A stretch of DNA of 48,926 nucleotides, from the NCBI GenBank assembly GCA_022821445.1, contig JAJEDQ010000084.1, forward strand, positions 1 to 48,926, written 5' to 3'. The translations under genes and the position numbers were made by a program. The DNA comes from Acidimicrobiia bacterium (GTDB taxonomy: Bacteria; Actinomycetota; Acidimicrobiia; Acidimicrobiales; Bin134). The notes under the pieces are model-generated. The model was not told the origin of the DNA and made no database searches. It was given only the letters and a program-made list of their open reading frames with translations. The stretch's first letter is position 1. Every line of letters starts with the position of its first letter. Positions 1 through 48,926 of this stretch are shown one piece after another.

Positions 1-434
1 TGGGCCACGGTGCCGTCGGGAGCGATGACAACCACCGCTCGGGCGGTGAGGCCGGACAGGGGGCCGTCGACCATCTCCACGCCGTAGTCGCCCAAGAATT
101 CCCGGTTGCGGAAAATGGAGCCGATGGTCACGTTCTCGATGCCCTCGGCCCCGCAGAACCGGGACCCGGCGAAAGGCAGGTCCATGGAAGCGCAGACCAT
201 GGTGGTGTTGTCGAGACTGGCGGCCCGCTCGTTGAAGGTCCGCACGCTGGCCTGGCACACCCCGGTGTCGATGCTGGGGAATATGTTGAGCACCACGCTG
301 CGGCCGGCCAGTCCCTCCAGCGTGACCGGGGCCAAGTCGCCGCCGGTCAGCGTGAACGCCGGCGCCGCCGACCCCACCGCCGGGAGGTCGCCGCCGGTGT
401 TGATTGTCGAGTCTCCGAATGTGGTCTGTCCCAT
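1..434 (-). CDS. tpx: Thiol peroxidase (Tpx-type peroxiredoxin), 3' end cut by window edge
   Basis: Two-cysteine peroxiredoxin that reduces hydroperoxides in the cytoplasm with electrons from thioredoxin. Read on the minus strand from ATG at 434, the protein opens MGQTTFGDSTINTGGDLP. It carries the peroxidatic-cysteine motif PSIDTGVCQASVRTFN about 60 residues in, and the resolving-cysteine motif RFCGAEG about 35 residues later, the spacing typical of atypical 2-Cys Tpx. The C-terminal part lies beyond base 1; about 145 residues of a usual 165 or so are present. It is divergent from the restriction-methylase gene, with 132 bp between the starts. Family assignment is firm; only the missing end is unseen. 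Confidence 0.93.
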   Translation of the reverse strand, partial: MGQTTFGDSTINTGGDLPAVGSAAPAFTLTGGDLAPVTLEGLAGRSVVLNIFPSIDTGVCQASVRTFNERAASLDNTTMVCASMDLPFAGSRFCGAEGIENVTIGSIFRNREFLGDYGVEMVDGPLSGLTARAVVVIAPDGTVA

Positions 435-461
435 AGCCGTTTTGTACCACCCCAGCGGATG

Positions 462-511
462 GGATTCGTTGCCGGGGAGGGTGATTGTGCCGGATTCGTT
501 GGCGGGAGGTC
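462..511. repeat. Imperfect 19-bp direct repeat in the tpx/methylase divergent region
   Basis: The block GGATTCGTTGCCGGGGAGG at 462-480 recurs with two changes from 492 on (GGATTCGTTGGCGGGAGG), a 30-bp period. It lies between the two divergent starts (434 and 567). It could be an operator pair or a chance duplication; no regulator is identifiable. Confidence 0.35.
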
Positions 512-554
512 TGCTTTGAGGTGGGATTGCGGCCAAGCTGTCAGAGCCCGCTCC

Positions 555-560
555 TACAAT
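555..560 (+). promoter_or_regulatory. -10 element TACAAT, likely leaderless start of the methylase gene
   Basis: TACAAT lies six bases before the GTG at 567, so the expected transcription start falls on or next to the start codon and no Shine-Dalgarno is present. No good -35 hexamer is visible. The position supports GTG 567 rather than any upstream in-frame start. Confidence 0.45.
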
Positions 561-566
561 CAGACC

Positions 567-3527
567 GTGGCCCCTGCTGAGCACCGAGACGAGAAAGCGC
601 TGAACGCGGCCATTGCCGCGGCCATCGGGCGATGCCATCCGCAGTCGGTGGTGGAGGCAGAGCGGGCCAGCAAGCTAGTCGGCTCAGCCAAGCAGCCCGA
701 TATCACGGTGGGTGCGCCGGGCCGAGAGCGAGTTCTCGTGGAGAACAAGTACGCAGGAGTTTCTCCCCGCGCTTTGGAGCAGCAATGTCTGGGACACTTC
801 GGAACGCTTTGGGCTGAGGATGATCGCCCGGTAAGGGTCGTTGTGGGGATGAGGAGTCCCGAGCGGCTTGACCAGTTCTCTGATGAGGATTTGGCACGGG
901 GCGCTTTCACCGAGATCACGTTCCAATGGGCCATGTGGTCGGCGGACGGCGATGATACCCCGGTTAGGTTCCCTGAGTCGGGATGGCTTGAGGGCAGGAT
1001 CGCCGAGCTCGCCGCATTTGTTGACCGGGCGGGGGCCGATGGCACCGATGCCAGTTCCCTGGCTGAATTAGTGCAGATGCGTCTGACTGCTGCGGCAGCT
1101 CAGGCTACTGATGGGGTGGGCACCTCCGAAGCCTTTGGAAAGGTGCTGGATCAAGAACCAGGCGAGCAAACCAACCGCATGGCGATGGCGATCTTGTTCA
1201 ACGCCGTGCTGTTCCAGTTCCATATTGCGAGACATCATCCGGAGATTCCAACGCCGTCGCAGATGATGGCCGACAACGAACTGGATCAGCTCCAGGTGCT
1301 GGAAATGTGGCAGGAGATTTTGGAGGTGAACTACTGGCCAATTTTCGGGGTAAGTCGCAAGTTGCTGAGGGCTGTGAACAGTTTCGTGGGCGCCAAACGC
1401 GCGCTGGAGATCTTGTGTCGAACCGCGGGAGGAATAGTCGACGACCCGAACTCGTCTGGCCTGGTTGGACGGCTATTCGGAGAGTTGATCGGCGATCGCA
1501 AATTCTTGGCCACCTTCTACACCCGCCCCGCGTCGGCAGCTTTGTTGGCCGAGTTGGCGGTTGAGCGCCTCGATGTGGACTGGTCCGACCCTGAGGCCAT
1601 TGCCAGGTTGCGAGTGGGTGACATGGCCTGTGGAACCGGGGCTCTGCTGACCGCGGTGTATCGCCGAATTGTCGAGCGGTACCGGGTTGAGGGCGGTGAC
1701 GACGCCGACATACACCGACCGCTCATTGAAGAAGTGATGATCGGCTGCGACATCATGGCCGCTGCCGTGCATCTCACTGCCGCCCGGCTTTCAGGAGAGC
1801 GTCCCGATATCGACTACACCAGTACCAAGACGTGGGTGATGCCCTACGGGAAGGCAGCCGATGCCGAAGGCGTTATCGGATACCGGATCGGGGCGCTAGA
1901 TCTTCTCCACTCAAACAAGCGATTTGCCCTCTGGGGGGACGGGACCATAGAGGCTGCTGCACAGGGTGAAGATGCGCTGGCTGTCGCTGATATTCCCGCA
2001 GAGTCGTTGGATATCGCCATCATGAATCCTCCGTTCACCCGGCCCACCAACCATGAGGCTGCTCACGCCGATGTGCCCAATCCGGCGTTTGCGGGGCTGG
2101 GAAATGACCCGAATGACCAGAAAGCGATGGCAGACATCCTTGCCGGAAACATTGGGCTCATCAACGGCCAGAAGGCGAGTCACGGCAACGCGGGGATCGC
2201 CTCGAATTTCATCGATTTGGCTCACGCCAAACTCAAGCCCGGCGGCGTGCTGGCCTTGATCGTGCCCGCCTCATTGGTCTCCGGCGCGGCGTGGAAAGCA
2301 GCGCGGAAACTCTTGTCTGCCCACTACCGGGACATAAACGTCATATCGATTTCTGATCACGGTGAGGAAGCGTCTGAAGGCCGCGCGTTCTCGGCGGACA
2401 CCGGAATGGCCGAAGTGATCGTTGTGGCGGTCAAACAGGTCCGTCCGGTGTCTAGTGCGGAACTCGATATCAAATACACCATGCTGAGTGAGCGACCAGA
2501 CACTCCGGTCACTGGAATCGAAGTCGCCCATGCCATCAAGGCTGACGTTGAGAATGTTGAAATGCTCATGGTTGGAAGTCACCGTGCCGGGATCAGCGCC
2601 TTTTCGCTGCTCGGCGGGGAGATGAGAGGCCAACCCATCGGGGTTGCCAGTGCTGGAGTGATGATCGCCGCTTCTGAGCTAAAAACCAGCCAGCTGATAC
2701 TGCCTCGGCATCGAGCCGTGAAGGTTCCCATTGTCCCATTGGGCCAGTTGGGTGATCGCGGTCCGGTTCACAGAGACATCTCCGGACGAACCCCTGAGGG
2801 CTCTTCTCGGGGGCCGTTCGACGTTCAGAAGCTGTCCGACCGCGCCACATTCGAGCTTTCGAGTTGGCCCATGCTCTGGTCGCACGACCACCGGGCCGAG
2901 ACCACCATGCGCGTGTTGCCATGCTCAGAGGGAATTGAGCGGCCTGGGATGAGGGAGTTCGCCATTGTGGTGTGGGAGGGCCGTCCGGACAGGGGGGAGC
3001 ATTCGATCGCTGGGGCTACTCGCTTGCACATCAACGCTGACTTTCGGGTGAACTCCCAGCCGATGGCAGCCTGTATGACCCCAGCACCGGCTATCGGCGG
3101 GCGGGCGTGGCCGTCGTTCCAGCCGACGGCAGACGATGAGATCGAAAATGAGAACTGGGAGAAGGCAATCTGCGTGTGGTTGAACAGCACTCTTGGGCTG
3201 CTCGGGCGCTGGTGGGTTTCCAACCGGCAGCAGAAGGGCCGGGCCAACCTCACGGTAACCACCATGGGCAGCATTCCCGCGTTGGACTTGAGGGCAGTCT
3301 CAGTCGAACAGGTTCAGGCACTGGCCGCGGTGTTCGACCGGTTTGAAAACAAGTCCATGCTTCCCGCCAATGAGGCTTATCGAGATGAAGTCCGCCAGGA
3401 ATTGGATCAAGCGGTGCTGGTCGGGGTGCTCGGGCTTCCCGACTCTGTCTTGGATCCTTTGACAACCTTGCGCTTGCAGTGGTGCTCGGAGCCTTCCGTT
3501 CACGGAAACAAGAAGACCCGGCCTTGA
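567..3527 (+). CDS. Fused nuclease-adenine methyltransferase, type IIG-like restriction-modification protein
   Basis: A 986-residue protein that appears to combine DNA cleavage and N6-adenine methylation. Residues 30-75 carry a PD-(D/E)XK-like nuclease core: P44-D45 followed by E59-N60-K61 (VLVENKY). After a helical linker comes the methylase: FYTRPASAALLAEL near 317, SAM-binding motif I GDMACGTGAL at 351-360, and catalytic motif IV NPPF at 487-490. The roughly 450-residue C-terminal part has the size and position of a target-recognition region. No separate specificity or restriction gene lies next to it, which points to a single-polypeptide system. The frame stays open upstream to 459, but GTG 567 begins the domain-like sequence and has a -10 element at leaderless distance. 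Specificity and activity are unknown. Confidence 0.72.
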   Translation: MAPAEHRDEKALNAAIAAAIGRCHPQSVVEAERASKLVGSAKQPDITVGAPGRERVLVENKYAGVSPRALEQQCLGHFGTLWAEDDRPVRVVVGMRSPERLDQFSDEDLARGAFTEITFQWAMWSADGDDTPVRFPESGWLEGRIAELAAFVDRAGADGTDASSLAELVQMRLTAAAAQATDGVGTSEAFGKVLDQEPGEQTNRMAMAILFNAVLFQFHIARHHPEIPTPSQMMADNELDQLQVLEMWQEILEVNYWPIFGVSRKLLRAVNSFVGAKRALEILCRTAGGIVDDPNSSGLVGRLFGELIGDRKFLATFYTRPASAALLAELAVERLDVDWSDPEAIARLRVGDMACGTGALLTAVYRRIVERYRVEGGDDADIHRPLIEEVMIGCDIMAAAVHLTAARLSGERPDIDYTSTKTWVMPYGKAADAEGVIGYRIGALDLLHSNKRFALWGDGTIEAAAQGEDALAVADIPAESLDIAIMNPPFTRPTNHEAAHADVPNPAFAGLGNDPNDQKAMADILAGNIGLINGQKASHGNAGIASNFIDLAHAKLKPGGVLALIVPASLVSGAAWKAARKLLSAHYRDINVISISDHGEEASEGRAFSADTGMAEVIVVAVKQVRPVSSAELDIKYTMLSERPDTPVTGIEVAHAIKADVENVEMLMVGSHRAGISAFSLLGGEMRGQPIGVASAGVMIAASELKTSQLILPRHRAVKVPIVPLGQLGDRGPVHRDISGRTPEGSSRGPFDVQKLSDRATFELSSWPMLWSHDHRAETTMRVLPCSEGIERPGMREFAIVVWEGRPDRGEHSIAGATRLHINADFRVNSQPMAACMTPAPAIGGRAWPSFQPTADDEIENENWEKAICVWLNSTLGLLGRWWVSNRQQKGRANLTVTTMGSIPALDLRAVSVEQVQALAAVFDRFENKSMLPANEAYRDEVRQELDQAVLVGVLGLPDSVLDPLTTLRLQWCSEPSVHGNKKTRP

Positions 3528-3540
3528 ATCGGCAACTCAG

Positions 3541-4410
3541 CTAGCAGAGCCCCAGTCGAGCGGCGCGGACGAGGTTTTGTCGGGCGGTTTGTAGGTGGGC
3601 TTGGTCGATTAGGCGGGCTTCGTAGCGGAAGGCGCCGATGCCTTGGGCCTCGTGCTCCGCGACGGCGGCGATGAGGCGGTGCCAGGCGTCGATCTCCTCG
3701 GGGGCGGGGGAGAAGATCTGGTTGACGATCGGGATGTGGGTGGGGTGGATGATCATCATTCCCTCGTAGCCGAGTTGGCGGGTTTGGGCGGAGAACTGAG
3801 CAAGGCCGTCGAGGTCGTCGACGGCGCCCCACAGGCCGGACAGCGGGTTGGGCACTCCGGCGGCCCGCACGTCGATCAGCACCTTTTGGCGCAAGTACAG
3901 GGTTTCGGTGCCTTCAGGAGTCCACTGGAATCCCACCGAGCGTCCCAGATCGCCGTGTCGGCCGGTGGCCCCGCCCATGTAGGCCACCCGACCGGAGGCG
4001 GTGGCCAGCTCGTAGGCCTGGCGCACGGCCGAGGCGGTCTCCACCAGGGGCATGATGAGGGTGCTGGTTCCGTCGAGGGCATCGTGGGTGATGGACACCT
4101 CGTCAGGATGGGCGACCTGAGGAAGCATCACCGCGGTGAGCGAGGGGTGAAGGCACGCCTCAATATCGGGTGCGAAATCGTCGGTGCCCACAGCGGAGGC
4201 CCTCACGAACACTGCGGGCTGATCAGGGTTGTGCGATTCCAGCGCCTGGGCGACGTTGGCCCGGGCCTCAGCGGCGGTGCCCCGGGTAATGGCGCTCTCC
4301 AGGTCGAACACCACCCCGTCGGCCTCTGAGGCCAGCGCCTTTTGCATTCGATCTGGCCGGTTGGCGGGAACGAACAACAGACTGCGAATTGGTGGCGGAT
4401 CAGGCAGCAT
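3541..4410 (-). CDS. CitE-like HpcH/HpaI aldolase/citrate lyase beta-family protein
   Basis: A 289-residue TIM-barrel lyase of the CitE/malyl-CoA lyase family, which cleaves or hydrolyses C-C-bonded acyl-CoA esters such as citryl- or malyl-CoA. The N-terminus shows SLLFVPANRPDRMQKAL and VVFDLESAI, corresponding to the family's FVPG.RP...KA and DLEDAV signatures. LVETASAV supplies the metal/substrate glutamate, and HGDLG sits where the family has its second metal acidic residue. DLES in place of DLED is a small deviation. It starts 8 bp after the serB stop on the same strand, so co-transcription with serB is likely. The true substrate is not predictable. Confidence 0.75.
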   Translation of the reverse strand: MLPDPPPIRSLLFVPANRPDRMQKALASEADGVVFDLESAITRGTAAEARANVAQALESHNPDQPAVFVRASAVGTDDFAPDIEACLHPSLTAVMLPQVAHPDEVSITHDALDGTSTLIMPLVETASAVRQAYELATASGRVAYMGGATGRHGDLGRSVGFQWTPEGTETLYLRQKVLIDVRAAGVPNPLSGLWGAVDDLDGLAQFSAQTRQLGYEGMMIIHPTHIPIVNQIFSPAPEEIDAWHRLIAAVAEHEAQGIGAFRYEARLIDQAHLQTARQNLVRAARLGLC

Positions 4411-4418
4411 GGGCCGGG

Positions 4419-5588
4419 TCAGATCCCCTCGGCTTCTACCTCTTCGCGGCTGACGCCCAACACGAACAGCACGGCGTCGAGGTAGGGGACGCTCACCGCG
4501 GTCTCCACGGCCTGGCGGACTTTGGGCTTGGCGTTGAAGGCGATGCCCAGCCCGGCCGCGGTGAGCATGTCGATATCGTTGGCGCCGTCGCCCACCGCGA
4601 CCACCTGCTCGGAAGACACCCCCTCGGCGGCGGCGATCTCGTGGAGAATCTCAGCTTTGCGACCCCGGTCCACGATCGGACCCTCCAGGTTCCCGGTGAG
4701 CTTGCCGTCGACCATTTCCAGCGTGTTGGCGTAGGCGTAGTCGAGATCGAAATCCTTCTTCAGCCGATTGCAGAACCGGGTGAAGCCGCCGCTCACGATG
4801 GCAATGGTGAAGCCCAGCCGTTGAAGGGTGGTGAGGAAAGTGCGGGCGCCGGGGGTGAGAGTGACCTGATCCCATACCCGCTCCAAGGCAGGCTCGTCCA
4901 ACCCGGCCAGCAGGCGAACCCGGTCTCGCAGGGCGGTCTCGAAGTCGATCTCCCCCCGCATGGCCTGCTCAGTCAGCTTCTGACACACCTCCACGCAACC
5001 CGCCTCGGCGGCCAGCAGGTCGATCATCTCATCTTGAATGAGGGTGGAGTCCACATCGAGCAGGGCCACCCGTTTGGCCCGCCGGGCCAGACCCTCCCGC
5101 TGGACGGCCACATCGAATTCGGGGTTGGCCCCGGCTACTGATAGGAGGTTGCGCCGGATGGCGTCAGCGTCGCCTCCCTCCACGAGCAATTCGTAGCTGT
5201 AGATGGGATAACGGGATAGGCGCACAATGCGGTTGATGTTGCCGCCTCCCTCGGCTATGGCCGTGGCGGTGGTGGCCAACATCGCCGGGGTCAGCTCCCG
5301 GCCCAGCACAGTGACGGCGTAGGCGCCGCCATGGGCGGTGGGGGTGGGATCGACCACGTCGAACTCCACGGCGACCTTCTGCTCCCAGCCGAAAAGCAGC
5401 AGGTCTTTGAGCAGGTCTTGACCGCGAGGAACCTCCATCACGATGCCCAGGGTGAGCTGGCGGCGGATGACCACATGCTCCACGTCTTGGATTTGGGCCC
5501 CGCCGGCGGTCAGCACGTTGAGCAGAGCGGCGAACAGCCCGGGGCGGTCGGGTCCGGAGACTCGGAGCAGGATTACCTGGAAGGCCAC
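4419..5588 (-). CDS. serB: Phosphoserine phosphatase with N-terminal ACT regulatory region
   Basis: Last step of serine biosynthesis, hydrolysing phosphoserine in the cytoplasm. The 389-residue protein has two ACT-like segments (about 1-80 and 90-165, starting VILLRVSGPDRPGLFAALL and AVTVLGRELTPAMLA), then a HAD domain. The HAD domain shows nucleophile motif I DVDSTLIQDE, motif II SGGFT and motif III/IV GDGANDIDML. The length matches the two-ACT SerB type found in mycobacteria. The start is GTG at 5588 with no strong Shine-Dalgarno. It lies 35 bp downstream of rpsJ, where rplC would normally be. Confidence 0.95.
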   Translation of the reverse strand: MAFQVILLRVSGPDRPGLFAALLNVLTAGGAQIQDVEHVVIRRQLTLGIVMEVPRGQDLLKDLLLFGWEQKVAVEFDVVDPTPTAHGGAYAVTVLGRELTPAMLATTATAIAEGGGNINRIVRLSRYPIYSYELLVEGGDADAIRRNLLSVAGANPEFDVAVQREGLARRAKRVALLDVDSTLIQDEMIDLLAAEAGCVEVCQKLTEQAMRGEIDFETALRDRVRLLAGLDEPALERVWDQVTLTPGARTFLTTLQRLGFTIAIVSGGFTRFCNRLKKDFDLDYAYANTLEMVDGKLTGNLEGPIVDRGRKAEILHEIAAAEGVSSEQVVAVGDGANDIDMLTAAGLGIAFNAKPKVRQAVETAVSVPYLDAVLFVLGVSREEVEAEGI

Positions 5589-5623
5589 ACCACTATGAGT
5601 CGGTCAGCCGTCCAGGCCGAAAC

Positions 5624-5944
5624 TCAGCCGTGCTGGAGCTTGATCTCGATGTCGACGCCCGCGGGCAGGTCCAGCCTCTGGAGGGAGTCCACGGTCTTGG
5701 GACCGGGATCCACGATGTCGAGCAAGCGCTTGTGGATGCGGATCTCGAAGTGCTCGCGGCTGTCCTTGTCTTTGTGGGGCGACCGGATCACGGTGAAGCG
5801 GTGCTTTTCGGTGGGCAGCGGAACAGGTCCCCGCAGATCGGCCTGAGTTCGCTTGACCGTCTCCACGATCTTCTTCGTGGACTGGTCGATGATCTCGTGA
5901 TCGTAGGCCTTCAGCCGAATGCGGATCTTCTGTCCTGCCGCCAT
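5624..5944 (-). CDS. rpsJ: 30S ribosomal protein S10
   Basis: S10, a 30S head protein that is also the NusE antitermination partner of NusG/NusB. It is 106 residues from ATG 5944 ([18 protein letters not shown]). Family hallmarks are [14 protein letters not shown] and the C-terminal DIEIKLQ. The frame is open further upstream into tuf, but this start is the homologous one and lies 5 bp after the tuf stop. The usual rplC-rplD-rplW continuation of the S10 operon is absent: serB follows after 35 bp. Confidence 0.97.
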
Positions 5945-5949
5945 GAGAG

Positions 5950-7140
<1,191 letters not shown>

Positions 7141-7177
7141 TTTTCATCCTCCGAAAACGGGCTCTTTTGCCCCTGAA

Positions 7178-9256
7178 TTATTCGCCCCGAATGCGGGCGA
7201 CGATCTCCTCTTGCACCTTTGCAGGCGCCTGCCGGTAGGTGTCGAACTGCATGGTGTGCGTTGCACGCCCCTGTGTTCGCGACCGGAGTTCGGTAGCGTA
7301 CCCGAACATTTCCGATAGTGGCACATGGGCCTTGACAATTTGTTCACGGCCCCGCTGCTCCATGCTGTCGATCTTGCCCCGTCGACCGTTCAAGTCGCCG
7401 ATCACATCGCCCATGTACTCCTCGGGGGTCACCACATCGACGGCCATGATCGGTTCCAGCATGACGGGCTTGGCCTGGCGGGAGGCCTCGCGGAAGGCGG
7501 CGGTGGCCGCGATCTTGAAGGCCATATCTGAGGAGTCCACGTCGTGGTGCTTGCCGTCGGTGAGGGTTACCTTGAGATCGACCACCGGGAAACCGGCCAG
7601 AGGCCCGGTGGTCATGGCGTCTTGCATACCGCTGTCCACGGCCGGGATGTACTCCTTGGGGATGCGACCGCCACTGACCTCGCTGGCGAACTCGTAGCCC
7701 TTGCCGGGGTCGTTCGGCTCCAGGTTGAAGGTGATCTCGGCGTACTGGCCCGAGCCGCCGGTCTGCTTCTTGTGGGTATAGGTGAACTTGGATACCGCCA
7801 CGGAGACGGTCTCCCGGTAGGCCACCTGGGGCTTGCCCACCGAGGCGTCCACGTTGAATTCCCGCAGCATCCGCTCTACCAGCACCTCGAGGTGCAGCTC
7901 GCCCATACCGGCGATGAGGGTTTGCGCGGTTTCCTCGTCGGTGCGGACCTGGAAAGTGGGGTCCTCCTCGGCCAGGGCCGACATGGCCTTGCCCAGCTTG
8001 TCCTGGTCGGCTTTGGTCCGGGGTTCCACCGCCACCTGGATCACCGGGTCGGGGAAGTCCATCTGCTCCAGCTCGATGGGATGGTTGGGGTGGGTCAGGG
8101 TGTCGCCGGTGCGCACGTCCTTGAGGCCGATACCGGCCACGATGTCGCCGGCCCGGACGACGTCGAGGTCTTCCCGGTCGTTGGCGTGCATCTCCAGGAT
8201 GCGCCCTATCCGCTCCTTGCGTCCGGTGCGGGGGTTGACCGCCTGACCGCCCTTTTCCAGCTGGCCGCTGTACACCCGGAAGTAGGTGAGCTTGCCCACG
8301 TGGGGGTCGCTCATGATCTTGAATGCCAACGCGCTGAACGGGGCCTCGTCATCGGTGGGCCGTTCGCACTCTTCCCCCTTGTGGGTGCCCTTGACCGCGG
8401 GGACGTCCAGAGGAGAGGGGAGGTATTCGATGATCGCGTCCAGCAGCGGCTGCACGCCCTTGTTCTTGAAGGCCGACCCGCACAGCACCGGCACGATGTC
8501 CAGCGACAGGGTGCAGGTTCGCAGCGACGCCCGCAGATCGGCGGGCGTGATCGAGTCCTCGTCTTCGATGTACTTCTCCAACAGGTTCTCGTCGAACTGG
8601 GTGAGCAGGTCGATGAGCTCGAGGCGAGCCTCCTCGGCTTTGTCCTTGAGATCGTCGGGGATTTCGGTGACATCCCAGGTCGCGCCCAAGTCGTCGCCCC
8701 GCCACACCAGACCATGCATCTCCACCAGGTCGACCACGCCGAGCAGGTCGGCTTCGATCCCGATGGGAAGCTGCACTATGGCGGTATTGGCCCGCAGCCG
8801 CTCGGTAATGGTGAGCACGGCGCGCTCGAAGTTGGCGCCGGTGCGGTCGAGCTTGTTGATGAAGCAGATCCGGGGGACGCCGTACTTGTTAGCCTGGCGC
8901 CACACCGTTTCCGACTGGGGCTCCACCCCGGCCACACCGTCGAACAGGGCCACCGCGCCGTCCAGCACCCGCAGGGAGCGTTCCACCTCCATGGTGAAAT
9001 CCACATGGCCGGGGGTGTCGATGATGTTGATCCGGTGCCCGGCCCACTCCGCAGTGGTGGCGGCCGAGGTGATGGTGATGCCCCGCTCTTGTTCTTGCTC
9101 CATCCAGTCCATGGTGGCGGCGCCGTCGTGGACCTCCCCGAGTTTGTAGGCCTTGCCGGTGTAGTAGAGGATGCGCTCGGTACACGTGGTTTTGCCCGCG
9201 TCAATGTGGGCCATGATGCCAATGTTGCGGGTCTTTTCCAACGGGTGACGAGACAT
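7178..9256 (-). CDS. fusA: Elongation factor G
   Basis: Translocase GTPase, 692 residues. G1 is [20 protein letters not shown]3 [16 protein letters not shown] and G4 NKLDRTG; domains II to V follow in normal order, ending [19 protein letters not shown]. Its start is 22 bp after the rpsG stop and tuf follows 37 bp downstream, consistent with one str operon transcript. Confidence 0.98.
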
Positions 9257-9278
9257 GTCGCTCAGGGGGTAAAGCCGC

Positions 9279-9749
9279 TTACCAGCGGTAATGGGCGAAG
9301 GCCCGGTTCGACTCTGCCATCTTGTGCAAGTCGTCGCGCCGTTTCACCGACGCACCCAGGCCATTGGAGGCATCCAGGATTTCGTTGGCCAACCGATCCA
9401 TCATCGTGCGCTCACGCCGCTCTCGGGCGTGGTTGACGATCCATCGGATAGCCAGGGTGTTCGCCCGTCGAGGGCGAACGTCCACGGGGACTTGATAGGT
9501 GGCGCCGCCTACTCGGCGGCTGCGCACCTCAAGTTGGGGCCGCACGTTGTCCACGGCTCGCTTCAGGGTGCCCAGCGGCTCGGCGCTGGTCTTCTCCTCC
9601 ACGATGTCGAGTGCGCCGTACACAATTCGCTCTGCGGTGGAGCGCTTGCCCCGCTGCAGGATCTTGTTGACGAACTGGGTGACGAGCAAAGAGTCGTAGA
9701 CCGGGTCGTTGGGAAGGTCGCGTCGCCCCGCCGGGCCCTTGCGCGGCAT
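9279..9749 (-). CDS. rpsG: 30S ribosomal protein S7
   Basis: Primary 16S rRNA-binding protein of the 30S head; 156 residues, standard length. It opens [18 protein letters not shown] and ends NRAFAHYRW, the conserved actinobacterial C-terminus. It lies between rpsL (42 bp gap) and fusA (22 bp gap) in the str operon. Confidence 0.98.
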
Positions 9750-9791
9750 GACTAGGCCTCTCCCTCAGTGCCGTAGGAATCGCCGAACACC

Positions 9792-10163
9792 TTATGCGTC
9801 CTTCTTGGCGCCGTAGCGGCTGCGGGCCTGACGGCGGTCGGTGACTCCCGACGTGTCGAGGGTGCCGCGGATGATCTTGTAGCGGACGCCGGGCAGGTCG
9901 CGAACTCGACCGCCGCGCACCAGCACGATGGAGTGCTCCTGGAGGTTGTGCCCCTCTCCGGGAATGTAGGCGGTGACCTCCATTCCGCTGGTCAAGCGGA
10001 CGCGGGCCACTCGCCGGAGTGCGGAGTTCGGCTTCTTCGGGGTTGTTGTGTAAACCCGGGTGCAGACCCCCCGTCGCTGGGGCGCGCCCTTGAGAGCCGG
10101 CGTCTTCTCCTTGCGGAATTTGGACTGGCGACCTTTGCGCACCAGCTGCTGAATTGTGGGCAC
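9792..10163 (-). CDS. rpsL: 30S ribosomal protein S12, with Arg at position 88
   Basis: S12 of the decoding centre; 123 residues from GTG 10163 ([11 protein letters not shown]), with AGGAAG at Shine-Dalgarno distance. The open frame extends nine codons further upstream, but the homologous start is this GTG. Lys43 is conserved ([11 protein letters not shown]). Position 88 is arginine ([13 protein letters not shown]; codon CGC at 9900-9902) where nearly all bacteria have lysine. Substitutions here, including to arginine, are classical streptomycin-resistance changes in E. coli (numbered K87 without Met) and in M. tuberculosis. The gene lies 66 bp downstream of rpoC. Confidence 0.97.
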
Positions 10164-10229
10164 ACCACTTCCTAGGGCTGATTGGAACAAGATTGAGGGC
10201 GCAGCAAAGGCCGCGCTCCAAGTTTAAGT

Positions 10230-17741
<7,512 letters not shown>

Positions 17742-17888
17742 GGTGAGCTCCTGAGGTGGTGTGGTGGATGGGCAACGCCGGTGTGCTGCCTGAATCCCTG
17801 AACGTCAACGGGACGACGGAATCCTGTAAACGCGGCCGCGACAAGAGAGAAGGCGTGGCCGGGGAGACAAGCGAGCGGGTATCAAGGA

Positions 17889-17917
17889 ATGATACGCGGC
17901 GCGGGCATGGTTTACAA
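17889..17917 (-). promoter_or_regulatory. Internal sigma70-type promoter for rpoBC
   Basis: On the minus strand TTGTAA (17912-17917) and TATCAT (17889-17894) are separated by exactly 17 bases, giving a near-consensus promoter in the rplL-rpoB gap. It would start transcription about 140 bases before the rpoB TTG, allowing rpoBC expression apart from the ribosomal genes. Confidence 0.6.
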
Positions 17918-17921
17918 GCCA

Positions 17922-17963
17922 AGCCCGACATGATTTTGCTGGTGACTGGGCTGTTGTCGGGCT
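17922..17963 (-). other. Hairpin overlapping the rplL stop codon (attenuator or processing site)
   Basis: AGCCCGACA and its exact complement (17922-17930 and 17955-17963) form a 9-bp stem with a 24-base loop that begins inside the rplL stop codon. No U-tract follows, so it is not a standard intrinsic terminator. Its place matches the rplL-rpoB attenuator/RNase III region known in E. coli; function here is inferred. Confidence 0.45.
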
Positions 17964-18357
17964 ACTTGAGCTCGACAGCCCCACCTGCGGCTTCGATGAG
18001 CTCTTTGGCCTTTTCGGCGTCCTCTTTGGAGGCTTTCTCCAAGACGGGCTTGGGGGCGTTGTCCACCAGCTCTTTGGCGTCTTTGAGGCCCAGGTTGGTG
18101 AGGGTGCGCACCTCTTTGATGACCTGGATCTTCTTTTCGCCCGCGCTGGTCAGGACCACGTCGAATTCGTTCTGCTCCTCAGCAGCGCCTGCGCCGTCGC
18201 CGCCGTCGGCGGCGCCCGGGGCCATCATCATGGGCATGGCTGCGGCAGGGGCCGCCGCCTCTACGTTGAAGCGCTCTTTGAAGGCTTCTTTGAGCTCGGA
18301 GAGCTCGAGCACGGTCATGGACCCGATGGAGTCCAGAATCTCGTCAACTTTGGACAT
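17962..18357 (-). CDS. rplL: 50S ribosomal protein L7/L12
   Basis: Stalk protein that recruits translational GTPases; 131 residues. It has an N-terminal dimerisation helix ([18 protein letters not shown]), an Ala/Gly/Met-rich hinge (about 34-60), and a C-terminal domain with [18 protein letters not shown]. The gene follows rplJ after a 69-bp gap and ends 220 bp before rpoB. Confidence 0.98.
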
Positions 18358-18426
18358 GGCTGTTTCTCATTCCTTTGTCAGTGGTTAGTGGTTATCGATC
18401 GTTTGCGCCGGCGTGATTGAGCGGGG

Positions 18427-19008
18427 TCATGCGGCGGCGGCGCCCTTCTCGCTCAGCGACTCCAGGAGGCCGGCCATCTCTACCAGCGGGGCGTCCAGGA
18501 GGCCGGCCATCTCCACCAGCGGGGCTTCCAGCAGCCCGGCCATCTCGGTCATGGGGGCTTCCAGCAGCCCGACGATCTCAGCCAGAATCTCGTCTCGGGT
18601 GCCCAGCTTGGACAGGGCGCTCACCTCGTCGGATGAGAGCACCTGACCGTCGAGCACCCCTCCCTTGATCGACAGGAAGCTGGAGTCTTCGGCGTACTGG
18701 CACAGGGCCTTGGCCAACGACACCGCGTCGCCGGGGGTGCCGTCTTCTCGGTTGCCGACGAAGGCCAGCGCAGTGGGGCCTACCAGCATCTCGTCCAGGT
18801 CGAGGTTCAACTCGCGGGCCGCGAAGCGGGTGAGGGTGTTCTTGTACACCTTGTATTCGCCGCCGGCCTCGTGCAGCTGGCGGCGCAGATCGGCCAAGGC
18901 CGGCACGTCGAGGCCGCGGTAGTCGGTGAGGACCACCGCCTCGGTGGAGGAGATGCGGTCGCGCACCTCATCCACGATGGCCACTTTCTCGGGGCGGGGA
19001 TTTTCCAT
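18427..19008 (-). CDS. rplJ: 50S ribosomal protein L10 with extended L12-binding repeat helix
   Basis: Base of the L7/L12 stalk; 193 residues, longer than E. coli L10 (about 165). The N-terminal rRNA-binding domain is standard (VVLTDYRGLDVPALADLR, YKVYKNTLTRFAA). The C-terminus consists of an 11-residue repeat of type GLLEAPLVEMA, three full copies and a fourth decayed one ending GLLESLSEKGAAAA. In this family each such segment of the C-terminal helix binds one L12 dimer, so three to four dimers are plausible. The gene is preceded by a structured leader. Confidence 0.97.
   Translation of the reverse strand: MENPRPEKVAIVDEVRDRISSTEAVVLTDYRGLDVPALADLRRQLHEAGGEYKVYKNTLTRFAARELNLDLDEMLVGPTALAFVGNREDGTPGDAVSLAKALCQYAEDSSFLSIKGGVLDGQVLSSDEVSALSKLGTRDEILAEIVGLLEAPMTEMAGLLEAPLVEMAGLLDAPLVEMAGLLESLSEKGAAAA
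18461..18579. repeat. 33-bp tandem repeat encoding the L10 C-terminal helix
   Basis: Units start at 18461, 18494 and 18527, with a partial unit at 18560-18579. Each begins TCCAG(G/C)AG(G/C)C on the plus strand. Units 1 and 2 differ at only two positions, suggesting recent duplication within the coding sequence. Confidence 0.85.
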
Positions 19009-19206
19009 CAGATTGCTGAACCTTCCGCAAAACCAGCAATGGGGCGCCGCTACGGTGCGAACGCCCCACGAGTCTCGGGAGGGTTCACCTCGTCAGGCTG
19101 GCCAACGACTCGGTGGGAACCGAGTGTCTGCCGATTAAGCGGTGCGGGGCACTGCGCCTGATGTCTGCGGCAAATCGATTATTTGTGAGCGACAAAAAGT
19201 ACCAAA
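19009..19206 (-). promoter_or_regulatory. L10 leader, putative autoregulatory mRNA structure
   Basis: This 198-bp gap before rplJ contains two clear stems: ACTCGGT/ACCGAGT (19108-19125, four-base loop) and GGGGCG/CGCCCC (19041-19067). In many bacteria the rplJL leader folds into a site bound by L10(L12) to repress translation. Position and structure fit that role; no alignment to a covariance model could be done. No coding sequence is seen here. Confidence 0.55.
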
Positions 19207-19908
19207 TCAGTTGCTGGCGCCCAAGTCGGCGGGATCCAGCCGGACGCTGGGCCCCATGGTGGAGGAGATGGCGACCTTGCGGATATAGCGGCCCTTGAGG
19301 GCTGCGGGCTTGGCCCGACTGATCTCCTCCATGACGGCGCGGATGTTGGCCACCAGCGCATCGGCCTCGAAGCTGACCTTGCCCACCGGAACGTGGACGT
19401 TGCCCTGGCGGTCGGTGCGGTATTCCACCTTGCCGCTCTTGAACTCGCCCACTGCTTTGGCCACGTCGTCGGTAACCGTGCCGGTCTTCGGGTTGGGCAT
19501 GAGCCCTCGGGGGCCCAGGACCTTTCCAAGCTTTCCCACCACCGGCATCATGTCGGGGGTGGCGATGGCCACATCGAAGTCCATCTTGCCGGCCTGTACC
19601 TGCTCGGCGAGATCGTCGGCGCCCACCACGTCGGCCCCGGCCTCGCTGGCCTGCGTAGCCGCTTCACCCTGGGCGAACACCGCCACCCGGACGTCGGTGC
19701 CGGTGCCCGAAGGCAGGCTGACCGTTCCCCGGATCATCTGCTCGGCCTTGCGGGGATCAACCCCCAGACGGGCGGCGAGCTCCAAGGTTTCGTCGAACTT
19801 TGCCGCGGCCAAGCTCTTCACCAGCTCGACGCCCTCTTGGGCGGTGTGCGGGTGTTGCTTGTCGTAGCGCTGGGCGGCATCGCTGTACCGCTTGCCATTC
19901 TTCGCCAT
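19207..19908 (-). CDS. rplA: 50S ribosomal protein L1
   Basis: L1 stalk protein; 233 residues from ATG 19908 (MAKNGKRYSDAAQRYDKQ). Hallmarks are AEQMIRGTVSLPSGTG, the L1 signature around GKLGKVLGPRGLMPNPKTGT, and GKVEYRTDRQGNVHVPVGK. The same frame remains open upstream through rplK, but this is the homologous start. It lies 14 bp after rplK. Confidence 0.97.
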   Translation of the reverse strand: MAKNGKRYSDAAQRYDKQHPHTAQEGVELVKSLAAAKFDETLELAARLGVDPRKAEQMIRGTVSLPSGTGTDVRVAVFAQGEAATQASEAGADVVGADDLAEQVQAGKMDFDVAIATPDMMPVVGKLGKVLGPRGLMPNPKTGTVTDDVAKAVGEFKSGKVEYRTDRQGNVHVPVGKVSFEADALVANIRAVMEEISRAKPAALKGRYIRKVAISSTMGPSVRLDPADLGASN

Positions 19909-19922
19909 GTCGGCTCCCTTTC

Positions 19923-20348
19923 CTACGCCACCGTGATGCCCATGCTGCGGGCAGTTCCGGCCACTTGCAGCTTGGCTTGCTCGAGGTCGTCGGTGTTGAG
20001 GTCGGGCATCTTGACCTTGGCGATCTCCGCACACTGGGCGTCGGTGATGGTTCCGACCAATTCGCGGCCCGGCTCCATTGACCCCTTCTCCAGACTGGCC
20101 GCCTCGCGAATCAAAAACGAGGTGGGCGGGGTCTTGGTTATGAAGGTGAACGTGCGGTCTTCGTAGATGGTGATCTCCACCGGGATGATCTGGCCCCGCT
20201 TGTCCTCGGTCTTGGCGTTGTAGTCCCGGCAGAAGTCCATGATGGCCACGCCGTGGGGGCCGAGTGCAGTGCCCACCGGGGGTGCCGGGGTGGCCTGGCC
20301 CGCCGGAATCTGGATTTTGATGGTGGTGGCTACCTTCTTTTGAGCCAT
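19923..20348 (-). CDS. rplK: 50S ribosomal protein L11
   Basis: GTPase-centre protein binding 23S rRNA; 141 residues. The proline-rich N-terminal segment [19 protein letters not shown] and the C-terminal rRNA-binding part ending AGTARSMGI are present. It precedes rplA by 14 bp and follows nusG by 62 bp, the usual order. Confidence 0.98.
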
Positions 20349-20410
20349 GACTGTGCCCCTTCTGGCTAGGTCGTCTTGCTGTTTGGCGACTTGAGAGAGC
20401 TTGAATCTTC

Positions 20411-21259
20411 TTACAATTTGGCCACTTGGGAGAACTCAAGCTCGACGGGGGTCTCCCGGCCGAAGATGTTGACCAACACCTTCACCTTGAGCTGGTCCTC
20501 GTTGATCTCGGCCACCTCACCGGAGAAGTCGGCGAAGGGACCTTCTTTGACCCGGATAGTCTCGCCCACCTCGTAGAGAAGGCGGGGCTTGGTGCGGCGG
20601 ACAGTCTGCTCGCCGTCGGTCTTGACTTGGAGGAAGTTCTCCACGTCTTTGCGCTTGAGGGCGGAGGGCTTGCTGCCCCGGCGACCGTGGCCCACAAAAC
20701 CGGTCACGCCGGGAGTGTTCCGGATCACTTCCCAAGAGATGTCGTTCATCTCGGCTCGGACCAGCAGATAGCCGGGGAACATCTTCTTCTTGGTGGTGAC
20801 CTTCTTGCCGGCTTTGAACTCCACCACGTCTTCCATGGGGATGACGGTTTCGTGGATGTGGCTCTCCATGTCCATGGTCTTGCGGCGGGCTTCGATGTTC
20901 TGCTGGACCTTGTTCTCATAGCCCGACTGGGTATGGACCACATACCACTTCCCGGGCATGTCGTAGGGGCTGATGGTTTCGACTTCTTCTTCGGCCTTCT
21001 CATAGACCAGGTCTTCGGCGTCGATTACCTCGGCCGCATCCTCTGGCAGGGCAGCGTCGTCAAGAAAGCTGTCGCCAACTGGGTCGGGGACCTTGGGTTC
21101 GGGTTGGGTGCCCGGCCCGGTGGGCAGCAATGCGGCCGCGGCCTCGGCGGCGTCAACCGGCGTGTCGGCCTCGACCGTCTCGGATTCCGAGTCGGGCGCA
21201 TCGGCGGTGGTGGTGGGGAAGAGGTCAGTCATTTCGGTTTCGTCTACCTCGGGACTCAT
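20411..21259 (-). CDS. nusG: Transcription elongation/antitermination factor NusG
   Basis: Couples RNA polymerase to the ribosome and to Rho. It is 282 residues from ATG 21259, which overlaps the secE stop as ATGA. The first roughly 103 residues are an acidic, low-complexity extension, as seen in several actinobacteria. The NGN domain begins [14 protein letters not shown] near 105, and the KOW motif ([17 protein letters not shown]) lies near the C-terminus. The frame is open to 21577, but the secE overlap and sequence favour this start. Confidence 0.97.
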
Positions 21260-21561
21260 CGATCGAACAACTTCAAGATGGCTTCGCTGAAGCCCCAGTC
21301 GAGCAGGCCGATGGCCGCGGTGAGAAGCACCAGCACCACCAGCACCACGATGGAGTAGTTGACGACTTCCTCGCGCCGGGGCCAAGACACCTTGCGGAGC
21401 TCGCCGCGCACCTCGCGCAGGAACTGGGCCGGTCCTACCCGCTCTTCGCCGGGGCGGGGCTGATTGCGAGGCTGGCGGCGGTCGCGGACCGGGGTGCCTT
21501 CCTCGTCGACAAAGCCCTGCTTCTTGGCGATCCTCTTCTGTTGTCGGTTCAGGTCGGTCAT
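21256..21561 (-). CDS. secE: Preprotein translocase subunit SecE
   Basis: Single-span essential subunit of the Sec channel; 101 residues from ATG 21561 (MTDLNRQQKRIAKKQ). After a charged N-terminus come the conserved amphipathic REVRGELRKVSWPRREEV and one membrane helix (about 70-90, VVLVVLVLLTAAIGLLDWG). The longer open frame runs into tRNA-Trp and is rejected. It is translationally coupled to nusG. Confidence 0.95.
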   Translation of the reverse strand: MTDLNRQQKRIAKKQGFVDEEGTPVRDRRQPRNQPRPGEERVGPAQFLREVRGELRKVSWPRREEVVNYSIVVLVVLVLLTAAIGLLDWGFSEAILKLFDR

Positions 21562-21606
21562 GCTGACTCCAGTGCACCCGGCACTAGGGAGACGGGCTTG
21601 CTTGCG

Positions 21607-21679
21607 CAGGGCAGGAGGGACTCGAACCCCCAACCGCCGGTTTTGGAGACCGGTGCTCTACCAATTGAGCCACTGCCCT
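21607..21679 (-). tRNA. tRNA-Trp (CCA anticodon)
   Basis: A 73-nt cloverleaf with acceptor AGGGCAG pairing with CTGCCCT, anticodon loop CTCCAAA, and T-arm GGGGGTTCGAGTCCC. The 3' CCA is not encoded. It sits 45 bp upstream of secE, the standard actinobacterial tRNA-Trp-secE-nusG arrangement. Confidence 0.96.
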
Positions 21680-21724
21680 TCGTTCGTTAGGGGCAAAGAC
21701 AAGGCTACAGCGCCAGCCGGGGCC

Positions 21725-21808
21725 ATCCCAATACAAAATCGCGCGCCTTGCTTCGACAGGAGCAGTCGGAGTCATGGATGCCGATAGAAATTATCCCAAT
21801 ACAAAATC
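21725..21808. repeat. Pair of identical 16-bp direct repeats upstream of tRNA-Trp
   Basis: ATCCCAATACAAAATC occurs at 21725-21740 and 21793-21808, 68 bp apart. On the minus strand each reads GATTTTGTATTGGGAT, AT-rich against the surroundings; the distal copy runs on into GGGATAAT, which resembles a -10. The region 21680-21822 contains no gene and presumably carries the promoter of the tRNA-Trp-secE-nusG transcript. Confidence 0.5.
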
Positions 21809-21822
21809 AGGGGGCCGGATGA

Positions 21823-22008
21823 CTATCGGCGGACTCGACGGCGGAAGAGGACGGTGATAACCGCCAGGGTGGTGGCGGCCAGGAAGCGCCGGACGAGCTG
21901 TCGGCGCCGGTCGTACTGGTCGAGCCGGGCCATGACCTTCCACACCAGGGTGGGGGGCGCCTCGGCTGGGGGACGGTGGTCGAATGGCCGGGTGGCGTCA
22001 TTGATCAC
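21823..22008 (-). CDS. Small putative membrane protein overlapping the sigma factor gene
   Basis: A 61-residue reading frame from GTG 22008, overlapping the sigma-factor 3' end by 11 bases. It has a charged N-terminal half (LVWKVMARLDQYDRRRQLVR), one short hydrophobic helix (FLAATTLAVITVLF) and an Arg-rich tail, so probably one membrane segment with a basic cytoplasmic end. GC-rich third positions favour this frame over the overlapping ATGA frame. No family recognised. Its place directly after an ECF sigma gene is where anti-sigma partners often lie, but it shows no zinc-binding anti-sigma motif. Confidence 0.4.
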   Translation of the reverse strand: MINDATRPFDHRPPAEAPPTLVWKVMARLDQYDRRRQLVRRFLAATTLAVITVLFRRRVRR

Positions 22009-22597
22009 GAGGCCGCCTCGTCTTGTTGTCCGGGTCCGGGAGCGCGGCTTGATCGGCTTGGTCGGCGCCAAACTCAGCTGTGCGTTGCAGCACGGTGCGA
22101 AGCCGCTGACGGGCCCGATGGAGCCGGACCTTGGCCGCAGAGGTGGTGATGCCCAACTCGGCGGCGATCTCACTGTGAGAGAGGTCGTGCAGATCACGCA
22201 GCACCACCACCTGGCGCAACCGCTCGGGCAGCGCCCGTATCGCTCGGTCGATGTGGTGGCGCAGGACGGCGGCCTCGGCTCGCAGGCTCGGGTCCTGCTC
22301 GGGCCGCAGATCGACTATGGGGACGTCGTCGCTCAGTTCCTCGGTGCGTTGGCGGGTTCGGCGGCTCAAATGGGTGGACGCGCAGTTGCTGGTGATTCGG
22401 TACATCCAGGTGGAGAAACTGGAGTCGCCCCGAAAGCGGCGAATCGCCCGGTAGGCCCGGACATAGGCGTCTTGCACCACGTCAGCAGCGTCGTCTCGAT
22501 TGCCGGTGAGCCGATAAGCCAAGGCGTAGATGGCTCGGTAGGTGGCCCGGACCAGCTCGTTGAACGCGTCGCGGTCGCCGCGGCGGGCGGCTTCCAC
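21998..22597 (-). CDS. ECF-type RNA polymerase sigma factor
   Basis: Group 4 sigma factor, 199 residues. Region 2 contains YALAYRLTGNRDDAADVVQD, AYRAIRRFRGDSSFSTWMYR and ITSN. Region 4 contains LPERLRQVVVLRDLHDLSHS followed by the helix-turn-helix EIAAELGITTSAAKVRLHRA. The assigned start is GTG 22597; five sigma-like codons (DDAEL) lie just upstream without a usable ATG, so the true N-terminus may be slightly longer. No classical anti-sigma gene follows, only a tiny putative membrane protein. Confidence 0.85.
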   Translation of the reverse strand: MEAARRGDRDAFNELVRATYRAIYALAYRLTGNRDDAADVVQDAYVRAYRAIRRFRGDSSFSTWMYRITSNCASTHLSRRTRQRTEELSDDVPIVDLRPEQDPSLRAEAAVLRHHIDRAIRALPERLRQVVVLRDLHDLSHSEIAAELGITTSAAKVRLHRARQRLRTVLQRTAEFGADQADQAALPDPDNKTRRPRDQ

Positions 22598-22686
22598 CAG
22601 TTCGGCGTCGTCGGGGACATGCTCGCGAGATGCTGCGGGTTCGATAGAGCCACCCTATCGCCGGCCCGCAGCGGGGCGAAAGGGTG

Positions 22687-22715
22687 GGTGGTAGCGGCGG
22701 CCAGACTCGAACTGG
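22687..22715. repeat. Distal copy of tRNA-Met 3' end (att-like direct repeat)
   Basis: 29 bases identical to 24722-24750, i.e. the encoded CCA, the acceptor 3' strand and most of the T-arm of tRNA-Met plus two flanking bases. Beyond 22715 the similarity stops abruptly and no tRNA remains. This is the pattern left by site-specific integration into a tRNA 3' end. Confidence 0.8.
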
Positions 22716-22791
22716 GCCTTTCAGAGAGTGTGAGGCATGGGAGCGATGGAGGGATCTATCGAGTCAAGGTCTCGGACAATTGAGGGCATAC

Positions 22792-24558
22792 TCACGCGTT
22801 GTCGACGGGTGCGTCAGGATCGCTTAGTCGCCACTGATTGTGGCGGCTGCGCCGCTTCTCGCTAGTTGCCTCGACTTCTCCGCCTTCTTCCATTAGGTGG
22901 AGCCATCGGAGTACACCTTGGCTTGTCATCTGGAGTTCCTCAGCGAGATGCCGAGCTGGCTGTGGGCCCGACTCAAGTATGCCTTTGATCTGGGCTCGTC
23001 GGTCTCGGCGAGGTTGCGGTGGTTTTCCATTGAGGTCCAGCCGCGCTTGAATCTCTGAGTTGTCCGTACCGAGGAGCATCCAGACTGCCCATCGTTTGTC
23101 GCTGGTCTTTTCGATGAGGTTCTCTCCAGCGAGGCCGGTCAATTCGCGAGTTGCCGTTAACGGATCACACCCAGTTAACGATCGATACTGCTGATTCGTG
23201 ATTTTCTGGTTCCTGCGTAAGAAGGCAAGAGCCAGTCGTTGTCGATCGTTGAACTGCGCGGTATCAATTGTCGACAGCCACGCTACCGCTTCGTCATCAA
23301 GCAGTCCGTGGTTCTTGATTACCATCCGAAACTCGCGTACGGCATCGAAGATCTGTGGTGGTTCCATCCCAGCATCGCGAAGTGCCGCGGCCGTAGCCAA
23401 CAATCCAGATCCGCGGTTCTCACAGACTGTCCGCCCGGTTGGCTCGACCTCGACGTCTTCTAGGAGCTTGGCCAAACGTGCGTTTCTTGACGAAGAGACC
23501 GACTCGGTAAAGAGATCCTCGCGCGAGACGGGTCCGTGCAAGCCTCCAGGGCTGGAGACTTCGAGTCTGTCAGGGTAGAGGGCGACTCGGACTTGGGTAC
23601 CGTGAGCGAGAGAGTGGTAGTCCCGATGCATCAGGGCATTAGCAACAAGCTCGCGGACAGCCTCCTCCGGGTACTCCCACCGATCCTCGCGACCGAGTCC
23701 GACCACGATTGACCGGCGCTTCATATTTCGTCGGAGTGCAGTGAGTGACTCCGCAACCATGCGGGGGATTGGCCCATCGATCGACTGATTGTCGAGAAAC
23801 CGCGTTCCATCGTCGAGTGGTTCTCCTGATGGCGTCGGCAAGGCGACGAAGGTGATGTCGAGTTGGGGAAAGAATTGCTGGGGAAAACGCCCGAGCGCCA
23901 GCAGTCCGGCAAGTGTCACTCCCCGTTCGTCTCCGCGTTTGACTATTACCCCCATCATGCTGAGTATCTCTTCGTCATTCGCCTGAGCGAAAACCTGGCC
24001 GCGTGTTGACCGTAGGCGATGTAGGAACCTGTTGATGAGGTCCGAGTCGAGATCGTCAACGGTCGCCCCCTCGACGATTGCTCCATCGTCGTCGGGCTGC
24101 CCTCTAGACGACTTGAGAATGTGGACTTCATAAGTTGAGAGGTTGCGGTCACCGTCGAACGTCCTGACGTAGGAACCGCGTTCGATCCCACGGGCCTTCA
24201 CGAAGCACGGCTTCCGCGTGGATGAGAGTTCGTCGATGGCTGCCGCCATGATGGCTTTTCCGTCAACTTCGACGATGTCGACTTCTGGCCGGATTGGCGG
24301 GTCTAGTTGGTCTGAGCACGCTGACGCGAAGTCAGTAGCTAGCTTTGCGGCGTCAACGTCTAGAGCGGCGAATTGGGTGCTTTCGTCCAAGCCTAGGATG
24401 ATCAGTCCACCATCGGTATTCGCAAATGCTGAGACGGTTTCGATGATCGACGTCGGCAGACCACCGGCTGCCGCCTTTGCCTCGATCGTGGCTAGGTCAG
24501 TCTTGGCTGCACGGAGTTTGGGCAGCGCTTCGTTGACGCTGGTTGCAATATCAGGCAA
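22792..24558 (-). CDS. AlbA_2 (Schlafen-like) / HATPase / winged-helix protein, island-borne
   Basis: A 588-residue protein of the AlbA_2-HATPase_c_4 type, often annotated as an ATP-binding transcriptional regulator. AlbA_2 domain about 17-145 (core TVSAFANTDGGLIILGLDE at 41-59). GHKL-type ATPase about 296-395, with N-box ELVANALMHRDY, SSPGGL and NRGSGLL. Two winged-helix segments at about 445-485 and 520-570. The likely start is TTG 24558, with AGAGGAG six bases upstream; the frame stays open to an alternative TTG at 24597 that would consume the repeat array. It is the sole gene of the tRNA-Met island. DNA target and role (regulation or defence) are unknown. Confidence 0.7.
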   Translation of the reverse strand: MPDIATSVNEALPKLRAAKTDLATIEAKAAAGGLPTSIIETVSAFANTDGGLIILGLDESTQFAALDVDAAKLATDFASACSDQLDPPIRPEVDIVEVDGKAIMAAAIDELSSTRKPCFVKARGIERGSYVRTFDGDRNLSTYEVHILKSSRGQPDDDGAIVEGATVDDLDSDLINRFLHRLRSTRGQVFAQANDEEILSMMGVIVKRGDERGVTLAGLLALGRFPQQFFPQLDITFVALPTPSGEPLDDGTRFLDNQSIDGPIPRMVAESLTALRRNMKRRSIVVGLGREDRWEYPEEAVRELVANALMHRDYHSLAHGTQVRVALYPDRLEVSSPGGLHGPVSREDLFTESVSSSRNARLAKLLEDVEVEPTGRTVCENRGSGLLATAAALRDAGMEPPQIFDAVREFRMVIKNHGLLDDEAVAWLSTIDTAQFNDRQRLALAFLRRNQKITNQQYRSLTGCDPLTATRELTGLAGENLIEKTSDKRWAVWMLLGTDNSEIQARLDLNGKPPQPRRDRRAQIKGILESGPQPARHLAEELQMTSQGVLRWLHLMEEGGEVEATSEKRRSRHNQWRLSDPDAPVDNA

Positions 24559-24567
24559 GTCTGCTCC

Positions 24568-24640
24568 TCTTCCAACTTGTTGGATCTTATCTTCCAACTT
24601 GCTAGATCGCGTCTTTTAACTTGTATGTGCAACTCGCTAG
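24568..24640. promoter_or_regulatory. 22-bp-period palindromic operator array upstream of the island gene
   Basis: AACTTG recurs at 24574, 24596 and 24618 (exact 22-bp steps), with a variant AACTCG at 24631. The copy nearest the gene is a perfect palindrome TCCAACTTGTTGGA (24571-24584). The next, TCCAACTTGCTAGA (24593-24606), is partly decayed, and the third more so. The array ends ten bases before the TTG start, covering the promoter and Shine-Dalgarno flank. Probable autoregulatory sites of the AlbA_2 protein. Confidence 0.55.
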
Positions 24641-24723
24641 TGGCGATGGGAGTTACTGTCGAGACCCACGGACAACCCAAGACCAAAAAATCGTGACAAA
24701 CCCGACAAATGCCGAAGACGTGG

Positions 24724-24800
24724 TGGTAGCGGCGGCCAGACTCGAACTGGCGACCTCTCGATTATGAGTCGAGCGCTCTTACCGACTGAGCTACGCCGCC
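24724..24800 (-). tRNA. tRNA-Met (CAT anticodon)
   Basis: A 77-nt gene including an encoded CCA. Acceptor GGCGGCG pairs with CGCCGCT (one G-U), D-arm TAGCTCAGTCGGTAAGAGC, anticodon loop CTCATAA. Elongator methionine is most likely; a tRNA-Ile with modified CAT is the alternative. Its 3' end is the att-like repeat. Confidence 0.9.
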
Positions 24801-24806
24801 CCGGAA

Positions 24807-24835
24807 CTCATCAGCGACTGGATGTCGCTGATGAG
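24807..24835. other. Perfect 12-bp hairpin between tRNA-Thr and tRNA-Met
   Basis: CTCATCAGCGAC (24807-24818) and GTCGCTGATGAG (24824-24835) are exact inverted copies around a five-base loop. No T-tract follows on either strand, so it is more likely a processing or structural spacer of the tRNA transcript than a terminator. Confidence 0.6.
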
Positions 24836-24841
24836 ACCCTG

Positions 24842-24914
24842 AGCCTCCTGAGAGAATCGAACTCTCGACCTTTTCCTTACCATGGAAACGCTCTGCCGAC
24901 TGAGCTAAGGAGGC
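24842..24914 (-). tRNA. tRNA-Thr (GGT anticodon)
   Basis: A 73-nt cloverleaf with acceptor GCCTCCT pairing with AGGAGGC, anticodon stem TTTCC/GGAAA, loop ATGGTAA (anticodon GGT), and T-arm GAGAGTTCGATTCTC. CCA is not encoded. It lies 41 bp upstream of tRNA-Met on the same strand. Confidence 0.94.
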
Positions 24915-25004
24915 GGGCTGGGAACTCTATCCCTTTGCGACGCCAATATTGCCACTCTGTGCCAGGGGCGGGAAAGCCAGAATTAGGAGGTGACGAGCGG
25001 TACG

Positions 25005-25523
25005 GTGCAGCCGGTGGCGATTCGAGCAGCGAGGCTGTCTGATGCCGAGGGCATTCGGGAGATCGTCAACTACGAGATCCTCAACGGGACCAGCATTTTC
25101 GAGTTGGAGCCTCGAACCGTGGCTGCCCAGCGCACCTGGCTGCAGGATCGCAGCGGGGTTCACGCCGTGCTGGTGGCTACCCCCGATGACGACGACCACA
25201 CCGTGCTGGGCTTCTCCTCGCTGTCGCCCTTCCACACCCGACCGGCCTACAACACCACGGTGGAGAACTCGGTGTATGTCCACCAGGACCATCGCGGCAA
25301 AGGCATCGGCCGGGCCTTGTTGGTGGAGATAATCGGACTAGCCCAAACCCACGGGTTCCACACCGTGATCGCCCGGATATCCGGGCAAAATGAGGCATCG
25401 GTCGCCGTCCACCGCTCCGTGGGATTCGAAATAGCCGGCACCGAGCGCGAAGTAGGCCGCAAATTCGGCCGCTGGATAGACGTAACCGTGATGCAGCTCA
25501 TGCTGCAAGACTGGAAGATCTGA
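25005..25523 (+). CDS. GNAT acetyltransferase, phosphinothricin/methionine-sulfoximine acetyltransferase-like
   Basis: A 172-residue N-acetyltransferase of the PAT/YncA branch, using acetyl-CoA on small amino-acid-like amines. Typical segments are AVAIR-like start, EIVNYEILNGTSIFELEPRT, the acetyl-CoA loop HQDHRGKGIGRALL, and the C-terminal SVGFEIAGTEREVGRKFGRW. A perfect AGGAGGTGA (24985-24993) precedes it. The GTG at 24990 is inside that site, so GTG 25005 is preferred. It is the first plus-strand gene after the tRNA pair. The substrate cannot be told from sequence; acylation of methionine sulfoximine or phosphinothricin is the family default. Confidence 0.8.
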   Translation: MQPVAIRAARLSDAEGIREIVNYEILNGTSIFELEPRTVAAQRTWLQDRSGVHAVLVATPDDDDHTVLGFSSLSPFHTRPAYNTTVENSVYVHQDHRGKGIGRALLVEIIGLAQTHGFHTVIARISGQNEASVAVHRSVGFEIAGTEREVGRKFGRWIDVTVMQLMLQDWKI

Positions 25524-25557
25524 CCTAGCCAGATTTCGCTACTGGTCCCGTATCCGG

Positions 25558-26805
25558 TCAGGCAGCGATCAGTTGTTCAGCGGGCGGCGGGTGGGTTGTG
25601 GGGCTGGGTCGTGCTGGGGGTTTGAGGCGATACCGGCCGTTGACGGTGTCGTGTTCGATGGTGTGGTGGTGTTTGTGGACTTTGGTGTGGCAGCGGGGGC
25701 ACAAAAGCACCAGGTTGGTGATGTCGGTGGGTCCGTTTTGGTCCCATGGTTGGATGTGGTGGGCATCGCACACCTGAGGCCTGAGACCACAGCCCACACA
25801 GCCCCCGTCTCTCTTGTACAGGGCCAGTTTTTGGGCTTTGGTCGGCGCTCTTTGGGCCTTGCCCACATAGAGGGGCTGCCCGTCGGCGGCGAAGATCATC
25901 GGCACGATGTCAGCGTCGCAGGCGAGGTGGCGGAGCTCGTCGAGGTCGATCGGCGTGCCGTCGATGAGCCCGGCATTCTTCAGCCGGCCCTCGATGGCGT
26001 CGTAGTCGGCGGATACCACCAGCACTGTCTTTTGCGGGCGTATGCCGCAATCCGGAACGCCCGCAAAGGACGTGTCCGCGTCACCCGGCACGATGGCGGG
26101 CTGTTGGATGACGAGCGCGACGAGTGCGTCGGCGTTGCGCTGCTCGAAGGTGCGAATGGGGTCGAAAGCGATGTCGTCGACGAGCATCTTGTCGCTCATG
26201 GCGCCAAGAGCGATCTTGAACCGCTCGCCGGACACCGGGTCGAGCTCGCCGTGTAACACGACCATGCCGCCGGTGCCGTCGAACACTTTGAGGGATCGGC
26301 GGGCCCGCTGGCGCTCGGCTCGGCCCATGCCGTTGTTGGCGCGGCGCTGGTCCTCGCGGGCCGCGACGGTCTTTTTGAAGTCGTCGTGGCCCTGCCAGGT
26401 GCCCAACTCCAACAACTCTTGTTGGTCCCGTTCGCTCATCGGCGCCCGCTTGTGCGACTCGGACACCATCCCGGCCTGATCCGCCGAAATGCGACCATCC
26501 TGGACCGCGCCAAGAATCTGGGGCATGGCCGCGACACCCCGGGCCGTCCTGGCCAGTTGGCGGGCCCGGTAGGCGCTGATGCCGAATTGGTGACACACCG
26601 TGGCAGCCGCACCCGGCCCCTCCAGCTCGCCGTATCGGACAACCAGCCCCACCAGATACCCCTCAGCCCGGCGGCGCAGCAGATCAACCTGTCCCATCAA
26701 CCCCAACAGCTCCGAAGCGCCCGCCTCAGAGAAATCCGGGAACCCGAAACCCGCACCAACAACGGCGGAAGAGCCGTCTGTACTGGGATTCAACGTAAAT
26801 TCCAT
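25558..26805 (-). CDS. DUF222/13E12-repeat family protein with C-terminal HNH nuclease domain
   Basis: A 415-residue protein with the actinobacterial DUF222 domain (about 1-290) followed by an HNH endonuclease domain. The HNH part shows CVGC, DAHHIQPW, N in DITNLVLLCPRCH and HKHHH, i.e. a zinc-ribbon HNH core. Such genes are multicopy in many actinobacteria and are often tied to mobile DNA, but their function is not settled. The start ATG 26805 is set by domain start and by a -10 element at leaderless distance; the frame stays open to 26877. It is convergent with the acetyltransferase. Confidence 0.82.
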   Translation of the reverse strand: MEFTLNPSTDGSSAVVGAGFGFPDFSEAGASELLGLMGQVDLLRRRAEGYLVGLVVRYGELEGPGAAATVCHQFGISAYRARQLARTARGVAAMPQILGAVQDGRISADQAGMVSESHKRAPMSERDQQELLELGTWQGHDDFKKTVAAREDQRRANNGMGRAERQRARRSLKVFDGTGGMVVLHGELDPVSGERFKIALGAMSDKMLVDDIAFDPIRTFEQRNADALVALVIQQPAIVPGDADTSFAGVPDCGIRPQKTVLVVSADYDAIEGRLKNAGLIDGTPIDLDELRHLACDADIVPMIFAADGQPLYVGKAQRAPTKAQKLALYKRDGGCVGCGLRPQVCDAHHIQPWDQNGPTDITNLVLLCPRCHTKVHKHHHTIEHDTVNGRYRLKPPARPSPTTHPPPAEQLIAA

Positions 26806-26812
26806 AAATGAA

Positions 26813-26818
26813 ATTATA
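26813..26818 (-). promoter_or_regulatory. -10 element TATAAT, leaderless start of the HNH gene
   Basis: A perfect TATAAT on the minus strand ends seven bases before ATG 26805, with no Shine-Dalgarno, so the transcript should begin at or next to the ATG. The interval 26819-27034 between this gene and the next start holds no other recognisable feature. Confidence 0.55.
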
Positions 26819-27034
26819 CCGACCTCAGTGACACAATCCCCCTTGAAAATGATCAGAAAATGCAAAAAAGTAGACACGCGCAGCCATTGGGGGTTGGCGG
26901 TGTGAACCGCCCTGGTGTGGCCGGAGGGTCTGGATGTCCCCTTGTCCTGATCGCTGTAGGTGCTTCCGGAGGCCCCGGCTAGTTGCTAGCACTTAGTTAC
27001 ATTGAAGTGTTGCTGAGCGGCGTAGTCTCAAGGC

Positions 27035-27613
27035 ATGGATCCGGCTCTTCAGGAACTAAGCGCCTTGTTATCAGAGGCTGCTGTCCGAAACGCCGCTGCC
27101 GCTGTGGCGGATCGGATTTCTGCGGCGAAGGCGCGGAAGAGGGACAAGGAGACGATCGCGGCCCTAGAGGACATCGTCAATGAGCTGCTTGCTGACAAGT
27201 CCGAATTGGTACGGATCGCTCAGGCTTTCGACGACGAGCTGGTTGCGCAACGGCTGTCAGTGGAAGACGTTAACTTCATCACCGAGAACCTGTTGCCCTT
27301 GATCCGGCAACTGATGGAGGCGTCGGGACAGGAAGTGCTTGAGCCACAGGTGCTTGATGCGCTCGAGTCGATTCTTGCGGCCGAGACATTGACGATCATG
27401 CAGCTCATCGGCTTCAACTATCGACAGGCGATTGGTAAGCCCCTGACTGAGCTCGCAGCAGCGGCGATTGCATCGCGAAAGCCTCACGATCAGACGCAGA
27501 GCCTGGATCTTCAACAAGCACTGGTTGAAAGGGATATCGCCCTGGCTGAACTCGCAGGCGACCCCGATGCATGGGCTCGATTCGTGGAACTCAGACCCAG
27601 AGGCACCCGTTAG
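27035..27613 (+). CDS. Hypothetical protein, helical, upstream of tRNA-Tyr (convergent)
   Basis: A 192-residue protein I do not recognise. It is almost entirely helix-forming, rich in Ala, Glu and Leu, with possible coiled-coil stretches at about 35-70 and 100-135, no membrane segment, no cysteines and no obvious catalytic motif. It has an ATG start with weak AAGG upstream. It stands alone between the HNH gene and tRNA-Tyr in a region rich in accessory genes, so it may be acquired. Confidence 0.6.
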   Translation: MDPALQELSALLSEAAVRNAAAAVADRISAAKARKRDKETIAALEDIVNELLADKSELVRIAQAFDDELVAQRLSVEDVNFITENLLPLIRQLMEASGQEVLEPQVLDALESILAAETLTIMQLIGFNYRQAIGKPLTELAAAAIASRKPHDQTQSLDLQQALVERDIALAELAGDPDAWARFVELRPRGTR

Positions 27614-27637
27614 CGGTCTGGGTATTTTTCTGCTGTG

Positions 27638-27719
27638 TGGGCCGGGGAGGATTTGAACCTCCGAAGGCTATGCCGACGGGTTTACAGCCCGTTCCCTTTG
27701 GCCGCTCGGGCACCGACCC
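27638..27719 (-). tRNA. tRNA-Tyr (GTA anticodon)
   Basis: An 82-nt type II tRNA with a long variable arm. Acceptor GGGTCGG pairs with CCGGCCC (one G-U), anticodon loop CTGTAAA, and T-arm GGAGGTTCAAATCCTCC. CCA is not encoded. No second copy of its 3' end was found in the window, so there is no sign of an insertion here. The following 120 bp to 27841 hold nothing recognisable. Confidence 0.93.
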
Positions 27720-27841
27720 AACGAGGGACCACACTACCGGCCCGCATGTTGGCTTCCCCACTCGAATTCGGGAGCGCTGCCGAATGTCCATCACTAGTTG
27801 ATCTGGGCAGTCGCATTGCAACGACCCTCTGTGACAAGGCT

Positions 27842-28522
27842 CTATGTTTCGAAGTCAGGTGCGATTACATCCCAGCCAGCTTCACGCAGGGCAGCAGCGG
27901 CGTCTTCTTGATTTCGGCGTACTGCTGCTTTCAGCTGGATGGCCTCCCACCGAGCTCTGTGTTCTTTGACCACTTGTTTCCAGTCAGGCCGTGGGTCGAC
28001 CATCTCTTCTGTGACCATGAACTCCACGAGGTCTTCGAGACTGGGTCGAAAGCGCTTGCCTCCTACCGGAATATGGAGGTCGCGGAGCTTGCGGGTTTTG
28101 CGCTCATCTCCCAGGTAGACGGCATCTAGATCGTCTCGCAGGCCAGCTACGTGAAGGTGCGCTCCTGGGAACTGATTGCCGGGGTTTCGGGCGTAGTCAA
28201 TGCCGACGATCAGTTGGTCGTCCTCCATCGCTGGCGATGTGTAGAGGCTCATGGTGCTCTGCGTCATAGTCAGGTAGACGCCCTCGGGGTCGGGCTCATA
28301 TGAGTGCAGCAGGTAGAGGAAGACCACAGCGTCTTTCTTCGTGGGAGTAATCGGGATCGGCAGTGAGGTTGAGCGGTTCTTTGAGACCCCTACTCCGATG
28401 ATGCCGTATCCGTCGGCGGTCTTCAGAGACGAGACGCGGATACCGTCCGTGACGGTCCTGTTGAGCAGATCTGAAATATCGTCGGCAAAACGGCGCGCCT
28501 GTTTTTCAAGGCTTTCTGCCAT
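27842..28522 (-). CDS. Hypothetical protein, second gene of a two-gene module
   Basis: A 226-residue soluble protein without a recognised domain. The N-terminal third is helical then beta-rich (GYGIIGVGVSKNRS); the middle contains VFLYLLHSYEPDPEGVYLTM and GAHLHVAG; the C-terminus is helical and charged (WKQVVKEHRARWEAIQLKAA). It begins 18 bp after a 62-codon gene on the same strand. The small-then-larger layout is like that of toxin-antitoxin or immunity pairs, but no toxin fold is identifiable. Confidence 0.6.
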   Translation of the reverse strand: MAESLEKQARRFADDISDLLNRTVTDGIRVSSLKTADGYGIIGVGVSKNRSTSLPIPITPTKKDAVVFLYLLHSYEPDPEGVYLTMTQSTMSLYTSPAMEDDQLIVGIDYARNPGNQFPGAHLHVAGLRDDLDAVYLGDERKTRKLRDLHIPVGGKRFRPSLEDLVEFMVTEEMVDPRPDWKQVVKEHRARWEAIQLKAAVRRNQEDAAAALREAGWDVIAPDFET

Positions 28523-28540
28523 TTCTAGAATCGACGATAA

Positions 28541-28729
28541 CTAGCCGCGGCCGAGACCCACGACCGAGAACCATGTCCGCCGGAGCTTCTCCGACTCGAA
28601 CCTGCCGAGTTGGGCTTGGCGCCGCAGCTCTTCCAGTTCTACCCCAGCATCTTGCAGAGTCGCCTCGATCAACACATCAAGCTCCTCGTCGGTGATGTGA
28701 TGCACCTCAGTTTCAGGCATAGACGTCAT
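28541..28729 (-). CDS. Small hypothetical protein, first gene of a two-gene module
   Basis: A 62-residue acidic protein from ATG 28729 with GGGAG at Shine-Dalgarno distance; the longer open frame upstream lacks a sensible start. It is mostly helical (DEELDVLIEATLQDAGVELE then LRRQAQLGRFESEKLRRTW). A TATTAT -10 lies on the minus strand at 28759-28764. The gene precedes the 226-residue gene by 18 bp, so the two form one transcript. Unrecognised; an antitoxin-like partner is one possibility. Confidence 0.55.
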   Translation of the reverse strand: MTSMPETEVHHITDEELDVLIEATLQDAGVELEELRRQAQLGRFESEKLRRTWFSVVGLGRG

Positions 28730-28844
28730 GGCCGGCTCCCTCGCAATGCTACGAGGACATAATACGGGATTAGGTGACAGTTTCTCAGGTTGCCGTCCCC
28801 TGTTGGCATGAATATCTCCGCTAGGGGTGCGGTAGGTTCGGGTG

Positions 28845-29333
28845 ATGCCTACGTTTGATGTTTCTTCTGAGTTGGACATGCAGGAGGTCCGCAATGCGGT
28901 GGACCAGGCCGCGAGGGAGATCCACGGCCGCTACGACTTCAAGAACACCGGCAGCGAGGTGGCGCTGGGCGACGGGGTGATCACGCTGCGGTCATCCAAT
29001 GAAGACCGGCTGGCGGCCGCTCGACAGGTGCTGGAGGAGAAGCTGGTGCGCCGGAAGGTGTCGCTCAAGGGGGTGAACTACGGGTCGGTGGAAGACGCGG
29101 CCGGGGGGACGGTTCGCCAAGAGGCGGCGCTGGCCGCGGGCATCTCGGCGGACAAGGCTCGGGAGTTGAACAAGTTCATCAAGAACCTGGGCATGAAGGG
29201 GGTCTCATCGCAGACCCAGGGCGGTCAGCTTCGAGTGAGCGGCAAGAAGCGGGACATGCTCCAAGATGTGATCGCCGCCCTCAAAGAGGCCGACTTCGCT
29301 ATCCCCTTGCAGTTCGGGAATTTCCGGGACTGA
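28845..29333 (+). CDS. YajQ family nucleotide-binding protein
   Basis: A 162-residue YajQ/DUF520 protein. In Xanthomonas a homologue binds cyclic di-GMP; generally the family binds nucleotides or RNA. Signatures are MPTFDVSSELDMQEVRNAV, GRYDFKNTGS, KGVNYGSVEDAAGG and the C-terminal PLQFGNFRD. ATG 28845 is preferred over the overlapping GTG 28842, matching the family start. It converges with the AlbA_2 gene, 7 bp between stops. Confidence 0.92.
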   Translation: MPTFDVSSELDMQEVRNAVDQAAREIHGRYDFKNTGSEVALGDGVITLRSSNEDRLAAARQVLEEKLVRRKVSLKGVNYGSVEDAAGGTVRQEAALAAGISADKARELNKFIKNLGMKGVSSQTQGGQLRVSGKKRDMLQDVIAALKEADFAIPLQFGNFRD

Positions 29334-29340
29334 CCAGCGC

Positions 29341-31083
29341 TCACCGGGCGGGCAGGTAGTGGAATCCTCTTCCCCGGCCTGCGTCTGAGCTCGGCACAAG
29401 CCAGCCTTGCTGGGCCATTTCCTTCAATCGGTTTGTGGCGGTGGCGGTTGATACTCCGGCCAACTCACGATACTCGCCAGAGGAGATCCGCCCCCGCTCG
29501 CGGGACCAGGCCAGCACCCACTCACCGGACTCGGCACCCGGCTGCAGGCCGAGGGCTGCTTTTGTCTCCGGGCTGAGCTGCCAGGCACCAGGAGTGTCAT
29601 GGGGCACGGCGATGGGCGACAGCAAGGGTGCCCCCGACGTTGCCGGCCTGTATTCGGCCACCCTTCGCAGTGCTGATTCGGTGTCTCCCTGAGAGCGTTG
29701 AAGCAGCGGAGCACAGGATTCACTGGTGAGGAAGGGCGATTGCGGCTGCGCCGCCCGCCAGACGAGCAGAGCGGCATCCACGTCGTCGCGGCCACGCGGG
29801 GGCTCCAAGTCGGCGAACAGCCGGTACCAGTCTTCATTCACCGGTTGCCCGTAGAGGTCTATGCGGACGGCCGGGTCGGATAGGGCTGTGATGGCAGGCG
29901 GCCGACTGCCGATGCGGACCATCTCGGCGAACATCATGTCCACACCGACACCCTCCTGCTCCACGAGGCCGATCAGCCGCAGTGCGTTCATGAGGGTTCG
30001 GTAGCGCGGCACGGAGTGGTGGGTAATGATGTTGTTCTCGGTGACGCCACCGATAAGCCCGCCGGGCGAGGTGACGCGGAGGTGATTTCCGATGTGCTCC
30101 ACTACCGTGGGTCCCGGCAAGCTCCACTCCCGGTGGCAGACCGCATTCAAAAGCGCCTCACGCAGCGACCGCCGCGGGATAGCCCACACCTTGTGGACCC
30201 GAAGCCCTATGGTGATCTCCGTCACCAAATTGTGATCATTGGCCCGTGCTTCGACTGCCAGAACCTCTTCCAGCAGCGAGCGGCCACCTTCCATGATCCG
30301 CACGATGGAAGGCCCACCGGGAACGTGCCGGTACGAGTAGTCGACGGCCGGCTGCTGACGCACCGCGAGAAGCATCTCGCCGGCCTTGTTCAGATGCTCG
30401 CCGTCGTCTGCAACCAGCCCGAGCCTGCCCAGCAGGTCGCGTATTGGGAGCGCTGCTCTAGGAGAACCGTCGTCTGACATTCGGCCTCGAAGCGTCTCTA
30501 TCGCAGACGGTGCGATCGAGCTGATAGGGGTGTGCGACGGCATGTTCGAAACGTCAGCCGCAAGGTTGGCGAACAGCGCTCCCATGAGTTCGGTCCTCGT
30601 GGCCGGTACGCATCTGGCATCTACCCGGTGTTGGTATTTTCCCTGGTGCGGCACCGGCTCAAGGGCTTGGGGCACTTCGATGATCAGAATCTCTGTTCCG
30701 TTGGCAGTGACTCGGTCGACCTGCACCGCCAGCTTTCGATCGGTCAGGTCGTAGATACGACTTCTCAGCCACTGCGGATCGGTTTCCGCTCCGATGATCC
30801 GGCCAGTCTTGTCGTCCACGCCAACTACCAGAGCTCCCCCTCCAGCCGAGTTGGCCATGCAGGCCGCCGCTTCGGCCAGCTTCTCTGCCGCCTCGTTGTT
30901 GTGCGGAGAGCCGGGCATGATCGATCCGTCGCTGGCTCGGCGGCCGGCCTCCTCTTTGATGTCGACGACGGCTGACTCCAATTCGTCCGCAGAGGCGCCG
31001 CCTTCGCTCAAGGCCCGCAGAACGCGCTCAACCTCTTCGCGGCGTTGTGGTTGTGGCAAGTAAGTGAAGGTTGCGCGGCTCAC
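29341..31083 (-). CDS. AlbA_2 (Schlafen-like) / HATPase / winged-helix protein, second copy
   Basis: A 580-residue paralogue-class protein of the island gene with the same architecture. AlbA_2 about 35-165 (AACMANSAGGGALVVGVDD near 75-92). GHKL ATPase about 305-395 (SLREALLNAVCHREW, VTSPGGLIGGVTENN, EQEGVGVDMMF). C-terminal winged helix about 515-565 (RISSGEYRELAGVSTATA). Sequence identity with the first copy looks low, so they are distinct family members and not recent duplicates. GTG 31083 has AGGGGA seven bases upstream, directly abutting the first inverted repeat of a 51-bp array. Likely autoregulated; target unknown. Confidence 0.72.
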   Translation of the reverse strand: MSRATFTYLPQPQRREEVERVLRALSEGGASADELESAVVDIKEEAGRRASDGSIMPGSPHNNEAAEKLAEAAACMANSAGGGALVVGVDDKTGRIIGAETDPQWLRSRIYDLTDRKLAVQVDRVTANGTEILIIEVPQALEPVPHQGKYQHRVDARCVPATRTELMGALFANLAADVSNMPSHTPISSIAPSAIETLRGRMSDDGSPRAALPIRDLLGRLGLVADDGEHLNKAGEMLLAVRQQPAVDYSYRHVPGGPSIVRIMEGGRSLLEEVLAVEARANDHNLVTEITIGLRVHKVWAIPRRSLREALLNAVCHREWSLPGPTVVEHIGNHLRVTSPGGLIGGVTENNIITHHSVPRYRTLMNALRLIGLVEQEGVGVDMMFAEMVRIGSRPPAITALSDPAVRIDLYGQPVNEDWYRLFADLEPPRGRDDVDAALLVWRAAQPQSPFLTSESCAPLLQRSQGDTESALRRVAEYRPATSGAPLLSPIAVPHDTPGAWQLSPETKAALGLQPGAESGEWVLAWSRERGRISSGEYRELAGVSTATATNRLKEMAQQGWLVPSSDAGRGRGFHYLPAR

Positions 31084-31096
31084 GCGTCCGTCCCCT

Positions 31097-31261
31097 TTAG
31101 GATTTTTGCACAGAAAAATCCTAACATACGGTCGTCGGGCGAAACTGTTAGGGTTTTCTGTCGAAAAAATCCTAACACAATGCCATCAGGAGAAACTATT
31201 AGGATTTTCTTTCGAGAAAATCCTAGCGAAACGCCGTCGGCCTGATTTCTTAGGGTTTTCC
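31097..31261. promoter_or_regulatory. 51-bp-period array of 28-bp inverted repeats (operator array)
   Basis: Three inverted repeats start at 31097, 31148 and 31199, exactly 51 bp apart, and a half site starts at 31250. The first has perfect 11-bp arms TTAGGATTTTT/AAAAATCCTAA around GCACAG; the others have one or two changes. The 23-bp intervals also resemble each other, ending near GAAACT. The array fills the gap between htpX and the AlbA_2 gene start, and the first hairpin touches its Shine-Dalgarno. A 51-bp step is close to five helical turns, so bound proteins would line up on one DNA face. Confidence 0.8.
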
Positions 31262-31277
31262 GAGGGATGGCGGTGGC

Positions 31278-32138
31278 TTAGTACGCCTGGGGGACCCACT
31301 CGCCGGCGCGGAGGCGGCGGATGCGCTCTTCAGCGGGGGGGTGGGTGCTGAAGAGGCTGCGGAAATTGGCCCGGCCGGTGAGGGGGTTGACGATGTAGTG
31401 CGACGCCTGCTCCACCGGCACGTTGACCGGGATGCGCTGGGAGGCGGCGTTGAGCTTCTCCAGTGCCCGGGCTAGAGGCTCGCCGTCGCCGATGAGCCGG
31501 GCGGCGGAGGCGTCGGCCTGGTACTCGCGGGTGCGGCTGATGGCCATCTGGAGCAGGCTGGCGGCGATGGGGGCCAAGATGGCGGCCAGGATGACTCCGA
31601 CCAGTTCCCCAGGGCCGTTGTCGCGGCCTCGGCCGCCGAAGAAGATCATTCCCCACACCGCGATGCGCGACGCGAAGGTGATGGCCATGGCGATGGCCGC
31701 GGCCACCGATCCGATGAGGATGTCCCGATTGCGGATGTGGGCCAGTTCGTGGGCCAGCACGCCCCGAATCTCGTCCCAGGTGAGGTGGTTGATGAGCCCC
31801 TCGGTGACAGCCACCGCGGCGTGTTTGGGATTGCGGCCGGTGGCGAAAGCGTTGGGCTGGGGATTGGGGCTCACGTACAGCTTGGGCATCGGTATCTGGG
31901 CCTTGGCGGTGAGCTCCTCCATGATGGCGTGGTACTGGGGAAGCTGTTCGGGGGTGACCGGTACGGCCCGGGCTGAGGCGATGGCCAGCTTGTCGCTGAA
32001 CCAGTACGACCCGCCCACCACGATCACTGCGATGACAATTCCGATGGCCAGTCCGCCGCTGCCGCCCAGCAGCCCGCCGACAGCCACGAACAAAGCCGCC
32101 ATCAGCACCAGCAGGACAAATGTCTTGAACGTATTCAT
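31278..32138 (-). CDS. htpX: HtpX-type membrane zinc metalloprotease
   Basis: Integral membrane protease of membrane-protein quality control, M48B family; 286 residues from ATG 32138 with GGAG upstream. Two N-terminal spans (about 5-50), catalytic zinc motif [10 protein letters not shown], two further spans ([13 protein letters not shown] and [18 protein letters not shown]), third zinc ligand in [12 protein letters not shown], and the C-terminal [14 protein letters not shown]. It stands alone, with the operator array of the next gene directly after its stop. Confidence 0.95.
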
Positions 32139-32225
32139 GCCCGGGATCACTCCTCTTGGATCTGCTAGCAGGTTATCGGAGCAAAGAGACCAATCGGCAA
32201 TGACCGCTGGGGTGTGGCCGTTCGC

Positions 32226-33143
32226 TCAATAGTCGGGCTCTCGCAGTTCGGCGTAGCCTGCTTCGGCTTCCAGGGTGCGACGCCTCCAAAGCCCGCCCAG
32301 CCATACCGCGAATATCGTGAGCACGAAGGGGATCATCAGCACGAACTCTCGCGGTACTCGTTCGGTGATGTTGATCTGCGATTGGATTCCGATGGCGTCG
32401 GCGAAGCCGAAGAACAGTCCGGCGAGAGCCGCGCCGATGGGGTGCCATGCCCCGAAAATGACTGCCACAAAGGCGATGAAGCCCCGCCCGTTGGTCATGT
32501 TCTCGGTGAAGTTGCGCAGTGCCCCGACCGACAGTTCCGCCCCGCCGAGAGCGCACAGAGCGCCGGAGATGAGCAGTGCCTGTAGTCGCACGATCGATGG
32601 ATTCACACCCGCAGAGCGGGCCGCGAATGGGTACTCGCCCACCGCGGCAAGCCGCAGTCCGAACCGGCTCCGCCTCAATACAATCCAGGCAACCAGCACG
32701 ATCAGCGGGGTGATCCACACCAGAATCGAGTGCTCCGAGATGATAACCCCGGGGCCTGAAGTGGCCCCGCGCACGGGACGGGGAAGCACAACGTCGGTGA
32801 ACATGGAGCCGCGTATGTCGAATATGGCCCCGAGAGCGAAGGCCGTACCTCCAAGTCCGATTGAAGTGAGCCCCAGTCCGGCGATGATGACGTTCGCGCC
32901 GAGGGGGCCGATCACCCACCAATAGACCGCAGAGAGTGTCATACACACGCCGATGGCGGCAAGGATCCCAAGCTCCACCGATCCGGTGGCATCGCCGATG
33001 GCCACGGTTGTGAATGCGCCGGAGATCATCAGCCCTTCGAGCCCCAGGTGGAAGATCCCCGCCCGGAAGGCAAAAACGCCTGCCATGGCGACCAGAACGA
33101 GCGGGGCCGCCGAGCGCAGTGTCGTGGCGAGGACCTGTTCCAT
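32226..33143 (-). CDS. ABC transporter permease, BMP/nucleoside type (second permease)
   Basis: A 305-residue inner-membrane permease of the branched-chain/sugar-nucleoside class (BPD_transp_2). About eight hydrophobic spans and the typical FRAGIFHLGLEGLMISGAF near residue 26 in place of FNIGxEGQ. It pairs with the preceding permease; the two genes overlap by one base (TGATG). Last gene of the leftward transport/catabolic operon. Confidence 0.9.
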   Translation of the reverse strand: MEQVLATTLRSAAPLVLVAMAGVFAFRAGIFHLGLEGLMISGAFTTVAIGDATGSVELGILAAIGVCMTLSAVYWWVIGPLGANVIIAGLGLTSIGLGGTAFALGAIFDIRGSMFTDVVLPRPVRGATSGPGVIISEHSILVWITPLIVLVAWIVLRRSRFGLRLAAVGEYPFAARSAGVNPSIVRLQALLISGALCALGGAELSVGALRNFTENMTNGRGFIAFVAVIFGAWHPIGAALAGLFFGFADAIGIQSQINITERVPREFVLMIPFVLTIFAVWLGGLWRRRTLEAEAGYAELREPDY

Positions 33144-34189
33144 CAGCCCACCACCGGTTTTGCAGCGAGCCCGGCCCGCCGTCGCCGCACAGCCCGGAAC
33201 TTGATGGTGACCAGGAACGCCACCATGCCGTGAAGCAGCACGAGGGCAGGTGGAGGAAGATCCGTCACGATCGGCAGGAACAAGATGGCCGACTGCAAGC
33301 CGCCGAAGAAGACCGCGGCCACGACAGTGCCCCAGACACTCAGCATGCCCACCAGAGCTACTACTACGGCAGTGAAGCCCACTTCAGGTGAGAACCCAGT
33401 GACCAGTCGCGCCCCGGGGCCGTGGAGTTCCACCGCACCGGCGAGGCCGGACAGCGCCCCGGAGAGTGCGAAAGTGCCCAGACCCACACGGCGCACGTCT
33501 ATGCCCTGCCAGCGGGCCATTGTCGGGTTTCTGCCGACCAGCGTCATCGTCAACCCGAAGCGGGTGCGCTCCAATAGGAGCCAGACCAGCACGGCCACAC
33601 CGCCGACGAGGAGCAAAGCGGTGACCGACACGCCGGAGCTGTCGGTGATGCGGAACGCTTCGGGTATGCGTTCGCTGGCCGCTGTCTGGCCTGTTCCCGA
33701 CGGGTTGCGCAAGGGTCCAGCGGTCAGGTACTGGAGCACCAGCGCACCGATGAAGCTCATCATCAGCGTGGTCAGCACCTCGTCAGTACCGAACTGCACG
33801 CGTAGGTAGCCAGGAAGCAGCGACCAGGCCATCCCCGCCAGAATTGCTGCGATCATCCCACACATGATCACCAGCGGTACCGGGCCTTCGCGCCAGCCCA
33901 AAGAGACGACGAGGGCCGAGCAGGCCCCCACATAGAACTGTCCCTGCCCCCCGATGTTGAAGAATCCCGCCCGGAACCCGATCACTACCCCCAGACCGAT
34001 GAGCAGCAACGGGATCGTCCAGCGGATTGTTGAGGTTGCGGCACCCGTCGCGGTTATCGACCCTTGGATGATGCCGGACAAGACGGTGCCCACGCGGTAG
34101 CCGCTGACCCACAGAATCAAAGCTGTGAGCATGAACGAGACGACAACCAGCAGAACGGTGGATGCCACGCGTTGCAGGCCACCGGTCAT
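33143..34189 (-). CDS. ABC transporter permease, BMP/nucleoside type (first permease)
   Basis: A 348-residue permease with about eight membrane spans and the class motif FRAGFFNIGGQGQFYVGA near residue 72. It resembles YufP/NupP-type permeases that work with BmpA-like lipoproteins. The start overlaps the ATPase stop (ATGA at 34186-34189) and its stop overlaps the second permease start, so translation of the set is coupled. Confidence 0.9.
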   Translation of the reverse strand: MTGGLQRVASTVLLVVVSFMLTALILWVSGYRVGTVLSGIIQGSITATGAATSTIRWTIPLLLIGLGVVIGFRAGFFNIGGQGQFYVGACSALVVSLGWREGPVPLVIMCGMIAAILAGMAWSLLPGYLRVQFGTDEVLTTLMMSFIGALVLQYLTAGPLRNPSGTGQTAASERIPEAFRITDSSGVSVTALLLVGGVAVLVWLLLERTRFGLTMTLVGRNPTMARWQGIDVRRVGLGTFALSGALSGLAGAVELHGPGARLVTGFSPEVGFTAVVVALVGMLSVWGTVVAAVFFGGLQSAILFLPIVTDLPPPALVLLHGMVAFLVTIKFRAVRRRRAGLAAKPVVG

Positions 34190-35736
34190 CGGAGTGCCCC
34201 TGTCATGGCATCGCCCACCGCTTGACGGTCATAGGGCGCATTGAAGCGCGCCACAATGCTCCCGCCGTACATCACGAGAAGGCGGTCGGAGAGCTCGAAC
34301 AACTCGTCAAGGTCGGAGGACACCAGCAGGACGCCGGCCCCCGCGTCTCTCAATCCCCGCAAGGAGCTACGCACAAAGTTCGTGGCAGAGAAGTCCAGGC
34401 CGCGGGTGGGCTGGGCGGCAACAAGCACCTCGAGTCCGGAGGCCAACTCCCTCGACAGCACTAGGCGTTGAACGTTGCCACCAGAAAGGCTCTCGGCGGG
34501 TTGTGCGACAGTGTTGTAGCGCACTTGCCAAAGGTCCATCGCCTCGGACGCTTGCCGCTTGTACTGGCGCAGCGAGATCAGCGGGAACTGCCGCCGCCTT
34601 CCAATGAGGCGGAGCGCTGATTGGTTCAACCAAAGAGGGGCGCTGCGGCTGATCCCCTCGCTATTGCGGTCGAAGGGCACGAGGCGCAGACCTCGCAGTC
34701 GCCTCCGAGCAGGAGGAGCGCTGGTCATCTCTTCTCCGCCGAGAAGCACTGAGCCCTCGGTGACGGCGCTCAGACCTGCGATCACCGAGACGAGGCTTCG
34801 CTGGCCGTTTCCCTCCACGCCGGCGATTCCCACGATCTCGCGGGCTTCGACGGCGAGGTCGATACTGGCAAGCCCGGGCTCGAAGGCTGATTCCCGGCTT
34901 GAGACTCGCACCAGTTCCAACAGCAACTGCTGCTCAGCGTTGGCGGCTGCCTCCACCGCGATGGCCCGGTCGGCATCTGGTGCGGGCCCGACGATGGCAT
35001 CGCTGAGCTGGCCCTGCGACACCCCGGAAATCTCGCTTGGCCCCAGGACCAGTTTGCCGTCGCGCAGCACGCTCACGGTGTCGGCGACGGCAGCTACCTC
35101 CCGCAGCTTGTGCAGCACGATGAGGATCGTCACCCCATCGTCGCGTAAGCCCCGAAGCCGCTCGAACAATGTGTCGGTGGCTGCCGGCGTGAGCAGGGCA
35201 GTGGGCTCGTCCAACAGCAGGATTCGCGCCTCGGACACCAGTGCTCGAACGATCTCAAGCGACTGGCGGGTCTCAACGGGCAGATCCCGGATGCGCGTCG
35301 CCAGCACATTCGTGCCGCCGACCTCGGCTACCTCGTTTTGCCAGCGACGGTACAGCTCGGTCCGCCTGTAGACCGAGTGGCTTTCCGGACGGGCGGCGGT
35401 CAGCTCCAATGCCTCCGCCACGGTGAATGAAGGAGGCAGGGAGAAGTGCTGGTGCACCATTGCCAGGCCCGCGGACTTGGCGGCGCGTACGTCGCCGGGA
35501 GGGATCTGATTGCCTGCTATGCAAACGGTGCCGTTGTCGGGGGCCTGAAGGCCGCCCAATGCCTTGGCGAGAGTGGTCTTGCCTGCCCCGTTCTGGCCGA
35601 CCAGCGCGTGGATGCGTCCCGCGGCAAGGTCGAGGCTGATGTCGTGGAGGGCTTGGACCGTGCCAAATGAGACGCCGAGAGACCGGCAGCGAACCGCCGG
35701 TACTTCGGCGGATGCCGGTCCGCTCGGCACCGTCAT
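34186..35736 (-). CDS. ABC transporter ATP-binding protein with two tandem ABC domains
   Basis: A 516-residue sugar/nucleoside-class ATPase (RbsA/YufO-like). First domain: Walker A GQNGAGKTT, Walker B ILLLDEPTALLTP. The usual LSxGxxQ signature is here LPVETRQSLEI, which is unusual. Second domain: degenerate Walker A GVEGNGQRSL, intact signature LSGGNVQR, and AAQPTRGLDF. One degenerate site is normal for this class; a weak first signature makes the split of functions worth noting. ATG 35736 is chosen because it lies 20 bp after the lipoprotein stop; the open frame extends further. Confidence 0.88.
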   Translation of the reverse strand: MTVPSGPASAEVPAVRCRSLGVSFGTVQALHDISLDLAAGRIHALVGQNGAGKTTLAKALGGLQAPDNGTVCIAGNQIPPGDVRAAKSAGLAMVHQHFSLPPSFTVAEALELTAARPESHSVYRRTELYRRWQNEVAEVGGTNVLATRIRDLPVETRQSLEIVRALVSEARILLLDEPTALLTPAATDTLFERLRGLRDDGVTILIVLHKLREVAAVADTVSVLRDGKLVLGPSEISGVSQGQLSDAIVGPAPDADRAIAVEAAANAEQQLLLELVRVSSRESAFEPGLASIDLAVEAREIVGIAGVEGNGQRSLVSVIAGLSAVTEGSVLLGGEEMTSAPPARRRLRGLRLVPFDRNSEGISRSAPLWLNQSALRLIGRRRQFPLISLRQYKRQASEAMDLWQVRYNTVAQPAESLSGGNVQRLVLSRELASGLEVLVAAQPTRGLDFSATNFVRSSLRGLRDAGAGVLLVSSDLDELFELSDRLLVMYGGSIVARFNAPYDRQAVGDAMTGALR

Positions 35737-35755
35737 CAATACGAGGCTATCGGCC

Positions 35756-36871
35756 TCAGAGTTCGGGGTTGAAGGGAACTTCGAGGGATCCGCTCTTGAT
35801 CTGCGAGCGAGCCTCTTCGATCTCATCAAGCGTGGCGTTGATGATCTCCACCATCTCCGTCGGGCCGTTGGCGAGGAACTCGGGGCTGATCACCAGGTCC
35901 ACGCCGCCCTCGGCCACACCGGCGCCGATGTAGCCGGGCGTGTAGTCGTCGCTGAGGGCGTGCTCGACTTGATCGTAGAGAACCTGGGCCCAGTACAGCA
36001 GGACGCTGCCGATCACGGCCGGGCTGTCGAAGTAGTTCTCCGAGCCGCCGATCACGTAGCCGCCCTTCTCTTCGGCGGCCTGGATGACGCCGAGGTCGGT
36101 GGCCGCGGCGTCGGTCATGATTACTTCCACCCCGCCGTCGTAGAGCGCCGCGCCGAGTTCTCGGCCTTTGGCGGGATCCTCGAAGGAGTCGGCGAATGCC
36201 GCTTCTCCCGTTATGGCGGAGTTCTTGGTTTGGGCTGCGGCCACGAAGGCGTTGTAGTCGGCGTTCAGCGGCGGGATCGAAACACCGCCCACGAACCCCA
36301 CCTTGCCGGTGGTGTTCAGTGCGCCCGCCAGAATGCCGGCCAAGTAGGTGCCCTTGTAGTAGTCGAACCCAATAGAGACGAGGTTGTCGACGTCTCCCTC
36401 GAATCCGAACACATGGATAAAGCGAGTGTCAGGGAAGTCTGGCGCGACGGCCACGACGGCATCCTGCATGGGCGGGAAAGTCACCGCGATGATGTCGGTG
36501 CCCTGGTTGGCCAGGTTGCGCAGGGTGGTTTCGAAGGTTGATGGATCGGTCGCCTCAATGAACGTCGTCTCGGCGCCAAAGTCGGCCTCCACCATCTCGA
36601 GACCTCGTACAAGATCGTCGATGGGACCAAGGTCTCCGGCTTTTTGGTTGGCAACAAGGGCTACCGACGGTGCCTCGGCGGGTTCGGGGGCGGGCGTCGG
36701 AGCGACAGTCGGCGCTTCCGTAGGCTCGGGCACCGGCGCCTGTGTTGGCGCATCAGTTGGCGCGGGTGCGGGTTCGGGGGCGGCTGTGCCTCCGTCGTCA
36801 TCGTTGCCGCAGGCAGCGGCAACGAGGGTGAGGGCCAGCAGGATGGCCGCGAACTTGAGTCGATTTCTCAT
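35756..36871 (-). CDS. BMP-family substrate-binding lipoprotein
   Basis: A 371-residue extracytoplasmic binding protein of the BmpA/Med/PnrA family, most members of which bind purine nucleosides. Lipoprotein signal MRNRLKFAAILLALTL with lipobox VAAAC (Cys about 21), then a Pro/Ala/Thr/Glu-rich linker to about residue 68. The periplasmic-binding fold follows (SVALVANQKAGDLGPIDDLV, GFDYYKGTYLAGILAGAL, GKVGFVGGVSIPPLNADYNA). First gene of the transporter part; two palindromic sites lie in its upstream region. The ligand could differ from nucleosides given the catabolic neighbours. Confidence 0.9.
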   Translation of the reverse strand: MRNRLKFAAILLALTLVAAACGNDDDGGTAAPEPAPAPTDAPTQAPVPEPTEAPTVAPTPAPEPAEAPSVALVANQKAGDLGPIDDLVRGLEMVEADFGAETTFIEATDPSTFETTLRNLANQGTDIIAVTFPPMQDAVVAVAPDFPDTRFIHVFGFEGDVDNLVSIGFDYYKGTYLAGILAGALNTTGKVGFVGGVSIPPLNADYNAFVAAAQTKNSAITGEAAFADSFEDPAKGRELGAALYDGGVEVIMTDAAATDLGVIQAAEEKGGYVIGGSENYFDSPAVIGSVLLYWAQVLYDQVEHALSDDYTPGYIGAGVAEGGVDLVISPEFLANGPTEMVEIINATLDEIEEARSQIKSGSLEVPFNPEL

Positions 36872-36917
36872 CAGATTCCTCCCCGCTCATGGCAGTGAGT
36901 TCACTTTAGTGCAAATC

Positions 36918-36955
36918 TTCAATTAATCGAAAGTAAAGATTTTCAATTAATCAAA
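36918..36955. promoter_or_regulatory. Two AT-rich palindromic sites upstream of the BMP lipoprotein gene
   Basis: TTCAATTAATCGAA (36918-36931) and TTCAATTAATCAAA (36942-36955) are near-palindromes 24 bp apart in a strikingly AT-rich 116-bp gap. They are likely operators for a dimeric regulator, perhaps the XRE-cupin protein of the same locus, though no matching pair is seen at 41.0 kb. Confidence 0.5.
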
Positions 36956-36987
36956 AATAAGTTCAACGCCCGACCGACCTGGGTGAC

Positions 36988-37761
36988 TCAACGGCCCTCC
37001 CAGCGCGGGGCTCGTTTCTCACCGAAGGCCCGGATCCCTTCGTCGCAATCGGCCGACGTCAGCACCTCAACCAGCGCCGGAAGGTTGGCCATTCTTGCGT
37101 CGGCTGCGGTCATGTGGGGGGTGCGGCGCACAATCTGCTTGATTGCCCGCAGCGATAGGGGCGCGCACGCCAGCAGTTCCTCCAGCCAGCGGTCCACCGC
37201 TGTGTCGAGTTCGGCCGCGGGAACGACTTCGTTCAACAAACCCAGAGCGAGCGCCTCGGTGGCGCTGAACCGTTTGCCGGTCAACAGGACTTCCATGGCC
37301 CACTTGGCGGGGAGTTGCCGTGCCAGCGACACGATTCCCCCGTCGAGGGGAAGGCGACCGATGCGGGGCTCCACGAAACCCAACACCGCGTCCTCTGATG
37401 CCACCGCCAAGTCACACCCCACCACCAGCTCCAAACCGCCTCCAAGGGCGTAGCCGTTGACCCTGGCCAGCACGGGCACGTCCAGTGAGTCGCGCAGCGG
37501 CAAGTGGCCGAAACCATCTCGGCGGGGATGAAGCCAGTAGTCGAGGTCCTTGGCGCCCTCGGCGCGCATGTCGTCGCCGGCGCAGAAGGCGCGGTCGCCG
37601 GCGCCGGTGAGCAACACCACCCTCACTGAGCGGTCTGCTTCGATGGCTTCCCAGGTTCGCAGAAGCTCGTCTTGGTGGGCCTCGTCGATGGCGTTGAGCC
37701 GCTCGGGGCGGTTGATCGTTACCCGGGCGACGTGGTCGGTCACGACTAGATCGATGCTCAT
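36988..37761 (-). CDS. Enoyl-CoA hydratase/isomerase family protein
   Basis: A 257-residue crotonase-fold enzyme acting on acyl-CoA. The oxyanion-hole segments are AFCAGDDM (about 59-66) and NGYALGGGLELVVGCDLA (about 102-119), followed by EPRIGRLPLDGG, in which one of the two typical catalytic glutamates is preserved. The start overlaps the CoA-transferase stop (ATGA). Pairing with a CaiB-type transferase resembles the CaiB/CaiD pairing of carnitine metabolism, but the substrate is not established. Confidence 0.88.
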   Translation of the reverse strand: MSIDLVVTDHVARVTINRPERLNAIDEAHQDELLRTWEAIEADRSVRVVLLTGAGDRAFCAGDDMRAEGAKDLDYWLHPRRDGFGHLPLRDSLDVPVLARVNGYALGGGLELVVGCDLAVASEDAVLGFVEPRIGRLPLDGGIVSLARQLPAKWAMEVLLTGKRFSATEALALGLLNEVVPAAELDTAVDRWLEELLACAPLSLRAIKQIVRRTPHMTAADARMANLPALVEVLTSADCDEGIRAFGEKRAPRWEGR

Positions 37762-38957
37762 GCCAGAACTCCTGCGGTCAAGAGCGCCTTCACGCGCTCT
37801 GATTCGATTCCGTAGTCCGCCAGTGCCTCGGCTGTTCCTTCGCCGAGGCCTGGCGGGGAGTGCCGCATGGAGGTTGGCGTGTCCGGGAGGTGTACCGGCG
37901 AAGCCAGCGAGCGCAGCGGCGTCAGAGCCGGTCGGGGCATCTCCACGATCATCGGCGCGGTATGCGGGTCGTCCAAGGCTTCCTCGAGGGTTCGCACCGG
38001 CGCGCAGAGCACGTCTTGGGCCTCGAGGCGCTCGATCACCTCATCAGAGGTGAACCGCCCAATAGCCTCGGCGATCAAGGCCTGAAGGCGAGGTCGGTTG
38101 GCGGCCTGGTCGGCCATGGTTGCGAAGTCGGGCTCGGCTGAGAGGTCGGGCAGGTCCAGGGCAGCACAGATGTCGCGCAGAGGATTTGGCTTGAATGCAC
38201 CGACCACGACGACTTCGCCGTCGGCTGCGGCGAATGTGCCCACCAGGGGGAGTCGGGCCCAGTTCACGATGCCGCGGCCCATCAACGCTGTTGTGGCTTC
38301 CAAGATCTGCATGGCGAGAAGGGAGTCGTAGAGCGAGACTTCGACCCTTTGGCCGAGTCCCGTGCGGGTCCGCTGAAGCAGCGCCATGAGGATTCCCTGC
38401 ACCATGTGCATTCCGGCGGTGTAATCGGCAAGCGATACGGGGTAGATGGCGGTGGGATGGCCGTCATCGGCCTTGTGCGACATCGCCCCGGTGAGAGCCT
38501 GCGCCAGGATGTCCTGGCCGCCCTTGTGGGCGTACACCCCTTCGGTGCCGAAGCCGGTGCCTTGGGCATAGACGATGCCGGGATTGATCCCCGACAGGCG
38601 TTCGTAACCCAAACCCAGGCGGTCCATCACGCCGGGCCGGTAGTTGTTGACCACCACGTCGGCCCCCGCCACGAGTTCGTCGATCAGGGCCAATCCCTCG
38701 GGTACGCGGACATCGACCACCAGGCTGCGCTTGTTGCGGTTCACCGCCCCGAAGGCGGGATGCTCGGCGCCGTCGGGGTCGACGATGGCGTGTCGGAAAA
38801 TATCGCCGCTGCCGGGACGCTCGATCTTCAGCACGTCTGCCCCATGGTCGGCCAGAAGCTGAGTGGCGACTGGGCCCATCATGATTTGCGAGAAATCCAG
38901 AATCCTTATCCCGGCCAGCGGCTGGGCCGCGTTGTTATCCGCGGCCCCGCCGCTCAC
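37758..38957 (-). CDS. Family III (CaiB/BaiF-type) CoA-transferase
   Basis: A 399-residue transferase that moves CoA between carboxylic acids. N-terminal GIRILDFSQIMMGPVATQLL and ADVLKIERPGSGD, then NRNKRSLVVD. The likely catalytic Asp is D178 in VSLADYTAGMH, aligning with the Asp of formyl-CoA transferase. Starts with GTG 38957 overlapping the preceding oxidoreductase stop (GTGA) and overlaps the hydratase start. It would activate an acid made or imported by this locus. Confidence 0.9.
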   Translation of the reverse strand: MSGGAADNNAAQPLAGIRILDFSQIMMGPVATQLLADHGADVLKIERPGSGDIFRHAIVDPDGAEHPAFGAVNRNKRSLVVDVRVPEGLALIDELVAGADVVVNNYRPGVMDRLGLGYERLSGINPGIVYAQGTGFGTEGVYAHKGGQDILAQALTGAMSHKADDGHPTAIYPVSLADYTAGMHMVQGILMALLQRTRTGLGQRVEVSLYDSLLAMQILEATTALMGRGIVNWARLPLVGTFAAADGEVVVVGAFKPNPLRDICAALDLPDLSAEPDFATMADQAANRPRLQALIAEAIGRFTSDEVIERLEAQDVLCAPVRTLEEALDDPHTAPMIVEMPRPALTPLRSLASPVHLPDTPTSMRHSPPGLGEGTAEALADYGIESERVKALLTAGVLA

Positions 38958-40315
38958 GGGGCCCCCTTCGCAGGGGGGCTGGCCGGGTGCGCCCGGGGGG
39001 AGGGGATATCTCCCGGGTCGGCGCCTTGACGGCGCAGGCGGCGCTGGACTGCTGCGACGTCCGCTTTGCGGGCGGCAACACCGGAGTCCAGCGCCTCGAC
39101 GGCGGCCGTGCCCGCCGCCTCGCCCATCGCCATACAGGGAGGGATTTCCCGAGACAGCTTCTGGGCTTCGGGAGTCACTGAGTAGTGCCGCCCGGCGACC
39201 AGAAGCTGTTCCACTTTGCGCGGCAGTATTGCCCGGTACGGGGTGTAGTAGCCGCGGCCGCGGGCCACGCTGTCGGCAAAGTGCACCCGGTTGACCACAT
39301 CGTCTTTGGTGACGACGTACTCGCCATCGATGAGGCGCGACTGGCGTACCCCGATCTGGGGTGCCACGTCGATCACAACAGCCTTCTCAAACCCCGGATA
39401 TTGCCCGCGCACGTATTCCACGAGGCTGGCGATTCTCTTGCGCCCCTCTCGGTCGGCGGCGGTGAGATCTTCCACCCTCAGCCCGTCGTATCCGGTCATG
39501 TGCGGACAGTTGCACCACACCACGCCCGGCAAAGGTGTTTTCAACCACCACATCGCCCAGGAGCCGCCGAGGATGCGCCGCGCCTCGCGGTTGACCGCGT
39601 GGCACTCGGCGGGTTGGGTGTGCTCAAAGTGCTCGGCGGTATCGGTATCCACGTTGCCGAGGCGAAAGACCGTGGTCACCATGTAGGAGCCCTCCACAAA
39701 AGGAGCGCCCGCGGTGGCGGCTACATCGGCGTCGCCGCTGGCGTCGATCACAACATCGCCTAGGACAGCCTGGGGGCCGGTCTTGGTTTCGCAGATCACA
39801 CCGGAGATGGTGTCGCCCTCCATGATCGGCGCCGAAAACCATGAGTGGAGCCGGACTTCGACCCCGGCCTCTTCGACGAGGTCGTTTGCCACGCGCTTCC
39901 ATCCGTCGGGATCGAAGGCCACGGCGTAGACGATGGACTTCTTGGGGCCCTTGGCATAGAGGTCGAACACACCCCAACGGGACCAGCGATTCCACATCTC
40001 GTCGCTGAGTACCCTGTCTTCGGGTGGTGCATACACGGCCAGTTTCAGCGCCTCGAGGCGATCCACCATCTCCTGGGCGATCCCGTGAACGGTGACCTCC
40101 TCGGCGCCATCGGCAAAATCGTCGAGCACCAGCACCATTCCTCCTGCTGCCAGGCCTCCCAGATGGGCGTAGCGCTCCAAGAGAGTCACGCTTGCCCCTT
40201 GGCGGGCGGCTGAGACGGCCGCGGCCAAACCAGCCGGCCCGCCCCCCACCACGACCACGTCGCTTTGGGCCATCACCGGCGCGTCGGCGGCCGGTCGGGT
40301 GACTGATTCGCCCAT
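38954..40315 (-). CDS. FAD-dependent oxidoreductase (FAD_oxidored family)
   Basis: A 453-residue flavoprotein. Rossmann FAD motif DVVVVGGGPAGLAAAVSAAR at about 19-38, then LERYAHLGGLAAGG, and the second dinucleotide-site motif DVVIDASGDADVAATAG near 190. The C-terminal ILPRKVEQLLVAGRHYS and GEAAGTAAV are typical of this family. The C-terminal tail is Pro/Ala-rich and probably disordered. It begins five bases after the regulator stop and overlaps the CoA-transferase start. The substrate is unknown; it may act before CoA activation. Confidence 0.85.
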   Translation of the reverse strand: MGESVTRPAADAPVMAQSDVVVVGGGPAGLAAAVSAARQGASVTLLERYAHLGGLAAGGMVLVLDDFADGAEEVTVHGIAQEMVDRLEALKLAVYAPPEDRVLSDEMWNRWSRWGVFDLYAKGPKKSIVYAVAFDPDGWKRVANDLVEEAGVEVRLHSWFSAPIMEGDTISGVICETKTGPQAVLGDVVIDASGDADVAATAGAPFVEGSYMVTTVFRLGNVDTDTAEHFEHTQPAECHAVNREARRILGGSWAMWWLKTPLPGVVWCNCPHMTGYDGLRVEDLTAADREGRKRIASLVEYVRGQYPGFEKAVVIDVAPQIGVRQSRLIDGEYVVTKDDVVNRVHFADSVARGRGYYTPYRAILPRKVEQLLVAGRHYSVTPEAQKLSREIPPCMAMGEAAGTAAVEALDSGVAARKADVAAVQRRLRRQGADPGDIPSPRAHPASPPAKGAP

Positions 40316-40319
40316 CGCC

Positions 40320-40967
40320 TCAGAAGCTCGGCGGGGTCACCACCCACAGCGACACCGAAGTGACATCGCCGGGGTTCTCGTACCAGTGGGGGATGGTGGA
40401 GTCGTAGGAGATCGAATCGCCCGCCCGCAGCACGTAGCGGGTGCCGCCGACGTTGACGGCGTGCGTTCCCTCCAAAACGATGCCGAACTCCTCGCCTTCG
40501 TGCATGAACGGAGTGTCCTCGGTGGAGTACCCCGGCTCGGTCTCAATGCGGATTACCTCAAGGGCGCTATCGGGTCGGGCGGTGAGCAATTCGGCCACGA
40601 CCAGCTCATCGTTGGGGAGATTGAGCCGGCGGCGGTCCTCACGTCTTACCACGGGCGAAGTCATCTGCTCGCCGGCGACCAGGCGTGCTACTGGAATGCC
40701 GAGCGCGTGGGCCACCTGCACGAGCGTGTTGAACGACGGGTTGCCCTGCCCCCGTTCGACCTGCGAGAGCAGTCCGGCACTGACCCCTGAAGCCGAGCCG
40801 AGTTGCTCAAGCGTCCAACACTGGAGCTTGCGCAGCCGTTTGATCTCGTTGCCCACTACCTGCACGGTGAGCGGCGGGCGATCGGCGTCGCGAAGGCGGA
40901 CGGTGGAGGGCGGGTTGTGCCAGTTGGAGTTTTCGTTGTTCTGGTCTGGCGAGTGCAAATCGGTCAC
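40320..40967 (-). CDS. XRE-family regulator with C-terminal cupin sensor domain
   Basis: A 215-residue (from GTG 40967) regulator. Helix-turn-helix with WTLEQLGSASGVSAGLLSQV and GQGNPSFNTLVQVAHALGIP, then a cupin domain (PGYSTEDTPFMHEGEEFGIV, YDSTIPHWYENPGDV) that usually binds a small-molecule ligand. An in-frame ATG at 41039 would put the start across the divergent promoter and the GMC start, so it is disfavoured. First gene of the leftward operon and the obvious local controller of both arms. Confidence 0.88.
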   Translation of the reverse strand: MTDLHSPDQNNENSNWHNPPSTVRLRDADRPPLTVQVVGNEIKRLRKLQCWTLEQLGSASGVSAGLLSQVERGQGNPSFNTLVQVAHALGIPVARLVAGEQMTSPVVRREDRRRLNLPNDELVVAELLTARPDSALEVIRIETEPGYSTEDTPFMHEGEEFGIVLEGTHAVNVGGTRYVLRAGDSISYDSTIPHWYENPGDVTSVSLWVVTPPSF

Positions 40968-40996
40968 TTCCAAGAGAGGATGACTATCTTCAGCAA

Positions 40997-41006
40997 AGTA
41001 TATTAT
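40997..41006. promoter_or_regulatory. Overlapping divergent -10 elements of the catabolic locus
   Basis: Minus strand TATACT (40997-41002) faces the regulator gene and plus strand TATTAT (41001-41006) faces the GMC gene; they share two base pairs. The plus element lies six bases before ATG 41013, so the GMC transcript is probably leaderless. Only one polymerase could occupy the site at a time. Confidence 0.5.
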
Positions 41007-41012
41007 TTCAAT

Positions 41013-42644
41013 ATGGTGACGCAGGGACACCAATCGCATGTCGTAATTATTGGCGCCGGTGCCTCAGGATCGGTCGCCTCCGCTCGCCTGGTAGCCGCCG
41101 GCTTCAAGGTGGTCTGTCTCGAGCAGGGCGACTGGGTTGGCCCAGGAGATTACATGAGTGCCCAACCAGAGGCTGAGCTGGCATGGGTCGAGCGTTGGAA
41201 TCCCGATCCCAATGTCCGCCAAGGACTGGCCGACTACCCCCTGACCGGCGACGCGGATGTTCGCCCCGTTATGTACAACGGGGTCGGCGGAGGGTTGGTG
41301 CAGTGGGCAGCCATGTGGCAGACGCTGCTGGCCTCGGACTTCAGGGTGCGGACACTGGATGGCATCGCCGACGACTGGCCCATCGGCTGGGACGATCTGG
41401 CTGATTGCTACGCACAGGTGGCCCGCGACATGTCGGTGTCTGGCTTGGGCGGCGACCCGGCCCTGCCCGAGATGGATCCCTACCCCAACCCACCAATACC
41501 CATTGGCAAGATCGGACAGGTTGCCGCCGAGGGGATGGACCGCCTGGGATGGCACTGGTGGCCCGGTGCCAACGCAATTGCCTCGCGCCGCCACGGCAAC
41601 CTTCAAGCTTGCCAGCGGCGGGGCACATGCATGATCGGATGCCCGGAGAACGCCAAGGCCACCCCCTCGCTCACCCATTGGCCTTCCGTGCAGGCCGCCG
41701 GCGCCCGCCTAGTTACCGGCGCTCGTGTGACGGAGATCCCCGTGGATGAGCGGGGCCGGGTGCGAGGCGCTGCATACCTGGATCGCGATGGTGTAGAGCA
41801 CTTCCAGCCGGCGCAGGTAGTGATGCTGGCCGCGAACGCGGTGGGGACCGCTCGTCTCTTGCTGTTGTCGGCGTCACCGCGGTTCCCAGACGGTCTGGCC
41901 AACTCTTCTGGACTGGTGGGACGACGACTTATGCAGCATCCTTACCGCACGGTGACGGTTGTTTGCGAGGATCCCCTCGACAGCTGGCAGGGTCCCTGGG
42001 GGCAGGTCATCTATTCGCTGGAGTTTGCCGAGACCCACCCCGACCGCGATTTCGTGCGCGGTGCCAAGTGGATGGTGATGCCGCATGGAGGGCCCATGTT
42101 CGCCGCGGCGGAGTACCAGGAGGCTCATCGTCACGATGGCTTCGAAGCCGTATGGGGCGCGAACTTCCATCGGGCGGCCGATGAGGTGTTCGGACGCGCA
42201 TTCACCTGGGGCATCCAGGCCGAGGATCTCCCCGAAGACGACAACCGGGTAACCCTTGATCCAACGATGTGCGACTCATCGGGACTGCCCGCCGCCCATG
42301 TCGAGTACCGGGTGTCGGAGAACACCAGAAGAATGCTCGACTTCAATGTGGCACGCGCCGTTGAGGCGGCAGAGGCATCGGGAGCGGTGTCCACCCTCGT
42401 GCGCGACGTGTGGCCTACCGGAATCGGTCATGTGCTGGGCACTACCAGGATGGGCAACGATCCACAGACTTCAGTGGTGGATCGTTGGTGCCGCGCCCAC
42501 GACGTGCCCAACCTCTATGTGATCGACGGCGGTGTATTTGTGACCGGCGGGTCGGCCAACCCAACGGCCACGATCATGGCGAACGCGCTACGGGTGACCG
42601 ATCATCTGATTGAGGCTCGGGCGTCGCAGGAGATTCCTGCATGA
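41013..42644 (+). CDS. GMC-family flavin dehydrogenase, gluconate/sugar-dehydrogenase large-subunit type
   Basis: A 543-residue FAD alcohol dehydrogenase. FAD motif VVIIGAGASGSVASARLV at about 9-26, then NGVGGGLVQWAAMW. A cysteine cluster CQRRGTCMIGCPENAKA near 207-223 is as seen in sugar dehydrogenases that bind an Fe-S cluster. The catalytic-His region is GHVLGTTRMG, and the C-terminal NPTATIMANALRVTDHL carries the catalytic Asn. The frame extends upstream to 40803, but ATG 41013 is the domain start. Its small subunit follows with an ATGA overlap. Probably oxidises a secondary alcohol or sugar-like compound. Confidence 0.87.
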   Translation: MVTQGHQSHVVIIGAGASGSVASARLVAAGFKVVCLEQGDWVGPGDYMSAQPEAELAWVERWNPDPNVRQGLADYPLTGDADVRPVMYNGVGGGLVQWAAMWQTLLASDFRVRTLDGIADDWPIGWDDLADCYAQVARDMSVSGLGGDPALPEMDPYPNPPIPIGKIGQVAAEGMDRLGWHWWPGANAIASRRHGNLQACQRRGTCMIGCPENAKATPSLTHWPSVQAAGARLVTGARVTEIPVDERGRVRGAAYLDRDGVEHFQPAQVVMLAANAVGTARLLLLSASPRFPDGLANSSGLVGRRLMQHPYRTVTVVCEDPLDSWQGPWGQVIYSLEFAETHPDRDFVRGAKWMVMPHGGPMFAAAEYQEAHRHDGFEAVWGANFHRAADEVFGRAFTWGIQAEDLPEDDNRVTLDPTMCDSSGLPAAHVEYRVSENTRRMLDFNVARAVEAAEASGAVSTLVRDVWPTGIGHVLGTTRMGNDPQTSVVDRWCRAHDVPNLYVIDGGVFVTGGSANPTATIMANALRVTDHLIEARASQEIPA

Positions 42645-43060
42645 GTGGCTCTGGGCCGACACCAGCCCAACGTCTCACGCTGGACCGCCTGGCCGATGTG
42701 CTCGTGCCTGAAGGACGAAATATGCCTGCGGCCTCAACGGTCGGCGTTTCGGAGGGTCTGTTAGATCGGTTTCTGGACGCCGCCCCTGCTCTTGCCGAGC
42801 CGCTGCTGTCTCTTCTCGATGAGGCACCTGCGGAAGGTCTCGATGCCTTCGTGCGCCATCTGGCCTCGCAGCGGCCCGGCGATTTTGGCGTGCTGTCTAC
42901 GACTGTTGTGGGTGCCTATTACCTCAGCGCCGAGGTACGTCGACTGATCGGCTATCCCGGCCAACAGCCCAACCCGCTGTCGGTCGCATCCGAGCCCGAC
43001 TATCTCGACATGCTCGAGCGGGTTCACGAGCGCCATCCCGGCTATCGGGAGTGCTCATGA
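42641..43060 (+). CDS. Gluconate 2-dehydrogenase subunit 3-like small subunit
   Basis: A 139-residue small subunit that accompanies GMC dehydrogenases. Family pattern: RLTLDRLADVLVPE near the start, then VVGAYYLSAEVRRLIGYPGQ and PNPL. No twin-arginine or Sec signal is visible, whereas many homologues are exported; the complex may therefore be cytoplasmic. It overlaps the GMC gene by four bases and the ferredoxin gene by four bases, implying a three-part enzyme. Confidence 0.75.
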   Translation: MSGSGPTPAQRLTLDRLADVLVPEGRNMPAASTVGVSEGLLDRFLDAAPALAEPLLSLLDEAPAEGLDAFVRHLASQRPGDFGVLSTTVVGAYYLSAEVRRLIGYPGQQPNPLSVASEPDYLDMLERVHERHPGYRECS

Positions 43061-43386
43061 CCTACGTGATCGGCCCCACCTGTATTGATGTCAAAGATGC
43101 TGCCTGCGTGTCCAAATGCCCGGTGGACTGCATTTATACGGGTGAGCGGATGCTCTACATCAATCCCGACGAATGCATCGACTGCGGGGCTTGTGAACCG
43201 GCCTGCCCTGTTGAAGCCATCTACCCCGAGATGTTTCTCCCTGCTGAATTCCAGGAGTTCACCGACGTCAACGCTGAATTCTTCGAGGTGATAGGCCTCA
43301 AAGCACCAGGCGGTGCTGCTGGTGTGGGACCTGTCGACGCCGACCATCCGGTTGTGGGCGCCTGGCCACAACACTCCGCCACCTGA
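43057..43386 (+). CDS. Seven-iron ferredoxin, FdxA type
   Basis: A 109-residue ferredoxin with one [3Fe-4S] and one [4Fe-4S] site in the actinobacterial FdxA pattern: C-x7-C-x3-CP at residues 9-22 and CIDCGACEPACP at about 40-51. MTYVIGPTCIDVKD is the typical start. ATG 43057 has GGGAG upstream and overlaps the small-subunit stop. Its coupling to a GMC dehydrogenase suggests it receives the electrons, in place of the cytochrome c usual in such complexes. Confidence 0.9.
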   Translation: MTYVIGPTCIDVKDAACVSKCPVDCIYTGERMLYINPDECIDCGACEPACPVEAIYPEMFLPAEFQEFTDVNAEFFEVIGLKAPGGAAGVGPVDADHPVVGAWPQHSAT

Positions 43387-43397
43387 GATCGCATCTG

Positions 43398-43889
43398 TCA
43401 GCGGTCGTAGTAGCCGGAGTAGACGTAGACGCAGGGGACGTCGGCGTCGGCGTACATCTCCACGTTGCGGGGGTCGTCTTCGAGGGCGTAGAGCAAGTCG
43501 AATCCGCGGTGGCGGAGGTTGTCCACCTCGGTGGCCTTGTACGCCCGCGAGGGGCCGCCGCTGTTGGGGGGCCGCAGGATCAGCAGGTCCCAGCGGACCT
43601 CGTGCATCTTCAGCCAGCCCAGCGTGTCGCTGAGCAGATGCCAGGGGCGGGCGGTGAGCAGCACCACCGTGAGGTCGGCGGCCAGCGAGCCGACCAGGGC
43701 CACCGTCGCTTCCAGCGGGGGGTCGTCGGGGCAGCCGGCGAAGAACTCATCCCAGCGGCGGGCCTGGGCCAAGTGCTGGCGACTGCTGGCATCGGAGATC
43801 ACCCCGTCGACGTCCACGACCACCGCGGGGCCGCCACCGATGGGGCCGTCCTGCCATCGCCAGTGAGAGGGACCGTCGTGTTCGCTCAA
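43398..43889 (-). CDS. HAD-superfamily phosphatase, polynucleotide-kinase 3'-phosphatase-like
   Basis: A 163-residue HAD protein. Nucleophile motif VVVDVDGVISDASSRQH (DxDG), motif II VVLLTARPWHL, and acidic motif YALEDDPRNVEMY. The segment AYKATEVDNLRHRGFDLLYA is like phosphatases acting on nucleic-acid ends or small phosphates. The start is TTG 43889, whose TTGA overlaps the acs stop; a longer open frame in this phase running antisense through acs is not real. Substrate unknown. Confidence 0.72.
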   Translation of the reverse strand: MSEHDGPSHWRWQDGPIGGGPAVVVDVDGVISDASSRQHLAQARRWDEFFAGCPDDPPLEATVALVGSLAADLTVVLLTARPWHLLSDTLGWLKMHEVRWDLLILRPPNSGGPSRAYKATEVDNLRHRGFDLLYALEDDPRNVEMYADADVPCVYVYSGYYDR

Positions 43890-45844
43890 TCTTCTTGGGG
43901 GGACTCGGCGGCCCGGGTGCGGATCTCGTCCACCACCGACTGGTCGGCCAGGGTGGTGGTGTCGCCCAGGCTGCGGCCCTCGGCCACGTCCCGCAACAGG
44001 CGGCGCATGATCTTGCCGGAGCGGGTCTTGGGCAAGTCCGGGACCAGCACAACCGTCTTGGGCCGGGCAATCGGTCCCAGTTTGGTGGCCACATGCTGGC
44101 GGACCTCCTCGCCCAGCTCGTCGGTGGCGTCGTGGCTGCCTCGCAGGATCACATAGCCGATGATGGCCTGGCCGGTGGTGTCGTCGGCCGCGCCCACCAC
44201 GGCGGCCTCGGCCACCGCGGCATGGTCCACCAGGGCCGACTCCACCTCGGTGGTGGAGATGCGGTGGCCGGAGATGTTCATCACGTCGTCCACCCGGCCC
44301 AGCAGCCACAGGTAGCCGTCGTCGTCGACTTTGGCCCCGTCGCCGGCGAAATAGCGGCCCTCGAATCGGCTCCAGTACGTCTCCCGGTAGCGCTCGGGGT
44401 CGCCCCAGATGCCCCGCAGCATCGACGGCCACGGGCGGGTGATGGTGAGGTAGCCGCCGCCCCGCTCCACTGGGCGGCCGTCGTCGTCCACCAACTCGGC
44501 GAATACCCCGGGAATGGGATGGGTGGCCGACCCCGGCTTGGTGGTGGTGACGCCGGGCAGCGGGGAGATCATGTGGCCGCCGGTCTCGGTCTGCCACCAG
44601 GTGTCCACTATGGGACAGCTCTCGCCGCCGATGTGGGTGTGGTACCACATCCACGCCTCGGGGTTGATGGGCTCGCCCACAGTGCCCAGCACCCGCAGGC
44701 TGGACAGGTCGTGTTTGGCCGGTTCCTGCGCCCCCCACTTCATGAAGGTGCGGATGGCGGTGGGGGCGGTGTAGAGCTGGGTGACGCCGTAGCGCTCCAC
44801 GATGTCCCAGAGGCGGTCGCGGCTCGGAGTGTCGGGGGTGCCCTCGTAGATCACCGAGGTGGCGCCGTTGGCCAGCGGGCCGTACACGATGTAGCTGTGG
44901 CCGGTGACCCATCCGATGTCGGCCGCGCACCAGTACACGTCGGTGTCGGGCTTGAGGTCGAACACGTACTTGTGGGTGAACGCCACCTGGGTGAGATACC
45001 CGCCTGTGGTGTGCATGATGCCCTTGGGCTTGGCGGTGGTGCCGGAGGTGTACAGCAGGTAGAGCAGCGCCTCGGTGTCCATGGACTCGGGCGGGCAGTC
45101 GGCCGACGCGTCGGCCATGAGGTCGTGCCACCACAGGTCTCGGCCTTCGGCCATGTCGACGTCGGTGTCGCAGCGGTTGACGACCACCACGTGCTCCACC
45201 GACGCCGCTCCCTGGCTGAGGGCGGTGTCCACGTTGGGCTTCAGCATCGAAGGTGCGCCTCGGCGGTAGCCGGCGTCGGCCGTGATGATGAGCCGGGCTT
45301 CGGCATCCTCGCAGCGGTCGACGATGGCGTCGGGCGAGAAACCGCCGAAGATCACCGAGTGGGCCACCCCGATGCGGGTGCAGGCCAGCATGGCCACCGG
45401 CAGCTCGGGGATCATCGGCATATAGATGGCCACCCGGTCGCCCGCGCCCAATCCCAGCCCCTTGAGCACGTTGGCGAATTTGGACACTTCGGCGAGCAGG
45501 TCGGCGTAGGTAATGGTGAGGGCATCGCCCGGCTCGCCCTCCCAGTGGAAGGCGATCTTGTCGCCCTGGCCCGCTTCCACGTGGCGGTCGAGGCAGTTGT
45601 ACGACACGTTGAGGGTGCCGCCGATGAACCAGCGGGCAAAGGGCAAATCCCATTCCATAACGGTGCTGAAGTCGGTGTCCCAGCTCAGCAGCTCGCGGGC
45701 CTGTCGGGCCCAGAACGACTCGAAGTCGCCCTCTGCCTCGTCGTAGAGCGAGCGGTTGTTGGCCAGTGCGGCGGCGGCGAAGTCGGCGGATGGAGCGAAG
45801 GTGCGATCCTCGACGTAGTAGTCCTCGATGGTGGCGTCAGCCAT
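43886..45844 (-). CDS. acs: Acetyl-CoA synthetase
   Basis: AMP-forming acetate-CoA ligase, 652 residues, full length. Adenylation motifs YTSGTTAKPKGIMHTTGG and WWQTETGGHMISPLPG; the C-terminal catalytic lysine is in DLPKTRSGKIMRRLLRD, the site normally controlled by acetylation. ATG 45844 has GGAAAGGA upstream. The stop overlaps the HAD phosphatase start. It may feed acetate released by the nearby CoA-dependent pathway, but it is also a general gene. Confidence 0.96.
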   Translation of the reverse strand: MADATIEDYYVEDRTFAPSADFAAAALANNRSLYDEAEGDFESFWARQARELLSWDTDFSTVMEWDLPFARWFIGGTLNVSYNCLDRHVEAGQGDKIAFHWEGEPGDALTITYADLLAEVSKFANVLKGLGLGAGDRVAIYMPMIPELPVAMLACTRIGVAHSVIFGGFSPDAIVDRCEDAEARLIITADAGYRRGAPSMLKPNVDTALSQGAASVEHVVVVNRCDTDVDMAEGRDLWWHDLMADASADCPPESMDTEALLYLLYTSGTTAKPKGIMHTTGGYLTQVAFTHKYVFDLKPDTDVYWCAADIGWVTGHSYIVYGPLANGATSVIYEGTPDTPSRDRLWDIVERYGVTQLYTAPTAIRTFMKWGAQEPAKHDLSSLRVLGTVGEPINPEAWMWYHTHIGGESCPIVDTWWQTETGGHMISPLPGVTTTKPGSATHPIPGVFAELVDDDGRPVERGGGYLTITRPWPSMLRGIWGDPERYRETYWSRFEGRYFAGDGAKVDDDGYLWLLGRVDDVMNISGHRISTTEVESALVDHAAVAEAAVVGAADDTTGQAIIGYVILRGSHDATDELGEEVRQHVATKLGPIARPKTVVLVPDLPKTRSGKIMRRLLRDVAEGRSLGDTTTLADQSVVDEIRTRAAESPQED

Positions 45845-45889
45845 GGTCGGTCCTTTCCCATGCTCTCGCGGGACAGCGCGGCGAGCCTA

Positions 45890-45951
45890 CATTCTGTCGT
45901 CTCGCTGAGGTTATGGACACTTGGCATTCTGTCGTCTCGCAGAGGTTATGG
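45890..45951. repeat. 27-bp direct repeat, period 35, between acs and the next gene
   Basis: A 27-bp block starting CATTCTGTCGTCTCGC occurs at 45890-45916 and again at 45925-45951 with one mismatch. It lies in the 150-bp divergent gap before acs and the 45995 gene, so it is a candidate operator pair. No coding sequence is seen in the gap. Confidence 0.6.
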
Positions 45952-45994
45952 TCAGATAGTGGAGCTACTTCGGGCTAGGAGTTGATCGGCGGTT

Positions 45995-46408
45995 ATGGAT
46001 ATCCGGGTTGCCACGCTGTGTGATTTCGCCCAGGTGCGGGAGGGGCTCTTGTTTGTGAGCTCAGCGGGCATCACCCGGGTATATCGGGAGTCGTTTCCCG
46101 CTCCCGTCGGCGTGATGCTGGCGCTGGTGCTGGAGATGTCTCCGGTCGAGGCCGCTGAGCCCAACAAGATCAGGGTGCGAGTTGAGGATGCCGATGGGCG
46201 AAAGCTGGCCGAGATGGTGGGCGAGGTCCAGGTGAAGCTGGGGTCGGGCCACGATCCCGGTGAGCTGGTCAACGTGCCGTTTGTGGCCGACTTCCGGGCG
46301 ATGAAGCTCCCCTCGCCTGGCCGCTATCAGGTGGCCATTAATCCAGAGGTAGAAGGCGCCAACCCGGTGGCGCTGGGATTTCGAGCCGCGGCGCGCAACA
46401 AGACCTGA
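45995..46408 (+). CDS. Conserved hypothetical protein, possibly DUF6941-like
   Basis: A 137-residue beta-rich protein starting MDIRVATLCDFAQVREGLLF. It contains AGITRVYRESFPAPVGVMLA and a C-terminal GRYQVAINPEVEGANPVALG, suggesting an immunoglobulin-like or sandwich fold with no catalytic residues. I recall similar short actinobacterial proteins under DUF6941 but cannot confirm it. Convergent with the methyltransferase gene. Confidence 0.6.
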   Translation: MDIRVATLCDFAQVREGLLFVSSAGITRVYRESFPAPVGVMLALVLEMSPVEAAEPNKIRVRVEDADGRKLAEMVGEVQVKLGSGHDPGELVNVPFVADFRAMKLPSPGRYQVAINPEVEGANPVALGFRAAARNKT

Positions 46409-46414
46409 TTCGGC

Positions 46415-47398
46415 CTATCCCGGCGCAGGCACATCCCATTCGGCCACGGTGAAGCCGCCCAGGCCGGCGGGATCGAGCAGGGCTTCGGCTTCGATGACCC
46501 GGCTGCGTCCGGCCACCGCGGCCAGATCGCCTTGGGCGGCCCCCGACTGCCAGGCGGCAGCCCCCTCGGCCACCAGATCGTCGATGCCGCGGGCCCGCAG
46601 CCAAGTGGCCTGATCGGCGACTCGGGTAGGCGGGCATACTGCGGAGAGTTGGTCGAGGGCCACTTCGCAGGTGATGTCCTGGGTACCGGGGGCGGTCCAC
46701 GGATCGTCGCCCCGCTCGTGGCCCCGATAGGTCCGCAGCCATTCGGGCCAAGGTCGAGCAGTCATTTCCTCGGTGGTGCTCATGTAGTCGATGACCACCA
46801 CGGTGCCTTGGTCCAGGATCGACAGAGCCTGAGACAGCCACGCACTGGCCCGTTGTTGGCGGGGGGTCAGGCGGGTCTCGGGGTTGGGGCGGCGGTCGCC
46901 CACCTCGTTGCCATTGGGGTCGAAAAGGCGCAGCGGGAGGTTGTCGAGCAGCTCGTTGGCCACGATCACCCCGGTGATCGGGCCGTCGGGCATGTCGGCC
47001 CGTGATTCGCCCATGGTGTGGGCTGCCCGCCCCGCGGCGCTGCGCTCGACGTTGATCCAGCGCAGCGCAGACATGCAGCCGGGCTGGCTCTTGGCCACAG
47101 TGCGGGCCAAGGTGCCTGGTCCGGCGCCGGCGTCGATCACGGTGAACGGATCGGGCTGCCCTAACTCGTCCCACCGGCGGTCCAGCATTCGAGCCAAGAC
47201 GGCGCCGAACAGCGGCCCGACCTCAGGGCTGGTGATGAAGTGGCCGCCGCGCCGTCCGGCTTGGCCCGACTCGTAGAACCCGCGCCCAGGGTCGTACAGC
47301 GCCCTTTCCATGAACTCAGCGAACCCTGCCATCGAGATCAGAGAACCTTGCTGCCAAACACGGCGAATCCCACCGTTCCAGTATGGCGATGCCGACAA
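46415..47398 (-). CDS. MidA/NDUFAF7-family SAM-dependent methyltransferase
   Basis: A 327-residue class I methyltransferase. Family-specific FAEFMERALYDPGRGFYES and GGHFITSPEVGPLFGAVLAR, then SAM motif FTVIDAGAGPGTLART and VIVANELLDNLPLRLF. In eukaryotes the family methylates an arginine of a complex I subunit; bacterial targets are unclear. ATG 47398 is kept since the family has about 20 residues before the ITSPEV-type core; ATG 47332 is the alternative. Confidence 0.82.
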   Translation of the reverse strand: MSASPYWNGGIRRVWQQGSLISMAGFAEFMERALYDPGRGFYESGQAGRRGGHFITSPEVGPLFGAVLARMLDRRWDELGQPDPFTVIDAGAGPGTLARTVAKSQPGCMSALRWINVERSAAGRAAHTMGESRADMPDGPITGVIVANELLDNLPLRLFDPNGNEVGDRRPNPETRLTPRQQRASAWLSQALSILDQGTVVVIDYMSTTEEMTARPWPEWLRTYRGHERGDDPWTAPGTQDITCEVALDQLSAVCPPTRVADQATWLRARGIDDLVAEGAAAWQSGAAQGDLAAVAGRSRVIEAEALLDPAGLGGFTVAEWDVPAPG

Positions 47399-47498
47399 CT
47401 GCGAACCTCAGCGGTGCGCGGCATTTGTGTTGTCAATACACTGTCGCCATCGAATGAGCGGAACCGCGTGGATCGCGGTATCCGGCACTGGAGGCACC

Positions 47499-48263
47499 AT
47501 GTCTGAGACCCCGATGAGCCGGCCCGGCGAGGTAGCCGGCTGGCCGAAGCTGACCGTTGAGTACCGGACCGATCCGGCCGGCATTGAGCAAGTTCTACCG
47601 CCGGGGCTCACGGCGGGCGAGCCGATCGTGACCGTGGGGGTGTACTGCGTGCCCGTGCTGGGCGAACCGGAGTACGGCGTGAGCGTGAAGGTGCCAGCCA
47701 GCTGGAAGGGCGTGAGCGGCCAGTACAGCCTGGGCTTGGGCATCGATCAGGAGGCCGCCATCTTCATCAGCGGCGAGACTAACGGCCAGCCCAAGTACCC
47801 TTGCGACATCCGCTTCTATCGCCTGGGCAACCGGGTGGAGGCCCGGACCATCCATCAGGGCTACACGTTCCTGGAGTTCGAGGGCGATGTGACCGGAGCG
47901 GTGGAGCCGAAGGCGGGAGAGTTCACCGAGCACGAGTGGTGGACCAAGTACTCCCGGGCCATCGGCGGCGCGGAGAAGGAGTACGACTTCCCGCCCCACG
48001 TCGTGGATGTGGCCACCACCTTCGAGCAGACCCACGTCGAGGACATCGACGGCGAACTGCGGTTGCTGGACAGCCCCTGGGATCCCGTGGCCCGCTACTT
48101 CCCCATCGTTGAGCAGCTCACGGCGCAGCTGGTGACCAATCGTATGATCGACCGGCAGATCACCAACGCCGGCCCGCTGGATCCCGATGCGTTCTGGCCC
48201 AGCGCCGACGTCATCAGCGGCTCCCGCTGGCCCGGCACCCGGGGCGGCCCCCGCCAGCCCTAG
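47499..48263 (+). CDS. Acetoacetate decarboxylase-like protein
   Basis: A 254-residue ADC-fold protein from ATG 47499, with GGAGG four bases upstream. The Schiff-base lysine of the family appears as K99 in GETNGQPKYP (family pattern GRExxGxPK). Other conserved parts are VGVYCVPVLGEPEYG and the C-terminal TNRMIDRQITNAG. Many family members act on other beta-keto acids or are lyases with different chemistry. Its TAG stop abuts the SDR stop on the other strand. Confidence 0.72.
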   Translation: MSETPMSRPGEVAGWPKLTVEYRTDPAGIEQVLPPGLTAGEPIVTVGVYCVPVLGEPEYGVSVKVPASWKGVSGQYSLGLGIDQEAAIFISGETNGQPKYPCDIRFYRLGNRVEARTIHQGYTFLEFEGDVTGAVEPKAGEFTEHEWWTKYSRAIGGAEKEYDFPPHVVDVATTFEQTHVEDIDGELRLLDSPWDPVARYFPIVEQLTAQLVTNRMIDRQITNAGPLDPDAFWPSADVISGSRWPGTRGGPRQP

Positions 48264-48926
48264 CTAGAACGACAAGCCGACGAGGCGCTCGCTCAATTCC
48301 CACAGCGCGGCCTCAGTGGGCGGGTTGTAGATGTGGGGGGCGTAGCCGATCTCGCCCGTTCCCGGCTCGGCCACGTTGCAGTCGGCCAGATACTTGCCGC
48401 TGTGGTCGGTTAGTTCGGGAGCGGTAGACGCCCATACCTGGGTGGCGGCGCCCGACTCCAGGGTCTTGTATTGGAGGCCTTGGCCTGAGGACGAACTGGC
48501 TTTGGCCCGTTCTCTCATGCCCTCGATCATCTCCTTGGTCATGTGGCGGCCCAGCTTGGTGGGGATCGCGCCGGGATGGACCGACAGCGAGAGCAATTCA
48601 CCATCGAAGCGCCGAGCCAACTCGGCGGCGAAATGGATGTTGGCGGTCTTCGACCGGCCATAGGCCACCCAGGGGTCGTAGGGGGTGTGCTCAAAGTTGG
48701 GGTCGTCGAGGTCGACATCGGAGATGCGGTGCCCACCGGATGACAGGGTGACCACCCGGGGATTGTCAGCCTGGCGCAGCAGCGGCATCAGCCGGGCCGT
48801 TAAAGCGAAGTGACCCAGGTGGTTGGTGCCGAACTGCATCTCGAAGCCGTCGGAGGTTCGGCCGAATGGGCAGCACATCACCCCCGCGTTGTTCATCAGC
48901 ACGTCGATGCGGTCGAACTGGTCGGC
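48264..48926 (-). CDS. Short-chain dehydrogenase/reductase, 5' end cut by window edge
   Basis: NAD(P)-dependent oxidoreductase of the retinol-dehydrogenase/WWOX-like SDR group; 220 residues seen. The cofactor-binding TGxxxGxG lies outside the window. Visible are [26 protein letters not shown], catalytic Ser in [12 protein letters not shown], and catalytic YGRSK with Tyr and Lys; then [12 protein letters not shown]. Convergent with the decarboxylase-like gene. Confidence 0.88.

Follow-up and report, generated by a model that had tools for sequence, protein, structure and literature searches.

In the window, the 48,926-nucleotide stretch of Acidimicrobiia DNA analysed here (genome G000), the 3′ end of a tRNA-Met gene occurs twice, and the interval between the two copies holds one gene and no recombinase. 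The first-pass annotation had read this architecture as site-specific integration at minimal size and had offered three options for its nature: a remnant, an element using a helper integrase, or a small selfish or defence cassette. The locus thus raises the question of whether the interval is a mobile unit at all and, if so, what moves it.

Anatomy of the island and empty sites in the genus

The repeat (GGTGGTAGCGGCGGCCAGACTCGAACTGG; 29 bp) is exact, as had been claimed, at 22687-22715 and 24722-24750, with a spacing of 2035 bp, and since it is the sole exact same-strand repeat of at least 22 bp within the 48.9-kb window it is not a product of chance. The right copy consists of the last 27 nt of tRNA-Met(CAT) plus 2 nt. 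At the left copy no tRNA was called; it is a bare 29-bp fragment and not a vestigial duplicated tRNA, the reading that had been named as counting against insertion. When up to three mismatches were allowed, the 26-bp core was found at just the two island copies in the 3.4-Mb assembly, and no third copy was found there. The island has a GC content of 56.8%, lower than in its 2-kb flanks (64.5% and 63.3%) and lower than in any of 470 sliding windows of island size. The open reading frames comprise a single long one (22792-24597, minus strand) and two shorter antisense ones of 126 and 133 aa. Pfam matches identified the former as the AlbA_2/HATPase gene described earlier; no recombinase or relaxase domain was matched in the ORF list or in the Pfam scan of the one long ORF, and none of the ORFs in the 2,006-bp island looked like a remnant of another element's gene. 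The features are as follows:

21998..22686, minus strand: native downstream side, outside the cassette, with an ECF sigma factor gene and the native trailer (Pfam; empty relatives)
22687..22715, no strand: 29-bp copy displaced from the tRNA-Met 3′ end, forming the cassette's outer boundary (exact repeat; identity between G000 and the second carrier genome, G010, rises here)
22716..24721, no strand: inserted cassette, 2,006 bp, 56.8% GC (absence at 15 of 17 readable loci of the genus; GC content)
22792..24558, minus strand: cargo gene, with SLFN_AlbA_2, HATPase_c_4 and a weak C-terminal winged-helix match (ORF list, Pfam, alignment)
24568..24633, no strand: three tandem 22-bp units (TCTTCCAACTTG... 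and variants), candidate operator, at the start of the cargo gene
24598..24721, no strand: non-coding, tRNA-proximal cassette end (sequence and comparison with empty sites)
24722..24750, no strand: 29-bp copy within tRNA-Met (27 nt of tRNA plus 2 nt), inner boundary (tRNA call and repeat)
24724..24800, minus strand: tRNA-Met (CAT), intact, the integration target (tRNA call)

In empty relatives, the equivalent of 21998..22686 directly follows tRNA-Met, and comparison with these sites indicates that 24598..24721 now trails the tRNA in place of the native trailer. Between 22500 and 24950, no promoter-like sites (0.6 in shuffled sequence) and three terminator-like sites (1.6 in shuffled sequence, sd 1.3) were predicted. 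Four 7-mers are common to both island ends, a number that was reached by 83 of 2000 shuffles, and putative arm-type sites at the ends are thus weakly indicated.

Beyond the GNAT gene on the right, another stretch of 2.1 kb (25524-27636) with a DUF222-HNH gene and a 192-aa ORF extends to tRNA-Tyr. GNAT directly abuts tRNA-Tyr at the loci L018, L022 and L025, and G019 has the stretch too; no repeat of at least 10 bp is shared between the tRNA-Tyr end and the start of the stretch.

The genus sample comprised 22 genomes including G000, and the tRNA-Met locus was readable in 17 and unreadable in five (G001, G004, G008, G009, G017). At 15 of the 17 readable loci the island is absent and the native flank adjoins the tRNA, the only carriers being G000 and G010. 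In G019, which is 95% identical to the window across the tRNA-GNAT stretch, the alignment of the 987-bp left flank continues through its final base and there meets the tRNA directly, at the repeat. The empty-site comparison that had been suggested thus demonstrated that the gene is missing from many related genomes, and the proposed integration architecture has its counterpart in exact empty sites. The island is an inserted mobile unit, and its insertion was precise.

Two empty loci (G014 and G006) have some 70 additional bp next to the tRNA; these were considered as relics of the repeat and rejected, as shuffles scored as well in 129 and 332 of 500 cases, respectively. G016 is diverged.

Movement of the island between species

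G010, which belongs to another species, carries the same island at the same base and with both repeats, one of them with a single mismatch. The island differs between the two genomes at 29 positions in 2,006 bp (98.55% identity), with the gene at 98.8%, the right end at 98.4% and the left 76 bp at 93.4%. In contrast, the left flank has 220 differences in 1,504 alignment columns (85.4%; 78.2% in its last 87 bp), and the sequence right of the tRNA has 68 in 735 columns (90.75%). The contrast is weaker on the right than on the left, as right-flank windows of 100 bp range from 85% to 97%, reaching 97% within GNAT and falling lower in the last partial window, yet on this side too it is marked (p 2e-13). 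On the left, identity changes between 22672 and 22757, around the repeat, with a single difference at 22689 within 22673-22756. On the right it changes between 24721 and 24805, an interval that corresponds to the conserved tRNA gene: no differences occur at 24722-24804 (tRNA plus 4 nt), and the tRNA being conserved in itself, the right break cannot be located more finely inside it. As the identity shifts at the left repeat and within the right tRNA, it is the repeat-bounded unit that moved between species, and it did so recently.

Synonymous divergence follows the same pattern: dS is 0.023 for the cargo gene and 0.637, 0.432, 0.584 and 0.249 for rplK, nusG, the sigma factor gene and GNAT, respectively, where the names rplK and nusG are our own reading. 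For the cargo gene dN/dS is 0.39, with ten synonymous and 12 non-synonymous codons, seven of the latter within residues 522-594. In a tree of the left flank, G000 groups with G019, G003 and G012, and G010 with G015 and G020; all five of these relatives are empty, and the carriers fall in two supported clades, so that supported branches force two changes of island state. The best topology of the right-flank tree also needs two changes, of which supported branches force only one.

The island is unlikely to be an assembly chimera, because two assemblies with different flanks agree on both junctions, although one is a metagenome-assembled genome (G010) and the other an assembly of 256 contigs (G000). 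Homologous recombination or transformation with crossovers in the flanks might also have carried the island from one species to the other. The left- and right-flank trees differ, flanks in the genus seem to recombine, and identity in the right flank climbs to 97% in some windows. However, the low identity of both flanks next to the high identity of the island, significant also on the right, indicates that no long donor flank came along, and the first insertion would still need an explanation. We regard this route as improbable.

Source of mobility and similar units at tRNA genes

The anatomy is what tyrosine integrases produce when they recombine an element into the 3′ end of a tRNA gene, and as no integrase was seen in the island, the enzyme would have to come from elsewhere. 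Recent movement between species together with the lack of a visible mobility enzyme suggests that another element moves the cassette. Among the options raised at first pass, this movement speaks against a dead remnant and for dependence on a helper. We therefore think it probable that the island is a non-autonomous, site-specifically integrating cassette moved by the integrase of another element and close to cis-mobilizable elements (CIMEs). The gene and its own upstream region would be carried as a circle, the attP of which matches the 29-bp 3′ end of tRNA-Met. A foreign tyrosine integrase, acting in trans or after tandem accretion, would then recombine the cassette into the tRNA gene, restoring the tRNA and leaving the displaced 29-bp copy 2 kb away. 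A phage, a conjugative element or transformation may serve as vehicle between species.

No integrase was found beside tRNA-Met in G000 or G010. The two genomes together have 13 Phage_integrase matches, none with tRNA-Met in the flanks examined, which extend up to 1.5 kb; three of these matches, in G000, are located near tRNA-Arg, -Glu and -Lys. Elsewhere in the genus, the tRNA-Met 26-mer occurs in one copy per genome that has it and never as a doublet. It has no exact match in viral_contigs, where a search sensitive to close relatives only also confirmed no relatives of the cargo. As no helper was found at tRNA-Met, its existence is what we infer. The cargo has one plasmid match (35%; E up to 1e-60) and four phage matches (25-34%; E up to 1e-20).

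CIMEs are defined as decayed ICEs or IMEs with att-like repeats at both ends and no integrase or transfer genes; they lie at the 3′ ends of genes for tRNAs or ribosomal proteins, measure 1.2-13 kb with cargo, and are counted also when solitary (PMC7563491, PMC5704250). The former source states that single CIMEs escape its method and cites 215 CIMEs from a single tRNA-Lys site, either solitary or in accretion (PMC7563491). By structure the island corresponds to a CIME on two features: it has attL- and attR-like sites, namely the 29-bp repeats at both ends with exact empty sites, and it lacks genes for integration or transfer, with one long ORF and no recombinase or relaxase match. Its standing alone is not a novelty. 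It differs from CIMEs in that no vestige of a larger element was seen in it and that it has recently moved between species.

As to an origin from an ICE or IME by deletion, the island could be a decayed remnant of a larger tRNA-Met element, a classical CIME, that was carried passively in or beside a larger element which later left. The described CIMEs, small as they may be and numerous at one tRNA-Lys site (PMC7563491, PMC5704250), would accommodate such a history, as would the tRNA-Leu cases described below, which include integrase remnants and repeated copies. Searches for 3′-end doublets revealed no parent element at tRNA-Met. On the other hand, no relic of another element gene was seen in the ORFs of the interval, the assembly has no third core copy, and the unit stands alone in two species. 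A remnant is thus rather unlikely, though less so than the recombination route considered above.

Units similar to the cassette were sought with a degenerate tRNA-Met 3′-end pattern, which matched in 137 of 397 sampled genomes of the order and twice in four, a count that a mutated displaced copy would escape. Doublets on the same contig were those of G000 and G010 (2035 bp each) and G243 (2228 bp); the fourth, in G089, was discarded as an overlap of two contig ends bearing the same tRNA-Thr/tRNA-Met stretch. In G243, a member of another family, an HTH/MT-A70 methylase gene and a BglII-like endonuclease gene lie between two whole tRNA-Met copies, the repeat covering the whole tRNA plus 13 bp (88 bp). 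In G117, from the same genus, related sequence (80% and 76%) with a like ORF pair accompanies tRNA-Met, of which there is no second copy, and no sequence related to the G243 unit was found in G261, G223 and G076.

The first-pass annotation had further proposed to look for the same gene family between tRNA-derived repeats, and a Nitriliruptoraceae MAG (G401, PWEU01000136.1; listed again as G776) provided one such case, at tRNA-Leu. Here, a 53% AlbA_2 homolog is situated between 60-nt copies of the 3′ part of tRNA-Leu(CAG), 98% alike and 2033 bp apart, and the contig also has a broken Phage_integrase gene beside a third tRNA-Leu copy on the other strand. Among 199 genomes around G738, the tRNA-Leu end matched in 109, with four same-strand doublets on one contig: G776 (2033 bp), G784 (2082 bp), G771 (2092 bp) and G449 (about 20.9 kb). 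The G784 unit contains HTH_17 and Fic genes. The G771 unit, whose site is of the tRNA-Leu(GAG) type, holds a truncated integrase in addition to AbiEii and a small ORF. Integrase remnants occur near two of the three units (AlbA_2, Fic, AbiEii), which have in common a conserved stretch adjoining the repeat; we take part of this stretch to be a terminator-like hairpin. In G738, a stop-disrupted 43% homolog lies between an intact tRNA-Leu and a damaged copy.

Several genomes of family f75 (L102, L103, L104, L140, L144) have several matches to the tRNA-Leu 3′ end, flanked by a conserved stretch, and in some a motif ending in CTCTGAC follows about 45 bp beyond the repeat. These are likely the arms of an integrating-element family.

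Homologs of the cargo were checked for flanking tRNA ends and repeats at 22 entries (21 loci, as L003 and L010 are one and the same), using 72 tRNA sequences of nine amino-acid types and flanks that at some loci measured just 300-450 bp; the own-genome matches L007 and L008 and the window's own second copy were left out. The end of the same tRNA was present on both sides only in the window, its G010 copy and L090; L100 has one tRNA end and one damaged, and at the remaining entries none was found. Most homologs checked are therefore not tRNA-bounded. In the phylum sample, a match at E up to 1e-120 was obtained in three of 396 genomes, the own included, and the six named protein relatives include the G010 copy and the G401 homolog. 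A 59% homolog in G001 (locus L137, 3876-6330, G001:C232) lies with a pair of genes, VapBC-like by our own reading, between non-tRNA repeat copies 2381 bp apart; the repeat, around GGAGGGAACTGTCACACC, was found in only two copies in that genome.

The G001 arrangement and the 88-bp repeat of G243, which spans the whole tRNA, would suit insertion with a long target duplication, as proposed for restriction-modification genes, in place of att-site recombination. Such insertions reportedly consist of one or two conflict genes between direct repeats with no transposase, and are said not to be tied to tRNA genes or to one base position. G000 and G010, in contrast, share the same insertion base with left flanks from different clades, and the repeats of the window and of the tRNA-Leu units begin within the tRNA and extend to its 3′ end, as they do with tyrosine integrases. 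The tRNA-Leu units moreover share their conserved end by the repeat, two with integrase remnants, and we consider target duplication very improbable. It is harder still to believe that the AlbA_2/HATPase protein drives its own site-specific movement as a one-gene autonomous element: the gene is indeed the only cargo between 3′-end copies of tRNA-Met in one case and of tRNA-Leu in another, but cassettes bounded alike hold unrelated cargo (restriction-modification, Fic, AbiEii), most homologs checked lack tRNA repeats, and no recombinase domain was matched.

In addition to the preferred reading of a helper-dependent cassette at this one locus, we tentatively raise the possibility, in our view doubtful, of an unrecognised class of non-autonomous 'tRNA cassettes' of about 2 kb, with one or two conflict genes and an att end copied from a tRNA 3′ end, which unrelated elements that target the same tRNA would carry from species to species by means of their integrases. 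If so, they would parallel MITEs, which use transposases, and integron cassettes, which use integron integrases. The spacings of 2033, 2035, 2082, 2092 and 2228 bp at tRNA-Met and tRNA-Leu in actinobacterial lineages would then represent one size class, which is only suggestive, as contig ends favour short spacings.

The cargo protein and comparison with known systems

The start of the cargo gene was placed by eye at the TTG at 24558, which AGAGGAG precedes by 5 nt, and not at 24597, where the mechanical ORF begins. SLFN_AlbA_2 (PF04326) scored 50.7 bits against a gathering cut-off of 25.3, HATPase_c_4 was likewise above its Pfam cut-off and HTH_29 below. D21, E26 and E59, which by our own reading may correspond to the acidic triad of Schlafen nucleases, are invariant in nine of nine aligned rows, two of these being the near-identical window and G010 copies. 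Further matches were to PHROG 12156, a phage family labelled DNA helicase (1.6e-54), and, by phmmer, to the solved RecG-related protein 2kyy (1.9e-14), and to Schlafens only at E 0.4-0.9. PADLOC gave partial matches, the best to pAgo and Aga_SIR2 models, and NCBIfam none over cut-offs. The AlphaFold model is poor (mean pLDDT 52.1, pTM 0.31). The cargo shares both domains with the Schlafen-related AlbA_2/HATPase_c_4 proteins, presumably COG2865, but has an additional C-terminal winged-helix-like region; no tested function for it was met in the literature covered. The cargo is probably a conflict or defence protein that combines an AlbA_2 (Schlafen-type) domain with a GHKL-type ATPase module, and the defence option of the first-pass annotation would thus follow from the domains only.

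Two of the 22-bp units at the gene start came from repeat detection, and the third was read off the sequence. Similar stretches were seen by eye ahead of the homologs L086 and L089, the exact 9-mer CAAGTTGGA only in L086. Together, these repeats suggest autoregulation of the cargo gene, and its winged helix may bind them at its own promoter.

A second AlbA_2/HATPase_c_4 gene of the window (29341-31083, minus strand), with a sub-threshold DIP2311-like C-terminus, is distant from the cargo gene. A 52% paralog elsewhere in the genome (L009; G000:C79:3859-5721) has no repeats and neighbours genes that we name cysteine desulfurase- and mnmA-like; the G001 homolog likewise neighbours a desulfurase-like gene.

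Like tRNA-integrating islands, the cassette has a repeat that covers the tRNA 3′ end and leaves the tRNA intact; it encodes no integrase of its own. The tRNA/tmRNA islands and phage satellites such as PICMI resemble it in their integration, with direct repeats at the tmRNA end in the former (PMC12595487) and next to fis in the latter; they carry defence cargo and depend on helpers, as may the cassette. These elements, however, encode their own integrase and are larger, PICMI115 having six annotated genes (PMC10803314, PMC12595487). Integron cassettes and CALIN arrays (PMC11389934) and Acinetobacter pdif modules are also site-bounded units with a recombinase encoded elsewhere, but their sites are attC or dif, unlike the tRNA 3′ ends used here.

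Because CIMEs are already known as small and solitary at tRNA genes, integrase-less units at such genes are not new in themselves. New are the recent movement between species, seen from exact sites and dS, the Schlafen-related single-gene cargo and the recurrence with other conflict genes. No single-gene, integrase-less cassettes at tRNA-Met or tRNA-Leu were met in the literature covered, which, with subscription journals and most preprints outside its scope, is weak evidence of absence. Integrase-less units are easily missed by island finders that start from an integrase, and the empty and filled sites in this genus provide a clean natural test. Were a single gene with a 29-bp tRNA end enough to pass between species, tRNA genes would be landing pads for single conflict genes, which would offer a simple route for the spread of solitary defence genes.
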